From the NCBI RefSeq assembly GCF_016464305.1, contig NZ_JAEIOJ010000011.1:1-64000 (forward strand): DNA of 64,000 nt. Reading direction: 5' to 3'. Source of the DNA: Umezawaea beigongshangensis. GTDB taxonomy: Bacteria; Actinomycetota; Actinomycetes; Mycobacteriales; Pseudonocardiaceae. Every line of letters begins with the position of its first letter. The stretch's first letter is position 1. Shown here piece by piece: positions 1 to 64,000 of this stretch. A model generated the notes under the pieces. That model was not told where the DNA came from and searched no databases. It worked only from the letters and a program-made list of their open reading frames with translations. A program made the position numbers and the translations under genes.

Positions 1-134
1 CTCCAACGTCAACAACGGCGCCTACTACTTCGACCACGACCACCGGGCCACGCTGAGCCACTACTCCGCGGGGGGGCGCGGGAGCCGCGACCGCTCACGG
101 CGGGCTCGGCGTCACGTCCGGCGCCCGGCGGTAG
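1..134 (+). CDS. Possible 3' end of a gene entering from the left edge
   Basis: Reading frame 2 gives a protein-like stretch of about 22 residues rich in Tyr, Asp and His, ending in HYSAGG. It then meets a run of seven G. Past that run frame 2 turns arginine-rich, whereas shifting by one base gives a short Gly/Ala-rich tail that stops at 132-134. This could be the C-terminus of a secreted or carbohydrate-active protein with a frameshift at the G run. Nothing in it identifies a family. Confidence 0.25.
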
Positions 135-139
135 CGGCG

Positions 140-847
140 TCAGGCGGCCCGGCGGGCGCTGCGCTGGGTCAGCGCCGCCCTGGTCGCCTCCACGAAGCGC
201 CAGAACACCTCGTTGGTGCTGGCCACCCGGCGCGGGGTGGTGTTGCGCGTGAACATCGACGCGCGCAGCGCCGTGGACAGCTCGATCTGCCCGCCCCGGC
301 GCGTGCGGGTGCGGTTGACGATGTTGTAGCGGGACGTGCCGCTGAGACCCTCGTGCCGCGCCGCGTCCACCGCGCGGAACCCGGTCTCGCGGTAGCGGGC
401 GAGCAGGAGCCGGCGCAGCGGGGCGTCACGGCCGCCGACGAGCACCTCCGGCGTCCCACCCGCGCAGCCGTGCACGGCCAGCGCGGTCCGCGCCATGCGG
501 AGCAGCGACAGCGCCACCGGGTCGTCGCAGTTCTCCGCGGTGACGTGCAGCTCGCCGTTGTCCGCAGGGCGCAGGCCCTCGAACAACCAGTAGGAGTGCG
601 CGCGGCCCGCGATGGCCACGGCCAGCTCCGACGTGCCGGGCTCGATGCCCCCGCCGTGCGGGGCGATCACCACGGTGTCGGAGCCGGGGCGGTGCCGGTG
701 GCGCCGCAGGAAGTCCACGCCCTCCAGCACGCCGGGCGCGGCGTAGAGCGCGGTGTTCGACGGGTGCACGTCAGCGGGCGACTCTGCTCGCACAGCGCGT
801 TCCTCCCGAGAAGTCCGGATGCCGCGGCGGTGCTGCCCCGACATCAT
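140..847 (-). CDS. Poly-gamma-glutamate hydrolase family protein (DUF867-like), signal peptide missing
   Basis: About 235 residues. The core contains APHGGGIEPGTSEL, a HSYWLFEGL stretch and a C-terminal NTTPRRVASTNEVFWRFVEA stretch, typical of secreted actinobacterial relatives of phage poly-gamma-glutamate hydrolases, zinc enzymes that cut gamma-glutamyl polymers. Mature secreted homologues begin near a DVxPSNTALYA motif, which is present here (DVHPSNTALYAAPG). Upstream of it there is only a polar, arginine-rich leader (from ATG at 847 or 844) and no hydrophobic signal sequence. I infer that the 5' end was lost or rearranged, so the protein may be cytoplasmic or non-functional. Confidence 0.7.
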   Translation of the reverse strand: MMSGQHRRGIRTSREERAVRAESPADVHPSNTALYAAPGVLEGVDFLRRHRHRPGSDTVVIAPHGGGIEPGTSELAVAIAGRAHSYWLFEGLRPADNGELHVTAENCDDPVALSLLRMARTALAVHGCAGGTPEVLVGGRDAPLRRLLLARYRETGFRAVDAARHEGLSGTSRYNIVNRTRTRRGGQIELSTALRASMFTRNTTPRRVASTNEVFWRFVEATRAALTQRSARRAA

Positions 848-853
848 CACCTG

Positions 854-1202
854 ATGCCGCCCTCCATTCTCGTCAACTTCGTCTACTGCCACCCGGTGGG
901 GCACGCCGTGGAAGGCCTGCACCGCGCTCACGGCTACCGCGTCGCCAACCCGGACGCCGAGATCGCGCTGCTGGGCACGCTGCGCGCGGACGGCCGCACC
1001 GCGACCACGTTCACCCGCGCCGAGCTGGACGAGATCGCCGCCGCGGCGCCGCGCGTGCTCGACGCGGTTTCCCGCCTGCACGACGACGGGACCACACCCC
1101 GATCCGGTGGACGACGACGGACCCCGCTCGCCGAGCACGTCGTTCCAGCGCGTCACCGCCGACCTCGACGAGATCGTGGAGCAGGCGTCCCTCCTGCCCT
1201 GA
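854..1202 (+). pseudogene. Frameshifted remnant beginning with a glycosyltransferase-like N-terminus
   Basis: The first 30 or so residues (ILVNFVYCHPVGHAVEGLHR) resemble the start of actinobacterial GT-B-type glycosyltransferase-like proteins. The reading then moves to unrelated helical sequence. At about 1083-1093 the frame breaks: removing one G from the GACGGG run lets the reading continue as DPVDDDGPRS and end at TGA 1200-1202 in a sensible acidic/hydrophobic tail. Only six bases separate it from the start of the opposite-strand hydrolase and there is no ribosome binding site. I read it as a scar of a rearrangement, not a working gene. Confidence 0.35.
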
Positions 1203-1336
1203 GCGGGTCCGTCGAACGGTGGACGCGGGGTCCACCTCAGCACCGGAAGCGATCGACGATCGGCCGATCGACGTGCGTCCGCCGTCGCGGGACGGTGGAA
1301 GGAGGGCAGTTCACCACGGGGTGAGGGGGCGAGGAC

Positions 1337-2938
1337 GTGTTCAGACTTCGCAGAGCACTGGTCGCCTGTCTGGCGGTGGCTTCGGTCGCCGTGCTGACGG
1401 GCGGGAGCACCACGGCGGCGTCACCGGGAGGAGCGGGCTCCTCCCGCGGTGACTGGCCGACCTGGCAGAAGGACCTCCTCGGGTCGCGGCACAACGCGGC
1501 CGAGCGGACCATCACCCCGCGCAACGTCGGGACGCTGAAGCTCCGGTGGGCGTTCAGCTACCCGGCCGGCACGCCGAACACGGTGGTCCGCAGCCATCCG
1601 GCGGTCGTGGGCGACACGGTCTACTTCGGCGGGCCGGACGGCAGGTTCTACGCCAACGACGCCCGCACCGGGCGGCAGAGGTGGACCTTCGACCTGAACT
1701 CGGTCGCGCCGGGCGATCGGCTCGGCGTCGTCTGGGACGGCCCGTCGGTCTCCGGCGGCAAGGTCTACTTCGGCGACCTCCGCGGCTACCTGTACGCGCT
1801 GGACCAGCGCACGGGACGCCTGGTGTGGCACACGCGGACGGACACGCACCCGGCGGCGTTCAACACCAGCTCACCGCTCGTGCACGGGGGACGCGTCTAC
1901 ATCGGCACGTCCAGCGGGGAGAACGTCAACGGCGCCGACTACCCGTGCTGCACCTTCCGCGGGCACGTCGACGCCTACGACGCGAACACCGGGGCACTCG
2001 TGTGGCGGCACCACACGGTGCCGGAGCCGCAGGCCGTGGGCACGTGGCCCAGCGGAGCCACCCGCTACGAGCCGTCCGGCGCCGGGGTGTGGAGCTCGCC
2101 GGTGATCGACCCCGCCGACGGCACGCTGTACGTGGGAACGGGCCAGAACTACACCGGCAGCGCGGGCGACTTCGACACCCTGCTCGCGCTGGACCCCGTC
2201 ACCGGGGCCGTGAAGTGGCGCAACCAGGTCACGAAGGCCGACACGTGGCGGTCGCTGTGCAACTCGCCCGACGCCGAGGGGTACTGCCCCGGCCTGAAGG
2301 ACGGCAGCGCCCTGGACTACGACATCGGCGCGACCCCGAACGTCTTCACCGCCGGTGGCCGCAAGCTCGTCGGGGTCGGGCAGAAGCTGGGCGTCTACCA
2401 CGTGTTCGACGCGCGGACCGGTGAGGTCGTGTGGCGGCGGCAGCTCGGCGTCCCCCTGCCCAGCGGCGGCATCTCGGGCATCCAGTGGGGATCGAGCTAC
2501 GACGGCGAGCGCCTCTACGTCGCGACCTACTACGCCGGTCCCGGCACGGTGTTCGCGGTCGACCCGCTGACCGGCGAGGTGCTGTGGGAGACGCCCAACC
2601 CGTCCGACGGCTGCACCACGGGCGGCGCGGCGGCGTTCCCCGAGCAGTGCGAGCTGGCGCACGGCGTGCCGGTGAGCAGCAGTCCGGGAGTGGTCTACGT
2701 CGGCAGCACCGACGGCAAGCTGCGGGCGTACTCGGCCAGGACCGGGCGCGTGCTGTGGACCCACGACACGGTGCAGCCGGTGATCGGCGTCAACGGGCTG
2801 CCGGGGCGTGGTGGGGCGATCGCGGGCACCGGAGGAGGCGCGGTGGTCTCGCACGGGATGGTCTACGTGCAGTCCGGGTACGCGCCGGAGTACCCCAACC
2901 CCGGCCGCGGCGCCGTGCTGCTGGCGTTCGGCCTGTAG
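1337..2938 (+). CDS. Secreted PQQ-binding-like beta-propeller protein
   Basis: 533 residues from a GTG at 1337 preceded by a G-rich purine stretch. Residues 1-27 form a Sec signal peptide ending in TTAAS. The body is a run of WD/PQQ-type repeats of the form VYFGGPDGRFYANDARTG, WTFDLNS, LYALDQRTGRLVW and LYVGTGQNYTG, matching the polyvinyl-alcohol-dehydrogenase-like or quinoprotein alcohol-dehydrogenase-like eight-bladed propellers. Paired cysteines (PCCTF, then CNSPDAEGYC) suggest disulfides in an extracellular protein. No cytochrome CxxCH is present. The function is probably an extracellular oxidoreductase or a binding propeller; the substrate is unknown. Confidence 0.8.
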   Translation: MFRLRRALVACLAVASVAVLTGGSTTAASPGGAGSSRGDWPTWQKDLLGSRHNAAERTITPRNVGTLKLRWAFSYPAGTPNTVVRSHPAVVGDTVYFGGPDGRFYANDARTGRQRWTFDLNSVAPGDRLGVVWDGPSVSGGKVYFGDLRGYLYALDQRTGRLVWHTRTDTHPAAFNTSSPLVHGGRVYIGTSSGENVNGADYPCCTFRGHVDAYDANTGALVWRHHTVPEPQAVGTWPSGATRYEPSGAGVWSSPVIDPADGTLYVGTGQNYTGSAGDFDTLLALDPVTGAVKWRNQVTKADTWRSLCNSPDAEGYCPGLKDGSALDYDIGATPNVFTAGGRKLVGVGQKLGVYHVFDARTGEVVWRRQLGVPLPSGGISGIQWGSSYDGERLYVATYYAGPGTVFAVDPLTGEVLWETPNPSDGCTTGGAAAFPEQCELAHGVPVSSSPGVVYVGSTDGKLRAYSARTGRVLWTHDTVQPVIGVNGLPGRGGAIAGTGGGAVVSHGMVYVQSGYAPEYPNPGRGAVLLAFGL

Positions 2939-2940
2939 GA

Positions 2941-2988
2941 CGCGCGCACCCTCACCGCTCTCCGCCGAGGACGGTGAGGGTGCGCGCG
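2941..2988. terminator. Bidirectional hairpin terminator between convergent genes
   Basis: A perfect 17-bp stem (2941-2957 with 2972-2988) and a 14-base loop. It lies three bases after the propeller gene's stop and overlaps the last 12 codons of the opposite carboxypeptidase gene, whose stop is at 2952. Confidence 0.7.
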
Positions 2989-3875
2989 TCGGCGTCGAGC
3001 TCCACGTCCACGCCCAGCGGCACGGTGAACTGGTCCGCGCAGTGCCCGAAGCCCAGCTCGCCCAGGATCGGCACGCCCAGGCCGCCGAGCCGGTCCACCA
3101 GGACCTCGGCCACCTCCGCCGGCTCGCCGCAGCCGTCCCAGGAGCCCAGCGCGATGCCGCGCACGCCGTCGAACCACCCGGCCCGCAGCAGCTGCGTCAG
3201 GATGCGGTCCAGCCGGTAGGGCTCCTCGCCCACGTCCTCCAGCAGCGCGATCGAGCCGTCGGCCGGGTGCGGTGGCGCGGTGCGGGCCCCCAGGGCGTCG
3301 GCGATCAGGCAGGCGTTGCCGCCGACGGTGGTGCCGCGCACGACACCCGGCGACACCGTCACCGCCGACGGCCGGGTCAGCACCCGCACCCGCTCGGGCT
3401 CGAACAGCGACAGCCGCAGGTGCTCCTGAGCGATCGTGCTGTCCAGGAACGGCCTGGTCGCCGTCATCGGCGCGAACAGCGTCGCCACCCCCAGCGTCGC
3501 GGTGAACCCGGCGTGCAGGGCGGTGATGTCGCTGGACCCGGTGAACACCTTCGGCCGCGCGGCGGCCATCGCCGGCCAGTCCAGCAGGTCGAGCACCCGC
3601 AGGCTGCCGTAGCCGCCCCGGACGCACACCACGGCGTCGACGTCCGGATCGCACCACGCCCGTTGCAGGTCGGCGGCGCGGTCGGCGTCGGCCCCGGCGA
3701 GGTGCCGCAGCACGGGGTGCCGGTCCAGCACGTGCGGCGCGACGTCCACCCGCAGCCCCCACGAGCGCAGCACCTCGGCACCGCGACGCAGCTCGTCCTC
3801 CGGGACCGGACCGGCCGGTGCGACGAGCACGGCCCGATCGCCCTCCCGCAGCGGCCGGGGCAGCAGCAGGCTCAC
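2952..3875 (-). CDS. LD-carboxypeptidase family protein (peptidase S66)
   Basis: 307 residues. The S66 fold is indicated by the N-terminal block (VLVAPAGPV), the nucleophile region (VFTGSSDITALHAGF), the long region with VVRGTTVGGNACL, the acidic motif LLEDVGEEPYRLDR and the C-terminal GFGHC histidine. These give the Ser-Glu-His triad of LD-carboxypeptidases, which trim the terminal D-Ala from tetrapeptide muropeptides in cell-wall recycling. The start is GTG at 3875, sharing GTGA with the stop of the S9 peptidase upstream, so the two are translationally coupled. Its 3' end lies inside a terminator hairpin. Confidence 0.85.
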   Translation of the reverse strand: MSLLLPRPLREGDRAVLVAPAGPVPEDELRRGAEVLRSWGLRVDVAPHVLDRHPVLRHLAGADADRAADLQRAWCDPDVDAVVCVRGGYGSLRVLDLLDWPAMAAARPKVFTGSSDITALHAGFTATLGVATLFAPMTATRPFLDSTIAQEHLRLSLFEPERVRVLTRPSAVTVSPGVVRGTTVGGNACLIADALGARTAPPHPADGSIALLEDVGEEPYRLDRILTQLLRAGWFDGVRGIALGSWDGCGEPAEVAEVLVDRLGGLGVPILGELGFGHCADQFTVPLGVDVELDADARTLTVLGGER

Positions 3876-5824
3876 GTCCGCAGCTCCAGGCGCGGGACGC
3901 CGACGGGCTCGAAGCCGAAGACCTGACCGTAGAACGACAGCTCCGCCTCCAGCGCGGCGCGGATCGTCTCCGCCCTGCGGAACCCGTGCTGCTCGCCCTC
4001 GAAGGCCAGGTAGGCGTGCGGCACCCCCGTGCCGTCGAGGCTCGCGGCGAACCGGTCGGCCTGCTCCGGCGGGCAGATCTCGTCCTCCAGGCCCTGCAGC
4101 AGCAGCACCGGACCGGCCAGCCGGTCCGCCTTGTCGATCGGGGAGCGCTCGGCGTAGCGGGCCGCGTGCTCGGGGTAGGAGCCGACCAGACCCGTCACGT
4201 ACTGCGACTCGAAGTCGTGCGTCTCGCCGCCCTGAGCGGTCCACCCCACCAGGTCGAGGATCGGGAACGCGATCATGGCACCGCGGTAGGTGCCGACCGA
4301 GGTCATCGACGCCGCCGAGGTCCAGCCGCCCGCGCTGCCGCCGCGGATGCCCAGCCGGGCGCCGTCCGCGGTGCCCTCCGCGGCCAGCGCCTCGGCCACG
4401 GCGGCGCAGTCCCGCACGTCCACCACGCCCCACTGCTCGCGCAGCCGCTCCCGGAACTCCCGGCCGTAGCCGGTGGAACCGCCGTAGTTGACCGCGACGA
4501 CGCCGATGCCGCGGCTGGTGAAGAACGCGATGTCGACGTCCAGCACGGGCAGCGCGCGCCCGGTCGGACCGCCGTGCACGTGCACCACGTACGGCGGCAG
4601 CTCGCCCTCGGGCGCGCGGAAGCCGGGGTTGGTCGGCGGGTAGACGTAGGCGGGCACGTCCTGGCCCTGCGGCCCGGTGAACACCCGCTCCTGCGGCACC
4701 GGCAGGTGGGCGGGGTCGGGCAGCGCGTCGGGCGTGCCGGTCAGCTCCGTCAGCTCGCCGGTGGACAGGTCCAGCCGCACCACGACGGCCTCGGTGGTCG
4801 GTCCGGCCGCGCCGCTGACCACCACGCCGTCGTGCGCCGCGAGGTTCGACTGCCACACCGGCAGGTCCACGTCGACGTCCGTCACCGTGGCGCTGCGCTC
4901 GTCGAGCACCGCGAGCCGGCCGCTGCGCAGCACGGCGTGACGGCCAGAGCCCAGCGGCGCGAACCACCGGTTCCCCAGCCGCCACATCGGACCGCCCAGC
5001 TCCTCCTCGCACGGAGCGAGGTTGGCGACCGACCCGTCCAGGCCGACGCGGAACAGGTTCCACCAGCCGTCGGGGTCGCTCAGCGCGAGCAGGTCGTGCG
5101 CGCTCTCCCACTCGACCTGGCAGACCGCCTCGGCCGGTCCACCGGCGAGCACCCGGTGCGGCCCGGCGACCCCGTCGTCGTCCAGTTCGGCCACGCACAG
5201 CTCGGTGCCGTCCCACGGCATGCGCGGGTGGTCCCAGCCGATCCACGCCACGTGCCGCCCGTCGGGGCTCGGGCGCGGGCCGGTGGTGAAGTGGTGGCTC
5301 GACGCCAGGACGCGCGGCTCGCCGCCGTCCACCGACAGCGCCACCAGGTCGCGGCGCACGTCGGTGCGCGCGTCCCCGATGATCCGCTCCCGCACGCACC
5401 ACACCTCGCCGTCGCGACCGGGCACGAGGTCGGCGTAGCGGACGCCGTGGTGGCGCTCGGGCGCCGGGCTGATCGGCCGCGGCTCGGTGCCGGGGTCCTC
5501 GGGGTCGAGCAGGTACACCCGCTGGTCGTCCCAGTGCGTGAAGGCCACCCGGTCGCCGCCGGGCGTGGAGATCACGGCCCAGGGGCGCCCGCCGTACTCG
5601 TGGACGCGGTTGCGGGCGTTCCACGGCGCGGGCAGCACCTCCTGGTGCGTGCCGTCGGCGCGGGTGCGCACCAGCGCCACCCGCCCGCCCTCCGCGGGCC
5701 TGCTCTCCGCCCACCACACCTGCCCGTCGTGCAGGTCGACCCACTGCGGCCCGCCACCGGCCGCGGCGGCGTCCGCCGAGCTGATGGGGGAGGTCCACGT
5801 CCCGTACGGAGCGATCTTCACCAC
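3872..5824 (-). CDS. S9 family prolyl-oligopeptidase-type peptidase
   Basis: 650 residues: an N-terminal beta-propeller (about 1-390) with repeated W/YxxDL-type strands, then an alpha/beta hydrolase domain. The hydrolase shows VHVHGGPTGRAL (oxyanion region), the nucleophile elbow GGSAGG with Ser at residue 497, an Asp in EDEICPPE and the His in EQHGF. This matches acylaminoacyl-peptidase / dipeptidyl-aminopeptidase-like S9C enzymes, cytoplasmic and acting on short peptides. There is no signal peptide. It forms an operon with the LD-carboxypeptidase (4-base overlap), which suggests peptide or muropeptide turnover. The start is ATG or GTG near 5824; the next gene is divergent. Confidence 0.88.
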   Translation of the reverse strand: MVKIAPYGTWTSPISSADAAAAGGGPQWVDLHDGQVWWAESRPAEGGRVALVRTRADGTHQEVLPAPWNARNRVHEYGGRPWAVISTPGGDRVAFTHWDDQRVYLLDPEDPGTEPRPISPAPERHHGVRYADLVPGRDGEVWCVRERIIGDARTDVRRDLVALSVDGGEPRVLASSHHFTTGPRPSPDGRHVAWIGWDHPRMPWDGTELCVAELDDDGVAGPHRVLAGGPAEAVCQVEWESAHDLLALSDPDGWWNLFRVGLDGSVANLAPCEEELGGPMWRLGNRWFAPLGSGRHAVLRSGRLAVLDERSATVTDVDVDLPVWQSNLAAHDGVVVSGAAGPTTEAVVVRLDLSTGELTELTGTPDALPDPAHLPVPQERVFTGPQGQDVPAYVYPPTNPGFRAPEGELPPYVVHVHGGPTGRALPVLDVDIAFFTSRGIGVVAVNYGGSTGYGREFRERLREQWGVVDVRDCAAVAEALAAEGTADGARLGIRGGSAGGWTSAASMTSVGTYRGAMIAFPILDLVGWTAQGGETHDFESQYVTGLVGSYPEHAARYAERSPIDKADRLAGPVLLLQGLEDEICPPEQADRFAASLDGTGVPHAYLAFEGEQHGFRRAETIRAALEAELSFYGQVFGFEPVGVPRLELRT

Positions 5825-5902
5825 GTCGCGACCCTATACGCGAGCACTTCGCGGGGGGAGGTCCTGCCGCCCGTCGCGTCGTGGCATAGGGTTTGACGTG
5901 CC

Positions 5903-6469
5903 ATGCCTCGCGTCATTCACGTCTTCCGCCAGCCCGATCGTTTCGTCGCCGGAACGGTCGGGCAGCCCGGCGACCGCGTTTTCTACCTCCAGGCCTCCGA
6001 GGAGGCCCGGCTGGTGAGCGTCGCGCTGGAGAAGCAACAGGTCGCTGTCCTCGCCGAACGCATCGGCTCGCTGCTGGAGGAGGTGCACCGCCGGTTCGGC
6101 GCGGACGTCCCCGAGGAGGTCCCCGACGACCTGCGCGACGCCGAACCCCTCCAGGTGCCGGTCGAGGAGGAGTTCAAGGTCGGCACCATGGGTCTGGGCT
6201 GGGACGCCGAGGCCAGCGCGGTGGTGATCGAGCTGCTCGCCGTGACGGAGGAGGAGGTCGACGAGGCCGTCGTCCTCGACGACACGGAGGAGGGGCCGGA
6301 CGCCGTCCGCGTCTTCCTGTCGCCCGCCGAGGCCAGGGCGTTCGCGCACCGCGCCGACCAGGTCGTCAACGCGGGCCGCAAGCCGTGCCCCCTGTGCTCC
6401 GAACCCCTGGATCCGGACGGCCACATCTGCCCTCGGCAGAACGGCTACCGGCGTTCCGAGGAGAGCTGA
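5903..6469 (+). CDS. DUF3090 family protein
   Basis: 188 residues starting MPRVIHVFRQPDRFVAGTVG, the signature start of DUF3090, a conserved actinobacterial protein of unknown biochemical role. The C-terminus has a CPLCSEPLDPDGHICP cluster, a likely zinc site. In many actinobacteria it is followed by a SCO1664-type protein and then mshC of mycothiol synthesis; here the SCO1664 gene follows after 7 bases but no mshC is present. The family assignment is firm; function is unknown. Confidence 0.9.
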   Translation: MPRVIHVFRQPDRFVAGTVGQPGDRVFYLQASEEARLVSVALEKQQVAVLAERIGSLLEEVHRRFGADVPEEVPDDLRDAEPLQVPVEEEFKVGTMGLGWDAEASAVVIELLAVTEEEVDEAVVLDDTEEGPDAVRVFLSPAEARAFAHRADQVVNAGRKPCPLCSEPLDPDGHICPRQNGYRRSEES

Positions 6470-6476
6470 GCCTCGC

Positions 6477-7271
6477 GTGCTGCCAGGTGATCCCGGTGTG
6501 CACGAGCTGCTGACCCGCGGGCGCATCGAGGTCGAGGGGCGGCTGGTCGACGCGTCCAACGCCACGCTGTTCTGCGCGATCACCCTGGACGGCGTGAGCG
6601 CGCAGTGCGTCTACAAGCCGGTCAGCGGTGAGCGGCCGCTGTGGGACTTCCCCGACGGCACGCTCGCCGGGCGCGAGGTCGCCGCCCACCTGATCTCCGC
6701 CGCGGCGGGGTTCGACGTGGTGCCCACGACGGTGCTGCGGCCCGGCCCGTTCGGGTCGGGCATGGTGCAGCTGTGGGTCGACACCCGCGAGGACGACGAG
6801 CTGGTCGACATCGTCGCCGAGGCGGACGTGCCGCAGGGCTGGCGCGCGGTGCTGCGTGCCCACGACCGCTACGGCGACCCCGCTGTGCTGGTGCACGCCG
6901 ACCACCCGCGCATGCGGATGATGGCGGCGTTCGACGTGGTGGCCAACAACGCCGACCGCAAGGGCGGGCACGTGCTGCACGCCCCGGACGGCCGGGTCTT
7001 CGGCGTCGACCACGGGATCTGCCTGCACGCCGAGGACAAGCTGCGCACGGTGCTGTGGGGCTGGTCGCGCGAGGAGCTGCCGCCGGAGGCCGTGGAGGCG
7101 CTGGAGCGGCTGCGCGTGGAGCTGACCGGTGAGCTGGGCGAGACGCTGCACGACCACCTCACCCGCGCTGAGGTGCGCGCGCTGGCCGAGCGCACCGACA
7201 AGCTGCTGGCCTCCGGGCGCTACCCGGAGCCCTCGTCGGAGTGGCCAGCGATCCCGTGGCCCGCGTTCTGA
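6477..7271 (+). CDS. SCO1664 family protein (PI3K/PI4K-like kinase fold)
   Basis: 264 residues from GTG at 6477. Recognisable blocks are a glycine/valine-rich start (LLTRGRIEVEGRLVDASNAT), the VYKPVSGERPLWDFPDGTLA segment with a probable nucleotide-contacting Lys, MMAAFDVVANNADRKGGH (catalytic-loop-like D-x-N) and VFGVDHGICLH (DxG-like). The family is conserved next to DUF3090 in actinobacteria and carries a phosphatidylinositol-kinase-like fold; its substrate is not established. It is co-transcribed with DUF3090 (7-base gap) and followed 10 bases later by a tautomerase gene. Confidence 0.88.
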   Translation: MLPGDPGVHELLTRGRIEVEGRLVDASNATLFCAITLDGVSAQCVYKPVSGERPLWDFPDGTLAGREVAAHLISAAAGFDVVPTTVLRPGPFGSGMVQLWVDTREDDELVDIVAEADVPQGWRAVLRAHDRYGDPAVLVHADHPRMRMMAAFDVVANNADRKGGHVLHAPDGRVFGVDHGICLHAEDKLRTVLWGWSREELPPEAVEALERLRVELTGELGETLHDHLTRAEVRALAERTDKLLASGRYPEPSSEWPAIPWPAF

Positions 7272-7281
7272 AGGAGTGCCC

Positions 7282-7464
7282 GTGCCCCTGATCACCGTGT
7301 CGATGTTCCCCGGACGCACCGACGAGCAGAAGCGCGCCCTGGTGGAGAAGGTCACCGACGCGTTCCTGGAGACCTGCGGCGGCAACCGCGAGGGCGTGTG
7401 GGTGATGATCGACGAGGTGCCGGGCGAGCACTGGGGCGTCGGCGGCAAGCGCACGGTCGACTAG
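7282..7464 (+). CDS. 4-oxalocrotonate tautomerase family protein
   Basis: 60 residues, the usual length for the small tautomerase fold. GTG at 7282 has AAGGAG six bases upstream. Removing the initiator leaves Pro-1 (PLITVSMFPGRTDEQK), the catalytic base of this family, and the C-terminal EHWGVGGK block is typical. These homohexameric enzymes catalyse keto-enol tautomerisation; the physiological substrate cannot be read from sequence. It follows SCO1664 in what looks like one transcript. Confidence 0.85.
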   Translation: MPLITVSMFPGRTDEQKRALVEKVTDAFLETCGGNREGVWVMIDEVPGEHWGVGGKRTVD

Positions 7465-7883
7465 TCCGCCGCCCGCCGGCCCAGCAGGGCCAGCAGCGTG
7501 CCGGGGCTGGGCACGAGGTCCGCCCCGCGTCTGGGCGGCACCGCCCAGCGCGAGTTCCCGCGCGGTGTCCTGCTCGGTGGCAGGGCGAGCGCGTCGAGCG
7601 GGACGACGTCGACGCCGCGCGGCAGGTCGTACGCCTCGTCGGTGGCCAGGAACACGTGTTCGGCACCCAGCAGGACCACGGGGAAGTGCAGCCCCAGCCC
7701 CTCGATGCGCTGCACGAGCCGCGCCGCCGGGACGCGGTCGAGCGCGAGACCGGTGACGCGGGCCTCGGGGGTGAACAGCAGGCGCGTCCCGACGACTCCG
7801 GTGCACCATCCGTAGTCGACGCGGTACTGGGCGGAGGCGCGGCCCAGGCGGAGTCCGAAGGCCTCGTCCGTGCTGGCGATCAT
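7461..7883 (-). CDS. Hypothetical protein, weakly resembling a primase/polymerase-type N-domain
   Basis: 140 residues, convergent with the tautomerase gene (4-base overlap of the ends). The segments YRVDYGWCTGVVGTRLLF, GLHFPVVLLGAEHVFLA and LPRGVDVVPLDALALPPS have the layout of the small bifunctional primase/polymerase-N-like proteins found across actinomycetes: GTRL near the start, a buried VVLL strand, a W/F-L-A strand and a proline-rich ALPPS turn. No metal-binding catalytic pair is obvious. Codon use matches the neighbours, so it is probably a real gene. The family link is only a resemblance. Confidence 0.6.
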   Translation of the reverse strand: MIASTDEAFGLRLGRASAQYRVDYGWCTGVVGTRLLFTPEARVTGLALDRVPAARLVQRIEGLGLHFPVVLLGAEHVFLATDEAYDLPRGVDVVPLDALALPPSRTPRGNSRWAVPPRRGADLVPSPGTLLALLGRRAAD

Positions 7884-8080
7884 GACGCTCCTGGTTCGGG
7901 GGTGTACTGGAACACACGCGGCGGCCGATCGTCCGGTTCACGCCCTGTCCGGTCGTGTCATCGCCGCTGACCGGGCAGCACCGGTGATCGGCGACGTCGG
8001 CCGGGTGCTCGGGGGAGTGGCGGCACCGCCCGCGCGTCGCTCACCGGGCGGGCGGCCCCGCGCGGGTACGGTCGCTGATC

Positions 8081-8884
8081 GTGCGCTCCCACGACTACGG
8101 CCGCGACGTCCTGTCCACCCGCACGAAGCGGACCGTGCCCGAGGTGCCGGCCGAACCCGGCCTGGTGGTGGAGGACCCCGCGTCGGGGTTCTGCGGGGCC
8201 GTCGTGCGCTTCGAGCCGGGGCAGGTGGTGCTGGAGGACCGGCAGGGCCGTCACCGGCTGTTCCCGCTGCGCGCCGCGGGCTTCCTCCTCGACGGCGCTC
8301 CGGTGACCCTGGTCAAGCCCCCGCCCGCGCCCGCGACGGCGGCGCGCTCGGCGTCGGGGTCGGTGCGGGTGCGGGGCCTGCGGGCCCGCACCGCCCGCGA
8401 CAGCCGGATCTGGGTCGAGGGCAAGCACGACGCCGAGCTGGTCGAGCGGGTGTGGGGACACGACCTGCGCGTCGAGGGCGTCGTCGTGGAGGCCCTGGAC
8501 GGGGTGGACGTGCTGGCCGAGCGGGTCGCCGAGTTCGGCACCGGTCCGCGCCGCCGCCTGGGCGTGCTGGTGGACCACCTGGTCACCGGCAGCAAGGAGT
8601 CCCGCCTGGTCGCCGCCGTGCGCGACGAGAACGTGCTGGTCACCGGTCACCCCTACGTCGACGTGTGGCAGGCGGTGAAGCCCGCCGCCGTGGGCATCGC
8701 GGCGTGGCCGGAGGTCCCGCGCGGCGTGGAGTGGAAGCGCGGCGTGTGCGACGAGCTGGGCTGGGGCGAGCCGTGGGAGGGCTGGCAGCGGGTGCTGGCC
8801 GGGGTCGGCGGGTTCCGCGACCTGGAGACACCGCTGATCGGCGCGGTCGAGCGGTTGATCGACTTCGTGACCGAGCACTCGTGA
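8081..8884 (+). CDS. DUF3097 family protein
   Basis: 267 residues from GTG at 8081. It matches the conserved actinobacterial DUF3097: N-terminal YGRDVLSTRTKRTVPEVPAE, central RIWVEGKHDAELVERVWG, then LVDHLVTGSKESRL and VTGHPYVDVWQAVKP. The EGKHD...LVDHLVTGSKE pattern is Toprim-like (Glu, then Asp-x-His), suggesting a metal-dependent nucleic-acid enzyme. That functional reading is inference. It stands alone, 196 bases after the divergent hypothetical gene and 58 before nfeD. Confidence 0.88.
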   Translation: MRSHDYGRDVLSTRTKRTVPEVPAEPGLVVEDPASGFCGAVVRFEPGQVVLEDRQGRHRLFPLRAAGFLLDGAPVTLVKPPPAPATAARSASGSVRVRGLRARTARDSRIWVEGKHDAELVERVWGHDLRVEGVVVEALDGVDVLAERVAEFGTGPRRRLGVLVDHLVTGSKESRLVAAVRDENVLVTGHPYVDVWQAVKPAAVGIAAWPEVPRGVEWKRGVCDELGWGEPWEGWQRVLAGVGGFRDLETPLIGAVERLIDFVTEHS

Positions 8885-8942
8885 TCGAACCGGATCGGAA
8901 ATCGCCCCGCCCCGTCCGGTCCGGGATGGGAGTATGGGAGGT

Positions 8943-9383
8943 ATGGGCGCGGCGTTGATCTGGCTGGTGATCGGGGTGCTGCTCATCGGCGCCGAAGTCC
9001 TCTCGGGCGACTTCGTCCTGGTGATGCTGGGCGTCGCCGCGCTGTCGTCGGCGGGGGCGGCGTCGCTGGGCGCCTCACCGGTGATCACCGCCGCGGTGTT
9101 CGGCCTGGTGTCGCTGGGGCTGGTCGCCGGTGCGCGTCCGGTGCTCAAGCGGAGGCTGGAGATCGGGGTGGGGCACCGGTCCGCCCTGGAGTCGCTACCG
9201 GGCAGCAGGGCCGTCGTGGAGTCCACCGTGGACGCCCACGGTGGCAGGGTGAAGATCGGCGGCGATGTCTGGTCGGCGCGTTCGGTGGACGAGCGCGTGC
9301 TGGAACCGGGCACCGTCGTCACCGTCGTCGAGATCTCGGGCGCGACAGCAGTGGTGCTGTCGGAGGACCTGAGTGGAGGCTGA
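8943..9383 (+). CDS. NfeD family membrane protein
   Basis: About 146 residues. Two or three N-terminal transmembrane segments (ALIWLVIGVLLIGAEVLSG, then VMLGVAAL..SSAGAA and VSLGLVAGARPVL) are followed by a C-terminal OB-fold beta barrel (about 85-146: GSRAVVESTVDAHGGRVKIGGDVWSARS). NfeD proteins partner with SPFH/stomatin proteins, and the next gene encodes one, overlapping by up to 11 bases. ATG at 8943 is chosen because a GGATGGGAG purine stretch lies about 10 bases upstream; ATG at 8934 would add three residues. Confidence 0.88.
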   Translation: MGAALIWLVIGVLLIGAEVLSGDFVLVMLGVAALSSAGAASLGASPVITAAVFGLVSLGLVAGARPVLKRRLEIGVGHRSALESLPGSRAVVESTVDAHGGRVKIGGDVWSARSVDERVLEPGTVVTVVEISGATAVVLSEDLSGG

Positions 9384-10596
9384 AGAGTTGACCACGCTCA
9401 TCGTCGTAGCAGTCGTCGCGCTGCTGGTGCTGATCATCGCGGTGAAGGCGGTGCTGGTGATCCCCCAGGCGCAGGCCGCCGTCGTGGAGCGGCTGGGCCG
9501 CTACCGCACGACGGCGGCGCCGGGGCTGAACATCCTGGTGCCGTTCTTCGACCGGGTGCGCGCCAGGATAGACCTGCGCGAGCAGGTCGTGTCGTTCCCG
9601 CCGCAGCCGGTGATCACCGAGGACAACCTGACCGTGTCGATCGACACGGTCGTGTACTTCCAGGTGACGGACCCCCGCGCGGCGGTCTACGAGATCTCCA
9701 ACTACATCATCGGCGTCGAGCAGCTCACCACCACGACGCTGCGCAACGTCGTCGGCGGCATGAGCCTGGAGCAGACCCTCACCTCGCGCGACCAGATCAA
9801 CAACCAGCTGCGCGGCGTGCTGGACGAGGCCACCGGCCGCTGGGGCATCCGCGTGGCGCGGGTGGAGCTCAAGGCCATCGACCCGCCGCCGTCGATCCAG
9901 GACTCGATGGAGAAGCAGATGCGCGCGGACCGCGAGAAGCGCGCGATGATCCTGACCGCGGAGGGCCAGCGGGAGTCGGCGATCAAGTCGGCCGAGGGGC
10001 AGAAGCAGGCGTCGATCCTGTCCGCCGAGGGCGCCAAGCAGGCGGCGATCCTGGCCGCGGAGGCGGAGCGGCAGTCGCGCATCCTGCGCGCGCAGGGCGA
10101 GCGGGCGGCGCGCTACCTCCAGGCGCAGGGACAGGCCAAGGCCATCGAGAAGGTCTTCGCCGCCATCAAGGACGGCAAGCCCACGCCCGAGGTGCTGGCC
10201 TACCAGTACCTCCAGACGCTGCCGCAGATGGCGCAGGGCGACGCCAACAAGGTGTGGATGATCCCCAGCGACTTCGGCAAGGCGCTGGAGGGCTTCGCCC
10301 GTCAGCTCGGGGCCAAGGGCGACGACGGGGTGTTCCGCTACGAGCCGCCGGTCTCGGAGCCCTCGCAGGCACGTCCGGAGGACGACGACGCCTCGATCGC
10401 GGACTGGTTCGACACGGCGCCCGACCCGCACGTGGCCGAGGCGGTGCGTGCTGCCGAGGAGGTCGCTCGCAAGGAGGTGCCCAGCCCGCTGGGGACGTCG
10501 ACGCCGTCGGTGCGCGCCGCCGAGCGGAGCGCCGTGCCCGCCCTGGACGCCGACCGCGCCGACGCGCCGCGCTCGCTGGAGCAGCCCGAGTCCTGA
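9373..10596 (+). CDS. SPFH/Band 7 (stomatin/prohibitin-type) membrane protein
   Basis: About 407 residues: an N-terminal transmembrane helix (10-32), the SPFH domain (about 33-200, with QAAVVERLGRYRTTAAPGL and VYFQVTDPRAAVYEISNY), then a long alanine/glutamate coiled coil (about 200-265, repeating SAEGQKQASILSAEGAKQA) and an acidic disordered tail. Such proteins oligomerise into membrane scaffolds and work with NfeD. The start is uncertain: GTG at 9373 overlaps nfeD, but TTG at 9388 has GGAGG eight bases upstream and may be the true one. Confidence 0.9.
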   Translation: MEAEELTTLIVVAVVALLVLIIAVKAVLVIPQAQAAVVERLGRYRTTAAPGLNILVPFFDRVRARIDLREQVVSFPPQPVITEDNLTVSIDTVVYFQVTDPRAAVYEISNYIIGVEQLTTTTLRNVVGGMSLEQTLTSRDQINNQLRGVLDEATGRWGIRVARVELKAIDPPPSIQDSMEKQMRADREKRAMILTAEGQRESAIKSAEGQKQASILSAEGAKQAAILAAEAERQSRILRAQGERAARYLQAQGQAKAIEKVFAAIKDGKPTPEVLAYQYLQTLPQMAQGDANKVWMIPSDFGKALEGFARQLGAKGDDGVFRYEPPVSEPSQARPEDDDASIADWFDTAPDPHVAEAVRAAEEVARKEVPSPLGTSTPSVRAAERSAVPALDADRADAPRSLEQPES

Positions 10597-10675
10597 TCGC
10601 CGCGTCCGCGCGCTCCTGCGACGTCGAGACTCATTCCGGTCAGTTCCTGACCTCGGTGCACGGGATCGTGGGTTC

Positions 10676-11632
10676 ATGGCGAACACGAGCGCGCGGATGC
10701 TGCGGCTGCTGTCGTTGATGCAGACCCACCGCTACTGGCCTGGCCGGGAACTGGCCGAGCGGCTGGGGGTCAGCGAGCGGACGCTGCGCCGCGACGTCGA
10801 CCGGCTGCGCGAGCTGGGCTACCCGGTGAACGCCAGCCGCGGCGTGGCGGGCGGGTACCAGTTGCAGTCGGGCGCGGCGATGCCTCCGCTGCTGCTGGAC
10901 GACGAGGAGGCCGTCGCCATCGCCGTCGGCCTGCGCACGGCGGCCGGCGGCGCGGTGACGGGCATCGAGGAGACGTCCCTGCGGGCGCTGGCCAAGGTCG
11001 TGCAGGTGATGCCGCCGCGCCTGCGCCGCCGGGTGGACGCGCTGCGGGCGTTCACCGTGCCGGCGGCGCTGGCCGGGCCCACGGTGGACGCCTCGGCGCT
11101 CACCACCATCGCCCAGGCGTGCCGCGACGACGAGCGACTGCGGTTCGACTACACCGCCCACGGCGGCGAGCGCACCAGCAGACTCGTCGAACCGCACCGG
11201 CTGGTGCCGCTGGGACGGCGCTGGTACCTCGTGGCCTGGGACGCCGAACGGCACGGCTGGCGCACCTTCCGCGTCGACCGGCTCACCTCGCCGCGCGCGA
11301 CCGGGGCCCGCTTCCGGCCGCGGGACCTGCCCGGCGGGGACGCGGCGCAGTACGTGCGGGAACGCCTCAGCTCGGTGCCGGGGCAGCACCGCACGGTGGT
11401 GCTGGTGCGTGCGCCCGCGCACGAGGTGACGTCGGTGGTGGGGCACTGGGGCGGTGTCGAGGAGGTGGACGAGCACTCCTGCCGGCTGGTCATGAACGTC
11501 GACGACTTCCGCTGGCCGGCCTTCGTCCTGGCCAGCATCGCCACGGACTTCGAGGTGCTGGAACCGCCGGAGTTCCGCGAGCACCTGCGCGCCACCGCCG
11601 AGCTGTTCACCCGCTGCGCCGCTCAGGCGTAG
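10676..11632 (+). CDS. WYL-domain transcriptional regulator (YafY-type)
   Basis: 318 residues from ATG at 10676. An N-terminal winged HTH (8-60: LLSLMQTHRYWPGRELAERL...ERTLRRDVDRLRELG) precedes a WYL domain (about 140-215: LRFDYTAHGGERTSRLVEPHRLVPLGRRWYLVAWD) and a C-terminal WCX region. WYL proteins bind nucleic acid or nucleotide ligands and regulate stress, damage or mobile-element genes. The 3' end overlaps the convergent amidase gene by 10 bases. No operator was spotted in the 80 bases upstream. Confidence 0.9.
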   Translation: MANTSARMLRLLSLMQTHRYWPGRELAERLGVSERTLRRDVDRLRELGYPVNASRGVAGGYQLQSGAAMPPLLLDDEEAVAIAVGLRTAAGGAVTGIEETSLRALAKVVQVMPPRLRRRVDALRAFTVPAALAGPTVDASALTTIAQACRDDERLRFDYTAHGGERTSRLVEPHRLVPLGRRWYLVAWDAERHGWRTFRVDRLTSPRATGARFRPRDLPGGDAAQYVRERLSSVPGQHRTVVLVRAPAHEVTSVVGHWGGVEEVDEHSCRLVMNVDDFRWPAFVLASIATDFEVLEPPEFREHLRATAELFTRCAAQA

Positions 11633-13038
11633 CCGGGCGGCAACCGGTCGGCCCACGGCCGGGCGCGCTCCAGGGCAGCGGCGGCCGACAGCACCGTGAC
11701 CTCGTCGTGCTCGCGGCCCACGAGCTGCACCGCCAGCGGCAGCCCCTCCCGGCCGAACCCGGAGGGTACGGCGGCGGCCGGATTGCCCACGACGTTCCAC
11801 AGCGGCAGGAACGTCGTGTAGCGGGCCGCGGCCAGCAGCGCCCGCACCGCGGAGGTGGGCCCCCACTGCCCGATCCGCAGCGCCGGCCGGGTCAGCGCCG
11901 GGGTGAGCAGCAGGTCGTAGCGGTCGAACACCCGCTCGGTGTGCCGGTGCAGCCGGTCGCCGTTGGCGACGGCGGCGCGCACGACCCCGGCGGGCAGGGC
12001 CCGGCCCAGCGCGGCGATCCTGCGGGTGCGCCGGTCCAGGTGCGCGGGCTCGTCGACCTCGCTCGCGCCGACGGCCGCGCTGTGCAGGTAGCGCACGGCG
12101 AAGGACACCGGTCCGGCGACGTCGTCGAAGGCGGGGTCGACCCGCACCACCTCGTGGCCGAGGTCCTCCAGCAGCCGGGCGGTGTCCAGCACGACGTCGC
12201 GGGCGTCGTCGGACACGCGTCCGCCCGGACCCCACGGGCGCAGCGACAGCGCGACGCGCAGTCGCGCCGGTTCGGTGCCGGCGGCCTCGGTGAAGCTGAC
12301 GCGGGGCGGCGGGGCGGCGTGCCGGTCGCCGGGTTCGGCTCCGCGCAGCACGTCGGCGATCAGCGCCCAGTCCCGGACGTGACGGGTGATGGGACCGGCG
12401 ACGACCAGGCCGTCCCAGCCCTCCGGGTCGGGGGCCAGCGACACCCGGCCGCGCTGCGGCTTGAGACCGAACACGCCGGTGCAGGCCGCCGGGATGCGGA
12501 TGGAGCCCGCGCCGTCCGTGCCGACCGCGCCGCCGACCAGGCCAGCCGCCACCGCGGCGGCGGACCCGCCGCTGGAACCGCCGGGGGAGTGCCGGTGCGA
12601 CCACGGGTTGCGGGTCGCTCCGGCCCAGGAGCTCTCGGTGTGGGGCCACAGGCCCAGCTCGGGCATGCGGGTGCGGCCCACGATCACCGCGCCCGCCTCG
12701 CGCAGCCGGCGCACCACGGCGGAGTCCGCCGGTGCCGGGGTGCGCACGGCGTCGGTGCCCCTGGTCGTGGGCAGCCCGGCCACGGCCAGGTCCTCCTTGA
12801 CCGCGATCGGCACGCCGAGCAGGGGCGCGTCCTCCCCGCGCTCGCGGCGCAGGTCCGCCTGCTCGGCGGCTGCGACGGCCTCCGGCTCGAACACCGTCCG
12901 GAACGCGTTCAGATCGCGGTCGTGGCGGTGGATGCGGCGCAGGCACTCGCCGACGAGCGCGCGGGAGGAGATCTCCCCGGCGCGCAGCAGCTCGGCCTGG
13001 CGTGCCGCTCCGGCGAAGCAGACCTCGGTCAGATCCAT
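11623..13038 (-). CDS. Amidase signature family enzyme
   Basis: 471 residues, standard length. The Ser-cisSer-Lys triad is readable: Lys 81 in PIAVKEDL, the glycine-serine loop GGSSGGSAAA at 153-162 and the nucleophile Ser 179 in GAGSIRIP. The enzyme hydrolyses amides (or could serve as a GatA-like transamidase subunit, but no gatB/gatC is nearby and the C-terminus is of general amidase type). Cytoplasmic, substrate unknown. ATG at 13038; convergent and overlapping with the WYL regulator. Confidence 0.88.
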   Translation of the reverse strand: MDLTEVCFAGAARQAELLRAGEISSRALVGECLRRIHRHDRDLNAFRTVFEPEAVAAAEQADLRRERGEDAPLLGVPIAVKEDLAVAGLPTTRGTDAVRTPAPADSAVVRRLREAGAVIVGRTRMPELGLWPHTESSWAGATRNPWSHRHSPGGSSGGSAAAVAAGLVGGAVGTDGAGSIRIPAACTGVFGLKPQRGRVSLAPDPEGWDGLVVAGPITRHVRDWALIADVLRGAEPGDRHAAPPPRVSFTEAAGTEPARLRVALSLRPWGPGGRVSDDARDVVLDTARLLEDLGHEVVRVDPAFDDVAGPVSFAVRYLHSAAVGASEVDEPAHLDRRTRRIAALGRALPAGVVRAAVANGDRLHRHTERVFDRYDLLLTPALTRPALRIGQWGPTSAVRALLAAARYTTFLPLWNVVGNPAAAVPSGFGREGLPLAVQLVGREHDEVTVLSAAAALERARPWADRLPPGYA

Positions 13039-13133
13039 TCCCGCACCCTAGTGCGGTGCGCGGGGAGCCCGTGATCGACGAGTTGACCGTTCGAGCACGG
13101 CGAGCGCCCGCCGCAGCACCACGGGTGGAGCGT

Positions 13134-13493
13134 TCAGGCGCTCGCGGGGCCAGGGTGCGGACGCGCGGTCCGCACCGCGCGCACGGCGAGGAACGTCAGC
13201 GGGAAGACCGGCCAGAAGAACGGCACGGGGGAGAGCACCCACGCGATCACGACCAGCAGCGCGATCAGCCCGAACAGCGCGGGACGCCGTCCCGGCCGGG
13301 CCACCGGCGGTGCCGGGGCGGGCAGGTCGGCGGTGAGCGCGGCCAGTTCGCCGCCGTGGCGAGCGGCCCAGGCCGAGACGATGCGCTCGTCGGCCTCCGC
13401 GAGGGTGAGCCTGCCCTCGCCGACGGCGGTGGACAGGGTGCTGACGACGCGCTGGCGCTCGGCGTCGGAGACGCGGACGTCGGGTGCGGACAC
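13134..13493 (-). CDS. DUF1707 domain membrane protein
   Basis: 119 residues. The N-terminal 50 residues (DVRVSDAERQRVVSTLSTAV, then EGRLTLAEADERI) are a textbook DUF1707 domain, followed by a proline-rich linker and one or two transmembrane segments (ALFGLIALLVVIAWVLSPVP and FFWPVFPLTFLAV). DUF1707 proteins are common in actinomycetes and probably act as small membrane-anchored regulatory or assembly factors; the role is not established. Confidence 0.85.
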   Translation of the reverse strand: MSAPDVRVSDAERQRVVSTLSTAVGEGRLTLAEADERIVSAWAARHGGELAALTADLPAPAPPVARPGRRPALFGLIALLVVIAWVLSPVPFFWPVFPLTFLAVRAVRTARPHPGPASA

Positions 13494-13592
13494 GATGACC
13501 TCCTCGGGGTGCGCGTCCAGCCTCGCCGCGGCGCGGCCCCGCGTCGTCGGCCGGTGGGCGCGTTCCCCGGCTGCGTCGGACGACGTACGCGC

Positions 13593-14114
13593 TCAGGGCG
13601 TGTGCCTGCTGCGGTGCTCGGCGACGTGGACGCGGTTGGCGCAGCGGGGGGTGCAGAAGCGGCGGCGGCCGTTGCGGGAGGTGTCGACGTAGACCACGCC
13701 GCAGCCCTCGCGCCCGCAGAGGCCGATCCGGTCGCCGTCCTGGCACAGCAGGTGCGCGAGCCCGGCGGCGGTGAACGCGCGCACGCGGTCGACCACGTGC
13801 GCGTCCTCGAGCGCGTAGTGCAGGTGCGGCGGACGGCCGTCGTGCTGGGAGACGTGGGGCTGGGTGGCGGAGTCGGCGAGCAGACCGTTGACCACCCGCA
13901 CCTGCTCGTCGCGGGAGGGCTCGCCGAACACCGGGCGCAGCCTGACCGCCCACCGCGCCAGCTCGGCCGCGTCCTCCTCGGACATCTCGCCCAGCGGTGC
14001 GCAGCCGTGGGCCCGCAGCACCGTCAGGACGTCGGCGGGCCCGACGGCCGGACCGGCGTTCACCAGCGCGGCCGCGAGTTCGGCCGCCGTGCCACCGTAA
14101 TGGTTGAAATGCAC
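13593..14114 (-). CDS. CGNR zinc-finger (ABATE domain) regulator
   Basis: 173 residues from GTG at 14114 (VHFNHYGGTAAELAAALVN, the usual ABATE start). Residues 1-115 form the ABATE ligand-binding-like domain. The C-terminus is the CGNR zinc finger: CGREGCGVVYVDTSRNGRRR then FCTPRCANRV, with four cysteines for one zinc. These are predicted stress-responsive transcription factors. The divergent TetR gene at 14294 could share regulatory DNA with it. Confidence 0.88.
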   Translation of the reverse strand: MHFNHYGGTAAELAAALVNAGPAVGPADVLTVLRAHGCAPLGEMSEEDAAELARWAVRLRPVFGEPSRDEQVRVVNGLLADSATQPHVSQHDGRPPHLHYALEDAHVVDRVRAFTAAGLAHLLCQDGDRIGLCGREGCGVVYVDTSRNGRRRFCTPRCANRVHVAEHRSRHTP

Positions 14115-14293
14115 TGAACAATTACATCACGCCGGTGGGACGGCCACCACCGGAGCTCCGTCCTGTCCCTCCTGCGGCTGGCCCGCCGACGCCGGGCCGC
14201 GGACCGCCTCGCGGCACGGCAGCGCCTCCCACCTGCGTCGGGACCCGCCCCGAGTCACCACAGCCGTGGTAGTTCGACTATCGTCTGCGATCC

Positions 14294-14944
14294 GTGAGCG
14301 ATCAACAACTTTCTCGTGGGCGTTCGCGACGCGGTGCGCGCCGGGAACTGCTCGCGGACTCCGCCATCCGCGTCCTCGCCGACGAGGGTGGCCGCGGCCT
14401 GACCCACCGCGCGGTCGACCGGGAGGCGCAGGTGCCCGAGGGCACCGCGAAGAACTACTTCCCGACCAGGGACTCCCTGCTGGAGGCCGCCGCGCTGCGG
14501 ATGACCGAGCAGCACCGGGTCGCGGTGCAGCGGCTGCGCGAGACGACCCCCGAGGACGTGACGCCCACCGAGATCAGCGAGCTGTACCCGGCGCTGCTGC
14601 GGCGCGCGGTGACCGACCAGACGCAGATCCTGGCGATGTTCGAGCTGTACCTGGAGGCCGTGCGCCGACCGGCGGTGCGCGACGCGCTGAGCGCGATGGT
14701 CGTGGCCAACGCCGAGGCCAACGCGCACCTGCACCGCGCGGCGGGCCTGGCCTCCACCGCCCGCGACGGCGGCCTGCTGGACGCCTACTACCTGGGCGTG
14801 GCGGTGTCGCTGCTCGCCCTGCGGCCCGAGGCGCTGCGCACCCTCGGGATGGACGACCCCTACGCGCTGGGCATCGGCCTGTTCTCGGCCACCGCGGCCC
14901 GGCCGGGCACCGCCGCGCAGAACGGCTCCCGCACGGCGAGCTGA
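14294..14944 (+). CDS. TetR/AcrR family transcriptional regulator
   Basis: 216 residues from GTG at 14294. The HTH is at about 20-62 (LLADSAIRVLADEGGRGLTH, then EAQVPEGTAKNYFPTRDSLL), with an Ala/Leu-rich ligand-binding domain behind. An 11-bp palindrome TAGTTCGACTA at 14270-14280, 13 bases before the start, may be its own operator or overlap its promoter. No obvious target gene is linked apart from the divergent CGNR gene. A 15-bp-stem terminator follows. Confidence 0.85.
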   Translation: MSDQQLSRGRSRRGARRELLADSAIRVLADEGGRGLTHRAVDREAQVPEGTAKNYFPTRDSLLEAAALRMTEQHRVAVQRLRETTPEDVTPTEISELYPALLRRAVTDQTQILAMFELYLEAVRRPAVRDALSAMVVANAEANAHLHRAAGLASTARDGGLLDAYYLGVAVSLLALRPEALRTLGMDDPYALGIGLFSATAARPGTAAQNGSRTAS

Positions 14945-14992
14945 TCCTCTCGACCCGGCTGCACCTCGCCGCTCCGGTGGCACGCGCGGCGG

Positions 14993-15030
14993 GCGGTGGT
15001 CCGCGGCCCGGTCGAGCCGCGGACCACCGC
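14993..15030. terminator. Bidirectional hairpin terminator
   Basis: A perfect 15-bp stem (14993-15007 with 15016-15030) around an 8-base loop, midway between the convergent TetR gene (ends 14944) and terC (ends 15039). Confidence 0.7.
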
Positions 15031-15038
15031 GCGAGACG

Positions 15039-16061
15039 TCAGCGTGCGGTGTCGTGCGGCTGGACGTCCGCCCTCCCGGCGGCGTCCCTCCGGTTGGCGC
15101 GCAGGCTGGTCGCGGTGACGACGGCGAGCGTGAGGGCGATGACCAGCAGGGACAGCGGGGTGGGCACGTCGGGGACGCCCGGCCACACGCCGTGCGCCCA
15201 GTGCAGGACCAGCTTGACGCCGATGAAGGCCAGGATGATCGCGAGGCCGTGGTTGAGGTGGCGCAGCTTCGTCAGGGCGTTCTGCAGGACGAAGTAGAGC
15301 GCGCGCAGGCCGAGCAGGGCCAGGGCGTTGGTCGTGAAGACGATGTAGGGGTCCTCGGTGATGCCGTAGACGGCGGGGACGGAGTCGATCGCGAAGACGA
15401 TGTCCGTGGCGAAGACGGCGACGACGACCAGCGCCAGCGGGGTCAGCGCGCGGTGGCCGTCGTGCCGGGTGAACAGGCGCGGGCCGCGGTAGTCCTCCAC
15501 GACCGGCATGAAGCGGCGCAGGAACTTCACCGAGCGCATGGAGCTGATGTCGACGGACTGCTCGTGACCGCTGATCGCGTCGCGGAAGATCTTGATCGCG
15601 GTGACGACGAGGATGGCGCCGAAGAGCAGGAACGCCCAGGTGCCGGTCTGCAGGATCGCCGCGCCGAGCGCGATGAAGATCGCGCGCAGGACGAGAGCGC
15701 CGGTGATGCCGTAGAGCAGGACGCGCTGCACGAGCTCGTCCGGCACGGCGAAGGCGCTGATCAGCAGCATGAACACGAACAGGTTGTCCACCGAGAGCGA
15801 CTTCTCGACGATCCAGCCGGTGAAGAACTCCACCGACTGGGTGGAGCCGTGGTCGAACCAGAGGTAGGCGCCGAACAGGACCGGCAGCGCGAGGTAGAAC
15901 GCCGTCCAGGCCAGGGCCTCCTTGAGCCCGACGTGGTGCGGTTTGCGCGTCACGATGAAGTCGAGGACCAGCAGAGCGAGCAGCACCGCCACCGTGATGA
16001 TCCACAGTGACGGGGTCCCGATGGTGTTCAGGGGTGCTGCGAGGTGGGTCTCGGCGGGCAC
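15039..16061 (-). CDS. TerC family integral membrane protein (probable manganese exporter)
   Basis: 340 residues with about eight transmembrane segments. TerC hallmarks are FFTGWIVEKSLSVDNLFVFM (an acidic membrane motif with Asn-Leu-Phe) and VFATDIVFAIDSVPAVYGIT. TerC/Alx proteins export Mn2+ or support metalation of secreted enzymes. I chose GTG at 16061 because GAGGAG lies six bases upstream; an in-frame GTG at 16109 would fall inside the predicted riboswitch and adds a polar tail absent from homologues. Expression is likely controlled by the yybP-ykoY element just upstream. Confidence 0.88.
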   Translation of the reverse strand: MPAETHLAAPLNTIGTPSLWIITVAVLLALLVLDFIVTRKPHHVGLKEALAWTAFYLALPVLFGAYLWFDHGSTQSVEFFTGWIVEKSLSVDNLFVFMLLISAFAVPDELVQRVLLYGITGALVLRAIFIALGAAILQTGTWAFLLFGAILVVTAIKIFRDAISGHEQSVDISSMRSVKFLRRFMPVVEDYRGPRLFTRHDGHRALTPLALVVVAVFATDIVFAIDSVPAVYGITEDPYIVFTTNALALLGLRALYFVLQNALTKLRHLNHGLAIILAFIGVKLVLHWAHGVWPGVPDVPTPLSLLVIALTLAVVTATSLRANRRDAAGRADVQPHDTAR

Positions 16062-16091
16062 GGGGGTCTCCTCAAACGGGCGTGCGTCGTC

Positions 16092-16205
16092 TGATGAGGT
16101 CTCCTTCACCCGCGGTGACCTGCGGGTGGCCGTCCGGGAGCTCCGTCGGTGGAGCTCGTACTGACCGGTCCGGCACTTGGGAAGTACTCCCCTCGCCGGT
16201 AAAGG
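16092..16205 (-). promoter_or_regulatory. Probable yybP-ykoY (Mn2+) riboswitch upstream of terC
   Basis: On the minus strand, 30-145 bases before the terC start, the sequence has the two conserved ends of the yybP-ykoY element: GGGGAGTA near 16185-16193 and GGAGACCTC near 16094-16102. GAGG at the 5' end pairs with CCTC at the 3' end to close P1, and GC-rich hairpins lie between. terC is the classic target of this manganese-sensing RNA. Confidence 0.72.
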
Positions 16206-16355
16206 TTACTTGGTGTTCGCAGTTCCGGGGCGACGCGTGCGGCGGTCGTGCGATCACGGCGCCTCCGCGCAGGTGACCGGGGACACGTGAGGTGGCTCTC
16301 GTCGGGACGGTGACGGCGACGTGGTGACCGGCCCGCACGCGGGTACCCGGACGGC

Positions 16356-16634
16356 ATGACGGCAACAGTGCGCCGGGGCGCGAACGCCCTGCCGGAGATC
16401 GTTCTGAACACCGCGACCGACCCGGCGAGGACCGCGTCGTGGCTCCCGTCCGGTGTGCCCGGACCGGTCGGTGACTCGCGGGTGGAGTGGGACGGCGGGT
16501 CGCTCCGCGTGCGGTCCGGAGGAGCCGGTGCCAGCGAGATCGAGCTGACCGTGCACGACGCCGACGAGGCCACCGCGCGTCGGGTGCTGGACGCGCTGGT
16601 CGACGAGGTGGAGCAGAACTTCAACGTCGGCTGA
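16356..16634 (+). CDS. Small hypothetical protein
   Basis: 92 residues from ATG at 16356. The sequence alternates beta strands and ends in an amphipathic helix (DEATARRVLDALVDEVEQNF), with VNG-type end residues; it looks like a small single-domain alpha/beta protein. A trailing DEVEQNF helix is seen in short actinobacterial proteins of unknown function. Codon use is normal, so it is probably expressed. It stands alone between the terC riboswitch and the Tap-like operon. Confidence 0.6.
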   Translation: MTATVRRGANALPEIVLNTATDPARTASWLPSGVPGPVGDSRVEWDGGSLRVRSGGAGASEIELTVHDADEATARRVLDALVDEVEQNFNVG

Positions 16635-16740
16635 GCGCCCCGGTGACCTCGTCGGGTCCACTTCGGACGACGGCGGCGGTCCTCCGCGTCCACACCGGAC
16701 GTGCCGCTGGTCGTCGGCCGGTCGTGGTGGCGCGCGCCGC

Positions 16741-16757
16741 TATAGTGGCGCTGCCAC
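16741..16757 (+). promoter_or_regulatory. Putative -10 box with overlapping palindrome before the Tap-like operon
   Basis: TATAGT at 16741-16746 is a good -10 match about 120 bases upstream of the Tap-like start. Its last two bases begin the perfect palindrome GTGGCGCTGCCAC (16745-16757), placing a possible repressor site on the transcription start. No clear -35 is visible. Confidence 0.4.
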
Positions 16758-16867
16758 ATCACGACGATCTTGCCGGGGCGGTCTGTGACGCTGCTCGCCG
16801 ACATCAGCACCCGTGAGCTCCGGCGGCGCGGGCGAACGTCGCCGATCCCCGCCGGACGGGGGTCGTG

Positions 16868-18445
16868 ATGAGCGGTACCGAGCCGTCCTCCAACCCGGAC
16901 GACCTGCTCGGACGGGCGTCGAGACTGCTCACCGAGGCGAACCGGGCGGTGGCCCGCGCCCACGCCACGGGGCACTGGTCGGCGGACTGGACCGGGGTGG
17001 TGGACCAGCTGCGCCGGGCCGCCGTCGCCCTGACCGCGCTGAACGAGGCCGGTCCGGTCACGGCCGAGCCCGTCCGCACCACACCGCACCCCCTGGAGGG
17101 CCTGCCGTGCACGTGGTGCGGACGCGCCACGATCACCCGGATCTACGGGCACCCCGGTCACCAGCACTGCTGGCAGCACGCCGGCAGCCCGGAACTGCCC
17201 CGCCCCGCCGCCCCGGCCGCCGAGGCCGTCCCGGCGCGGCGGCGGCTGACCGGCACCACCGCCGAGGACCGGTTCACCCTCGACGCGGGGCAGGAGCTGC
17301 GGGACTTCTCCCGCGCGCTGCGGCAGATCGAGGCTCACCGGGACGCCACCGACGAGGAGTGCGCCGCCGCGCTGGCCGCGTGGCACGCCGCCCTGACCGT
17401 GAAGGGCGACGCGCTGCGCTACGTCTCCTCGCGCGGCATGACCGGCACCGCCGCTCTGCGCTGGCTGTGCGCGCGCTACCCGGTGATGGTGCCGCCGCGC
17501 AGGCTGGACGACGAGCGCGTGTGGGAGATCAGCCGGTCGCGGACCACCCTGGACGTGCTGTCCTTCGTCGACCAGGACGTGGACCTCGCCGCCGCCGGGG
17601 AGGCCGGGTGGTGCGTGACGGAGCTGGACGTCAACGCCCAGTACCTCGGCGCGATGCGGTCGGTGCTGCTCGGTGACGGCGAGCCGGACGAGGTCGAGCA
17701 CGTCGCGCCCGACGAGCTCCGCTCCGTGCTGGCCTGTCCCGGCTACGTGCGGCTGGGCACGAGGCCGGAGCTGCCGGCCGCGCCCACCGCGCGACTGGCC
17801 TTCGCCCGCGTCGGTGACGACTGGTGGCTGCCCACCCCGTCGGCGACGTACCTGCACCGCGACCACGGGAGCGCCCTCGACGTGACCGGCGCCGTGTACT
17901 GGCCCAGGGGGCGCGGACGCGGCGAGACCGCGCGGCACGGGAAGCGGCTGGAGCGGTGGGCGCAGCTGTTCGCCGAGGGCCGCGAGACCCTGGACCGGGC
18001 CGCCGCGGAGTCTCCGGCGGCGGCCGGCGCGGGCGCGGTGCTCAAGGCCGTGTACGCCACGTTCTCCGGTGGCTGGCTGCGTTCCCGCACGCTGAACAAC
18101 ACCGAGACGCTGCGGCCGGACTGGGGCGACCAGATCGTCGCCCAGGGCGGGGTGAACGCCCTGCGTGCCGTCGACAAGGCCCTGGCCGCGCCGGCCAACG
18201 CCGAGATCCGGCTGCTGGGCGCGATGAAGGACTCCTTCTGGTTCGTCGGACCCGGCCCCGGACCCGTCCTGCCCGACGCGCTGACCATCACGCCCAGGGG
18301 CGGACAGCCGGGGAAGTTCCACGTCAACCGCTACGGCCCGATCACCGACGAGATCGTCACCGCCCACCGCAGGGGGCGCATCGGCACGCTGCGCCGTGCG
18401 ATCACCGCCACCGACACCGCACGCAGGGAGAGAGCGCCGCAGTGA
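16868..18445 (+). CDS. Telomere-associated primase Tap-like protein
   Basis: 525 residues from ATG at 16868. The N-terminus has a putative zinc site (C81-x2-C84, C101 and H104). The middle and C-terminal blocks follow Streptomyces Tap in order: CVTELDVNAQYLGAMRSVLL (compare the DVN-x-A/F block of Tap), a WWLPTPSATYL strand, GAVLKAVYATFSGGWLRSR and LGAMKDSFWFVGPGPGP near the end. These three blocks also look like family-B polymerase motifs A (Asp 254), B (Lys 393) and C (Asp 455-Ser). Streptomyces Tap recruits the terminal protein to telomere overhangs and has primase/polymerase activity. Tap there is about 740 residues; this one lacks the N-terminal HTH. It overlaps the next gene by GTGA. Assignment is by remembered family pattern. 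Confidence 0.6.
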   Translation: MSGTEPSSNPDDLLGRASRLLTEANRAVARAHATGHWSADWTGVVDQLRRAAVALTALNEAGPVTAEPVRTTPHPLEGLPCTWCGRATITRIYGHPGHQHCWQHAGSPELPRPAAPAAEAVPARRRLTGTTAEDRFTLDAGQELRDFSRALRQIEAHRDATDEECAAALAAWHAALTVKGDALRYVSSRGMTGTAALRWLCARYPVMVPPRRLDDERVWEISRSRTTLDVLSFVDQDVDLAAAGEAGWCVTELDVNAQYLGAMRSVLLGDGEPDEVEHVAPDELRSVLACPGYVRLGTRPELPAAPTARLAFARVGDDWWLPTPSATYLHRDHGSALDVTGAVYWPRGRGRGETARHGKRLERWAQLFAEGRETLDRAAAESPAAAGAGAVLKAVYATFSGGWLRSRTLNNTETLRPDWGDQIVAQGGVNALRAVDKALAAPANAEIRLLGAMKDSFWFVGPGPGPVLPDALTITPRGGQPGKFHVNRYGPITDEIVTAHRRGRIGTLRRAITATDTARRERAPQ

Positions 18446-19485
18446 CGTTCGCCGAGATCGTCCGGACCCTGGCCCGCCGAGCGGGCGTGCCCGACGCGCA
18501 GGCCGCGATCCGCGCCGTGCACGGCGCCGGCGCCACCCGGTGGGTGGCCGAGCAGGCCGGCATCGCCGCCCGCACCGCGCGCCGCTGGATGAGCGTCACG
18601 CCCCCCGCGGCCCGGCGGCAGGCCGTCGTCGACCTCGCGCTGAGGTGGCTGCCGAACCACGTCGCCGCCGGGGTGCTGCGCGGGGCGGGCGGCACCGTCG
18701 AGGTCGGCACCGTGCGGGTGGCCTACGACGGCGCCGACCAGGGACTGCGGACCGTCGGCGAGGTCGACGTCGACCTGGTGCCGGTGGCCGACGCCCTGGA
18801 GTCCGGGGACGTGGAGCACGCCGAGCAGGCGTTGTCCGACACGGTGATGGAGGGCTACGAGCCCGGCCTGTCCGACACCCTCCAGGTCACCGACTACGTC
18901 GACGGCCTCACCGTCACCACCCCGGCCGACGAGCCCGCGCCCCCCGCCGGGCGCTCCACCGCGGCCGCGCGCGGCGCGGCGGCCCGCTCCGCGCAGCGCG
19001 CCGCGGTCGTGGAGACCGACCTCCTGGCGGCGTACCGCCGCCTGCGGCGTTCACCGCACGCCGAGGTGCTCCTGACCGACCTGCGCGCCGCGGTGGCGGC
19101 GACGCGGGAGGAGGTCGACGCCGTGCTGGCGCGCCTGGACGGGGACGACGTCACCGTCGAGGAGAACGCGCTGGTCTTCGAGCGCGGCTACCTGGCCCGT
19201 CACCCGGCGCCCGTCACCGAGACCGGGGTGCCGGGCCGCGTCGTGGAGGCCGCCCGGCGCCTGCGGCCGGTGGAGGGCGAGTGGATCTCCCTGACCGAGC
19301 TGCGCGACGCGCTGCCCGACGTGCCTCGGGCGGAGCTGGACGCCGCCCTGCGCCGCCTGGAGAGCACGGGCAGGAGCACGCTGGCGCCGGAGGCGAACCA
19401 GCGGGCGCTGACCGCCGCCGACCGGGCCGCCGCGCTGACCGTCGGCGGCGAGGCCAACCACCTGTTCGCCCTCAACCCCGTCTGA
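18442..19485 (+). CDS. Terminal protein Tpg-like DNA-binding protein with extra C-terminal domains
   Basis: 347 residues from GTG at 18442, coupled to the Tap-like gene. Residues 1-160 follow the order of Streptomyces Tpg: a helical start, an HTH (about 30-52: ATRWVAEQAGIAARTARRWM), an RWLPNHVAAG linker, a beta strand with TVEVGTVRV, the EQALSDTVMEGYEPG region and an acidic QVTDYVDGL end. Tpg itself is only about 184 residues. Here a proline/alanine linker (160-185) is followed by two predicted winged-helix repeats (about 190-252 and 262-347), the last ending with ALTAADRAAALTVGGEANHL, a pattern seen in actinobacterial mobile-element proteins. Tpg primes telomere replication; the role here is inferred only. 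Confidence 0.5.
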   Translation: MTFAEIVRTLARRAGVPDAQAAIRAVHGAGATRWVAEQAGIAARTARRWMSVTPPAARRQAVVDLALRWLPNHVAAGVLRGAGGTVEVGTVRVAYDGADQGLRTVGEVDVDLVPVADALESGDVEHAEQALSDTVMEGYEPGLSDTLQVTDYVDGLTVTTPADEPAPPAGRSTAAARGAAARSAQRAAVVETDLLAAYRRLRRSPHAEVLLTDLRAAVAATREEVDAVLARLDGDDVTVEENALVFERGYLARHPAPVTETGVPGRVVEAARRLRPVEGEWISLTELRDALPDVPRAELDAALRRLESTGRSTLAPEANQRALTAADRAAALTVGGEANHLFALNPV

Positions 19486-19498
19486 GCACCACCCCGGA

Positions 19499-20263
19499 TC
19501 AGGCGGTGAGCACCTGCGGACCGTCCTCCCTGATCGCGACGCTGTGCTCGACGTGGGCGGCGCGGCTGCCGTCCGTCGTGCGCAGGGCCCAGCCGTCCTC
19601 CGCGGTGCGGTAGGCGTCGCGCCCGCCCGCCATGAACATCGGCTCGATCGCGATGGCCATGCCGGGGAGCAGGGTCGGGCCGCGGCCGGGCTCGCCGTCG
19701 TTCGCCACGCCGGGGGACTCGTGCATCGCGCGGCCGATGCCGTGGCCGCCGAAGTCGCGGGGGATGCCGTACCCGGCGGCGCGGCCGAGGAGGCCGATGG
19801 CGTGGGAGACGTCGCTCAGCCTGGCACCGGGAACGCACGCGGCGATGCCGGCGGCCAGCGCGCGTTCGGCGGTGTCGACGAGTTCGAGGTCCGCGCGGTC
19901 CGCGGTGCCGACGACGAAGCTGATGGCGGAGTCGCCGTGCCAGCCGTCGAGGTGGGCGCCGCAGTCGATGCTGACCAGGTCGCCGTCGGCGATGCGCCGC
20001 TCGTCGGGGATGCCGTGGACGATGACGTCGTTGACCGAGGCGCAGATGACGCCGGGGAACGGGGTGGGGGCGAAGGAGGGCAGGTAGTCGCGGAAGGAGG
20101 ACCGCGCACCGGCCTCGTGGATGACGGTGTCGGCGACGTGGTCCAGTTCGAGCAGGGAGACTCCGGGGACGGCGTGAGCTCGGACGGCCGCCAGGGCGGC
20201 GGCGACGACGCGGCCCGCTTCGCGCATGGCGTCGAGTTCGGTCGGTGTCTTCAGCTCGATCAC
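19499..20263 (-). CDS. map: Type I methionine aminopeptidase
   Basis: 254 residues from GTG at 20263, with GGAG seven bases upstream. All five dinuclear-metal ligands are present: Asp 100 (VSIDCGAHLDG), Asp 111 (GDSAI), His 174 (GGHGIGRAMHE), Glu 207 (IAIEPMF) and Glu 239 (HVEHSVAI). It removes N-terminal Met from nascent proteins. It lies outside a ribosomal-protein cluster and opposite an XRE regulator, so it is probably the secondary Map of this genome. Confidence 0.92.
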   Translation of the reverse strand: MIELKTPTELDAMREAGRVVAAALAAVRAHAVPGVSLLELDHVADTVIHEAGARSSFRDYLPSFAPTPFPGVICASVNDVIVHGIPDERRIADGDLVSIDCGAHLDGWHGDSAISFVVGTADRADLELVDTAERALAAGIAACVPGARLSDVSHAIGLLGRAAGYGIPRDFGGHGIGRAMHESPGVANDGEPGRGPTLLPGMAIAIEPMFMAGGRDAYRTAEDGWALRTTDGSRAAHVEHSVAIREDGPQVLTA

Positions 20264-20298
20264 GGCGTTCTCCAGCACAACGAGGAAGCGGGATAGGT

Positions 20299-20580
20299 AT
20301 GCCGGATTACTATCATGCGATGGTCCGGCAACCACTGACCCAGTCCGAGCGGGAACGCGGCGAGCGCCTCGGCGAGGCCCTGCGTCTCGCGCGGGGGGAG
20401 CGCAGCACGACGAGCGTCGCCGCGGCGGCGGGGATCTCGGTGGAGACGCTGCGCAAGATCGAGCGCGGCAGGGTGCCCACGCCCGCGCTGTTCACCGTGG
20501 CGGCCATCGCGGCGACGGTCGGGGTGTCGCTGGACGTGCTGTGCGCCGACCTGGCCCGCCCCGTGCGGTTGTCGGCCTGA
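20299..20580 (+). CDS. XRE-family helix-turn-helix protein
   Basis: About 93 residues from ATG at 20299 (or 87 from ATG at 20320). A single compact HTH covers most of the protein: GERLGEALRLARGERSTTSV then AAAAGISVETLRKIERGRVP, with the C-terminal FTVAAIAATVGVSLDVLCADL. It is divergent from map (35 bases between starts), so it may regulate map and itself. The methyltransferase gene follows 8 bases after its stop, suggesting co-transcription. Confidence 0.8.
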   Translation: MPDYYHAMVRQPLTQSERERGERLGEALRLARGERSTTSVAAAAGISVETLRKIERGRVPTPALFTVAAIAATVGVSLDVLCADLARPVRLSA

Positions 20581-20588
20581 TCCCGCGC

Positions 20589-21266
20589 GTGGACGAGGAG
20601 AACGGGCCCGCCGCGTTCCGCGACGCGGCGGCGTTCGTGCGCGCGCACACCGCTGTCCGGGCCGTGCCCCTGGTGCCGGAGGTCCGGCTGCACACCGGCG
20701 GGGAGGTCGTCGACCTGTGGGAGAGCACCGAGCGGAACGCCGGAGGGGCCGGGGAGGAGCTTCCGCCGCCGTTCTGGGCGTTCCCGTGGGCGGGCGGGCA
20801 GGCGCTGGCCCGGCACGTGCTCGACCACCCCGGCCTGGTGGCGGGACGGCGGGTGTTCGACCTGGCCTCCGGTTCCGGTCTGGTCGCGGTCGCCGCGGCG
20901 CTCGCCGGTGCGGCCGAGGTGGTCGCCAACGACGTCGACCCGCTGGCCGTGGTCGCCGTCGCGCTGAACGCCGAGGTCAACGGGGTGTCGATCGTCGTCG
21001 AACCGGGGGACGTGCTCGACACCGACCCGGAGGCGGACGTGGTGCTGGCCGGTGACGTGTTCTACGACCGGTGGATGGCGGCGCGGGTGCTGCCGTTCCT
21101 GCGGCGCGCGGCGGTGCGGGGCGCGCTGGTGCTGGTGGGTGATCCGCAGCGCGCCCACCTGCCCCGCGAGGGACTGCGTCGCGTCGCGGAGCACGTCGTG
21201 CCGGTGCCCGCGACGCTGGAGAGCGCCGAGACCCGCACGACCACCGTGTGGAGCCTGGCCCGCTGA
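20589..21266 (+). CDS. Class I SAM-dependent methyltransferase (ETFB/EEF2-lysine-methyltransferase-like)
   Basis: 225 residues from GTG at 20589. SAM-binding motif I is VFDLASGSGLVAVAAALAGA, motif II ends with NDVDPLAVVAVALN, and motif IV is VVLAGDVFYD. The PPPFWAFPWAGGQALARHVL block before motif I is characteristic of the nicotinamide/ETFB-type protein methyltransferases. Substrate unknown; protein lysine is a reasonable guess from the family. It is 8 bases downstream of the XRE gene. Confidence 0.82.
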   Translation: MDEENGPAAFRDAAAFVRAHTAVRAVPLVPEVRLHTGGEVVDLWESTERNAGGAGEELPPPFWAFPWAGGQALARHVLDHPGLVAGRRVFDLASGSGLVAVAAALAGAAEVVANDVDPLAVVAVALNAEVNGVSIVVEPGDVLDTDPEADVVLAGDVFYDRWMAARVLPFLRRAAVRGALVLVGDPQRAHLPREGLRRVAEHVVPVPATLESAETRTTTVWSLAR

Positions 21267-21289
21267 CGCCCCGCGCCCGCCGTCCGGTG

Positions 21290-21967
21290 CTACACGCCCG
21301 CCGCGGTGCGGATCCAGCCGCGGTGCGCCGCCACGCTCGCGAAGTCCGTGTGGGCGTAGGGGTTGCTCCCGTCCTGCCCGAGCACCGACGAGGCCACACC
21401 GACCAGTCGGCCGCCGACGAGCAGCGGGCCGCCCGAGTCGCCGTGCCACCCGGCTCCGGTGCTGCCGCTGGTGCCGATGGTGCGGCCGCCGTGGGCGTCG
21501 GTGTAGAAGCCGATCACGTCCACGAGCGCGGACTTCAGCAGCACGCCGATCGGGCCGCCGGGGCCCTCGGCCCCCCAGCCGAACATCGTGCCGACCGGAA
21601 AGGTGCTGAGGACGGGGTCGCTCGTCCCGAGCCGCACGGGCATCGCGGTGGTCGCGGTGACCAGGTGCAGCAGGGCGACATCGCCCTGCGGCGCCACCAC
21701 CTTCCGGTCGACCGCGATCTCGGTGCCCGCGACGTCGACCGAGGTCGCTTCCGCGGTCTCGTCGGCGCAGTGCCGGGCGGTCAGCACCCACCGCGCCGCG
21801 ACGACGGAGCCGGTGCAGTCGACGATGTCGCCCTGGTTCACCTTCACCACCCACGGTGTCGCGGGAGCGGCCCGGCCTCCCACGATCGCCGCCGCCGAGC
21901 CGGGCAGCGCCACCGCGAGCGCCACCGCCACGGCACCGGTGCTGAACAACGTGCGAATCGAACGCAT
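21290..21967 (-). CDS. Secreted trypsin-like serine protease (S1)
   Basis: 225 residues from ATG at 21967, with GGAGGCGGGGG just upstream. Signal peptide 1-27, then IVGGRAA, the activation N-terminus expected directly after signal or propeptide cleavage. Catalytic triad: His 66 (TARHC), Asp 96 (DVALLHL) and Ser 178 (GDSGGPLL). Two cysteines flank the His loop. It is an extracellular protease of the Streptomyces trypsin-like group, shorter than digestive trypsins and with fewer disulfides. Confidence 0.9.
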   Translation of the reverse strand: MRSIRTLFSTGAVAVALAVALPGSAAAIVGGRAAPATPWVVKVNQGDIVDCTGSVVAARWVLTARHCADETAEATSVDVAGTEIAVDRKVVAPQGDVALLHLVTATTAMPVRLGTSDPVLSTFPVGTMFGWGAEGPGGPIGVLLKSALVDVIGFYTDAHGGRTIGTSGSTGAGWHGDSGGPLLVGGRLVGVASSVLGQDGSNPYAHTDFASVAAHRGWIRTAAGV

Positions 21968-22426
21968 GGCCCCCGCCTCCTGAGAAGTTGACTCTTCAAT
22001 CAGAGTCTCGGTCGCGCGGCACGTCCTCAAGGGACACGGCGTTCGGCGGGAGCGTTCGGGCAGCGACGGTTCCACCGACCGCCCGCACGGACGCGCACCG
22101 CCGCTGCCCGAGCCACCCGAGGTCCGGCGGGGGAGACGCGGGCAGCGGTCGGTCGGCGATCACGCGCACGCCCTCGCGGGCCCACCACCGGCAGCCGCAG
22201 GACCGCGTGAGCGTCGTCCACAACCCGCGACCGAGCGGCGGCCCGGTGATCAGGTGGGGGTGGTCCGCGTCCGGTGGGAGATGCCGTCGAGCCGGGCCGC
22301 CTGGTGACCGGACCGGCCTCCCGCGACACCCGCCGGACGATCCTCTCCCACGCGGCGTGCTGATCGTCGGTGAAGACCGCGGGGGCGGGCTCGGCGTCCG
22401 GCCGTGCGCACGCCCGCCTTCCGGGA
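21968..22426. other. 459 bases without a convincing gene
   Basis: The minus strand shows a short protein-like piece near 22300-22390 (FTDDQHAAWERIVRRVSREA) that does not continue in frame; another frame carries WWAREGVRVIADRPLP further on. This may be a decayed gene. No RNA or repeat was recognised. The promoter of the S1 protease should lie near 21970-22050. Confidence 0.4.
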
Positions 22427-23497
22427 TCAGCCGGTGGTCGCGGCGAAGGCGGGCATCACCTCGTCGTGGACGAGCTGGAGCTGCTCCGGAACGCTGAGCA
22501 CTCCCGGCAGCTCCATCCCGGAGAAGACCTTGACCAGCTCGGAGTCGGTGATGGCCAGGATCAGGTGGTTCATCCCGGTGGGTTCGATCTCCCGTTCGAT
22601 CTTGTCGACGCACTCCTGCGGCGTGCCGGAGATCGAGAGCGCGTCGGCGATCTCCGGCGGGGTCAGCTCGTAGGCCCGCCGGAGATCGCCCGCACCGACC
22701 GCCTCGACGGCATCGCGCAGCGAGTCGGGGTCGACGTCGTTGCGCCGCAACTGCTCGGCGGACATGGAGGAGGCGTAGAGGCCCACCATCGCCCGTGCGG
22801 CGTTCTTCGCGGCCCGGCCGTCCGGCCCGGTCGAGAACACCGTCCAGGCTCCCAGGTCCAGCGAGCGCCAGTCCCGACCGGCGCGCTCGGCGCCGATGCG
22901 CACGTTGTCCACCGCGTACTGGTGAGCGCGCCGCGTGTAGCTCAGGGCGTGGTGGACGCCGTCGGCGATCTCCCCGGCCACCTGGAACGACCTCGGGCCC
23001 CGCATCGCCCCGAGCATGAGGGGCACGTGCCGCTGCACGGGGCGGGCGAAGGTGAACAGGCCGTCGTAGGTGAAGAACTCGCCCCTGTGGGTGATCGTGC
23101 CCTCGTCCAGGAACGTCCGCACCACGTGGTGGGCCTCCCGGACGCGGGACAGCGGTCTGGTCGTCGCCCAGTCGACGCCGTACTGGGCCAGCAGCCCGAA
23201 GTTGCCGCTGGAGATCACGCACTCCGCACGTCCACCCGTCAGCTCGTCCAGCGTCGCCGTCGCCTGCGCGACCAGCGTCGGCTCCCGCAGGGTGATCGGC
23301 GACAGGCTCGGTCCGAAGCGGATGTTCCGCGTCCGAGCGGCGGCCGCGGCGAACAGCAACCACATGTCCTTGTGCCAGGTCTCGTCGGCGGCGTACACCG
23401 CGTGGTAGCCCAGCTCGTCGGCCAGCTGGATCGCGTCGAGGGAGTCCTGCAACGGGTAGTCGGGCAGCATCGCGTAGCTGAACTTCATCCCGGGCAC
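22427..23497 (-). CDS. LLM class flavin-dependent oxidoreductase
   Basis: 356 residues, the full length of the luciferase-like monooxygenase / F420-dependent group. Typical blocks are the TIM-barrel start (MKFSYAMLPDYPLQDSLDAI), ELGYHAVYAADETWHKD, IRFGPSLSPITLREPTLVAQ, and the C-terminal GTPQECVDKIEREI. The cofactor is FMN or F420. The gene is followed by a quinone-oxidoreductase-type gene in the same direction 57 bases further upstream in the transcript, so the two probably share the TetR-controlled promoter at 24529. Confidence 0.85.
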   Translation of the reverse strand: MPGMKFSYAMLPDYPLQDSLDAIQLADELGYHAVYAADETWHKDMWLLFAAAAARTRNIRFGPSLSPITLREPTLVAQATATLDELTGGRAECVISSGNFGLLAQYGVDWATTRPLSRVREAHHVVRTFLDEGTITHRGEFFTYDGLFTFARPVQRHVPLMLGAMRGPRSFQVAGEIADGVHHALSYTRRAHQYAVDNVRIGAERAGRDWRSLDLGAWTVFSTGPDGRAAKNAARAMVGLYASSMSAEQLRRNDVDPDSLRDAVEAVGAGDLRRAYELTPPEIADALSISGTPQECVDKIEREIEPTGMNHLILAITDSELVKVFSGMELPGVLSVPEQLQLVHDEVMPAFAATTG

Positions 23498-23554
23498 CGT
23501 TCCAGCGTGGTGGATCCGCCGTCCTCGCGCATCCGCCGAAGCGGTGGTGGCCCG

Positions 23555-24487
23555 TCAGCGGATCTCCAGGACCGCCTTGCCGTGGAGCCGGCGCTCCAGC
23601 AGGGCGCTCACCGCCTCGTCGGCCCGCTCCCAGCTGTCGCGCCACGCGATCTGCGCGTCGAGGACACCGAAGGCGACCTGCCCGGCCAGCCAGGTCAGGT
23701 CCGGAGCGAGGTCGGGGCAGTCCGCGAGGTAGAAGGTGACGACGGAGCGGTCGTGCCGTCCGCCGTCGCCGACGAACGCGCCGAGCGGGAAGCTCTCGGG
23801 CTGTCCCGTCGTGTGGCCGACCGCGACCAGCGTGCCGTGCGGAGCGAGCTTCCCGAACGCCTCGACCAGTTGCTCGCCGCCGACGGCGTCCACCACCCCG
23901 TGCACCGGGCCGTCGACGAACCGCGGTCCCGCCACCACCTCGTGCGCGCCCAGCGCGCGCAGCCCGTCACCGTGCCCGGCCGGATCGCCGGTGGACGCGA
24001 GCACGTGCGCGCCGCCGAGGCGGGCCAGCTGGACGGCGTAGCGCCCCACGCCACCGGTCGCACCGGTGACGAGGACCCTCCTGCCCAGCAGGGGGCCGAT
24101 CCTGTGCAGCGCCCGCAGGGCGCTGGCTCCCGCGACGGGAACGGTGCTGATCGCGCCGAGGTCGGCTCCCGCGGGGACGACACCGAGACCGGCGGTCGGC
24201 ACGGCCTGCAACTCCGCCCACCCGCCTCCCGCTCCGCCGACGCCGACCACGGGCGTTCCGGCGGCGGGACCGCTGCCGTCGGACGCGGCGCGCTCCACGA
24301 CACCGGCGACGTCCCAGCCGAGCACCGCGCCGTCCGGCGCGCCCGGCAGGACGCCTGCGACCTCCCCGAAGTTCAGCGAGCTGGCGGTCACCCGGATCAG
24401 GGCCTCGAAGGGTGCCGGTTCGGGATCGGCCGCCTCGCCGAGGCGGAGACCGGAGGCGCGGGTGCGGTCGACGAGCAGGGCACGCAT
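23555..24487 (-). CDS. MDR-family zinc-independent alcohol dehydrogenase / quinone oxidoreductase
   Basis: 310 residues from ATG at 24487 with GAAGGAAGG upstream. GroES-like N-domain ([14 protein letters not shown]...[10 protein letters not shown]), then a Rossmann domain with the nucleotide motif [20 protein letters not shown]. The structural-zinc cysteines of classical alcohol dehydrogenases are missing, which points to the NADPH quinone-reductase branch. It is first in a likely operon with the LLM oxidoreductase, divergent from a TetR gene with a palindromic operator between. Confidence 0.85.
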
Positions 24488-24528
24488 GTCGGGTGAGCCT
24501 TCCTTCGGAGGACGAGACCCCACTAAAA

Positions 24529-24545
24529 GTGCCACCAAGTGGCAC
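24529..24545. promoter_or_regulatory. Palindromic operator between oxidoreductase and TetR genes
   Basis: GTGCCACCAAGTGGCAC is a perfect 7-bp inverted repeat around CAA, 42 bases from the oxidoreductase start and 38 from the TetR start. Partial half-sites (AAGTGCC) recur at 24554-24560. This is the placement expected for a TetR dimer controlling both directions. Confidence 0.7.
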
Positions 24546-24582
24546 ATGCGCACAAGTGCCTGATTTCGGCTATCCTTCGGCC

Positions 24583-25302
24583 GTGACCGCCGTTCCCCGC
24601 ACCGGCCCGGCTCGCGCTCCCGCGCCGTCGGCGAGACCCGCCGCGTCGTCGCTGCGCGAGCGCAAGAAGCTGCGCACCCGGCGCCTGCTGGTCGACACCG
24701 CGCTCGACCTGTTCCTGAGCCGCGGCTTCGACGCCGTCACCCTGGACGAGCTGTGCGACGAGACCGAGGTCTCCAAGCGCACGTTCTTCCGGTACTTCAG
24801 CAGCAAGGAGGACGTCGCGATGACGCCCCACCAGGACTTCTGGGGCGTCTTCCTGGAGGAGCTGGAGACCGCCTCACCGGCGGGTCAGCCGGTGGTGGAG
24901 CTGATGAGGGACGTCGTGCTCGTCGCACTGGCGGACATGGACGAGAGCTGGACCCTCCGGGTCCTGCGCAGCTCCCGGCTGGCGACGCTGGCCCCGTCGA
25001 CGGCCGCGCACAACCTGCACTTCTGCGAGCGCGCCACCCTCGCGGCGGTGGAGATCCTCCACCGGAACCTCGGTCTGTCCGATCAGGACGGTGCTCGCCT
25101 CCGGCTGGCGGTGGACATGCTCACCGCCGCGTTCCGCTACGCCCTCGCCGACTGGGAGACCCTGGTGGGCGACGACGCGCTGACCGGGTCGGAGGCTCCG
25201 GACAGGCGGCAACTGGCGATCCGCGTCCAGGACGCGATCGAGGTCCTGCCGCAGAGTCTCGCGCTGACCGCACGTCCTCCGTCGGCACAGCGGAACCGGT
25301 AG
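24583..25302 (+). CDS. TetR/AcrR family transcriptional regulator
   Basis: 239 residues from GTG at 24583. After a disordered Pro/Ala-rich start, the HTH spans about 28-75 ([20 protein letters not shown], then [20 protein letters not shown]). The C-terminal domain is the usual helical ligand pocket. It faces the oxidoreductase operon with a shared palindrome and most likely represses it and itself in response to a small electrophile or metabolite. Confidence 0.88.
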
Positions 25303-25320
25303 GCGAGAGCCCCTCGCACG

Positions 25321-25683
25321 TCACCCGGCGTGCACCGGCAGAGCCGGATCGGGCACCTCGGCGAGGAGTTCCTCCGGTGCGGACAACCGCCAGGCCTCGA
25401 AGACCAGTTCGGACAGCTCGTCCAGTTCGACGCCGGCCAGCTGGACGACGACCCAGCCGAAGCCGCCGGAGGTGAACTGCACCTCGAAGACGTCCGGCCG
25501 TTCGGAGACCAGCGCCTGCTGCTCGGAGAGGGTCTGCTTCAGACCGGCGGTCCGGGTGCGGGGCCAGTGGTAGCCGAACCGCTTGCCGTGCACGCTGAAC
25601 GAGCTGTACCCCTCGCCCTCGGCGCGTCGCACGCCCGCCAGTGCGTCCACCGTCTGGAAGAACTCGTCGTCGCTCACGGCCAT
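25321..25683 (-). CDS. MmcQ/YjbR family protein
   Basis: 120 residues. The CyaY-like alpha/beta fold is indicated by FQTVDALAGVRRAEGEG, the YSSFSVHGKRFGYHW block, EQQALVSERPDVFEVQ and a C-terminal ELSELVFEAWRLSAPEELL helix, typical of the MmcQ/YjbR family. Its members are small single-domain proteins proposed to bind DNA; no target is known. It is convergent with the TetR gene (18 bases between stops). Confidence 0.85.
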   Translation of the reverse strand: MAVSDDEFFQTVDALAGVRRAEGEGYSSFSVHGKRFGYHWPRTRTAGLKQTLSEQQALVSERPDVFEVQFTSGGFGWVVVQLAGVELDELSELVFEAWRLSAPEELLAEVPDPALPVHAG

Positions 25684-25839
25684 CGTCGCCCCCCGGCAGT
25701 GTCAGGCTCGCAGTATAGGGCGCTGATCACCGGTCCCGGCACCACGACGGCGGACGTTCCGCGCGAACGTCACCCCGTCGGCGTGTTCACGGCCGGGTGG
25801 CCGGTGCGCTGTCATGGCGTGGTGGCCGGTGAGGAGAGC

Positions 25840-26655
25840 GTGCACGTCGAGGTGGTTCGCGGCCCGGACGCGGTGGGCCCGCCGGCGGTGTTCGTCCACG
25901 GGGTGCTCAGCTGGGGGACCGACGAGCTCTACGGCTTCGGCGCGCAGCGTCGGCTCGGCGAGGTGCGGGAGGTGCACCTGGTCGACCGCCGGGGTCACGG
26001 CGACAGTCCCGAGGTCGGCCGGGGTCGCTTCCGCAGCGACTACACCGCGGACGCCCGTGACGTGGTCGGGATCGTGGAGCACCTGGGCGGGGCGCACCTG
26101 GTCGGGCACTCCTACGGGGCCGTGGGGGTGATGCTGGCGGCCGCGGCGCGACCGGACCTGGTCAGGTCGCTGTGCCTGATCCAGCCGGGGGCGCTGCGCC
26201 CCGCGGAGGACCACCCGCTCGTCGCGGAGGTCCTGCGCCGCAACCGGGCCGCGACGGCGGAGCTGCCGACCGACCTCACCGCGGAGCGGTACCTGCGGCT
26301 GTCGGTGGAGGCGGTGGGCCTGCCGGTGCCCGACGCGACGCCGTCGCGGCTGCGCGCCGCCGACGCCGCCCTGCGCGAGCGCCCCTGCTGGGACGCGGAG
26401 GTGCCGCTCGCTCCGCTGGCACGGGCGTCCTGGCCGTCGCTGGTGCTCGTGGGCGACTGGCACAACGCGCCGCCGGACTACCGGCGGCTCGCCGGTGAAC
26501 CGCTGAAGGTGGCCGCAGGGGTGATCGCGCGGGAGATCGGCGCGGAACTGGTGACGGTGCCCGGCTTCTACCCGCACGTGCAGGAACCGGAACTGGTCAA
26601 CGGCGTCCTCGCCGCGTTCTGGGAGCGCGCCGACCGGGACGCCGCGACCGGTTGA
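25840..26655 (+). CDS. Alpha/beta hydrolase
   Basis: 271 residues. GTG at 25840 is chosen because GAGGAG lies four bases upstream. Fold markers are PAVFVHGVLSWGTDE (oxyanion loop), DRRGHGDSP, the nucleophile elbow GHSYGAVG with Ser 91, an Asp in VLVGDWHN and His in FYPHVQEPE. It is a cytoplasmic esterase/lipase-like hydrolase of unknown substrate, transcribed alone. Confidence 0.83.
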   Translation: MHVEVVRGPDAVGPPAVFVHGVLSWGTDELYGFGAQRRLGEVREVHLVDRRGHGDSPEVGRGRFRSDYTADARDVVGIVEHLGGAHLVGHSYGAVGVMLAAAARPDLVRSLCLIQPGALRPAEDHPLVAEVLRRNRAATAELPTDLTAERYLRLSVEAVGLPVPDATPSRLRAADAALRERPCWDAEVPLAPLARASWPSLVLVGDWHNAPPDYRRLAGEPLKVAAGVIAREIGAELVTVPGFYPHVQEPELVNGVLAAFWERADRDAATG

Positions 26656-26685
26656 CGGGCCGACCACCGGGACCGGCGTCGCCGG

Positions 26686-27597
26686 TCAGCACGTCCGGAG
26701 CAGGCGCAGCCGGTCCCGCAGCGCCCGCGCCACCCGGCCCATCAGCGCTTCGGCCTCCGGCTGGGCCGAGGCCGCCACGCGCGACTCGGTGAGCGCGACG
26801 ACGGCGAACACCCCGCCCTCGGCGTGCTCCACCACCCCGGCCTCGTGCCGCAGGTTGAGCAGCGTGCCGGTCTTGGACGACCACGTCGTGGAGTCGGAGG
26901 TGAAGTCGGGGGCGAGCCGTTGCCGCAGGACGTTGTGCGCCATGAGGTCGCGCACCCGCGCCGCGACGTCCGGGTGGATCGTCGACGGTGTCCACAGCGC
27001 GTGCAGCAGGTCGGTCATCGCGCGCGCGGTGCCCGAACTCGCCCGACTGACGTCCAGCTGCGGCACCGGGTGCCCGCGTCCGGCGGTGCGCGCGCCGATG
27101 GCGAGGGTGTGGGCGAGGTGCACCTGGTCGGGTTCGAAGCGCTCGGCGGGGGTGTCGGTGAGATCGCTGATGGGGTGCCGCACGGTGATCCCGCGCAGGC
27201 CCAGCTCGCGCAGGGTGCGCGCGACCCGCGCGGGGGGCGTCAGCTCGAACAGGGTGTCCGCGGCGGTCCCGTCGCTGATGGAGGTGCTGAGGTAGACCAG
27301 GTCCTCCACGGCGACGGTGGCGGGGTGGCGGAACCGGGACAGTCCCGGCGGCCCCGCCGTCTCCGGCGCACCGGGCCGCACGAGGACCTGCTCGGCGCCG
27401 TCGAGCTCACCGGTGCGCACCCGCTCCAGCGTCGAGATCGCCAGCGGGACCTTCACCAGCGAGGCCAGCGGGAACTCCACGTCCGGGTCGATGCCGATCT
27501 CCTCGCCGGTGTGCAGGTCCCGCACCAGGAAGGAGCCGCGCAGGCCGCCGTCGTCGAGCTCCTCGCGCAGCGCCGCCACGAGCGCGTCCCCGCTCAC
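26686..27597 (-). CDS. Class A beta-lactamase-like serine hydrolase, atypical
   Basis: 303 residues from GTG at 27597, overlapping the stop of the lysR gene by GTGA. The penicillin-recognising fold has Ser 46-x-x-Lys 49 (SLVK), a Ser 108-Asp-Gly in place of SDN, and K242-T-G (SKTGT). The omega-loop ExxLN glutamate that deacylates penicillin in class A enzymes is not evident, and there is no signal peptide. It is thus more likely a cytoplasmic esterase or penicillin-binding homologue than a true lactamase. Coupled to LysR, which also faces a genuine class A enzyme. Confidence 0.75.
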   Translation of the reverse strand: MSGDALVAALREELDDGGLRGSFLVRDLHTGEEIGIDPDVEFPLASLVKVPLAISTLERVRTGELDGAEQVLVRPGAPETAGPPGLSRFRHPATVAVEDLVYLSTSISDGTAADTLFELTPPARVARTLRELGLRGITVRHPISDLTDTPAERFEPDQVHLAHTLAIGARTAGRGHPVPQLDVSRASSGTARAMTDLLHALWTPSTIHPDVAARVRDLMAHNVLRQRLAPDFTSDSTTWSSKTGTLLNLRHEAGVVEHAEGGVFAVVALTESRVAASAQPEAEALMGRVARALRDRLRLLRTC

Positions 27598-28478
27598 AGG
27601 TCCTCCTCGTCCGCCGTCGCGCCGAGGCACCGCGCGACCGGGCGCGCGAGGCCCGTGCGGATGCGGTCGGTGTCGTCCGCGATGCCGGCGGTCACGTCGT
27701 AACCGCGCGCCAGGACCGGTGCGCCCAGCGGTCGCCAGTGCAGGTCCAGCTCGTCGGCCTGCGAGGCCGGGCACAGCAGCAGGTCCGTAGATCCCAGCAC
27801 CCGCGCCACGGCGGAGGTCAGCGATCCCGCCACCACGACCTGGGAGGGCCGCAGACCGGCGGCGTCGCGGGCCCGCAGGATGCGGTCGCGCACGTGGGGC
27901 ACGTCGTCCTCCGGTTGCAGCCACACCCGCCGGACCGGGCGCCCGCCGCGGCCCGGCCGGAGCGTGTCCAGGTGGACCGTCGCCGCTTCCGGGGGCCTCG
28001 CCGCGGCCACTCCGAGCGGAACCGTCCAGACCGCCTCCTCGGCGGGGACGGCCGTGAGCGCCGCACGCACCTCCTGCGTGCGCAGCATCTCCGCCCGCTC
28101 GGCGGGCGGAGCCGGGCGCAGGTCGAGGACCACGCCGCGGGCGCGGGCGTCGGCGTCGAGCCGGGCCAGGGTGCGGGTGCCGCAGGACGCGGGCACGGCC
28201 AGGCGCAGCGGGCGTTGCCCGGCCCGGCGCGCGTCGTGCTCCAGCGCGTCGGCGGCCTGCACGACGCGCTTGGCGCTGGAGAGCAGGTCCAGGCCGAACG
28301 GCGTCAGCGTGGCACGCCGGGTGGCGCGGTCGAACAGCCGCGCGCCGAGGTGCGCCTCCAGCGCCGCGATGCGGCGGCTGGCCACCGGCTGGGGTATCCG
28401 CGCCGCCGCCGCGCCGAGGGTGAAGCTGCCGCGCTCACTCACGCTCACGAACGCCCTGCACGCGCCGACCAGGTCCAC
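27594..28478 (-). CDS. LysR family transcriptional regulator
   Basis: 294 residues. The winged HTH is at 1-60 ([20 protein letters not shown], then [20 protein letters not shown]), followed by a periplasmic-binding-protein-like effector domain. It lies between two beta-lactamase-fold genes: downstream and overlapping an atypical one, and divergent from a class A lactamase, the classic AmpR/BlaA-type layout. A T-N11-A palindrome sits 12-26 bases upstream of its start. Confidence 0.88.
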
Positions 28479-28489
28479 GACCTCACTCT

Positions 28490-28504
28490 ATGCCAGAAAC
28501 GCAT
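28490..28504. promoter_or_regulatory. LysR-type T-N11-A binding site
   Basis: ATGCCAGAAACGCAT: inverted ATGC/GCAT half-sites with the T (28491) and A (28503) spaced by 11 bases, as LysR proteins prefer. It lies between lysR and the divergent beta-lactamase gene. Confidence 0.55.
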
Positions 28505-28596
28505 GTGATCGACGCCTTCCGTCTTGGACGACATGTCACGACCGCCGCGACACTGCCTCCGTCAGAAGATCAGTCCCACCACGAGGGGGAACACCG

Positions 28597-29529
28597 GTGA
28601 CGAAACACCTGCTGCGCAGCACGGTCGCGGCGGCACTCGCCGCGCTCGCGCTGACCGCCTGCACCACGACCGCGGACCGCGGCACCACCGCGCCAGTGTC
28701 GTCGTCCACCGCCACGTCGGCTCCGGTGCCAGCGGGGAACTCCGCCGCCGACCCCGCCGCCGACTTCGCCGAACTGGAGCGGACGTTCGACGCGCGGCTG
28801 GGCGTGTACGCGATCGACACGGCCACGGGCCGCGAGGTCGCCCACCGCGACGGCGAGCGCTTCGCCTACGCCTCGACCCACAAGGCCCTGTCCGCTGCCG
28901 CGGTGTTGCGGCGCAACACCCTTCCGGAGATGGAGGAGGTCGTCCGGTACACCGCCGCCGACCTCGTGGACTACTCGCCGGTCACCGAGAAGCACGTCGA
29001 GACGGGCATGACGCTGCGCGAGGTCGCCGACGCCGCGATCCGCTTCAGCGACAACACCGCCGCGAACCTGCTGTTCCGCGAGCTGGGCGGTCCGGCGGCG
29101 CTGGGGGAGGCGCTGCGGGAGATCGGCGACACGACGACGCACGTCGACCGGCTGGAGCCGGAGCTGAACGAGGCGCTGCCCGGCGACGTCCGCGACACCA
29201 GCACGCCCAGGGCGCTGGCGACGAGCCTGCGCGCGGTCGCGGTGGACGACGCGCTGCCCGCGGAGAAGCGGGAGGTCCTGGTGGACCTGATGCGCCGCAA
29301 CACCACCGGTGACAAGACGATCAGGGCCGGAGTCCCGGACGGCTGGGTCGTGGGGGACAAGACCGGCAGCGCCTCCTACGGCACGCGCAACGACATCGCC
29401 GTGGTGTGGCCGCCGGACCGCGCGCCGATCGTGCTGGCGGTGCTGTCCAGCCGCGCCACCGCCGACGCCGCTCGTGACGACGTGCTGCTGGCCCGTGCGA
29501 CCGAGGTCGTGGTCGAGGTCCTGGACTGA
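28597..29529 (+). CDS. bla: Class A beta-lactamase, lipoprotein
   Basis: 310 residues from GTG at 28597 with GAGGGGGA six bases upstream. Lipobox LTAC at 19-22 predicts a lipid-anchored exported enzyme. All class A motifs are present: Ser 93-THK-Lys 96, SDN at 151-153, the omega loop EPELN with catalytic Glu 187, and KTG at 255-257. It hydrolyses beta-lactams at the cell surface. Probably controlled by the divergent LysR. A 14-bp stem terminator follows its stop. Confidence 0.93.
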
Positions 29530-29537
29530 GCGGATCT

Positions 29538-29576
29538 CGCGCCACCGGCCGAACGAGGGGTGCGGCCGGTGGCGCG
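29538..29576. terminator. Bidirectional hairpin terminator
   Basis: A perfect 14-bp stem (29538-29551 with 29563-29576) and 11-base loop between the beta-lactamase stop (29529) and the convergent AraC gene (stop 29588). Confidence 0.72.
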
Positions 29577-29587
29577 GGTGGTGGGGT

Positions 29588-30541
29588 TCAGGCGTTCGAA
29601 CCCGCAGGAGAGGCGGTGGTCGCGGTGCGCCGGAACTCGCTCGGACTGGTGCCTCTGATCCGTTTGAACGCCGCGCTGAACCCGAACGGGTCTGAGTAGC
29701 CCACGGTGCGGGCCACGTCCGCGACGGTCGCGGCCTCCCGCTCGACCAGCAGGTCCGCCGCGAGCGTCATGCGCCAGCGGGCGAGGTAGGTCAGCGGCGG
29801 TTCGCCGACCAGGTCGGAGAACCGCTTGGCCAGCGTCGAACGCGACACCCCCGTGCGACCGGCCAGCGCGGCGACCGTCCACGGTGCCGCCGGTTCGGCG
29901 TGCAGCAGGCGCAGCGCACCGCCCACCACCGGGTCCCGCTGCGCGGCCCACCACGCCGGGGGCTCGCCACCGGGCCGGTCGAACCACTCGCGCAGCGTGC
30001 AGACCAGCATCCAGTCCAGCAGCCGGTCGAGCACCACCTGCTGGCCCGGCGTGTCGACGGCGACCTCGGCGGCGAGGTGGTCCAGCACCGGGTCGGACGT
30101 GCCCCCGGCGTCCACGCGCAGCACGACGGGCAGCGCGTCGAGCAGCCGGCGGCTGATCTCGCCGCGCACCGGGTAGGCGCCCACGATCAGCGTCGTCGTG
30201 CCGCGGTCGTCACCGCGGTCGTTCCAGCCCAGCCGGTGCCGGGTCCCGCCCTGCTCGGGCGTGGCGCAGTCCTCGCCGCACACGATCGGTTCGGCCCCGG
30301 TGCCGATCTCGTCGACGAAGGCGAACGTCGCGGGACCCCGCACGACGATCGTCTCGCGGGCGCGGAGCAGCTCGGGCGGGCGGTGCTCCGGCACGATCCA
30401 GCCCTGCCCGGTCAGGACCGTGCACAGGGTCAGCGGTGCGCCGTCCACGAAGTGCAGGGCCCAGGGCGGGGACAGGGTCGAACTGCCGAACAACGAGCCG
30501 TGGGCCCGCACCCCGCGGATCAGATCACTGAACGCGTCCAC
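29588..30541 (-). CDS. AraC family regulator with N-terminal cupin
   Basis: 317 residues. The N-terminus (1-180) is the cupin-type sensor (FSDLIRGVRAHGSLFGSSTL and TLVIGAYPVRGEISRRLLDA), as in the cupin_6 AraC subgroup. The C-terminal double HTH spans about 210-305 (LLHAEPAAPWTVAALAGRTG, RSTLAKRFSDLVGEPPLTYL, GYSDPFGFSAAFKRIRGTSP). It is divergent from an NmrA-type oxidoreductase gene 83 bases away, a common regulator-target arrangement. Confidence 0.9.
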   Translation of the reverse strand: MDAFSDLIRGVRAHGSLFGSSTLSPPWALHFVDGAPLTLCTVLTGQGWIVPEHRPPELLRARETIVVRGPATFAFVDEIGTGAEPIVCGEDCATPEQGGTRHRLGWNDRGDDRGTTTLIVGAYPVRGEISRRLLDALPVVLRVDAGGTSDPVLDHLAAEVAVDTPGQQVVLDRLLDWMLVCTLREWFDRPGGEPPAWWAAQRDPVVGGALRLLHAEPAAPWTVAALAGRTGVSRSTLAKRFSDLVGEPPLTYLARWRMTLAADLLVEREAATVADVARTVGYSDPFGFSAAFKRIRGTSPSEFRRTATTASPAGSNA

Positions 30542-30623
30542 CCTGCCGAGACTAGACGATCACACAGGCGATCCGGCTCCTCACCCATGGGCACGTCCGA
30601 TTCTGTCGTGTTCACTCGTCTTC

Positions 30624-31460
30624 ATGAGCAACGGAACCACCCTCGTCCTCGGCGCGACCGGCAAGACCGGCCGGCGGATCACCGCCCGGTTGCGGTTGCG
30701 CGGCACGCCGGTGCGCGCCGCCTCCCGATCGAGCGAGATCCGGTTCGACTGGTCCGACCCCGGCGGCTGGGACGAGGCCCTGCACGGTGTCGCCGCCGTC
30801 TACGTGGTGCCCCCGCGCGTGCCGGGTCCGGTGCACGAGTTCGTGGCCGGGGCCGAGGCGGCCGGAGTGCGGCGGCTGGTCCTGCTCTCCGGGCACGGCG
30901 CCGACACCTGGGGCGACTCCGCGTTCGGGCTGGACATGCGGTCGGCCGAGGAGGCCGTGCGCGGCTCGGCGCTGGAGTGGACCGTCCTGCGGTCGTCGAA
31001 CTTCGACCAGAACTTCGACGAGGACGTCTTCCACGCCCCGCTGCTCGCCGGAGAGCTGGCGCTCCCGGCCGGTGCGGTTCCCGAGCCGTTCATCGACGTC
31101 GAGGACGTCGCCGACGCCGCGGCCGCCGTGCTGACCGAGGCCGGTCGGCACGCCGGACGGATCTACGAGCTGACCGGACCACGTGCGATCACCTTCCGCG
31201 AGGCCGTCGAGCTGATCTCCCTGGCGTCCGGGCGGGACATCAGCTACCGGCAGATCTCCGCCGCCGAGTACTCCGCGGCGCTGGTCGACGAGGGCGTGAG
31301 CGAGGACGACGCCCACCACGTCGCCGAGATGTTCGTGATGATGGAGCGGGGACTGCTCGCCACGGCCACGGACGACCTCGCCACCGTGCTGGGACGGGAA
31401 CCCCGGACCTTCGAGGACTACGTCGTACGGGCAGCGGCGGCGGGAGTCTGGCAGCGGTGA
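30624..31460 (+). CDS. NmrA-like NAD(P)-binding protein
   Basis: 278 residues from ATG at 30624. Rossmann motif TLVLGATGKTGRRITARL at the N-terminus, then VRRLVLLSGHGADTWGDSAF and WTVLRSSNFDQNFDEDVF, typical of atypical SDR / NmrA-family quinone or redox-sensing proteins. It lacks the SDR catalytic Tyr-x-x-x-Lys, so it may act as a redox sensor or an isomerase-like reductase. Likely regulated by the divergent AraC protein. Confidence 0.87.
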   Translation: MSNGTTLVLGATGKTGRRITARLRLRGTPVRAASRSSEIRFDWSDPGGWDEALHGVAAVYVVPPRVPGPVHEFVAGAEAAGVRRLVLLSGHGADTWGDSAFGLDMRSAEEAVRGSALEWTVLRSSNFDQNFDEDVFHAPLLAGELALPAGAVPEPFIDVEDVADAAAAVLTEAGRHAGRIYELTGPRAITFREAVELISLASGRDISYRQISAAEYSAALVDEGVSEDDAHHVAEMFVMMERGLLATATDDLATVLGREPRTFEDYVVRAAAAGVWQR

Positions 31461-31848
31461 TCGCCCCGGGCGACCCGGACCGTCGACGCCCGACCGCCTC
31501 CGGCCGGGACGCAGCGTCCGCGGTGGACGGTGACGGCACCCGCGCGTGGTCGCCGCAGCTCGTCCGCCGACCGCGCCCCGCCCTCCGCTCGCCACGGTCG
31601 GCGCGCTGGTGCGGCGGGGGCTCGGGTGCGCGCGAGGGTCGTGAGGTACGCGTCGAGGACGACTTCGACGGCGCGCTCGCGCACGGTGGCCCGGGTGGGG
31701 AAGGTGTGCGCGGGGAACTGGGCGCGAGCCCGGCCTCGGTGGCGACGGTGCGCGCCGACAGGGCGGCCAGCCCGTCGCGGGTCAGCACCCGCCACGCCGC
31801 TTCGACCACCGCCCGGTCGCGTTCCCGCGGGTTCGTCCTCCTCGGCAC
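31461..31848 (-). pseudogene. Frameshifted TetR regulator remnant
   Basis: From GTG at 31848 the first 40 residues are a good TetR HTH start (RTNPRERDRAVVEAAWRVLT, then SARTVATEAGLA). The natural continuation (AHTFPTRATVRERAVEVVLD) is in a different frame, joined near 31725. Further on the reading switches frame again and no proper C-terminal domain remains before the NmrA gene's end. It should have controlled the divergent SMR efflux pair, whose twin operators are still intact. Confidence 0.6.
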
Positions 31849-31858
31849 ACCACGGTTC

Positions 31859-31907
31859 TCGCACGGTCGTGCGAAAAAGGTAGGCTCGTGATCGCACACC
31901 CGTGCGA
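31859..31907. promoter_or_regulatory. Twin palindromic operators before the SMR pair
   Basis: Site 1 at 31859-31874 (TCGCACGGTCGTGCGA) is a perfect 7-bp inverted repeat. Site 2 at 31892-31907 (TCGCACACCCGTGCGA) has the same outer arms. Their centres are 33 bp apart, about three helical turns, which fits co-operative TetR binding over the SMR promoter. Confidence 0.72.
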
Positions 31908-31930
31908 CAACCGTGGACGGGAAGTGGACG

Positions 31931-32245
31931 ATGGCCTGGGCGGTGCTGATCGCCTCCGGGGTGCTCGAAGCGGTGTGGGCCACCGCGCTGGGCGCCTCGC
32001 GGGGTTTCCGGAGGAAGGGGCCCACGGCCGTGTTCGCGGTCTCGATGGTGGTGAGCATGATCGGTCTGTCGTACGCGATGACCGAACTGCCCACCGGCAC
32101 GGCCTACGCGGTCTGGGTCGGCATCGGCGCGGTGCTCACCGTGGTCCTCGCCGTCGCTCGCGGGCAGGAGCGGCTCACGGTCGCGCGTGCCGCGCTGCTG
32201 GTGCTCCTCGTGGGGTGCGTCGTCGGACTGAAGGCGGTGGGCTGA
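31931..32245 (+). CDS. SMR family multidrug efflux subunit 1
   Basis: 104 residues from ATG at 31931. Four transmembrane helices; the membrane-embedded glutamate essential in this family is Glu 13 (SGVLEAVWATALGAS). The GTAYAVWVGIGAVLTV motif is the family signature. These proteins exchange protons for cationic drugs. The stop overlaps the start of a second SMR gene by one base, so the two most likely form a heterodimer of the EbrAB/YkkCD kind. Confidence 0.9.
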   Translation: MAWAVLIASGVLEAVWATALGASRGFRRKGPTAVFAVSMVVSMIGLSYAMTELPTGTAYAVWVGIGAVLTVVLAVARGQERLTVARAALLVLLVGCVVGLKAVG

Positions 32246-32598
32246 TGCCGTGGGTCGTGCTGATGACCAGCGCCGTGCTGGAGGCGGTGTGGGCCACCGC
32301 GCTCGGCCGGAGCGAGGGGTTCACCCGGCTCGTGCCGACGCTGGTGTTCGCCGTCGCGATCGTGCTGAGCGTGCTGGGGCTGGGACGGGCGGCCAAGCAC
32401 ATCCCGATCAGCACCGCCTACGCCGTCTGGACGGGCACCGGTGCGGCGCTGACCGTGGCCTGGGCCGTCGTCACCGGCGACGAGGCCGCCACCGCGCTGC
32501 GGATGCTGTTCCTCGCGGGCATCGTCGCCAGCGTCGTGGGGCTGAACGTCGTCAAAGCGCCCCCCGTGCGAGGGGACAGCGACTCGGCCGGACGCTGA
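32245..32598 (+). CDS. SMR family multidrug efflux subunit 2
   Basis: 117 residues from ATG at 32245. Paralogue of the preceding protein with Glu 13 conserved (SAVLEAVWATALGRS), STAYAVWTGTGAALTV and four predicted helices, plus a short polar C-terminal tail absent from subunit 1. The pair probably inserts in opposite orientation; the loop charge differs between the two. A hairpin terminator follows at 32652. Confidence 0.9.
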   Translation: MPWVVLMTSAVLEAVWATALGRSEGFTRLVPTLVFAVAIVLSVLGLGRAAKHIPISTAYAVWTGTGAALTVAWAVVTGDEAATALRMLFLAGIVASVVGLNVVKAPPVRGDSDSAGR

Positions 32599-32651
32599 GT
32601 CCGGGTTCCGAGCGGCGGGATCGCCCCACCGCGCAGACCCGTCGCGACACC

Positions 32652-32690
32652 GCCGGGCGGTCGGTAGCCGGGGGCCGTCGACCGCCCGGC
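32652..32690. terminator. Bidirectional hairpin terminator
   Basis: A perfect 12-bp stem (32652-32663 with 32679-32690) between the SMR pair and the convergent TetR gene. Confidence 0.65.
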
Positions 32691-32699
32691 GCACCGCGG

Positions 32700-33269
32700 T
32701 CACCCGCTGGCGGGCCAGTTGAGCAGCGCGGCGTCGAGGGCGTCCACCACCCTGCTCCACGACGTCTCCACGTCGCCGGAGTGGTCGAACCCGCCCGACC
32801 GCTCCAGCGTCACGTACCCGTGGAACGTGCTGTGCAGCAGCCGGACCGCGTGCACCTGCTCGGCGTCGGGCACCTCGTAGCCGCGCAGGATCGCCAGGGT
32901 CATCTCCACGTGCCGGCGTCCCGCGCTCGCCGCCGCCTCCTCCGGGGTGAGCCGCAACTGCGCGGCCGCGTACCGCCCAGGGTGCTGTCCGGCGTAGGCG
33001 CGGTAGGCGTCGGCGAACGCCGCCAGCGCCTGTTTCCCCGCCCGCCCGGCCAGTGCCGCGGCGACCCGGTCGGCCAGCTCCGCCAGCGCCAGCAGCGCCA
33101 GCCGCACCCGCAGGTCGTGAGCGTTGCGGATGTGCGAGTACAGGCTCGCGTCCTTGACCCCGAACCGACGCGCGAGCGCCGACACCGTCACGTTCTCGAC
33201 GCCGACCTCGTCTGCCAGCTCCGCCGCCGCCAGCGTCAGCCGCTCGGCGTTCAACCCCGCCCGTGCCAC
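32700..33269 (-). CDS. TetR regulator with WHG-type (TetR_C_33) ligand domain
   Basis: 189 residues from GTG at 33269 with GGAGGGGG upstream. HTH at about 8-55 (LTLAAAELADEVGVENVTVS, then RRFGVKDASLYSHIRNAHDL). The C-terminal part has AYRAYAGQHPGRYAA and a LLHSTFHGYVTLERSGGF block typical of the WHG-domain subgroup. It faces the FBP-domain gene and a 36-bp inverted repeat lies between. Confidence 0.88.
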   Translation of the reverse strand: MARAGLNAERLTLAAAELADEVGVENVTVSALARRFGVKDASLYSHIRNAHDLRVRLALLALAELADRVAAALAGRAGKQALAAFADAYRAYAGQHPGRYAAAQLRLTPEEAAASAGRRHVEMTLAILRGYEVPDAEQVHAVRLLHSTFHGYVTLERSGGFDHSGDVETSWSRVVDALDAALLNWPASG

Positions 33270-33287
33270 CGTGCCCCCTCCACACAA

Positions 33288-33323
33288 CCTAGGACCACTA
33301 TTATTTTGCCTAATGGTCCTAGG
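33288..33323. promoter_or_regulatory. Long inverted-repeat operator between TetR and FBP genes
   Basis: CCTAGGACCA (33288-33297) and its exact complement TGGTCCTAGG (33314-33323) are 16 bases apart; the flanking bases extend each half to TA(A/G)TGGTCCTAGG. The AT-rich spacer (ATTATTTTG) probably carries the -10 region. Confidence 0.7.
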
Positions 33324-33341
33324 CAGCTTACCGTCGACCCC

Positions 33342-33833
33342 GTGGAACCACTGACCGAGCGCGACATCCGCGCCTCCTTCATCAACTGCACCAAGGGCGA
33401 GACGAAGCGCCTGGTCGTGCCCAGGGACCTGGCCGAACGGCCGTGGGACGACCTGGATTTCCTCGGCTGGAGCGATCCGGGCGCGCCGGACCGCGCCTAC
33501 CTCGTCACCCGCACCGCGGCCGGTCCGATCGGCGTGGCCCTGCGCCGCGCGACCCCGTCCGGTCACCTGCGCCGCAGCATGTGCACCCTGTGCCTGACCA
33601 CGCACCCCGGCGACGGCGTCTCCCTGATGACCGCGCGCAAGGCCGGGCGCAGCGGGCAGGCGGGCAACTCGGTGGGCGCCTACCTGTGCTCGGACCTGGC
33701 GTGCTCGCTCTACCTGCGCGGCAAGAAGGACGCCGGTTCCGGTGGTCGCGTCCACGAGTCGCTGTCGCTGGAGGAGAAGGTCGAGCGGACCGGGGCCACC
33801 CTCGCGGGGTTCCTGGCGAGGGTGGCCGCCTGA
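33342..33833 (+). CDS. FBP-domain protein (FusB-type treble-clef zinc finger)
   Basis: 163 residues from GTG at 33342. The N-terminal helices (ERDIRASFINCTKGETKRL) and the C-terminal treble-clef finger (MCTLCLTTH, then YLCSDLACSLYLRGKK) match the FBP / elongation-factor-G-binding family. In FusB this finger grips EF-G and frees it from fusidic-acid-stalled ribosomes; most actinobacterial members are not shown to confer resistance. It starts 19 bases after the operator shared with the divergent TetR gene, so it is probably inducible. Confidence 0.85.
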   Translation: MEPLTERDIRASFINCTKGETKRLVVPRDLAERPWDDLDFLGWSDPGAPDRAYLVTRTAAGPIGVALRRATPSGHLRRSMCTLCLTTHPGDGVSLMTARKAGRSGQAGNSVGAYLCSDLACSLYLRGKKDAGSGGRVHESLSLEEKVERTGATLAGFLARVAA

Positions 33834-33958
33834 CACCCCACCGCGGGACGCCCGCGCCCGACCTGCGCAGCAGCGCTGTGCGCACACGGCGACGTCCGGC
33901 GTGCTCGGCGTGCCCGGAGACGCCGAGTCCCCGCTCTCGTCGTCCCGGCGAAGCCCCC

Positions 33959-34780
33959 TCAGGCGTACGTGTAGGTGCCGCGGTGATCCAGGGTGGACGA
34001 GACGGTGGTTCCGAAGGGTGCGAGCGTCTCGTTGACGTCGACGACGTTGCTGACGTTCCCGCCGGGCGCGTACCGGCCCGCGTCGAACCCCCTGGAGGTC
34101 TGCCAGCGGGACCAGAGCCGGTCGATGTTGCAGTGGTGCAGGAAGAACACCGGGTCGTTGGGCGAGTCGATCTGCGCCATGTGCCCGCCGATCCAGTTGT
34201 GCACGCGCCCGTGCAGGTCCGGCGCCAGGCCGCCCTCCAGCCGGTTGCGCATGCCGCTGCGGGAGGCGGAGCTCCACGGCGACACGTCGTAGGTCGAGAC
34301 GCTCATGACACCGTCGACGTCGGAGGCCGTCGGAAGGGAGCCGCGCTGCGCCATCGCCCGGCGCAGCGACGTCGAGGAGGTGGCGCTGACGTTGATCCGC
34401 CAGTTCGCGGCACCGGCGAACGGGCCGGAGGTGACGGAACCGTTGCCGCCCGAACCGTTGCCGCCCATGAAGTCGGAGGTGAACGGTGCGCCGGTGGTGG
34501 AACGGTTGGCCGTCCAGTTCCAGTAGGGCAGGTCGACCGCCGGGTTGAAGCCCTTCAGGGCGTTCTCCAGCTCCAGCAGGAACTGTCGGTGCCAGGGCAG
34601 GAACGACGGCGACATGTGTGCGTAGTTGTGACCGTCGACGGTGCCGAAGTAGTTCATGTGGACGCGCACGAACCAGTCGTAGTTGCGACCGGTGGTCTGC
34701 GCCTTGAGCGCCTTGACCGCGGCGACGAAGTTGGACTTCTCGGCGGCTGTCAGCGCGGCCGCGTTCTTGCGGGTTCCCAT
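33959..34780 (-). CDS. melC2: Tyrosinase
   Basis: 273 residues from ATG at 34780 (MGTRKNAAAL, matching the usual start of Streptomyces MelC2; an upstream GTG at 34789 is possible). CuA ligands are His 41, His 55 and His 64 (SFLPWHRQF); CuB ligands are His 190, His 194 and His 216 (FFLHHCNIDRLW). It oxidises monophenols and diphenols to quinones for melanin. It has no signal peptide and is exported with its caddie protein, encoded directly upstream. Confidence 0.93.
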   Translation of the reverse strand: MGTRKNAAALTAAEKSNFVAAVKALKAQTTGRNYDWFVRVHMNYFGTVDGHNYAHMSPSFLPWHRQFLLELENALKGFNPAVDLPYWNWTANRSTTGAPFTSDFMGGNGSGGNGSVTSGPFAGAANWRINVSATSSTSLRRAMAQRGSLPTASDVDGVMSVSTYDVSPWSSASRSGMRNRLEGGLAPDLHGRVHNWIGGHMAQIDSPNDPVFFLHHCNIDRLWSRWQTSRGFDAGRYAPGGNVSNVVDVNETLAPFGTTVSSTLDHRGTYTYA

Positions 34781-34811
34781 GGTGCGCACCTCTTCGATGT
34801 CCCGGCCCGGG

Positions 34812-35249
34812 TCAGTGGTGGTGGTGGTCGGCGTCGCGGGTGAGCTCCTGATCCCCGAGTTGGTCCACCACGATCTTCGCCAGCTTCTTGAGGCCGTCCC
34901 GGTTGTTCGTCTCGTCCAGCGGAACGGGTTCGAAGTGGTTCACCGTGCTGATCACGGCGGTGAACGTCTCCGTCGACGTGGGGCTCACGGGGAGTTGGAC
35001 CTGCGCGACCCCGAGTTTCCTGCCGTTGATGTGAACCCTGTGCTGGCCGTTGGCCCGGTCGTGCTCGCCCTTGATCTTCTTGCCCTTGTAGACCTCTTCG
35101 AAGTCGCGGGGATCGGCTGCGGCCGACCTCTCGCGCGAGCCGGTTCTCCCGACGGACGAGGACGAGGTGACGTAGCCGAACGCGGTGGCGGTGACCAGGA
35201 CGGCCGCCGCGCCGTGCCGGAACACGTCTCGGCGAGATATGTCGGTCAT
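34812..35249 (-). CDS. melC1: Tyrosinase cofactor / caddie protein
   Basis: 145 residues. Twin-arginine signal (SRRDVFRHGAAAVLVTA), then the MelC1 core: FEEVYKGKKIKGEHD, HRVHINGRKLGVAQVQLPVS and an NHFEPVPLDETNNRDGLKKL region. It ends in a natural His-rich tail (DADHHHH), fitting its role in copper delivery. MelC1 carries MelC2 through the Tat pathway and loads its dicopper site. 31 bases separate it from melC2; one operon. Confidence 0.92.
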   Translation of the reverse strand: MTDISRRDVFRHGAAAVLVTATAFGYVTSSSSVGRTGSRERSAAADPRDFEEVYKGKKIKGEHDRANGQHRVHINGRKLGVAQVQLPVSPTSTETFTAVISTVNHFEPVPLDETNNRDGLKKLAKIVVDQLGDQELTRDADHHHH

Positions 35250-35583
35250 GACGGTCCTTAGGCGAGGAAGCGGGAGGGGATCGGCGCGCTCGCTCCGGAG
35301 TCGGGAAGAGACGGTCGATCTCGAACCGTCAGCCGATTCGCCGTACCGCTTCTTCCGTGGTTCCTCGTGCGACGAGGCGATCGTGCGCCCGTGACGAGCG
35401 GTGCTGCTCCGGTGCTGGTGCGCACGTGCAGCGTGGCCGCACTCTCCGCCGATCTGTGATGCGAATCACGATAACTCTCGACAAGATCATTGACGCCAAC
35501 GTGGTGCTCGATTCACTCAAACGAGTGTTAGCAACGCTTTTTTGTAACGTTCAGCGAAGAGTTTGTTCCGACTGCGGAAGAGC
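35250..35583. other. Non-coding region upstream of the melC operon
   Basis: AT-richer than its surroundings, with no convincing gene. It must hold the melC promoter. GTGATGCGAATCAC at 35456-35469 is a 5-bp-arm palindrome that may be a regulator site. A hairpin at 35524-35538 followed by six T is a separate feature. Confidence 0.5.
35524..35543 (+). terminator. Intrinsic-type terminator with T run
   Basis: AGTGTT-AGC-AACGCT stem-loop (one G-T pair) followed by six T at 35538-35543, unusually canonical for this GC-rich DNA. No plus-strand gene ends just upstream, so it may be a relic or end an antisense or non-coding transcript. Confidence 0.4.
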
Positions 35584-35630
35584 GCACTCGCCGTCACCGC
35601 GGTGGTACTCGGTGCGGTGACGGCGAGTGC
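35584..35630. terminator. Strong hairpin downstream of the DUF574 methyltransferase gene
   Basis: A perfect 16-bp stem (35584-35599 with 35615-35630) and 15-base loop, about 100 bases past the minus-strand methyltransferase stop. There is no T run on either side; it probably terminates that gene. Confidence 0.6.
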
Positions 35631-35728
35631 TCGACCGTCGGACCCGGCGGTGCGACCGGTTCGCGCTTCGCGGGTGCGCTGATCGGAGAGGCGCGGGCCG
35701 TCCGGATCGGCTGCGGACGACCGCGCGC

Positions 35729-36541
35729 TCAGTCTCCGTCCCGAATGCGAGCTACGCCCGCGTACACGCCCAGCACCGAGTTCTCCTCGGCGGGGGGATC
35801 CGTCTCGGGACGCCACCGCGGGGCGTCGACGAGGCCGGGCTCGACGAGGTCCGTGCCGTCGAACAGTCGCAGGACCTGGTGACGGGGGCGGAAGAACATC
35901 GGGTCGGGACTGGCGGCCATCACCGCGCTGACCTGGGCCATGCCCTCGGGGTCGTGGTCGGCGGTCAGGTGGGAGATGGCCACGAGGCTGCCGTCCGGCA
36001 CCGCGTCGCGGTACCGGGCGACCAGCCCCGCGGGGTCGCGCTCGTCGGGCACGAAGTGGTGCACGGCGACCATCAGCAGCCCGATCGGCTCGTCCGCGTC
36101 GAGCAGCTCGCGCACCGCGGGTGCGGCGAGCACGGAGTCGGGGTCGGTGAGGTCGGCCTGCACCACGCACGCGCGGTCGTCGCCGTTCAGGAGCATGGCG
36201 CTGTGCGCCACCGCCACGGGTTCGCAGTCGACGTAGATCACCCGGCTGTCCGGGGAGGCGCGCTGGGCGATCTCGTGGACGTTGCCCACCGTCGGAATCC
36301 CCGATCCCAGGTCCAGGAACCGGGTGACACCCCGCTGCACCATGTACCGCACCGCGCGGCGCAGGAACGCCCGGTTGGACTGCGCGATCGGCCTGGCCCG
36401 CGGCAGGATCTGCTCGATGCGCACCGCAGCGGCGCGGTCCGCCGCGAAGTTGTGCCCTCCGCCCAGCAGGTAGTCGTACACCCGCGCGCCCGCGGGACGC
36501 GTGATGTCGATTCCCTCGGGAACCCAGGAGAGTTCGGTCAC
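35729..36541 (-). CDS. SAM-dependent methyltransferase, DUF574 family
   Basis: 270 residues from GTG at 36541 (VTELSWVPEGID; an in-frame GTG at 36553 is also possible). Family signatures are PAGARVYDYLLGGGHNFAAD, RAFLRRAVRYMVQRGVTRFL and DLGSGIPTVGNVHEIAQ (SAM motif I), then VIYVDCEPVAVAHSAMLL. The DUF574 family is greatly expanded in actinomycetes and mostly uncharacterised. Transcribed alone, divergent from another methyltransferase gene about 215 bases away. Confidence 0.9.
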   Translation of the reverse strand: MTELSWVPEGIDITRPAGARVYDYLLGGGHNFAADRAAAVRIEQILPRARPIAQSNRAFLRRAVRYMVQRGVTRFLDLGSGIPTVGNVHEIAQRASPDSRVIYVDCEPVAVAHSAMLLNGDDRACVVQADLTDPDSVLAAPAVRELLDADEPIGLLMVAVHHFVPDERDPAGLVARYRDAVPDGSLVAISHLTADHDPEGMAQVSAVMAASPDPMFFRPRHQVLRLFDGTDLVEPGLVDAPRWRPETDPPAEENSVLGVYAGVARIRDGD

Positions 36542-36756
36542 TGCTGCCCCCACCGGCGGTCGACTGTCGACGGCCGCCGAGCCTAGCCGTCACCGGGTGG
36601 TGGCCCACCGATCCGGTGACGGCGTCACCCGATGGGCGGTACGAGCGTCACCGGTTCCCGAAGGCGCCGCGCTGGTGGGTGACGCCCGTGCGCTGCGACA
36701 GCTCTGCTGCGATTTTCGGTGGCTCGTCCCGCGGTGCACCGCCTAGGGTCGTCCGG

Positions 36757-37467
36757 ATGGATCTGAGCACCGTCGCCGTCCCGCACACCCTCGCCCGCCT
36801 GACGCCGTTGCTGCCCCCGCCTCCGGCTCGTGTCCTCGAGGCGGGCTGCGGACGTGGCGCGCTGGCCGCGGCCCTGATCGACCTGGGTTACGAGGTCACC
36901 GGCGTGGACCGCGACGCCGAGGTGGCCGCGGCGGCCGAGGCGCGCGGCGTGCCGGTGGTCCGGGCCGACGTCCGCGACGTCTCCGGTGAGTACGACGTCG
37001 TGCTGTTCACCCGTTCCCTGCACCACGCCGAGGACCTGGACGGCATCCTGGGCCACGCCACCACGTTGCTCGCCGGGGGCGGGCAGATCGTGGTCGAGGA
37101 GTTCGCCTGGGAGCGGGTGGACCACGCAGCCGCCGACTTCCTGCACGACAGTCGTGCACTGCTGGTCGCGGCCGGTCTGCTCGACGCCGAGACTCCCTCC
37201 GGTGATCTGGTCGAGGCCTGGGCCGCCGACCACGCCTCGCTGCACCGGGGCTCCGCCATGCTCGCCGCGCTGGACCGGGCCGGTGCGGATCTGACCACGG
37301 TGCCCACGGCCGTGCTGTGGCGCTTGCTCGACGGCCGCGGCGGTGCCTGGACCGAACCGGCCACCCGCGTTCCGGACGTCCTCGACGCCCTGCGTCGAGC
37401 CGAGGAACGCCGCATCGCCGCCGGCACCCTGCCCCCGGTCGGTCTCCTCGCCTCCGTCCGCCGCTGA
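36757..37467 (+). CDS. Class I SAM-dependent methyltransferase
   Basis: 236 residues from ATG at 36757. Motif I VLEAGCGRGALAAALIDLGY, motif II VTGVDRDAEVAAAAEARG, motif IV YDVVLFTRSLHHAEDLDGIL, and a post-motif IVVEEFAWERVD segment: the UbiE/Methyltransf_11 type that acts on small molecules. Substrate unknown. A decayed MFS transporter gene follows on the same strand. Confidence 0.85.
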   Translation: MDLSTVAVPHTLARLTPLLPPPPARVLEAGCGRGALAAALIDLGYEVTGVDRDAEVAAAAEARGVPVVRADVRDVSGEYDVVLFTRSLHHAEDLDGILGHATTLLAGGGQIVVEEFAWERVDHAAADFLHDSRALLVAAGLLDAETPSGDLVEAWAADHASLHRGSAMLAALDRAGADLTTVPTAVLWRLLDGRGGAWTEPATRVPDVLDALRRAEERRIAAGTLPPVGLLASVRR

Positions 37468-37591
37468 CGCCGTCCTCGTTCGAGGCCGGGTCCGCACCGT
37501 GGGGGAGCGGTCGTCAGCCGTCCGGTCCGGCCGTCGGGCCCACCCCTCGCGGCGTGCTGCCGACGGGAGCTCGGGCACCTCGTCGCCGGGT

Positions 37592-37882
37592 GTGCTCAGC
37601 TCGCCCACGCTGCTCAGCCCGTACCTGCAGGACGTCCTGCACCGGAGCCCGCTGTCCACGGGTGTCGGCTTTCTCGCCGAGGGCGTCGCGGTGATGATCG
37701 CGGGCGGCTCGGCCGCGCGGCTCGTCGGCCGTCCGGGCACCCCGGCGGTCCTGATGACCGGCCTGGTGTCGCGGTGCTCGCCGCGGTGGTGGCGGTGGCC
37801 ACCGTCCCGGACACCGCGGCGCCGGAGGCCACCGCGGTCCGGCACGGAGAAGACGCCCGCCAGCACGGTCACCGCGTCCTGA
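37592..37882 (+). pseudogene. Remnant of an MFS (DHA2-type) transporter
   Basis: TLLSPYLQDVLHRSPLSTGV then FLAEGVAVMIAGGSAARLVG matches the mid-protein transmembrane segments of drug-exporting MFS proteins. The frame breaks near 37770, and the next frame gives VLAAVVAVATVPDTA, the last helix and C-terminal tail. The N-terminal half is absent. Internal deletion and frameshift make this non-functional. It marks the left edge of the lower-GC cassette that follows. Confidence 0.65.
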
Positions 37883-38063
37883 CCCCAGCGGCACGCCGTG
37901 GCGTCCACCGGTCGAGGTCGCCGACGAACGAGAGGAAGAGCACCGGGGCGGCCAGGAGCGTCACCCTCGGAGAGGACACGCGGCATATGATCAATATTCG
38001 GTGTTCGAGATCGACGGTTTCAGAACAAGTATCGCCTTCTTCACCAGATCGAGGGATTGAAAT

Positions 38064-38091
38064 ACAATCATCGCCGCCCTACGGTGATTGT
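38064..38091. promoter_or_regulatory. Inverted repeat upstream of the RiPP cassette
   Basis: ACAATCA (38064-38070) and TGATTGT (38085-38091) are exact complements 14 bases apart, 47-74 bases before the precursor start in an AT-richer promoter-like stretch. A regulator site or a leader-RNA hairpin are both possible. Confidence 0.45.
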
Positions 38092-38137
38092 GCTGCCATC
38101 GGTCGTGATGGTCCGCCCTCAACGTGCGGGGTATTCC

Positions 38138-38629
38138 ATGACTACACCTGGTGATGTCCAGTCAGTGCCCAAGATCTTGTTTCAGCAGTCCCTTCAGCTC
38201 AGCGAGCGCATTTCTGACGACTGGGCGCGCATGCGTTCACAGCTCGTCTCGGCAGCCCATCTCGAGGCTGCTCACGGTGTGATCGCCGCCGAGCTGCCAC
38301 TCGACATCCAGCTTGCCGAGGACGATGCTCGCCAACTCGTCGCTCTTTACAACCAGGCCGTCATCGACGGCCGGTACCTGAACAAGCTGACGGTGGAACC
38401 CGCCGAAGTGGCGCAGGCGCTCGGTGTGGAGATTTCAGCGGCCGCCGAGAACGGCCTCAAGCGCATCGGCGAACTCAACGCCGTCCGGGCCGCGAACGAA
38501 GAAGCGGCCGTGCCCTTCGTCGGCGTGGTCGCAGTGGTGGGCATCGTCGTCCTCGGAGTGGTCCTGGTCGTCGATCCGGCTGTCAGGTCCGAGGTCGTCG
38601 TCGACTCGAGTGGGATTGTGAAGCTCTAG
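38138..38629 (+). CDS. Candidate RiPP precursor peptide with valine-rich core
   Basis: 163 residues from ATG at 38138. Residues 1-124 are a soluble, helical leader-like region (ISDDWARMRSQLVSAA; ELPLDIQLAEDDARQLVALY; VEPAEVAQALGVEIS). Residues 125-163 are a hydrophobic tail with 17 valines among 39 residues (VPFVGVVAVVGIVVLGVVLV, then DPAVRSEVVVDSSGIVKL). The stop is four bases before a radical SAM RiPP-maturase gene of a kind whose B12-dependent relatives methylate unactivated carbons, and valine is a known substrate residue for such enzymes. The leader matches no family I recognise (not clearly NHLP or Nif11). It could instead be a small membrane protein. GC and codon use are visibly lower than in neighbours. 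The function is inferred from context. Confidence 0.55.
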   Translation: MTTPGDVQSVPKILFQQSLQLSERISDDWARMRSQLVSAAHLEAAHGVIAAELPLDIQLAEDDARQLVALYNQAVIDGRYLNKLTVEPAEVAQALGVEISAAAENGLKRIGELNAVRAANEEAAVPFVGVVAVVGIVVLGVVLVVDPAVRSEVVVDSSGIVKL

Positions 38630-38633
38630 CACC

Positions 38634-40580
38634 ATGACCGCCGACAGCGCACCGAGCCACGACGTCGCCCTCATCAGCATGCCGTGGGCGCCTGTGCACG
38701 AGCCCAGCCTGGGGCTGGCCATCCTGAAGTCCTGCCTGACGGAGGCGGGGATATCGGCGCGGGTGCACCACTTTGCGCCGGAACTCCTCCGCTGGGTGAC
38801 GTCGGACACCTATTCGCTCGTCGCTGATGCGTGGGGCTTGAACGAGTTCGTGTTCAGCGGCGAACTCGATCCGGTGCTCGGCCGGGATCAGCAGAGTGCC
38901 GTCATCAACCGGGTCGAGACGTACTGGCGGTTCGCCGACGGGAGGTGCGGCGCCGGGCGGTACACGCCGGCCTCGATGCTCGACCTGTTCATGACGATGC
39001 GCTACGACGTGGCGCCCAAGCTCCTGGACGTCGCCGCAGAGCGGGTTCTGGAGTCGTCGCCGAAGGTCGTCGGCTTCACGTGCCTGTTCGACCAGACCAT
39101 CGCGTCGCTGGCGCTCGCCTCCGTCCTGAAAGCGCGGGATCCCGGCCTGGTGATCGTGTTCGGTGGCTATGCCTTGGAAGGTCCACCGGGGATGGCCGTC
39201 GCGAAGTCGTTTCCGTGCGTGGACCTCGTCGTGGTCGGCGACGGTGAACGGGCAATCGTCGACATCGCACAACGAGTGCTCGAGGGCCGTCCTCTCCCGC
39301 ACGATCTGCTCGCCTCCGAACGGTCGGGCGAGCAGCGGACGATACGCGCCCCGCAGGTCGACATCAATCGAACGCCGACACCGGACTACGCTGATTGGTA
39401 CCGTGACACCGCCCAGCTCGAGAAGGAACATCTCGTCAGCGTCCGCACCGAGGTGCTCCCGGTGGAGAGCTCCCGCGGGTGCTGGTGGGGTCAGCGCAAG
39501 CACTGCGTGTTCTGCGGGATCGACGACGACGCGCTGAAGTACCGGTATCGCGATCCCGAATCGACCACGGCGATGCTCGACGCGATGCGCGAACAGTACG
39601 GCGACGTCACCTTCCGATTCTCCGATTACATCATGCCGAAGGCGTACTACACCGACCTGCTTCCTCAGCTGGCCGCACGCGAGGTGCCCTTCCGCCTCCA
39701 CACCGAGATCAAGGCGAACCATCCTCCGGAGCGTGTCGAACAGCTGGCCGCGGCAGGCTTCGTCGCGATACAGCCGGGGATAGAGTCCTTCTCGTCGACA
39801 GTGCTTCGCGCCATGGACAAGGGCGTGCGCGGAATCGACAACGTGTCCCTTCTCAAGGAGGGGTACCGACAACACCTGATGATCTACTACAATCTGCTGT
39901 ACGGCTTGCCGGACGACGTGGTCGACGATTACCGGCAGATGTGCACTCTGCTCCCCCGGCTCTACCACCTGATGCCTCCGGTTTCGCGTACCGAGGTCGT
40001 CGTCACTCGTTTCGCACCACTTCAAGCCGATCCCCAGCGCTTCGGCATCACCACCGAGGCTGTTCACCACGAGTGCTACGACGTACTGTTCTCCGGTGAC
40101 TTCCTGGCGCGAAGTGGATTGAAGTTGGACGACTACTGCTACTACTTCGCGCGAACATTCAGCTTCACCAGCGAACTGGCAACCGTCTACAATCAGCTCG
40201 TCCGGCAGGTCGACCACTGGAAGGCCCTCCACCGGTCCAGGTTCGTAGAGCTTTCTCTCGTGCCCACGGAGACCGGTGCGATCGTTCGCGATTCGCGGTT
40301 CGCACCGGTGCCGGAGGAGTTCGAGCTTTCCCGCGCGGCTGCCCACCTGCACAGCAGAGCTGACCGCCGCCCGGTGAGTCTGGCTCGAACGCTGGCGTCC
40401 GCGCGGTCCGACGGCGGGTTCTCCGCCTCGGAGCTCGACGACGCGGTGGCTCAACTGGACGAGCGCAGGCTTGTCTGGCGGGAGGGAGATCTGCTTCTCG
40501 GACTGGCGCTGCCGAAGGCCGTTGTGAACGCGCACCAGGACACAGCCTGGCCCAAGGGATGGCTGTCGAACTACGTCTAG
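38634..40580 (+). CDS. RiPP maturation radical SAM protein with B12-binding-type N-domain (rSAM_ocin_1-like)
   Basis: 648 residues from ATG at 38634. The N-terminal 230 residues form a cobalamin-binding-type domain (VALISMPWAPVHEPSLGLAI; VIVFGGYALEGPPGMAVAKS; VDLVVVGDGERAIVDIAQRV). The radical SAM centre has SSRGCWWGQRKHCVFCG with Cys 283, 291 and 294; C-x7-C-x2-C within RGCWWG is diagnostic of this RiPP family. HTEIKANHPPERV and FVAIQPGIESFSSTVLRAMD follow, as in B12-dependent radical SAM methylases. The C-terminal 200 residues are family-specific. It probably modifies the adjacent valine-rich peptide. No transporter, protease or second modification enzyme is nearby. Confidence 0.88.
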   Translation: MTADSAPSHDVALISMPWAPVHEPSLGLAILKSCLTEAGISARVHHFAPELLRWVTSDTYSLVADAWGLNEFVFSGELDPVLGRDQQSAVINRVETYWRFADGRCGAGRYTPASMLDLFMTMRYDVAPKLLDVAAERVLESSPKVVGFTCLFDQTIASLALASVLKARDPGLVIVFGGYALEGPPGMAVAKSFPCVDLVVVGDGERAIVDIAQRVLEGRPLPHDLLASERSGEQRTIRAPQVDINRTPTPDYADWYRDTAQLEKEHLVSVRTEVLPVESSRGCWWGQRKHCVFCGIDDDALKYRYRDPESTTAMLDAMREQYGDVTFRFSDYIMPKAYYTDLLPQLAAREVPFRLHTEIKANHPPERVEQLAAAGFVAIQPGIESFSSTVLRAMDKGVRGIDNVSLLKEGYRQHLMIYYNLLYGLPDDVVDDYRQMCTLLPRLYHLMPPVSRTEVVVTRFAPLQADPQRFGITTEAVHHECYDVLFSGDFLARSGLKLDDYCYYFARTFSFTSELATVYNQLVRQVDHWKALHRSRFVELSLVPTETGAIVRDSRFAPVPEEFELSRAAAHLHSRADRRPVSLARTLASARSDGGFSASELDDAVAQLDERRLVWREGDLLLGLALPKAVVNAHQDTAWPKGWLSNYV

Positions 40581-41105
40581 ACCGGTGGCTCGTCGCGCAA
40601 CCGTGGCCGGGTGGTGGGGCCAGGTGCGGATGGGTGAGTCGGTGGCCGTACGACGCCGTGCTGGCGGTTGTGGATGGCCCGCAGTCACCGGGTGACGTGG
40701 AGGATCGCCAGTCTCACCGATCGTCTTCCGACGTCCCCCGCTCCATCGTGGGTCCAGTACCGCGAACCCCGATCGTTGAACGCGGGCCGATCAGGACACA
40801 GGACCGACTACCGGGTCAGCCCTCCGAGACGTGCCACCAGGACCACCGTCCCGGAGGTCGTCGGAGCCTCCGGCGTCGCGGTCGGGTCGCGCGCGAGCTG
40901 GGCGTCGGTGGTCGGCGGGCTCACGTCGGCGACCACCCGTGTCGCGCCGCTGTCGTGCACCGCGGCACTCGTCCCCGTCGCGCCCGCCTCAGCACGACGG
41001 GGGGACCGTCGAGCTGGTGAAGTGCGGGTCGGGTGGTCGTGTCCGCCGGGTGTGGTGGGGGAGTTGTGCTTAGCGTGGGTGGCCCCCGAACTGGAAGGAT
41101 CATTC
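40581..41105. other. 525 bases without a convincing gene
   Basis: The minus strand contains a protein-like tail near 40808-40950 (VVADVSPPTTDAQLARDPTA, then TTSGTVVLVARLGG) that could be the C-terminal piece of a lost gene. No repeat or RNA was recognised. The 3' end of the radical SAM operon shows no clear terminator. Confidence 0.4.
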
Positions 41106-41336
41106 ATGCGAAGGACTTTCACTGCGGTGGTCGTGCTCGTCGCGACCGCTGGCGGGATCGCCGCCGGTGCCGGTGCTGCGGGTGCGGAGCCCGGTGTCGA
41201 CACCGAGCGGGTCAGGGCCGTTGCGCACGACAGGGTCGTCGACGGCGGCGAGGAGGGCTTCCCCAACGGCCTTCTCGACGGTCTCCTGGACGGCCTTCTC
41301 GACGACCTCGACGCCGGGGACTTCCTCGGCGGGTGA
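41106..41336 (+). CDS. Small secreted peptide with Gly-Leu-Leu-Asp repeats
   Basis: 76 residues from ATG at 41106 with GGAAGGA six bases upstream. Residues 1-28 form a clear Sec signal (MRRTFTAVVVLVATAGGIAA, then GAEP). The mature part is acidic and ends with tandem GLLDGLLDGLLDDLDAGDF, repeated also at the nucleotide level. I do not recognise a family. It could be a short amphipathic surface or signalling peptide. There is no downstream partner on the same strand. Confidence 0.5.
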   Translation: MRRTFTAVVVLVATAGGIAAGAGAAGAEPGVDTERVRAVAHDRVVDGGEEGFPNGLLDGLLDGLLDDLDAGDFLGG

Positions 41337-41602
41337 CTTCCCCCGACCGGCAGCGGCACTCCCGGTCCGTGAGTGGCGAACTCGGGTCGTGCTGACGTCG
41401 GCCGAGCGGAGTGCGCTCGCGGTGACCGGGGTGCTCGTGCTGTGCCGTCCGCAGAACGCCGTTCTGCGGACGGCACGCCGATCCCGCGTTCGAGGAACTG
41501 GCAACGTGGTCGACCACCGCGCCCCGGCCCGAGGCCCGTCCCCGATCGACGGCGTCGCGGACGGACACCGGTGGCACGACACCACGACCGGGACGGTGGT
41601 GG

Positions 41603-42046
41603 CTAGTACCAGCCGGTGCAGGTGTAGACGGTCTGGGTGGCCTCGTTCACGGCGCAGGCGGACATGGTGTGGCCGTCGTCGTCGAACCACGGCGTGTAGA
41701 CGGTGGACCCGGAGGTGATCATCGCGCTGGCGATGTTGTACTCGGTCTGGGCGGGGTCGCTGTTCCACCGCCTGCTCACGTGCACCCCGTCGCCGAGCCG
41801 TCCTCCGCGGACGCGGCCCCACGCGCAGGCGTAGGACGGGCTGTAGCGCAGTTCCGCCACGATCGAGCCGTAGGTCGCCGATCTCGCCGTGATCGCGTCA
41901 CCGGCGATGGGCTCACCCCCGTCGCAACTGCGTGGCGCCCGCGGCGGTACCGGCGCGGCGGATGCCGGTGCTGCGGCCAGCAAGCCCGCCGTGGCGGCCA
42001 GCACCACACCGGCCACCACCGATCGCGACGTCGTCCTCTTCGCCAT
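41603..42046 (-). CDS. Secreted DUF2690 family protein
   Basis: 147 residues from ATG at 42046, with GGGAGC nine bases upstream. Signal peptide 1-30 ending in PASAAP. The mature domain has CDGGEPIAGDAITARSA, then AELRYSPSYACAWGRV and WNSDPAQTEYNI, the DUF2690 signature of a small cysteine-containing extracellular domain common in actinomycetes. The C-terminus (CAVNEATQTVYTCTGWY) supplies a further disulfide pair. Its function is unknown. Confidence 0.8.
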   Translation of the reverse strand: MAKRTTSRSVVAGVVLAATAGLLAAAPASAAPVPPRAPRSCDGGEPIAGDAITARSATYGSIVAELRYSPSYACAWGRVRGGRLGDGVHVSRRWNSDPAQTEYNIASAMITSGSTVYTPWFDDDGHTMSACAVNEATQTVYTCTGWY

Positions 42047-42577
42047 CACGTGCTCCCTTGATGTGCGAGCCCCGCCCCCTGCGAGGCCGTCGGCAGCGCC
42101 AGTAGAGCACCACGACCGTGGCGGAGGTAGGGGTTCTTCCTCGAACAACCCCATGGTGACCGCGGTCCGGCTGTTCGAGGGATCGCCGTGGTTGGATTCG
42201 AGAGCTGCCGTTCGGCCCGCTCTGGTGCGAGGAGCCGTTGAACCGCGCGGACTTCGCCCTCGACCACACCCGCCCGCCCGCCGGTCCACGACGGTCGTGA
42301 GCCGGCCTGCGGAGTCGTCGTCGCTGAGGCGTACCGGGTTCGACTCCGGGACGGGTATCGATCGGCCCGCTCCGCTGCGGAGTCCGTGTCCGAGCGGTTC
42401 TGGTCGAAGGGGCCGGCCGACTGCGGTCCGGCCGCCGTCCCCGTCGGCTGGCGCGAGCTGCTCGACCACACCGGCACCGCGGGCGTGGGCAGCGGTGCCG
42501 GGACGCGGGCGGTGCGGCCGGGTGCCCGGAGGCGCCGCTGGGTCGTGCGCCGCGCCGGCGAGTCCGTCGGTGCACCG
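42047..42577. other. 531 bases without a convincing gene
   Basis: Low-complexity GC-rich sequence; no frame shows coherent protein character on either strand. A GGGTTCGACTCC string near 42336 mimics a tRNA T-arm but has no acceptor or anticodon partner. Confidence 0.4.
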
Positions 42578-43309
42578 TCACACGGCCGGTGTGCTCGGCG
42601 GTGACGGGCGGCGGCTGGCCGGAGCGGCGTGGTGCCGCAGCAGCGGGGTGCGGAGGGGCAGGTGTGTCAGGGCCTGGGCGGCGCCGCGGGCGATGAGGTG
42701 TGCACGGGCGGGGTGGCGCTGATCGGGTCGGTGCTGGTGCAGCGACAGCACGCCGAGGAGGGTGCCGTCCGGGGTGCGCAGGGGGTAGGAGGCCACGGCG
42801 CGGGTACCGGCGTCGAGCAGGACCTGCAGGGTGGGTGCTGCGGTGAAGACGGGACTGCGCGTGACGTCGTCGACTCGGACGGGTCGGCCGGTGGCCAGGA
42901 CCCGGCCGCAGGCGCTGGGTGTGGCGGTGTCGACGGTGGAGAAGAAGTCCAGGAAGGCGCGGGGGAAGCCGTGGTGGGCGACGATGTGCAGCCGACCGTC
43001 GTCGAGCAGTTGCAGGTCGCAGGAGTCGGCGGCGGTCAGTGCCGCGGCCAGCACGGCCCTGATGAGCGTCGGGGTGTCGGCCAGGGCGTGCAACTGGGGG
43101 TCGAACAGCGCGGCGACCGTGCCGCCGCCGTGTCGGCGGGCGTGGCGCAGCAGCGCGGCACGGGTGTCGCGGACCTCGGCGTCGACGAGTCGCTGGTGCC
43201 GGTCGGCGGTGATCCGGTCGCGTTGGCGCGCCGCGTGCCGCCGTTGCGCGGCGGCCTCGGCCCGCAACGCGGACAGGACGGGCGAACGGGCGGGCTGCGG
43301 GACGAGCAT
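42578..43309 (-). CDS. GAF-domain protein
   Basis: 243 residues from ATG at 43309. An N-terminal helical, arginine/alanine-rich region (1-75) precedes a GAF domain (about 80-200: AAALTAADSCDLQLLDDGRL, ACGRVLATGRPVRVDDVTRS, VASYPLRTPDGTLLGVLSLH). It resembles the GAF sensor plus ANTAR/kinase proteins of actinomycetes but no ANTAR or kinase domain is attached; the C-terminal tail is Pro/His/Arg-rich. Probably a small-molecule sensor; partner unknown. Confidence 0.78.
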   Translation of the reverse strand: MLVPQPARSPVLSALRAEAAAQRRHAARQRDRITADRHQRLVDAEVRDTRAALLRHARRHGGGTVAALFDPQLHALADTPTLIRAVLAAALTAADSCDLQLLDDGRLHIVAHHGFPRAFLDFFSTVDTATPSACGRVLATGRPVRVDDVTRSPVFTAAPTLQVLLDAGTRAVASYPLRTPDGTLLGVLSLHQHRPDQRHPARAHLIARGAAQALTHLPLRTPLLRHHAAPASRRPSPPSTPAV

Positions 43310-44089
43310 GTCCGCATGATCGCCCCGCAGCCCGTGTGACGTCCAGCCCCCGCTCGCGCCCCTGGTGACCGCGGTGGCTGTCCAACGCCGACGAGCACCG
43401 CGCGCGGGTGTTTCTGCGCCGTCACGGGTCGGGCGTCACGTGGACGGACCAACCGTGCAGCACGGGCAGGACAGCGTGGTGCGGGTGGACGGCCGGGTCC
43501 GCGCCGTCGACGAGCGGACGTCGTGATCTCGTGCCGCGGTGGCGAGACCGTGACGACGAGGACGCGCACCTCGTGCGAGGGCGGTGGTCGACCGTCTGGT
43601 GTGGACGACTGCGGTCGTGGAGGGTGTGGCGGCGATCTGAGCGCCGGTGCTCGGGCGTCGCTTCGGGTGGTGGTGCGCGTGGTGACGGGGCGCGTCCGCC
43701 GGTGCACCGGAGACGCCGCGAGCCGTGCTCCGGAGTTCGAGCGCGACGCGTTCTCACCTCGTGCGGGTGGTGAGCCTCGTCGCTGTGCTTCGTCGGCCCA
43801 GCACGGGACGTCCGCCCTGGTCGGGGCGTCGGCGATGTCGTCGGCACGTGCCGCGGTCAGCTCCCGTGCCGGGCCACGGCCCTGCTCCTGGTCGAGAAGT
43901 CGTCCACCAGGAGCTTCGCCGCGTCTGCGACGTGCTCGCGGCCTCGCGGCGTTCAGGTCGGAAATGTCTCGGTGCCGCGGAGTTGACGAAATGCGGAATT
44001 TGCTGTCGAAGAATCGCTGTTTGTAGTGCGTGAAAAACCGTGGGTAGTGTGGTGGACAATCCGATCGCGATTCCCGTTCTGGAGGAAGC
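43310..44089. other. 780 bases, mostly non-coding, with the promoter region of the SNF2 operon
   Basis: No frame gives coherent protein sequence. The last 110 bases are AT-richer. TTGTAG near 44020 followed 18 bases later by TAGTGT near 44045 is a plausible -35/-10 pair; GGAGGAAG then precedes the helicase ATG by three bases. Confidence 0.4.
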
Positions 44090-45940
44090 ATGCCCTCGTC
44101 CGTTCTCGGTGTCCTTCCCGGACGGTTGCAGGCCTCCTACCTCCTGGAGGCCGAGCGGTTCGCCTGGTGGGGGACGAGCGATCCCGCTGGCGACGCCGCG
44201 GCGCTCGGCCTGCCGCCCGGTGAACGGCGTGAAGTCCGGTTCGCGCTGCCCGACCGCGACCGCGCGACGGTGTGCGCGACCGACGTCCCCGCGGCACTCG
44301 TTCCGACGCGGGCGGCTCTCGACGCCCTGGTCGCGATGAACCCGACGGCGAACGCCGGGCGGTCCCTCCGAGCCTGGGCCGGCCTCGCGTCGGTCATCAG
44401 GACCGGCGAGCAGCCCAGCGCGGCGCTGGTCGAGGGTCTCCCGACAGCCGGCCACGCCGCCCTGGGCCTGGACGGCACGACGATCTGGTCGGCGGGGGCC
44501 GTGGTCGAAGCGGTCCTCCGACACGCGAGCGCCAGCGGGAGCGACTCCGTCGTCCTGCGCCCCTACCAGCAGGCGGGCGTCGCCTGGCTGCTCGCGTCGG
44601 AGTCCGACGGCGGCGGTGTGCTCGCCGACGAGATGGGGCTCGGCAAGACCCTGCAAGCGATCACGGTGCTCCGTGCGCGGCCGAGCGCGGGTCCGCACCT
44701 CGTGGTCTGCCCGACGTCGGTGCTCGGCAACTGGCGACGGGAGTTCGCCCGGTTCGCTCCGGCCCTCCCGGTGCGCACCTACGTCGGCGCCACCCGTCGT
44801 TCCGCCGACCTGCGCGGCGTCGTCCTGACCAGTTACGGCGTCCTGCGTTCCGACGCGGCTCTGCGCGCGACGACGTGGGACGTGGTGGTTCTCGACGAAG
44901 CGCAGCAGATCAAGAACCCGGACGCTCAGGCGGCCAGAGCCGCCCGCGCCCTCGACGCCCGCCTCCGGCTCGCCATGACCGGCACACCGGTGGAGAACCG
45001 GCTCGACGAGCTCTGGTCCTTGCTCGCGTTCACCAACCCGGGGCTGCTCGGCACCAGGAGCCGGTTCCGGCAGCGGTTCTCCGTCGCGGTCGAACAGCGT
45101 CGGTCGGCGGCTGCGGCGGAGCGACTGCACGAGCTCGTCGGTCCGCACGTCCTGCGCCGCCGCAAGGTCGACGTGGCACCGGAACTGCCCGCGAAGATCG
45201 AGACGACCGTCGTCTGCGCGCTGACCGCCGAGCAGGAGGCGCTCTACCGGGCCAGCATCGACGAGGCCTTCACCGCCGGACTGGGGAGCGGTGTCGGTCG
45301 CCGTGGCCGCGTCCTGGCACTGCTCGGCCGGCTCAAGCAGATCTGCAACCACCCGGAACTGCTCGAACCCACCGGCGGTGAGCTGCGCGGACGCTCCGGC
45401 AAGCTCGACCGGATCACCGAGATCCTCGCCGAAGTCGTCGACAACGGCGATCGGGCACTGGTCTTCACCCAGTACCGGGCGACCGGTGACCTGCTCGCCC
45501 GGCACCTGCAGGAGCACGTGACCGGAACGCCGGTTCCCTTCCTGCACGGCCAGCTCTCCAGCGCCGCCCGCGAACGCACGACCACGGAGTTCACCGACGA
45601 CCCGGACGGCCCGCCGGTGCTGATCCTGAGCCTGCGCGCCGCCGGGTTCGGACTGAACCTGACCCGCGCGACCCACGTGGTGCACTACGACCGGTGGTGG
45701 AACCCCGCGGTGGAGGCCCAGGCCAGCGACCGCGCGCACCGGATCGGGCAGACCCGCACGGTCACCGTTCACACCCTGATCACCGAGCGGTCGATCGAAG
45801 AGGCCGTCGCCGACCTGCACGCCGGCAAGCGCGACCTCGCCGGGGTGGCCGCGGGGGAGCTCCCCGCGGTGAAGACCGACCTCGCGCGGCTCGGGGACGA
45901 GCAACTGCGCGCCCTGCTCGCCGAAGGGGTCGCGCGATGA
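44090..45940 (+). CDS. SNF2-family helicase/ATPase (DEAD/DEAH type)
   Basis: 616 residues from ATG at 44090. N-terminal bacterial SNF2-associated region (1-150), then RecA-like domain 1 with motif I ADEMGLGKT (179-187), DEAQ box VVLDEAQQIKNPD and motif III LAMTGTPVENRLDELWSL. Domain 2 follows with RALVFTQYRATGDLL, ILSLRAAGFGLNLTRATHVV and QASDRAHRIGQT (motif VI). It is a double-stranded-DNA translocase of the HepA/SNF2 group, shorter than the usual 900-1000-residue bacterial SNF2-SWIM partners. It overlaps the next gene by ATGA. Confidence 0.92.
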   Translation: MPSSVLGVLPGRLQASYLLEAERFAWWGTSDPAGDAAALGLPPGERREVRFALPDRDRATVCATDVPAALVPTRAALDALVAMNPTANAGRSLRAWAGLASVIRTGEQPSAALVEGLPTAGHAALGLDGTTIWSAGAVVEAVLRHASASGSDSVVLRPYQQAGVAWLLASESDGGGVLADEMGLGKTLQAITVLRARPSAGPHLVVCPTSVLGNWRREFARFAPALPVRTYVGATRRSADLRGVVLTSYGVLRSDAALRATTWDVVVLDEAQQIKNPDAQAARAARALDARLRLAMTGTPVENRLDELWSLLAFTNPGLLGTRSRFRQRFSVAVEQRRSAAAAERLHELVGPHVLRRRKVDVAPELPAKIETTVVCALTAEQEALYRASIDEAFTAGLGSGVGRRGRVLALLGRLKQICNHPELLEPTGGELRGRSGKLDRITEILAEVVDNGDRALVFTQYRATGDLLARHLQEHVTGTPVPFLHGQLSSAARERTTTEFTDDPDGPPVLILSLRAAGFGLNLTRATHVVHYDRWWNPAVEAQASDRAHRIGQTRTVTVHTLITERSIEEAVADLHAGKRDLAGVAAGELPAVKTDLARLGDEQLRALLAEGVAR

Positions 45941-46452
45941 GCGACGAGTTCGCGAACTCCGTCTGGGGACGGGACTGGATCCGGTTGGCCCAGCCGGTAC
46001 GGGTGACCCGCGCCAACCCGCTCATCCCCAAGGCGCGGTCCCTGACCCGCAACGACGGGGTGGACGACGTCACGATCGCGCCCGGCCTGGTCACCGCCAC
46101 CGTCGACGGGCAGCGCACCACCGTCCGCTGCAGCACCTGGACGGAGAAGCAGACCGCGGACGCCCGCCCGCTCGTCGCCGGAGCACCCGACGACCTCCCG
46201 GCCGAGGTGCACAACAGCCTGCGCGAACGGGGCCTCCCGCCCCTGTCCGACGTCGAGAGCGACTGCACCTGCACCGGACGCACCCGCCCCTGCGTCCACC
46301 TGCTGGCCACCTTCTTCGAGGTGGCCAGGCGGGTGGACGAGCGCCCCCGGCTGGCACTGCTCCTGCGCGGCCTCGAACCAGGGGCCACCTCGACGACCAC
46401 CCGCATCCCGCTCGGCGTGGTCGACCCGGTGACCTTCTACGGCGAGGTCTGA
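45937..46452 (+). CDS. SWIM zinc-finger protein
   Basis: 171 residues from ATG at 45937, coupled to the SNF2 gene. The SWIM motif C-x-C-x6-C-x-H is at Cys 110, Cys 112, Cys 119 and His 121 (DCTCTGRTRPCVHLLA), and the N-terminus FANSVWGRDWIRL is typical. SWIM proteins bind DNA or protein and often sit beside SNF2 ATPases. It is shorter than full-length partners, ending about 50 residues after the finger. The pair is a self-contained transcript with no nuclease or methylase. Confidence 0.85.
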   Translation: MSDEFANSVWGRDWIRLAQPVRVTRANPLIPKARSLTRNDGVDDVTIAPGLVTATVDGQRTTVRCSTWTEKQTADARPLVAGAPDDLPAEVHNSLRERGLPPLSDVESDCTCTGRTRPCVHLLATFFEVARRVDERPRLALLLRGLEPGATSTTTRIPLGVVDPVTFYGEV

Positions 46453-46652
46453 GCGGAGCTGCTCTTGGCGCCACTCCCGATCGGGGAAGCGCGCTGGTGC
46501 GCCCGCGTGAACGAGGAACCTCGTCCACCGTGGTCACCGGCGGGTCTCGACGTGCTGGACCGTCACGACGAAACCGATCGTCAGCCCGTCGAACAGGCCG
46601 GCGCGATCGCCGCGGTGTGCCGGAGTCGGGCGATGTGAGCAGAGTTCGTACT

Positions 46653-47486
46653 TCATGCGGACCGGCTGTTCTTCCGCGTTCTCCTCCGGTGCGCTGCGAA
46701 GGTGATCGCCGCCGTGGTGAGCAGGGTGCCGAGTGCGACCAGCAGCGCCGGTACCAAGGCGTCCCGGTGCACGGTGACGAGGACTCCGGTGAACGCGTCG
46801 TGTCCGGCGTGGAAACCCGTGCCGAGCCACAGCGCTCCACTGGCCGTGCGGCAGGCCGCGAGCACCAGCCCGAACCCGGTTGCCGTGGCCGCGTAGGTCA
46901 GGCGCTGGCCGAGCGTGGTCGCGCCGCTGTGGGAGAGCACGTGGATCGACCCGAACAGCACCGAGCTGACGACCGCGGCGGCCCAGAGCGGCTGCACCTC
47001 GCGCAGGTTGCCGAACACGTAGCCGCGGAAGACCAGCTCCTCCGGGAAGCCCTGCACGAGCAGCGTGGACGCGGTGGTCGTGACGATCACGTCGGTGAGT
47101 CCCACCGTCGCCGTCGTGGCCGTCGCCCTGCCCCAGTCGGCGTGGCCGAGCCAGACGGTGATCCCCCCGGCGACCGCGGTGACCGCGGCGGCGAGCGCGA
47201 CCCCGAGGAGCAGTTGGGGCAGCGTCCTCCGGTCGCACGACAGACCGGTGCCCCGCCACGTTCCGCGGTCCACGTGCCGTCGCAGCAGGAGGACCATCCC
47301 GAGCGTGCTCGCCGACATCACCACGCCCGCGATCACGAACGAGATCGTCGTGGGCAACGACGCGGTGGCCCGTCCGACTCCCAGGCCGACGACGAGGAGG
47401 CAGCCGAAGAACCCGGACAGGGCCAGCAGAACTCGCCACGTGCGACACGACAGGCCGCGGATCACGGCCGAGGAGGTGAGGTCCAT
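46653..47486 (-). CDS. CPBP family intramembrane glutamic endopeptidase
   Basis: 277 residues with about eight transmembrane helices. Active-site motifs: FPEELVFRGYVFGNLRE (EExxxR), FGSIHVLSHS (FxxxH) and TGFHAGHDAF (HxxxD/N). CPBP/Abi enzymes process prenylated or membrane peptides and often confer bacteriocin immunity. It is divergent from a two-component system; a 30-bp perfect palindrome between the two starts suggests it belongs to that regulon. Confidence 0.87.
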   Translation of the reverse strand: MDLTSSAVIRGLSCRTWRVLLALSGFFGCLLVVGLGVGRATASLPTTISFVIAGVVMSASTLGMVLLLRRHVDRGTWRGTGLSCDRRTLPQLLLGVALAAAVTAVAGGITVWLGHADWGRATATTATVGLTDVIVTTTASTLLVQGFPEELVFRGYVFGNLREVQPLWAAAVVSSVLFGSIHVLSHSGATTLGQRLTYAATATGFGLVLAACRTASGALWLGTGFHAGHDAFTGVLVTVHRDALVPALLVALGTLLTTAAITFAAHRRRTRKNSRSA

Positions 47487-47549
47487 GCGGGAAAACTAGG
47501 AGGGGTCCGGTGTCAGCACATCCGGCCGCGGACGGACGACGCGTCACGA

Positions 47550-47579
47550 TCGTGCCCATGACGGAAGTCATGGGCACGA
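47550..47579. promoter_or_regulatory. Perfect 30-bp palindrome between the CPBP gene and the two-component operon
   Basis: 13-bp arms (47550-47562 and 47567-47579) around GGAA, containing CATGACGGAAGTCATG. The core ATGAC-N4-GTCAT is the kind of site bound by LuxR/NarL-type response regulators. It is 64 bases from the CPBP start and 54 from the kinase start. Confidence 0.7.
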
Positions 47580-47632
47580 CACGACCCCCGAGGTCGATGC
47601 GGACCACCCGCACGCCACCTAACCTCGACGGG

Positions 47633-48823
47633 GTGGACGTGCGTTCTCCCGAGCCGATGCGCCCGCTGCTGTTCACGGTCCTGTTCTGGATCACCGTGCC
47701 GGCAGTGCTGACGCTGCACGCCCTCGGCGCACCGACGTACCCGCCGGGGCTGGGAGTCGTGCCGCTGGCGGGGTTGCTGGTGGTGCTGATCGCGCTGTGG
47801 CTCGCGCTGCCGTGGGAGCTCGCCGTGGCACGCAGGCGCAGACCGGTGACGGCGGTGTTCCTGATCGTGTGCGTGGTGCTGGCCTACGTCGACGGCAGCG
47901 GGTTGATCGCGCCGCTGCTGCTGATCGGGCTCGGCAACGTCGCGCAGGTCTTCGGCAGCCGCGAGGCGTTCGGAACGCTCGGCGTGCTGCTCGTGCTGTT
48001 CTTCTTCGGGGGACTGACCTATCCCCACCTCGACTGGAACGACGCGCTGCGCAGCACGCTGACCATCGCCGTGTTCTGCGCCTTCGGCATCGTCGCGGCC
48101 GCCTCGGTGCGGACGGCGCGGATGCACCAGGCACGGGCCGGTCACCTGCTGGACGAGCTGACGGCCGCGCGCGCCGACCTGGACCGGCACGAGGAGCAGA
48201 TCCGGCGGCTGGCGGTCGCCGAGGAGCGCGCACGGATGGCGAGGGAGATGCACGACTCGCTGGGGCACCACCTGACCGTGATCAAGGTCGATCTGGAGAA
48301 CGCGGAGAGGCTGCGCACCCGCGCCTCGACGCAGGCGTGGGCCGAGGTGCGCCAGGCCAAGCAACTGACCGTGCAGGCGTTGGCCGAGACGCGACGAGCG
48401 GTGCGCGCGCTGCGCCCGCTCGCACTGGAGGGGCGCCGGGGCAGTGCCGCGCTCGGCGAGCTGGCCAGGACATTCGACGGCGCGGACGTCCGGGTCGACC
48501 TCCGGGTCACCGGCCCGGAGCACGACCTCGGACCGGACACCGAGATCGTGCTCTACCGGGCCTTGCAGGAAGGACTGACCAACGTGCTCCGGCACGCCGG
48601 TGCGGGCACGGCCACCGCCGAACTGAGCTTCCCGGACGGCGGGGCGCGGCTGGTGATCGCCGACGACGGATCGGGCGCACCGACCGAACCGGTGCGGCAG
48701 GGCTTCGGACTGGGCGCGCTGGCCGAACGCGTGGCGGAGCTCGGTGGCACGCTCACCGCGGGCAACCGGCCGGGCGGCGGGTTCGAACTGCGCGTCGAGC
48801 TGCCCGCCGGGGAACGACCGTGA
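47633..48823 (+). CDS. Sensor histidine kinase (HisKA_3 / NarL-partner type)
   Basis: About 396 residues from GTG at 47633 (a later GTG at 47639 is possible). Five or six transmembrane helices (about 10-165) replace a large sensor domain. Then come a dimerisation region with the phospho-accepting His 207 (AREMHDSLGHHLTVIK) and an HATPase with N-box VLYRALQEGLTNVLRHAGAG, G1 IADDGSGA and G2 GFGLGALAERVAELGG. It phosphorylates the response regulator encoded downstream (GTGA overlap). Confidence 0.9.
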   Translation: MDVRSPEPMRPLLFTVLFWITVPAVLTLHALGAPTYPPGLGVVPLAGLLVVLIALWLALPWELAVARRRRPVTAVFLIVCVVLAYVDGSGLIAPLLLIGLGNVAQVFGSREAFGTLGVLLVLFFFGGLTYPHLDWNDALRSTLTIAVFCAFGIVAAASVRTARMHQARAGHLLDELTAARADLDRHEEQIRRLAVAEERARMAREMHDSLGHHLTVIKVDLENAERLRTRASTQAWAEVRQAKQLTVQALAETRRAVRALRPLALEGRRGSAALGELARTFDGADVRVDLRVTGPEHDLGPDTEIVLYRALQEGLTNVLRHAGAGTATAELSFPDGGARLVIADDGSGAPTEPVRQGFGLGALAERVAELGGTLTAGNRPGGGFELRVELPAGERP

Positions 48824-49461
48824 TCCGGGTGATCCTGGTCGACGACCAGGTGCTGATGCGCCGCGGCCTGAGGACGTTGCTCGACGTCGAGGAGGGCGTC
48901 GAGGTCGTCGCGGAGGCGGCGAACGGCGCGGAGGCGCTGCCGATGGTGGCGGCGCAGCGGCCGGACGTCGCACTGGTCGACGCGAGGATGCCGGTGATGG
49001 ACGGCGTCACGCTGATCGCCGCTCTGACCGAGGACTTCCCGCACGTGGCGTGCATCGTGCTGACCACCTTCGAGGAGGACGAGTACCTCTTCGGGGCGTT
49101 GCGCGCCGGAGCTCGCGGCTACCTGCTCAAGGACACCTCACCGGACGATCTCGTCGCGGCGATCCACAAGGTCGCGGCAGGAAAGACCGTCCTCGACAGC
49201 CCGGTGGCGGCGCGACTGGTCGCCGAGATCGTCCACCCCCACCCCGCGGAGGTTCCCCACCACGAACTGCTGTCCTCCCGCGAGGCGGACGTGGCCGCCC
49301 TGGTGGCCACCGGAGCCAGCAACAAGGAGATCGCCGCGCACCTGTTCATCACGGAGGGCACGGTGAAGAACCACGTGTCCAGCGCGTTGCGCAAGCTCGG
49401 CCTCAGGGACCGCACCCAACTCGCACTGGTGGTGCGGAGCGGCATCTCCGAAACGCGGTAG
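48820..49461 (+). CDS. NarL/LuxR-family response regulator
   Basis: 213 residues from GTG at 48820. Receiver domain 1-120 with acidic pair (LVDDQ), phospho-acceptor Asp 54 (VALVDARMPVMDG), Thr in VLTTFEEDEY and Lys 102 region (YLLKDTSP). LuxR HTH at about 148-205 (LLSSREADVAALVATGASNK, then HLFITEGTVKNHVSSALRKL). Likely binds the 47550 palindrome, controlling its own operon and the CPBP protease. Confidence 0.93.
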   Translation: MIRVILVDDQVLMRRGLRTLLDVEEGVEVVAEAANGAEALPMVAAQRPDVALVDARMPVMDGVTLIAALTEDFPHVACIVLTTFEEDEYLFGALRAGARGYLLKDTSPDDLVAAIHKVAAGKTVLDSPVAARLVAEIVHPHPAEVPHHELLSSREADVAALVATGASNKEIAAHLFITEGTVKNHVSSALRKLGLRDRTQLALVVRSGISETR

Positions 49462-49590
49462 CGGTGCTCCGCGCGAGAACACCGGCGTTCTCCGGTTCGA
49501 GCGCACGCCCAGCGGTCATCACGTCACCGCGATGTCGTAATCCGTGCCAAGGGCCTCCCGGTGCGCACGACCGGCGCGGATACTCGGAAG

Positions 49591-50316
49591 ATGCGTACTC
49601 CGACCGTGCTGGCGACCGTGCTGGCCACGCTCCTGCTGTCGGCGCCGGTGGCCACCGCCGCGGCCGCTGCTCCCGTCGAGACTCCGCCTGTCGGCGCGGA
49701 CCCGTCGCACTGCTGGTTCGCTCCGCCTCCCGGCTCGGGCTGGACCACGACCACCCGCAGGTTCTCCACGTGCGCGCGGTGCGAGACCGCTGGCGCGGCG
49801 GGTGTGAGCAGGGGGGACCGGGACGCCTACCGCTGTGCCTTCGTGCCCGTCGGGCTCGACGGCGACTTCTCCCCGTTCTTGCCCGACGGCACCCGGCGGA
49901 CGGCGGCACCGGACCCGTACGTCGACGCGGTCGCACCCGCCAACGAGGTCCAGGTGGACGACGCGGCCGAGCTGACCGGAGCCCCCGACGGTCGGTACGC
50001 CGTGGTGCACGGGCGGTTCAGCAGGTTCCTGGTGCTCGACCTCGGCGCAGGCGAGGAGGGGGTGGGTGATCTCCAGGTCCACTACGCCCTGCGGCCGAAC
50101 GACGTGTTCGGCGTCAGCGCGGACGTCCACTTCCTGGACCGGGACGGGAAGCGTCTCGGACAGGGGCAGCTGGTCGTGATCCGCTCCACCGGCGTCGCGA
50201 CGGTCGAGAACCCGTCGCCGGAGCCGTACCGCTACCTGAAGATCCTCACGGGCGTGCGCACGATCTCCTTCGACTCGATGCGGGCCGCCGACCTGGCCCC
50301 GCCGTCCGGGGCCTGA
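49591..50316 (+). CDS. Secreted hypothetical protein
   Basis: 241 residues from ATG at 49591. Signal peptide 1-26 (VLATVLATLLLSAPVATAAA). The mature protein has three or four cysteines at the start (HCWFAPPPGS; CARCETAG; YRCAFVP) and is then beta-rich with alternating strands (GRYAVVHGRFSRFLVLDL; FGVSADVHFLDRDGKRL), reminiscent of a jelly-roll or carbohydrate-binding sandwich. No family is recognised and no catalytic pattern is seen. Confidence 0.65.
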   Translation: MRTPTVLATVLATLLLSAPVATAAAAAPVETPPVGADPSHCWFAPPPGSGWTTTTRRFSTCARCETAGAAGVSRGDRDAYRCAFVPVGLDGDFSPFLPDGTRRTAAPDPYVDAVAPANEVQVDDAAELTGAPDGRYAVVHGRFSRFLVLDLGAGEEGVGDLQVHYALRPNDVFGVSADVHFLDRDGKRLGQGQLVVIRSTGVATVENPSPEPYRYLKILTGVRTISFDSMRAADLAPPSGA

Positions 50317-51079
50317 TCGGGAACCGAGCGGCGGTGCTCCGGTCACCGCTCGCACGTCAGACCGCTCGTGGTGCGGCACGAGAACGCGGTGCTCCGCGCC
50401 ACCGGCACGTCACCAGGTGATCGGCGAACCGGTCCGGCGACCGCGTCGCCGTGAGGCGGGTACCGCGCGGCAAGGACGGGACGTGGGCCGAACGTGACCG
50501 CGCGGGCCGGTCGCCATCACCTGGAGGGACCACTGCTCGCACCGCTGGTGTGGTGACGCAGGTTTTTGTCCCACACTGCCGGAGGCTTGGCCAGGATCTC
50601 CGCGGCGTCAATAATCGCTGATGGGTTTCCACCACGGGGGCACAACTTCCTGCTTGTCGAAATCGATCGGGCCGTCCGCCGCTGTGGCGGGTGGACGGTC
50701 AGCGGATTCGGGGGCGTGACTCTTCGGTCGGCAGTGGCGCGCAGACTTCCAGAGCACCTCTCCGCAGGAGAGTCCGTCTACACGATTCGTCTTCCTCCCG
50801 GCCCGCAGCGGCCACGCGCGGCCGTGATGAGCGGTGCGGCCGACGGGCCGGTCGCAGCCGCGCGCCCTCCCTCCACACCGGACGGTCGGTGACGGCGGGA
50901 ACGTCCGTGTTCCCACCAGTTCCGGCGACGAGGGCTGCGTCGCCTCGATCTGCTGACCGCTCGTCCTTCCACGCCTGCCGCGGCGGTCCGCGCTGACGCG
51001 CCGGACCGGTCGACGGGCGGCACCCGACACCGGGCGGCCTTCCCGGCCGCGTCGTGCGAGAACAGATGATGGGAGAACC
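50317..51079. other. 763 bases without a convincing gene
   Basis: An imperfect hairpin at about 50329-50350 (CGAGCGG-CGGT / ACCGCTCG) follows the secreted-protein gene and may terminate it. The stretch 50555-50660 is AT-richer, with no RNA motif I recognise. The promoter of the VWA gene should be in the last 100 bases. Confidence 0.45.
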
Positions 51080-52999
51080 ATGTCCGATTCCAGAACGCGG
51101 CGACGCTCTCTGTCGCGCAGACTCGTCACAGCGGTCACGGTCACGGCCACGGTGTGGGCCGCGACGGTCGCGGTCGTCGCGGCCCCGCAGGCGGAGGCCC
51201 AGGTGGAGCCGTCCGACGTCGTGGTCACCCTCGGTCCGGGCGCGAGCACCGAGGTGGCCAAGACGGTCACCACCCCGGAGGTTCCGCCCAATCCCGACCT
51301 GGTGTTCCTCGCCGACACCACCGGGAGCATGGGCGGCGCCATCGCCGACGTGCGGAACAACGCCGGTGCCGTGACCAGCGCGGTGCTCGACGCCGAACCG
51401 ACGGCGCAGTTCGCGGTGTCGGAGTACCGCGACGCCGGGGACCCGTTCGTCTTCCGCGTCAACCAGAACCTCACCGGCGACACCACCGCCGTGCAGAACG
51501 GGATCAACGCCTGGGTCGCCTCGGGCGGCGGCGACTTCCCCGAAGCCGCCATCACCGCGCTGTTCGAGATCGGCAGCGGTGCCATCGCGTTCCGCCCCGA
51601 CGGCACGCGGATCGTGGCGTGGTTCGGCGACGCACCGTCGCACGACCCCAGCCAGGGGCACACCCTGGCGGACGCGATCGCCGCGCTGCAGGCCGCCGAC
51701 GTCCGCGTCATCGCGGTCAACATGGGCTCGGCCGGCGCAGGACTGGACCAGGGCGGGCAGGCCACCGCGATCGTGAACGCCACCGGGGGCGTGCTGCTCA
51801 ACAACGTTCCGGCCGACCAGGTCGCGCAAGCCATCCTCGACGGCATCCAGGCCGTTCAGGTCACCGTCACACCCACGATCACCGCGTGCGACCCGCACCT
51901 GACCGTCGGGTTCGCACCCGCGAGCCGGGTCGTGAACAGCGGCGAGGACGCCACCTTCACCGAGACGATCACAGCAGCCCCCGGTACCCCGGCCGGCACC
52001 TACCACTGCACGGTCGACTTCCTGGTCGACGGCACCTCGCGGGGGTTCCTGGAGCACAACACCGTGCACGTGCCCGGCCTGTCCGTCGACGACATCACCG
52101 TCGCAGAGGGCAACACGGGCACCACGCCGGCCACCCTCGCGGTGACCCTGGACCGGCCCAGCCCCGACCCGGTGACGGTCGACTTCGCGACCGCCGACGC
52201 CACCGCGACCGCACCCGCGGACTACGTGGCGACCGCCGGCACCGTGACCTTCGCACCCGGACAGACCACCGCGCCGGTGACCGTGCCCGTCAACGGCGAC
52301 ACGGTGGACGAGCCGGACGAGACGTTCACCGTGACGCTGTCCGGGGCCAGCGGTGCGGCGATCACCGACCCGGTCGGTGTCGTCACGATCCTCGACGACG
52401 ACCGGGACGGGGTGTTCTCCTGCCGGGCCAGCGCCCTGAACCTCCTCGGCGTCGAGCCCGTGGTGGCCAACCCGGCCGACGTGCCGTGCGTGGACGACGA
52501 CACCACGCTGGCGCAGGTCGACCTGAACGCCGCGGCGCTGAGGGTGAGGGCCCGGGTCCTCTCCGCCGTCACCGACCAGACACCGGACGACCTGACCACG
52601 GCCTCGCCCGCCGCGGGTGACAACGCCACCGCGACCGCGCGGATCGACACGACCACCATCAGCACCCTCGGCCTGACCGTGGAACTGGGTGTGATCGAGT
52701 CCGAGGCCGTGGCCCGGTGCGTTCCCAGTGGCACGGGACTGGCCCCGCAGTTCTCGGGCAGCTCGACGATCGCCTCGCTCAAGATCAACGGTGTGCCGAC
52801 GACCGTCGGATCCGCGCCGATCACCATTCCGCTGGTGATCGGCTCACTGCGGCTCAACAGCACCGAGACCACGGCGACCTCGGTGACCCAGCGGGCCGTG
52901 GTGCTGGACACCCCGCTGGCCGACGTGGTCGTCGGTGAGGCGCACGCCGACGTCCACGGCACCGGCGCGCACCCCGGCGGCAACCCCTGCACCAGCTGA
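51080..52999 (+). CDS. Secreted VWA / Calx-beta / choice-of-anchor P protein
   Basis: 639 residues from ATG at 51080. Signal peptide 1-40 (after a twin-arginine-rich start SRTRRRSLSRRL). VWA domain about 70-265 with a MIDAS-like DTTGSMGG and later TRIVAWFGDAPSHDPSQGHT; a CARDB-like segment to about 335; a Calx-beta domain about 336-440 (DITVAEGNTGTTPATLAVTL, FATADATATAPADYVATAGT, DETFTVTLSGASGAAI); and a C-terminal choice-of-anchor P region (FSCRASALNLLGVEP). It is a multi-domain surface or extracellular adhesion-type protein with metal-dependent ligand binding. Confidence 0.85.
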   Translation: MSDSRTRRRSLSRRLVTAVTVTATVWAATVAVVAAPQAEAQVEPSDVVVTLGPGASTEVAKTVTTPEVPPNPDLVFLADTTGSMGGAIADVRNNAGAVTSAVLDAEPTAQFAVSEYRDAGDPFVFRVNQNLTGDTTAVQNGINAWVASGGGDFPEAAITALFEIGSGAIAFRPDGTRIVAWFGDAPSHDPSQGHTLADAIAALQAADVRVIAVNMGSAGAGLDQGGQATAIVNATGGVLLNNVPADQVAQAILDGIQAVQVTVTPTITACDPHLTVGFAPASRVVNSGEDATFTETITAAPGTPAGTYHCTVDFLVDGTSRGFLEHNTVHVPGLSVDDITVAEGNTGTTPATLAVTLDRPSPDPVTVDFATADATATAPADYVATAGTVTFAPGQTTAPVTVPVNGDTVDEPDETFTVTLSGASGAAITDPVGVVTILDDDRDGVFSCRASALNLLGVEPVVANPADVPCVDDDTTLAQVDLNAAALRVRARVLSAVTDQTPDDLTTASPAAGDNATATARIDTTTISTLGLTVELGVIESEAVARCVPSGTGLAPQFSGSSTIASLKINGVPTTVGSAPITIPLVIGSLRLNSTETTATSVTQRAVVLDTPLADVVVGEAHADVHGTGAHPGGNPCTS

Positions 53000-53037
53000 C
53001 TCCCGGTCACCGGAAACGTCCGCGTCCCAGCGGGACG

Positions 53038-53066
53038 GGCCGCCGCCACGACACCTGGCGGCGGCC
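53038..53066 (+). terminator. Hairpin terminator after the VWA gene
   Basis: A perfect 11-bp stem (53038-53048 with 53056-53066) and 7-base loop, 39 bases after the VWA stop. Confidence 0.6.
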
Positions 53067-53154
53067 ACCGGCACCGCGGTGGCCCCCGCCACGCCGCCGA
53101 AGCAGCCGCCGAGCGAAAGGGCGTTCGGCGGAGTCGTGCGCCCCGGACCACACC

Positions 53155-53373
53155 GCCCGAACTCCTGGCAGAACGGCGCTCGTCGCTGGGACCGAACTCG
53201 ACGTCCACGACGTACCAGCCGTCGACCCATCCGTGCTCGCACACCCGGTGACCGCGGGAGAGCTGGCTCAGGACCCGGCCGCCGGGGGCGTCCCGGTAGT
53301 TGGCCAGGTCGACGTCGACCTGGCACCAACTGCTGGGTACCGCCAACGCTGCCGCTGCTGAGGCGGTCCGCTG
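53155..53373 (-). pseudogene. Fragment resembling an SH3-type secreted domain
   Basis: A compact SH3-like stretch reads WCQVDVDLANYRDAPGGRVL, then GHRVCEHGWVDGWYVVDVEF: strand, RDAPG turn, GWY strand. It resembles bacterial SH3 domains of secreted actinobacterial proteins with one disulfide. No start codon with a signal peptide is found in this frame, and past the domain the frame continues into the antisense of the VWA gene. I take it as a truncated remnant, possibly a frameshifted small gene. Confidence 0.4.
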
Positions 53374-53740
53374 CGCTTCCGCGCCGGGCCCGCTCGGTGC
53401 CGAACTCGGGGTGAGACTCGTCGGCGCGGCGCGTCGACCACAGCCGCCCGACACGCGGAACCGCTGACCGGGCAGCGCTCCACGGTCCCCGCCGACGTCC
53501 GGGATCTGGGCGACGCGTGGCGGACTCGGCCGCGCTCCCGGCATCGCGCGTCACCACGTCCGCGTGGTGGACGCCCCGGCACCGCGACGGTCCCACCCGC
53601 GGGGTGACGAGCATTCCCCGGCGAGTGTGCTGTGGCGCGGTGGGAACCGGCCGGTGCTGCTGGTGGTGGAGCACCGCCGCACCCGGAGGCCTCCCGCGTT
53701 CGACCCGAGACGCCGTCGACGGCCCGATCGGGCGCCACGC

Positions 53741-53974
53741 CTACGACCGGCGGTCCCGGTTTCTCCGCCGCGCCGCTTCGAGCTGCTCGAAGCCTCCGAG
53801 CACCCTGACCCCGACGAGGGCGGCGGTCAGGAGGACGAGGAGGACGACGTGGGCCAGCCACCTCGCCTCGGGGGCGAGGACGCCCAGGACGACGCCGATC
53901 GCCGTGGACGTGACGATGCCTGCGACGGCCAGCAGCGTCCACGCCTTGCGGGACAGGGGCTTGCGCTGATTCAC
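53741..53974 (-). CDS. Small two-helix membrane protein
   Basis: 77 residues from GTG at 53974, with GGGAG six bases upstream. Two transmembrane segments (TLLAVAGIVTSTAIGVVLGV and LAHVVLLVLLTAALVGVRVL) between a basic start (NQRKPLSRKA) and a basic tail (ARRRNRDRRS). No family is recognised. Transcribed after another tiny membrane-protein gene 83 bases upstream; both could be subunits of one membrane assembly. Confidence 0.55.
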   Translation of the reverse strand: MNQRKPLSRKAWTLLAVAGIVTSTAIGVVLGVLAPEARWLAHVVLLVLLTAALVGVRVLGGFEQLEAARRRNRDRRS

Positions 53975-54057
53975 GGGATCTCCCGTCACCGGTTGTCCTT
54001 TCACCGTGGGCAGCACGGCCGACGAGGCTGCGCCGAGCGCGTGCGGTCCGTCGGGCC

Positions 54058-54270
54058 CTACTGCGAGCCGTCCTGGTTCTTCTTGCGCTGTGCGGAGATG
54101 CCCGCCCACCAGATGAAGAGCGTCATGCAGCCGGAGAGCAGCACTCTGATCGGCTCGACGACCAGACGCTCCTCCGACAACGAGGGCGCGAGCACCGTCG
54201 AGGACAGCCACATGAGCACCACGCACACGAACTGCACGCCTTCCGACCTGGTCTTCGGCAGAAGAGACAC
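54058..54270 (-). CDS. Small two-helix membrane protein
   Basis: 70 residues from GTG at 54270 (SLLPKTRSEGVQFVCVVLMW). Two hydrophobic segments (FVCVVLMWLSSTVLA and PIRVLLSGCMTLFIWWAGI) and a basic, hydrophilic end. No family is recognised. Same strand and size class as the gene at 53741, with which it probably forms a transcript. Confidence 0.5.
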   Translation of the reverse strand: MSLLPKTRSEGVQFVCVVLMWLSSTVLAPSLSEERLVVEPIRVLLSGCMTLFIWWAGISAQRKKNQDGSQ

Positions 54271-54639
54271 CGCGCACTTCCCTTGCCCTCGATGAGGACC
54301 CGCACTGTCGCGCAGGCCCCGGACGACCGTGACCGCACACCTCCCGGACTCGCCTGCGAGGGCGCTGCTCGTGTTCTCAGCGGTGTCGGTGTGTTCCCCT
54401 CGACGTAGCGGTGTCGGCACCGTGCCCGCTGTCGTGGCGAGCATCGGGTTCCCGGTTGTCGTGCTCGGGCAAACTCCGAGCACGACAACCGGGTGAGGTC
54501 CCGCGGGTCACCTGCGGCATCGGCCCAGCGGAGAGGGCCGGTGCCGGTTCAGCGTCCGTTGCGCCGCGGTCGTCGGCAGTCCTGAGCGCTCCCGGCTGGG
54601 CTGTCGCGGGTGGTCGGGGGCGAAGGGGTCAGCAGGTGA
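54271..54639. other. 369 bases without a gene
   Basis: TGCTCGGGCAAACTCCGAGCA near 54463-54483 is a short inverted repeat (TGCTCGG / CCGAGCA) directly followed by a second palindromic stretch with GACAACCGG. It probably marks a terminator or regulator site. Nothing else is recognised. Confidence 0.4.
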
Positions 54640-55221
54640 TCACCGACTTGGCCCGGCGGCTGCCCCGGCAGCCCGTTCGACCTCCGCCCGCCGCTTCTCC
54701 CAGAGCGCCGCGTCCCGGGCCGTGCCGTCCGCGTTCATCTCGACCTCGCCGTCCAGCTGCTCCCGCAGGACGTCGGCGTGCCCGGCGTGCCGGCTGGTCT
54801 CCGTGAGCACGTGGACCAGGACGTTGAACAGCATCACGTCGGGACGTGGCCACCAGGGCACGTGGCCCGGCGAGTCGACGGCGAGAGCGGCGATCGTCGC
54901 GTCGGCGTATTCCCAGACGCGTCGGTAGCGATCGGTGATGTCCTCGCGTGTCTCGTGCTCGGTGGCCCACATGTCGGTGCCGCGCTGTCCGAGGTCGTCC
55001 CACCGGGGGACGGGTTCGGGGAACGGCCGGTCGAAGACCTCGCCGAAGTACCGGGCCTCGGTCACCGACAGGTGCTTGACCAGACCGAGGAGGTTGGTTC
55101 CGGTCGAGGTCAGAGGACGGCGGACGTCGTACTCGGACAGCCCGTCGAGCTTCCGGAGCATCACCTCGCGGATCTCTCGCAGGTCGCTGTGCAGGTACTC
55201 CTTCGCGAAGTCGTCGATCAC
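54640..55221 (-). CDS. DinB-like protein, DUF664 family
   Basis: 193 residues from GTG at 55221. The four-helix DinB fold is shown by VKHLSVTEARYFGEVFDRP (first metal His) and HVLTETSRHAGHADVLREQL (the H-x3-H pair). DUF664 members in actinobacteria are probable mycothiol-dependent enzymes (transferases or dehalogenase-like). Single gene; 309 bases of apparently empty DNA lie between it and the next gene at 55531. Confidence 0.87.
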   Translation of the reverse strand: MIDDFAKEYLHSDLREIREVMLRKLDGLSEYDVRRPLTSTGTNLLGLVKHLSVTEARYFGEVFDRPFPEPVPRWDDLGQRGTDMWATEHETREDITDRYRRVWEYADATIAALAVDSPGHVPWWPRPDVMLFNVLVHVLTETSRHAGHADVLREQLDGEVEMNADGTARDAALWEKRRAEVERAAGAAAGPSR

Positions 55222-55530
55222 GAGTACGAGCGTGCACCACCAGCCCCGCACCCGCACGCGAGTTCGTCCGGGTGGTGGCATCGGCCGGGTCCACCGGCCT
55301 CGGGCCACCCCCCCCGTCACCACGCCGACGGGGTGTGATCCGTGGTCGGCCCCTGCCGGTCGATCCGGGGTGTCGGTGGAGAGGGGAGCGGGTTCCCCCG
55401 GTGAGATCGCGGTGTCGGAGACGGTGGTGAGCGCCGGGCAGCAGGGGACGGTCGGAGAGTGCTTCCAGACCGCCGTTCTCCCGGCGCGGGGGCGGCGGGC
55501 CGGGCCCCGGTCGACCGGTCGGGGGACTCC

Positions 55531-56250
55531 TCAGCGCTGCCAGACGGTGCCCCTGCGTTCGTAGTCGATCAGGTTCTCGACCCGTACGGCGAGGTCCGCG
55601 CCCAGCTCGCGCCGCACCAGGTGCAGGGCGAGGTCGATGCCGGAGGTGACGGCGGTCGCGGTGACCACGTCGCCGTCGTCCACCACACGGGCGTCCTTGA
55701 GCACGCCGCCGCGCTCGACGACGTCCGCCCTGGTGAGGTGGTGCGTGGTGCACGGCCGGCCGGTGAGCAGCCCGGCCTCGGCGAGCAGGATCGTCCCGGT
55801 GCACAGCGCGGAGACGGTCAGGCCGGGGCGGGGCGCGGCGCGCAGCGCGGCCGGGATCGTGCCCTTGGCGATCTCGCCCCAGATCCCGGGGCCGTTCTTC
55901 TGCCCGTAGCCGCCACCGGGCACCACGAGCAGATCAGCCTCGGCGGGCCTCAGGCTCTCGGCCACGATGATCTTCGTGCCGTGGAACGCGGTGACCTCGC
56001 CGGGCTGGTCCCCTGTCACCAGGGACACCGTCACGGCGCCGGAACTCATCCGGCCCGCGACCGAGAAGATCTCGTAGGGCCCGGTGTAGTCCAGTTCTTC
56101 CGCTCCGTCGAAGACGAGCACCTGGACGCGCAACGGGTTCTCCGCGGACCAGGAGGCGTTCGGAGCGGCCGCGGCTGCTGAGGCGGTGGTGGGGACGGCG
56201 GCGGCCAGCGGGACGACGGTGGCTGCGCTGAGCAGGGTTCGACGATTCAT
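55531..56250 (-). CDS. Exported DJ-1/PfpI family protein
   Basis: 239 residues from ATG at 56250. Residues 1-31 form a twin-arginine-like signal (NRRTLLSAATVVPLAAAVPT). The DJ-1/PfpI domain includes RVQVLVFDGAEELDYTGPYE, LLVVPGGGYGQ and the nucleophile elbow ALCTGTILLAEAGLL with the active Cys. It is related to isonitrile hydratase and the sensor half of GlxA regulators, but has no HTH and is predicted to be exported, which is unusual for this family. Confidence 0.83.
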   Translation of the reverse strand: MNRRTLLSAATVVPLAAAVPTTASAAAAAPNASWSAENPLRVQVLVFDGAEELDYTGPYEIFSVAGRMSSGAVTVSLVTGDQPGEVTAFHGTKIIVAESLRPAEADLLVVPGGGYGQKNGPGIWGEIAKGTIPAALRAAPRPGLTVSALCTGTILLAEAGLLTGRPCTTHHLTRADVVERGGVLKDARVVDDGDVVTATAVTSGIDLALHLVRRELGADLAVRVENLIDYERRGTVWQR

Positions 56251-56915
56251 GTCCGGGTAGTCGTCGTGCGGACGGTCGTGGTTCCCTCCGCCCGCGATCT
56301 TCTCCGACCGCGCGCTGGCGGCGCTGCTGATGCGCACGGTGCGGTCACCGCGACCGACCGACCGGCGGAGCCGACGGACACGCCGAGGTCCTCGGCGACC
56401 TGCGGCAACCGTTCCCCGGCCGCGCCGCCCTCCACCGCCACGTGCTTCGGCCGGCCGGTCCTGCCGAACCCGGTCGTCGTTCCCAGCACGTCCTCTTCGA
56501 TGTCGATCGCGGTGTCAGGTGCCCGGCCGGTACCTGCGGCGGTGGCCGTTGTCGTCCGACCGGCGTGATCTCCCGGAGCGGTGCGGGTGGTCACCGAGGC
56601 GATCGACGAACTCGACCGGGAGGTCTCGGTGGACTCCAGCACGGTGCGGGCTCACCGGCGCGCCGCCGGAGCTCGCCGCACGCCGACGGCCGCGGCGGGC
56701 ACGGGGGCGGCGACCGCGGCGGGCGTGCTGGCCGACAGGAGCTGCTCCACCCGCGCGATCCGCGTCCACCCGTGCCGACACACCCCGAACCCGTCCGGGT
56801 TCGTCACTGCCTCGCGAACACCGCGTCACCCAGCACCCGCACCCGCCCCTGGGAGACGGAACCGTCACCGTTGCTCTGATCCCGGTTCGCCGTCCCCCCG
56901 GGGGTCCGGCAGCGG
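56251..56915. other. 665 bases without a convincing gene
   Basis: Several long open frames exist in both strands, but all are arginine/proline or alanine/threonine-rich shadows without domain features. A minus-strand piece near 56420-56560 (DTAIDIEEDVLGTTTGFGRT) looks more natural but does not extend. No RNA or repeat was found. Confidence 0.4.
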
Positions 56916-57686
56916 TCAGGTGGAGAAGCCGCCGTCGGCGTTGATCGTCGAACCCGTGACGAACGCGGCCTCCGGGCTCGCCAGGTAGGCGACGAGGCCG
57001 GCGATCTCCTCGGCGGTTCCGTACCGGCCCACCGGCGTCGCCGGCAACATCGTCCGCGACGCGTGCCCGTCGGCGGGATTGGTCTCGGTGTCCACCGCGC
57101 CGGGCTGGACGACGTTGACCGTGATGCCCCTCGGCGCGAGTTCACGAGCCAGTCCGCGGCTCAGTCCGGCGAGCGCCGCCTTGGTCATGGAGTAGACCGC
57201 CATCTCCGGGAACGGGTTGCGGTCGGCGAACACGCTTCCGGTCGTGATGATCCGAGAACCCGGCCCCATGTGCTGCAGCGCAGCCTGCACCGCGACGAAC
57301 GCGCCGCGCACGTTGACCGCGACCATGCGGTCGAAGTCGTCCAGGCTCAGCTGCTCGGTGGCGGCGAACACCCCGATCCCCGCGTTGTTGACCAGGACGT
57401 CCAAGCCGCCGAACTCCTCGACGACGCGCGACACGGCCGCCCGGATCGCACGGGGGTCGGCGCTGTCCGCTTGAAGGGCGACGGCGCGTCCGCCCCGGCC
57501 GACGACGTCGGCGACCACCTCGTCTGCCGCTGTCGAGGAGGTGGAGCAGGTGATGGCGACGTTGCTGCCGTGGCGCGCGAGGCGGCGGGCGACGGCGGCG
57601 CCGATCCCGCGCGATCCACCGGTGATCAGCGCCGTCCGTCCGGCGAGGCGCTGGTCTCCCGAGAGGTTGTCGTCGATGGTGGTCAT
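56916..57686 (-). CDS. SDR family oxidoreductase
   Basis: 256 residues from ATG at 57686. Classical SDR: TGGSRGIGAAVARRL cofactor motif, NNAG (LVNNAGIGVFAA), catalytic Ser in ITTGSVFAD, YSMTK (Tyr-x-x-x-Lys) and VQPGAVDTETNPADG. NADP is favoured by Arg in SRGIG. The start overlaps the stop of the upstream NmrA-type gene by ATGA, so the two are coupled and probably controlled by the divergent MarR. Confidence 0.92.
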   Translation of the reverse strand: MTTIDDNLSGDQRLAGRTALITGGSRGIGAAVARRLARHGSNVAITCSTSSTAADEVVADVVGRGGRAVALQADSADPRAIRAAVSRVVEEFGGLDVLVNNAGIGVFAATEQLSLDDFDRMVAVNVRGAFVAVQAALQHMGPGSRIITTGSVFADRNPFPEMAVYSMTKAALAGLSRGLARELAPRGITVNVVQPGAVDTETNPADGHASRTMLPATPVGRYGTAEEIAGLVAYLASPEAAFVTGSTINADGGFST

Positions 57687-58630
57687 GCGGGCCTGACCGC
57701 CTCGACGTGCTGGGCCAGCCAGCTGCGGAAGGTCTGCAGCCGGGGGTTGAGGGTGCGGACCAGGTCCAGGTCGCGGGCGCTCACGAAGTCGTGCTCGCCC
57801 TCGACGTAGAACTGGAACATGTTGCCGAGCTCGTCACCCGCGGGCAGGCCCAGCGAGCGGAACTGGTCGTGGGTGAGCGGTCGGTGGTCGACCGGTTCGC
57901 CCAGCGCGTCGGCGAAGGCGGCGGCGTACTGCGCACCGGTCAGGTGCTCGCCCGCGATGCCCACGGTCTTGCCCGTGTAGTCGTCGCCCGCGGCGAACAC
58001 GCCGTGAGCGGTGCGACCGATGTCCTCAGCCGCGATGCCCGCCAGCCTGGACTCGCCGATCGGCAACGTGAGCACGAGCCGCCCGTCCTCGCCCCGCATC
58101 GGCCCGAAGCCCTGGGTGAACCCCTCCCAGTAGAAGGTGCTCCTCAGGTAGGTCGTGGGGACGCCCGAGTCGCGGAAGAACGCGTCCGCCTCGGCCTTGG
58201 CGTCGAAGTGCGGAACCGAGTAGCGGTCCTGCAGCACCGGCACCCGCTGGTCGGACACCGGGATCACCTCGCGGGTGTCCTCCAGGGTCGACCAGACGGC
58301 GTGGGCGACGCCGGCTGCCTTCACGGCCCGTGCGGCCGTCGCGGCCTGCGCCAGTTCGACGTCGGCGGACATGGACTCCCAGAAGTTGGTCACCACGTAG
58401 GCGCCGTGGGCACCGTCGAACGCCCTCCGCAGCGAGTCCTCGTCCTCCAGGCTCGCCTCGACCACCTCGGCACCGCGTTCGACCAACTGCCCGGCCTTCG
58501 CCGAGCTGGCGTTGCGGGTGATGGCTCGCACGGTGAAAGGACCGTCGGGGGCGTCCAAGATCGCCCTGACCAGACCCCCGCCCTGTGCGCCCGTCGAACC
58601 CAGCACTGCGATGATCTTCTTGTCGCTCAC
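57683..58630 (-). CDS. NmrA-like NAD(P)-binding oxidoreductase
   Basis: 315 residues from GTG at 58630 with GGGAG five bases upstream. Rossmann start (KKIIAVLGSTGAQGGGLVRA), RAITRNASSAKAGQLVERGA and GVPTTYLRSTFYWEGFTQGF; close to the NmrA/HSCARG redox-sensor group. Coupled to the SDR gene. Two palindromes lie between it and the divergent marR gene. Confidence 0.9.
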   Translation of the reverse strand: MSDKKIIAVLGSTGAQGGGLVRAILDAPDGPFTVRAITRNASSAKAGQLVERGAEVVEASLEDEDSLRRAFDGAHGAYVVTNFWESMSADVELAQAATAARAVKAAGVAHAVWSTLEDTREVIPVSDQRVPVLQDRYSVPHFDAKAEADAFFRDSGVPTTYLRSTFYWEGFTQGFGPMRGEDGRLVLTLPIGESRLAGIAAEDIGRTAHGVFAAGDDYTGKTVGIAGEHLTGAQYAAAFADALGEPVDHRPLTHDQFRSLGLPAGDELGNMFQFYVEGEHDFVSARDLDLVRTLNPRLQTFRSWLAQHVEAVRPA

Positions 58631-58650
58631 GAGCACTCCCTCTGCGATGT

Positions 58651-58691
58651 GGCCGCACCCGTGCGGCCACTTACCTAGTTGAACAGGTAAG
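58651..58691. promoter_or_regulatory. Adjacent palindromes in the NmrA-MarR intergenic region
   Basis: GGCCGCACCCGTGCGGCC (58651-58668) is a perfect 8-bp inverted repeat. Right next to it, CTTACCT / AGGTAAG (58670-58676 and 58685-58691) form a MarR-like inverted repeat with an 8-base spacer. Either could be the operator; the second has the 20-22-bp AT-centred shape MarR proteins prefer. Confidence 0.65.
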
Positions 58692-58782
58692 CGGCTCGGG
58701 CATTCCGCAGGAGATTGTGAGCTGGGTCACCAGTGGGGAGTCGCTCGTGCTCCCACCTGAGACGCACGTGGACCATTGACCC

Positions 58783-59256
58783 GTGACACGAGAACGAGGT
58801 GCGAAGAAGTCTCCGAGCGCAGCGGAACGCGGACCCGTCAGCCACGCGCTGTTCCGGGTGGTCCGGCTGCACCGGATGCTGGCCGGTCACCTCCTGCGCG
58901 ACCTGGGCCTGCACCGGGGTCAGGAACTGCTCCTGATGCACCTGTGGGATTCGGGTCCGGTGCGCCAGACGGAACTGATCGAGGTGCTGGACTCCGATTC
59001 GGCGACCATCACCAGGATGGTGCAGCGCTTGGAGAAGGCCGGTCTGGTCGAGCGGGCGCCCGATCCCCGCGACGGCCGGGCCACCCTGGTGTCCTCCACC
59101 TCCGCGGGCGACGCCTTGCGGGTGGAGATCGAAAGGATGTGGCACGACCTCGAGGCGTCGACCGTCGGCGACCTGCCCGCGACCACGCTGACCCCCCTGC
59201 TGGACGCGCTCGCCCAGATCGAGACCAACCTGTCGGCCGCGGTCACCAGGTCCTGA
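58783..59256 (+). CDS. MarR family transcriptional regulator
   Basis: 157 residues from GTG at 58783. The winged HTH (LGLHRGQELLLMHLWDSGPV, then LIEVLDSDSATITRMVQRLE and VERAPDPRDGRATLV) is complete, flanked by the dimerisation helices. It faces the NmrA-SDR pair with an inverted repeat between; probably a redox- or phenolic-responsive repressor. An insertion sequence begins only about six bases after its stop. Confidence 0.9.
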   Translation: MTRERGAKKSPSAAERGPVSHALFRVVRLHRMLAGHLLRDLGLHRGQELLLMHLWDSGPVRQTELIEVLDSDSATITRMVQRLEKAGLVERAPDPRDGRATLVSSTSAGDALRVEIERMWHDLEASTVGDLPATTLTPLLDALAQIETNLSAAVTRS

Positions 59257-59262
59257 CGGGCT

Positions 59263-60131
59263 TGGAACTCCTCACGGAATGATCTTGGAATAAGGTTGAT
59301 CATCGGCGCGTTGATCACGGTGTGAGGAAGGGCGAGCAGCTTCCCCGGATCGTGTCCGACGAGTTGTGGGCGCGGATCGAGCCGCTGCTCCCGCGTCGCG
59401 CCGACCATCCGGGACGCAAGCGGCTGGACGACCGCAAAGTGCTGTGCGGCGTCCTGTTCGTGCTCTGCACCGGCATCCCGTGGGAGTTCCTTCCCCAGGA
59501 ACTCGGCTCCGGCATGACCGCCTGGCGGCGGCTGCGGGACTGGCGCCACGCCGGCGTCTGGCAGCGATTGCACGAGAACCCGCTCGCCGAACTCAACGCC
59601 GCGAACGCGTTGGACTGGTCGAGGGCGGTGATCGACGGCTCGCACGTACGTGCCCTCAAAGGCGGCCCAAAACGGGTGCGAGCCCGGTTGACCGCGCCAG
59701 ATCGGGCTCGAAACACCACTTGATCACCGAAGGGCACGGCATCCCGCTGGCCGTGTCACTGACCGGCGGTAACCGCAACGACGTGACTCAGCTGATGCCG
59801 CTGATCGACAAGGTTCCGCCGGTGCGCGGCGAACGAGGTCGGCCCCGGTTCCGTCCTGACGCGTTGTACGCCGACCGCGGCTACGACCACGACAAGTACC
59901 GCACGCTGGTGCGTGACAAGGGCATCACACCGGTGATCGCTCGCCGCGGCAGCGGGCACGGCTCCGGGCTGGGCGTGTACCGCTGGGTTGTCGAGCAGAC
60001 CTTCGCGCTGCTGCACTGGTTTCGCCGCCTGCGGATCCGCTGGGAGATCCGCGACGACATCCACGAAGCCTTCCTCACCCTCGGATGGCGCTGATCTGCT
60101 GGCGACGCCTGAACTCCCAGTAGGAGTTTCA
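59263..60131 (+). mobile_element. IS5-family insertion sequence
   Basis: About 0.87 kb. Short imperfect terminal repeats: left TGGAACTCCT (59263-59272) and right AGGAGTTTCA (60122-60131), which read as complements except for one base. The ends are approximate and no target duplication was confirmed. Encodes one transposase over two frames. It lies between marR and a methyltransferase gene. Confidence 0.7.
59322..60094 (+). CDS. IS5-family transposase in two overlapping frames (programmed -1 frameshift likely)
   Basis: The first frame (59322-59723, 133 residues) has the N-terminal domain (LWARIEPLLPRRADHPGRKR; GVLFVLCTGIPWEFLPQELG) and the first catalytic Asp (AVIDGSHVRA). The second frame continues KHHLITEGHGIPLAVSLTGG, then LYADRGYDHDKYRTLV (second Asp), and VVEQTFALLHWFRRLRIRWE with the catalytic Glu. 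The join lies at a slippery CCAAAAC at about 59667-59673; a -1 slip there gives a continuous protein of about 257 residues, the normal expression mode of many IS5 (IS427-group) elements. Confidence 0.85.
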
Positions 60132-60170
60132 CGACAGGCACGGCCAACATTGACAGCCCGGTGGCCGACC

Positions 60171-60908
60171 TCAGACTGGCTTGCGCCACACGGAGATGTG
60201 CTTCGCGGAGTCCCGGGTGAACGGAGCCTCGTCCCAGTCGGCGACGCGACGTTCCAGTTCGAGCCCGGCGATCCGTGCCATCAGGTCGAGCTCTGCCGGC
60301 CAGGCGTACCGGTGCCGGGAGTTGTCGCGGCGGTAGCGACCGTCGTCGTCGCGGCTGAAGTGGTGCGAGACGAGAATCTGCTCGACCAGGTCGAAGGTGT
60401 CGAAGCCGAGATGCTGCTCGGAGACGTCGAACGGCACCGCGACCTGGCCGGGCGGCAGGAACCTCAGCGGCGGCACGCCCAGCTCGATGACGAATCGGCC
60501 GCCGGGCTCCAGATGTCGTGCGGCGTTGCGGAAGCACTCGACCTGCTCGTCCTGGGTGAGCAGGTTTGTGATGGTGTTGTAGACGAGGTAGACCAGGGTG
60601 AACTCACCGGGAACGACGGTGGTGGCCATGTCCCCGATGACTACCGGGAGCGTGTCCTCGTCGATCTTGCGCCGCAGCACCGCTGCCATGTGCTCGGACA
60701 GTTCGATGCCCTCTACCGGCACGCCGCGTTCCCGGAGCGGGATTCCCACTCGTCCGGTCCCGATGGCGAACTCCAGTGCCCGGCCGTCTCCGGCGAGCTC
60801 GGCGAGGAAGGCGAGAGTCGGCCCGAGAACGGCGGCCGAGAACGCTTCGGTCTCCTCGGCGTCGTAGCGGTCGGCGGTCGCACGGCTCCACAGTTCACTG
60901 CTCGTCAC
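60171..60908 (-). CDS. Class I SAM-dependent methyltransferase
   Basis: 245 residues from GTG at 60908. Motif I ALEFAIGTGRVGIPLRERG, motif II VEGIELSEHMAAVL, motif IV FTLVYLVYNTITNLLTQDEQ and GGRFVIELGVPPL. It matches small-molecule methyltransferases of the DUF/Methyltransf_25 type common in actinomycetes (ATADRYDAEETEAFSAAVLG start). Coupled by GTGA to a short upstream frame; 40 bases downstream is the right end of the insertion sequence. Confidence 0.87.
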   Translation of the reverse strand: MTSSELWSRATADRYDAEETEAFSAAVLGPTLAFLAELAGDGRALEFAIGTGRVGIPLRERGVPVEGIELSEHMAAVLRRKIDEDTLPVVIGDMATTVVPGEFTLVYLVYNTITNLLTQDEQVECFRNAARHLEPGGRFVIELGVPPLRFLPPGQVAVPFDVSEQHLGFDTFDLVEQILVSHHFSRDDDGRYRRDNSRHRYAWPAELDLMARIAGLELERRVADWDEAPFTRDSAKHISVWRKPV

Positions 60909-61120
60909 GGACAACCACCTTGCCGAGTGCCGAGGGCGCTGTCGACGCATTTACGCAGCGGCGCTGCGTGCAGCGCCCACAACTCGTCGTCGCCTTCCCA
61001 CGGCTTCGGCTGAACCACCCCGCATCCGGACCACCAGTCCTGGAGTGTTCCAACCTCCTTGGAGATCACTTCATCAGGAGTTCTTACTCCCGTCCACAAA
61101 GGACGGTCCAGGTCCGTCAC
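60905..61120 (-). CDS. Short protein coupled to the methyltransferase
   Basis: 71 residues from ATG at 61120 ending four bases inside the methyltransferase start. Tryptophan-rich (LWTGVRTP; LQDWWSGCGVVQPKPWEGDD; ELWALHAAPLRKCV), with two or three cysteines. No family is recognised. The GTGA overlap argues it is real, but it could be the tail of a truncated gene. Confidence 0.4.
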   Translation of the reverse strand: MTDLDRPLWTGVRTPDEVISKEVGTLQDWWSGCGVVQPKPWEGDDELWALHAAPLRKCVDSALGTRQGGCP

Positions 61121-61398
61121 TCGCTCGGCCCCGCGACGGCCGCGCCGCCGTTCGGGCGGGGAGAGAGTTGACGGGGAACACGCGTGTCCCGACGCGTTCC
61201 CCGCCTCCCGGTCCTGCCGGCGCCCGTCGACGTTCGGCGATCACCCGCTACTGTTCCGCACCTCACCGCCGAGGTTCCGAGTACCTCCAGCACGCGATCC
61301 GCGTGTGCCGGAGTCGACGACGATCCGGTGCTCGCCGTCTTCTGCTTCGTCGGTGCGGACGACGCCCGTGGTGAGGAGCTGTCGCCGAGGTCTGCCGG

Positions 61399-62403
61399 TC
61401 ACGAGTGCGTCCGCGCCGTCGTGGCGAAGCGAGCTCGGTAGTCCGACGGGCTCAGCCCCGTGTGCCGCTTCACGAGCGCGCGCAGGTTGGCGCCGCTGCC
61501 GAGACCGCTGCGCTGAGCGATCGCGTCGAGGCCGAGCGCTCCTCGCTCGAGCAGCCGACGTGCCAGCTCCACCCGCTCGGCGGTGAGCCAGGCCAGCGGG
61601 GTCGTGCCCAGTTCCGCCCGGAACCGCCGGTGCATCGTGGTGACGCTGGTGTTGGCGTGAGCGGCCAGCATCGCGACCGACAGCGGACGGTCCAGTCGCT
61701 GCTGGGCCCACACCAGAGTCCGGGTCAGCGGCACCTGTGCCGTCGCGGGGACGGGACGTTCGATGAACTGCTGCTGACCGCCGTCCCGGAAGGCGGAGAA
61801 GACGAGGCGGCGGCTGACGGCGTTGGCGATCTCGGCACCGTGGTCGAGACGGACGATGTGCAGGGCCAGGTCCAGCGCGGCGGCGCTGCCCGCCGAGGTG
61901 AGCAGGTCACCGTTGTCCACGAAGAGGACGTCGGGCTTCACCCGGACCTCGGGGAAGCGTCGCTGGAAGTCGGCGGCCAGTTGCCAGTGCACCGCTGCCG
62001 GACGGCCGTCGAACACGCCGGCCTCGGCCAGGGTGTAGGCCCCGGTGCACAGCCCCACGAGCCGCGCGCCGCGGGCGTGAGCCCGCCGGACGGCGTCGAG
62101 CACCTCGCGACGGACGGGCGACTCGACGTCCGGCCGGTTGGGAACCACCACCGTGTGCGCCCCGTCGAGGTCGGCCAACGTGCCGGTCGCCGCCACCGTG
62201 AACATCGAGTCCCGCACGGACACCGGCCCACCCGGCGTCACCACCGACAGCTCGTACAGCTCGCGCCCCAGCTCCGCGCGTCGACGGACCCCGAACACCT
62301 CGCAGACACAACCGATCTCGAAGGGGTTCGAGTTCTCGTCGACGATCAACGCGACCGTCAGGGGAGGACCGCCGTCCTTCACGTGGAAGGATTCTTGCGA
62401 CAT
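61399..62403 (-). CDS. GlxA-type AraC regulator with DJ-1/PfpI sensor domain
   Basis: 334 residues. N-terminal DJ-1/PfpI domain (1-190: TVALIVDENSNPFEIGCVCE, VVTPGGPVSVRDSMF, RLVGLCTGAYTLAEAGVFDG with the elbow Cys), then an AraC DNA-binding domain (about 230-330: LVWAQQRLDRPLSVAMLAAH, TTMHRRFRAELGTTPLAWLT, IAQRSGLGSGANLRALVKRH). GlxA-like regulators sense small metabolites such as quaternary amines. Divergent from a cupin gene 65 bases away. Confidence 0.92.
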   Translation of the reverse strand: MSQESFHVKDGGPPLTVALIVDENSNPFEIGCVCEVFGVRRRAELGRELYELSVVTPGGPVSVRDSMFTVAATGTLADLDGAHTVVVPNRPDVESPVRREVLDAVRRAHARGARLVGLCTGAYTLAEAGVFDGRPAAVHWQLAADFQRRFPEVRVKPDVLFVDNGDLLTSAGSAAALDLALHIVRLDHGAEIANAVSRRLVFSAFRDGGQQQFIERPVPATAQVPLTRTLVWAQQRLDRPLSVAMLAAHANTSVTTMHRRFRAELGTTPLAWLTAERVELARRLLERGALGLDAIAQRSGLGSGANLRALVKRHTGLSPSDYRARFATTARTHS

Positions 62404-62468
62404 CCGCCAGTCCTACCACTCACCGACAGTGCCGCACAACTGACAGTCTCGGGACGGCGAAGGACGCC

Positions 62469-62858
62469 GTGGAGATCGACGAGGAGTCGGACGTGGACAA
62501 GGTGCACCTGCCATCGGCGGCGTCGGAGCTGACCGAGTACTGGTCGCAGAGGGTGCTGGCGAGTGCGAACGGCAACCTCTTCAAGGTCGCCAGAGGCATC
62601 GGCTCGACCCGCTGGCACACGCACGAGGACCAGGACGAGACGTTCCTCCTCCTGCGAGGACGCATCACCATCCAGCTCCGGGCCGGTGACGTCCACCTCG
62701 AACCGGGCGACCTGTTCGTGGTGCCCAGGGGGACGGAGCACCGTCCCGTCGCCGAGGAGGAGGCCCACTTCCTGCTCGTCGGTCCGGACATCACCTCGAA
62801 CGAGGCTGGCGGCAAACCCGACTGGAGCTACGTGGACACCGAATCCGCTGCTCCCTGA
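62469..62858 (+). CDS. Single-domain cupin protein
   Basis: 129 residues from GTG at 62469. Conserved cupin motif 1 is RWHTHEDQDETFLLLRG (two His and a Glu as metal ligands) and motif 2 is LEPGDLFVVPRGTEHRPVA (third His). A small metal-binding barrel enzyme or sensor. Divergent from the GlxA regulator, which is the likely controller. Confidence 0.87.
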   Translation: MEIDEESDVDKVHLPSAASELTEYWSQRVLASANGNLFKVARGIGSTRWHTHEDQDETFLLLRGRITIQLRAGDVHLEPGDLFVVPRGTEHRPVAEEEAHFLLVGPDITSNEAGGKPDWSYVDTESAAP

Positions 62859-63218
62859 CGACGGCACGCTCAACGCCGTGCGCCTCCTGGTCGGAGTGCT
62901 CCTGACGGCACCCGCCACCACGGCCCGTCGCTTTCGAAGACCGTGATCGGGAAGACCGTGATCAGGTGGTCGGAGGGACGGGCAACGCCGTCATCGCGTA
63001 CTCCTCTCGTCACCGGACGTCCTTCCGCGAACAGCACACCGACACGGGACGAGCGGACTGCACCGGTGCTCCGGTGACCGCCTCACCGGTCCTCACGCAG
63101 GAAGAAGGACGTCGCGGTGCGCCGGGCCGACGGGGTCGGGAAGTGGTGTCACCTGACCGTGGAGCGGTCGAACACGGGGCGGCGGAGGTGGGCACCTGTC
63201 GCGCAGCGGAGAGCGCAC

Positions 63219-63481
63219 GGGACGGGTCCGCGGTCATCGGGGGCGAGGTCAGCCCGGACACCGTCTTCGACGTGGTCGCCTCCGAGGGCGACTTCACCGT
63301 TCGGCCCACCGGGCTGGACCCACCGGTTCGCAAGGTCTTCCCCGACGACGAGTCCGGGGTCGACGAGACGCCGGAGACCGCGCGACGCTTCGTCGCGCTG
63401 GACACCTCCCTCTACCGCGCCACCGAGTCCGAGGGGGGACACGGCGCTGTGCACGAGCCTCGTCCTCGACCGATCCGCTGA
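63219..63481 (+). pseudogene. Possible GNAT acetyltransferase N-terminal remnant
   Basis: The reading VFDVVASEGDFTVRPTGLDP, then PVRKVFPDDESGVDETPETA and RRFVALDTSLYRA, resembles the N-terminal half of streptothricin-type GNAT acetyltransferases (F-V-x-D strand, P-P-x-x-K turn, D-D, A/V-F-V-A strand). The acetyl-CoA-binding half is missing; the frame stops at 63479-63481 after a switch to arginine-rich sequence. Low confidence. The rest of 62859-63598 shows nothing recognisable. Confidence 0.3.
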
Positions 63482-63563
63482 CCGGCCCGGTGCCGGAAGC
63501 CGGCGGTGGTCGTGGCGCCGGGCAGCGGGACGCACCGCGTGGAGCGGTGGAAAGCGGACGCAC

Positions 63564-63578
63564 TAGACGACTGGTCTA
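63564..63578. promoter_or_regulatory. NemR-type operator before the TetR gene
   Basis: TAGACGACTGGTCTA: inverted TAGAC/GTCTA half-sites 21 bases before the TetR ATG. This form (TAGACC-like arms) is the typical recognition site of NemR/AcuR-type TetR repressors. Confidence 0.6.
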
Positions 63579-63598
63579 CTAGGAGCTATGGTCGTGCC

Positions 63599-64000
63599 AT
63601 GCCGGTCACCGCACGCGCCACGGACACCCGTCGCAGCATCCTGGACGCCGCTCAGCGGCTGATGGCCCGCAAGGGCTACTCCGCGGTCGGTCTCGCCGAG
63701 GTGCTGACGGAGGCCGGCGTGCCGAAGGGGTCCTTCTACCACTTCTTCGCCTCGAAGGACGCTTTCGGCGAGGCGTTGCTGCGGAGCTACTTCGCGGACT
63801 ACGTCGCCGACATGGACCGCGTTCTCGCGCGGTCCGACGAATCGGCCGCTGAACGCCTGATGGCCTACTGGCAGCAGTGGCGGCAGACGCAGAGCGTGGA
63901 CGAGTGTCAGGGCAGGTGCCTCGCCGTCAAGCTCGGCGCCGAGGTGGCCGACTTGTCGGAGTCGATGCGACTGACTCTGAAGGAGGGCACGGACGCGATC
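63599..64000 (+). CDS. NemR-like TetR regulator, cut by the right edge
   Basis: 134 residues visible from ATG at 63599, open to the last base. HTH at about 12-56 (SILDAAQRLMARKGYSAVGL, then VLTEAGVPKGSFYHFFASKD). The C-terminal part has ECQGRCLAVKLGAEVADLSE, a block of NemR-type regulators, with two cysteines three apart that could sense electrophiles. The usual length is about 190, so some 55 residues lie beyond the window. A matching operator precedes it. Confidence 0.9.
   Translation, partial: MPVTARATDTRRSILDAAQRLMARKGYSAVGLAEVLTEAGVPKGSFYHFFASKDAFGEALLRSYFADYVADMDRVLARSDESAAERLMAYWQQWRQTQSVDECQGRCLAVKLGAEVADLSESMRLTLKEGTDAI

Follow-up and report, generated by a model that had tools for sequence, protein, structure and literature searches.

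Among the closest known systems to the locus analysed here are the polytheonamide and aeronamide proteusins, in which a precursor with a long NHLP-type leader and a valine-rich, hydrophobic core that becomes more polar at its C-terminal end is paired with a B12 radical SAM methyltransferase carrying a Cx7Cx2C motif (PoyA with PoyB/PoyC; PMC11285071, PMC5682303). Polytheonamide has a hydrophobic N terminus, and its hydrophobicity falls towards the C terminus (PMC11285071). The unusual Cx7Cx2C spacing has been reported for PoyC and for the bottromycin methyltransferases; methylation of the β-carbon of valine was shown for PoyC, and action on the β-carbon was proposed for the bottromycin enzymes (PMC11285071, PMC5682303). 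The bottromycin C-methyltransferases are also B12 radical SAM enzymes for which valine methylation has been reported, but their cluster encodes three such enzymes and yields an unrelated macrocyclic product (PMC5682303).

We analysed a stretch of 64,000 nucleotides from Umezawaea beigongshangensis (the window), which contains two genes in tandem on the + strand. P0001 (38138..38629, 163 amino acids) is a precursor-like gene, and P0002 (38634..40580, 648 amino acids) encodes a predicted B12-dependent radical SAM RiPP C-methyltransferase; 4 nt separate the stop codon of P0001 from the start of P0002. GC content at second codon positions was low in both genes (0.38 in P0001 and 0.44 in P0002, compared with 0.67–0.83 at other codon positions), which is the pattern of real coding sequence. 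The start codon of P0001 is uncertain, as its frame stays open upstream as far as a TTG at 38057. Its last 39 residues (VPFVGVVAVVGIVVLGVVLVVDPAVRSEVVVDSSGIVKL) contain 17 valines, compared with 10 in the remaining 124 residues, and in 496 non-overlapping ORFs (100 amino acids or longer) from the window and related loci the next-richest 39-residue stretch contains 14; the valine richness of the tail exceeds chance. Within the tail, a hydrophobic stretch (residues 127–145; 38516..38572, +), the proposed methylated core, precedes an 18-residue C-terminal segment (DPAVRSEVVVDSSGIVKL; 38573..38626, +). Length, valine-rich tail, intergenic gap and the cysteine motif of the enzyme are all exactly as the first-pass annotation of this DNA had given them.

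A weak candidate promoter found by consensus scan (TTCACC-17-TACAAT; 38040..38068, +) lies about 70 nt 5′ of the precursor start, and no intrinsic terminator was found at the cassette. The GC content of the cassette is 64.4% compared with 72.5% for the window, of which it is the lowest-GC 2.4-kb stretch; this fits acquisition from elsewhere, and the cassette may be foreign DNA. One flank carries a tyrosinase with a MelC1 cofactor and two SAM methyltransferases, the other a GAF-domain protein and an SNF2 helicase, and neither flank is related to the cassette. We saw no second radical SAM gene between the upstream methyltransferase genes and the downstream SNF2 helicase. The earlier remark that no protease or exporter is linked to the cassette was borne out; they are also absent directly beside related rhizobial cassettes, and a search of the whole assembly found 0 C39 peptidase domains. 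An ORF 5′ of the cassette (37343–37882, +) resembles, by eye, the remnant of a multi-pass transporter (LLSPYLQDVLHRSPLSTGVGFLAEGVAVMIAGG).

P0002 matched TIGR03975 (rSAM_ocin_1, 'RiPP maturation radical SAM C-methyltransferase') with 440.6 bits (cut-off, 281.85), its residues 11–626 spanning profile positions 1–606, in agreement with the family originally named for it. A cobalamin-binding domain was detected at residues 134–211 (39033..39266, +; PF02310, 33.4 bits, gathering score 32.1). PF04055 (Radical_SAM) exceeded its gathering score on residues 278–397, within which lies the [4Fe-4S]-binding motif C-x7-C-x2-C with its conserved cysteines C283, C291 and C294 (RGCWWGQRKHCVFC; 39480..39515, +). 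An AlphaFold2 model of P0002, built with 38 homologues in the alignment, had a mean pLDDT of 90.1, and its best PDB neighbours by Foldseek were the B12 radical SAM enzymes OxsB, TsrM, MgmA, TokK and CysS. Homology and the model both support the view that P0002 binds cobalamin, on which the original assignment depended. To our knowledge, few members of the large rSAM_ocin_1 family have a tested substrate.

A search of GTDB genome contigs with P0002 as a single-sequence query found nothing; the GTDB genome scan used family alignment A1 as its query. Among the matches listed, the enzymes closest to P0002 were encoded in a Bacteroidales MAG (L121; 36% identity over 640 amino acids, 482 bits) and a Rokuibacteriota MAG (L122; 45% identity over 510 amino acids, 413 bits), with L133 in the same list at 259 bits. 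In a phylogenetic tree the three enzymes formed one clade on a long stem with 100/100 support, and in a tree without L121 and L122, P0002 stood on a long, isolated branch. The L122 enzyme gene is frameshifted in the deposited contig, where its end continues in another frame (L122:7422-7847), through either a true frameshift or an assembly error. Directly upstream of both enzyme genes, at a distance of about 20 nt, lies a homologue of P0001, of 176 amino acids in L121 (L121:327-857) and 131 in L122 (L122:5577-5972). On the evidence of these sequences, the pairing of precursor and enzyme is conserved across three phyla, which strengthens the first reading of the locus as a RiPP-type pair; because the same gene pair recurs in two distant phyla, it has the look of a minor branch of modified-peptide biosynthesis that is so far undescribed.

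Homologues of the small gene were found only beside a P0002-type enzyme, and none without a radical SAM partner. The cassette is present as a single copy, and a precursor profile search of the two MAGs found no copies besides the one adjoining the enzyme. Searches with P0001 as a query gave no convincing match in plasmids, in 100 relatives or in 395 genomes of the class; the best stray matches, L003 and L056 (32% over 69 amino acids), scored at the level of chance for a search of so many genomes and do not lie beside the enzyme, and L056 was rejected. Subfamily searches of 95, 198 and 396 genomes related to the three hosts brought no further member, and viral contigs yielded 0. The subfamily has at least three known members, two of them MAG contigs. 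No PoyD-type epimerase was seen in L121 or beside L122. In the Bacteroidales MAG, an ORF for a 188-residue membrane-protein-like product (L121:2812-3378) overlaps the final part of the enzyme gene; it is a possible immunity or export partner, and no counterpart was seen in the window or in L122.

The leader regions of the three precursors are related: P0001 aligned to both homologues with scores reached in 0 of 2,000 shuffles, and the three have the motif [VIL][IL]DGR[YF][LI]......P..[VI]A..LG...S..A in common. In P0001 the motif region spans residues 66–113 (QLVALYNQAVIDGRYLNKLTVEPAEVAQALGVEISAAAENGLKRIGEL; 38333..38476, +). The Os1348-family model of the NHLP clan (NF038399) matched the L121 and L122 homologues at the right place with 19.3 and 14.1 bits, both below its curated cut-off of 40 bits, and P0001 itself was not listed among its matches. 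A bona fide NF038399 precursor (L133, 52.6 bits), which adjoins another rSAM_ocin_1 gene, reached P0001 as a query at an E value of 0.003. In hhalign, 12 Os1348-type leaders compared with the three precursors, both small alignments, gave a probability of 84% and a score of 33.6; the highest score among 100 column-shuffled controls was 21.4. A value of 98.7% was discarded as circular because the iterative profile already contained P0001. Neither P0001 nor its two homologues had a Nif11 match in NCBIfam or Pfam. The leader of P0001, which the first-pass annotation had called of no known type, is instead a probable remote member of the NHLP clan (Os1348/proteusin-like) that lies below curated cut-offs. 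The L121 leader seems to contain a second, earlier copy of the motif domain (L121:387-500), whose alignment to the single L122 domain reached a score seen in 0 of 2,000 shuffles; we did not adopt an internal duplication as a feature of the leader, as support was weak in L121 and absent in P0001.

We next consider what the tail may become. Val or Ile occupies 12, 13 and 12 positions of the 19-residue hydrophobic stretch in P0001, L121 and L122, respectively. Of the 149 distinct rSAM_ocin_1 genes gathered, none but the three is preceded by an ORF with ten or more such residues per 19. The hydrophobicity gradient of polytheonamide gives it a layout like that of the P0001 tail. In contrast to the polytheonamide and aeronamide systems, with whose PoyB and PoyC we compared P0002 by description rather than by sequence (as also with the bottromycin enzymes), the cassette has no linked epimerase, dehydratase or N-methyltransferase, its leader is related to NHLP leaders only remotely and its tail has no Asn. 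Rhizobial loci (L118, L119) similarly consist of a few genes, with precursors ending in Val runs (...AEAVVTVVVVVV) and an rSAM_ocin_1 enzyme, but they have Nif11 leaders and an extra PoyD-like epimerase, and their enzyme lies on a distant branch of the tree. Since valine-rich tails beside such enzymes are known from polytheonamide and occur in the rhizobial Nif11 loci, the cassette is best described as a proteusin-like precursor with a lone C-methyltransferase; the undescribed RiPP class suggested at first is too strong a claim, and the data fit a so far undescribed subfamily within the proteusin-like systems.

We propose, with a probability of roughly 0.6, that the locus is a minimal two-gene proteusin-like RiPP cassette in which P0001 is the precursor and P0002 β-methylates its Val/Ile residues. 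This reading builds on the two genes, their pairing in three phyla, the enzyme family, the cofactor domains and the remote leader relationship; the substrate (P0001), its modified part (the V/I stretch), the chemistry and the location and role of the product are our deductions. By analogy with PoyC, P0002 would bind the motif domain of P0001 (DGR[YF]...P..[VI]A..LG), and the core would be carried by the C-terminal part, made up of the roughly 20-residue V/I-rich stretch and the 18-residue polar end. As a methylcobalamin-dependent enzyme, P0002 would generate a 5′-deoxyadenosyl radical that abstracts hydrogen from the β-carbon of Val or Ile, the likely targets being those of residues 127–145, and transfer of the methyl group from methylcobalamin would give β-methyl-valine (tert-leucine) or β-methyl-isoleucine. 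Release and export would depend on enzymes encoded elsewhere. For P0002, the most likely chemistry is β-methylation of the Val/Ile stretch, and the product would probably be a very hydrophobic, membrane-associated peptide.

The hydrophobic stretches of the three precursors are alike in composition only, whereas the segments that follow them are of near-constant length (18, 18 and 20 amino acids), contain E-x-[IVS]-V-D and end with K-[LV], so that E, VD and K are common to three phyla. These last 18–20 residues are a separately conserved polar segment, which may serve as a follower or form the product's hydrophilic end. It is also conceivable, although rather unlikely, that P0001 is the substrate but that the modified residues lie in this segment, with the V/I stretch acting as a membrane anchor or export signal; many other rSAM_ocin_1 partners indeed end in short peptides with alternating V/I/S (SVEVSVSVSVGF, GITVTVPFRN, GVRISLK). 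The stretch could be an ordinary transmembrane anchor, but one so rich in β-branched residues (V/I) and poor in leucine would in our judgement be unusual, and PoyC, a characterised enzyme with the same cysteine motif, modifies Val/Ile in a hydrophobic core (PMC11285071).

We consider it improbable that P0001 is a membrane-anchored scaffold or regulator of the enzyme whose true substrate is encoded elsewhere. At 163 amino acids P0001 is long for a precursor, its C terminus resembles a single transmembrane segment and AlphaFold2 predicted only low-confidence helices from its single sequence (pLDDT 49.7). However, long leaders are typical of the NHLP clan, and the leader is the conserved part here; precursors in related loci also sit directly before the methyltransferase, and the three loci share no other conserved small ORF.

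The enzymes of the three loci deviate at 16 positions where the rSAM_ocin_1 family is at least 80% conserved, including L296I and N297D at otherwise invariant positions adjoining the cluster motif, and N332Y, W419Y, E428D and A502C. Owing to these departures, near the cluster and in the barrel, the substrate, chemistry or outcome may differ from those of the family. Another radical chemistry on Val/Ile, such as cyclopropylglycine formation (−2 Da) or methylene transfer, nevertheless seems decidedly improbable: TvgB, which converts the Val of TVGG repeats into cyclopropylglycine, comes from the SPASM-type subfamily of radical SAM enzymes (PMC9062424), but P0002 has a B12 domain and belongs to a methyltransferase family. 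The deviating GC content, the single copy and the failure to find close relatives within the host's taxonomic family might suggest decay or chance, with a V-rich ORF next to a radical SAM gene to which it is unrelated; this is refuted for practical purposes by the homologous pairs in three phyla, together with the open reading frames and the coding signal.

We did not find the clade of P0002, L121 and L122 described in the open-access literature, the scope of our search, subscription papers lying outside it. What appears new from sequence comparison is the combination of an NHLP-like leader, a V/I-rich stretch of transmembrane length, a conserved C-terminal motif and a lone methyltransferase in three phyla. 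More tentatively, and with less than even odds, we suggest a horizontally spread RiPP subfamily in which a lone B12 radical SAM enzyme repeatedly β-methylates an all-L, V/I-rich core of transmembrane length, giving two-gene poly-tert-leucine membrane peptides, with the conserved E-x-x-V-D...K-[LV] end required for recognition or release. The minimal cassette consists of two genes, offers a clear candidate for the substrate and is free of competing modifications, and could therefore be a clean study system. It could show by what means B12 radical SAM enzymes methylate the unactivated sp3 carbons in peptide Val/Ile, and in what way NHLP-like leaders direct these enzymes. Should the tail become tert-leucine-rich, the pair would offer a simple genetic route to membrane peptides so far known mainly from heavily modified, multi-enzyme proteusins.

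We found rSAM_ocin_1 in many other phyla; of 297 genomes from the host's taxonomic family 47 have it, as do 20 of 395 genomes from its class. Relatives of P0002 within its own taxonomic family and class are only 28–39% identical to it, and no P0001-like gene was seen at those of their loci that were read. Such actinobacterial loci (for example, L057, L062 and L103) likewise have a small precursor-like ORF directly upstream of the enzyme, but these precursors are short or repeat-bearing, are not V/I-rich and have no P0001-type leader. In L060, L062 and L077, from the same taxonomic family, the upstream precursor-like ORFs carry ALTVTxLAExDx repeats. Tiny conserved peptides (MQKDIIHNDPLAGDEENRKPSVGITVTVPFRN, MKKKTVHNSPHAIGGGTTGVRISK) precede rSAM_ocin_1 in Streptomyces-type loci (L103, L076, L098 and L111), and the same arrangement occurs in the host's taxonomic family (L070, L095, L086, L090 and L092); with their alternating V/I/T/S ends, they are apparently widespread precursor families. 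On a Sinorhizobium plasmid (L118:202-2479), four consecutive Nif11-type precursors, of which both that were translated end in Val runs, are followed by an epimerase and rSAM_ocin_1 and adjoin an IS5-like element.
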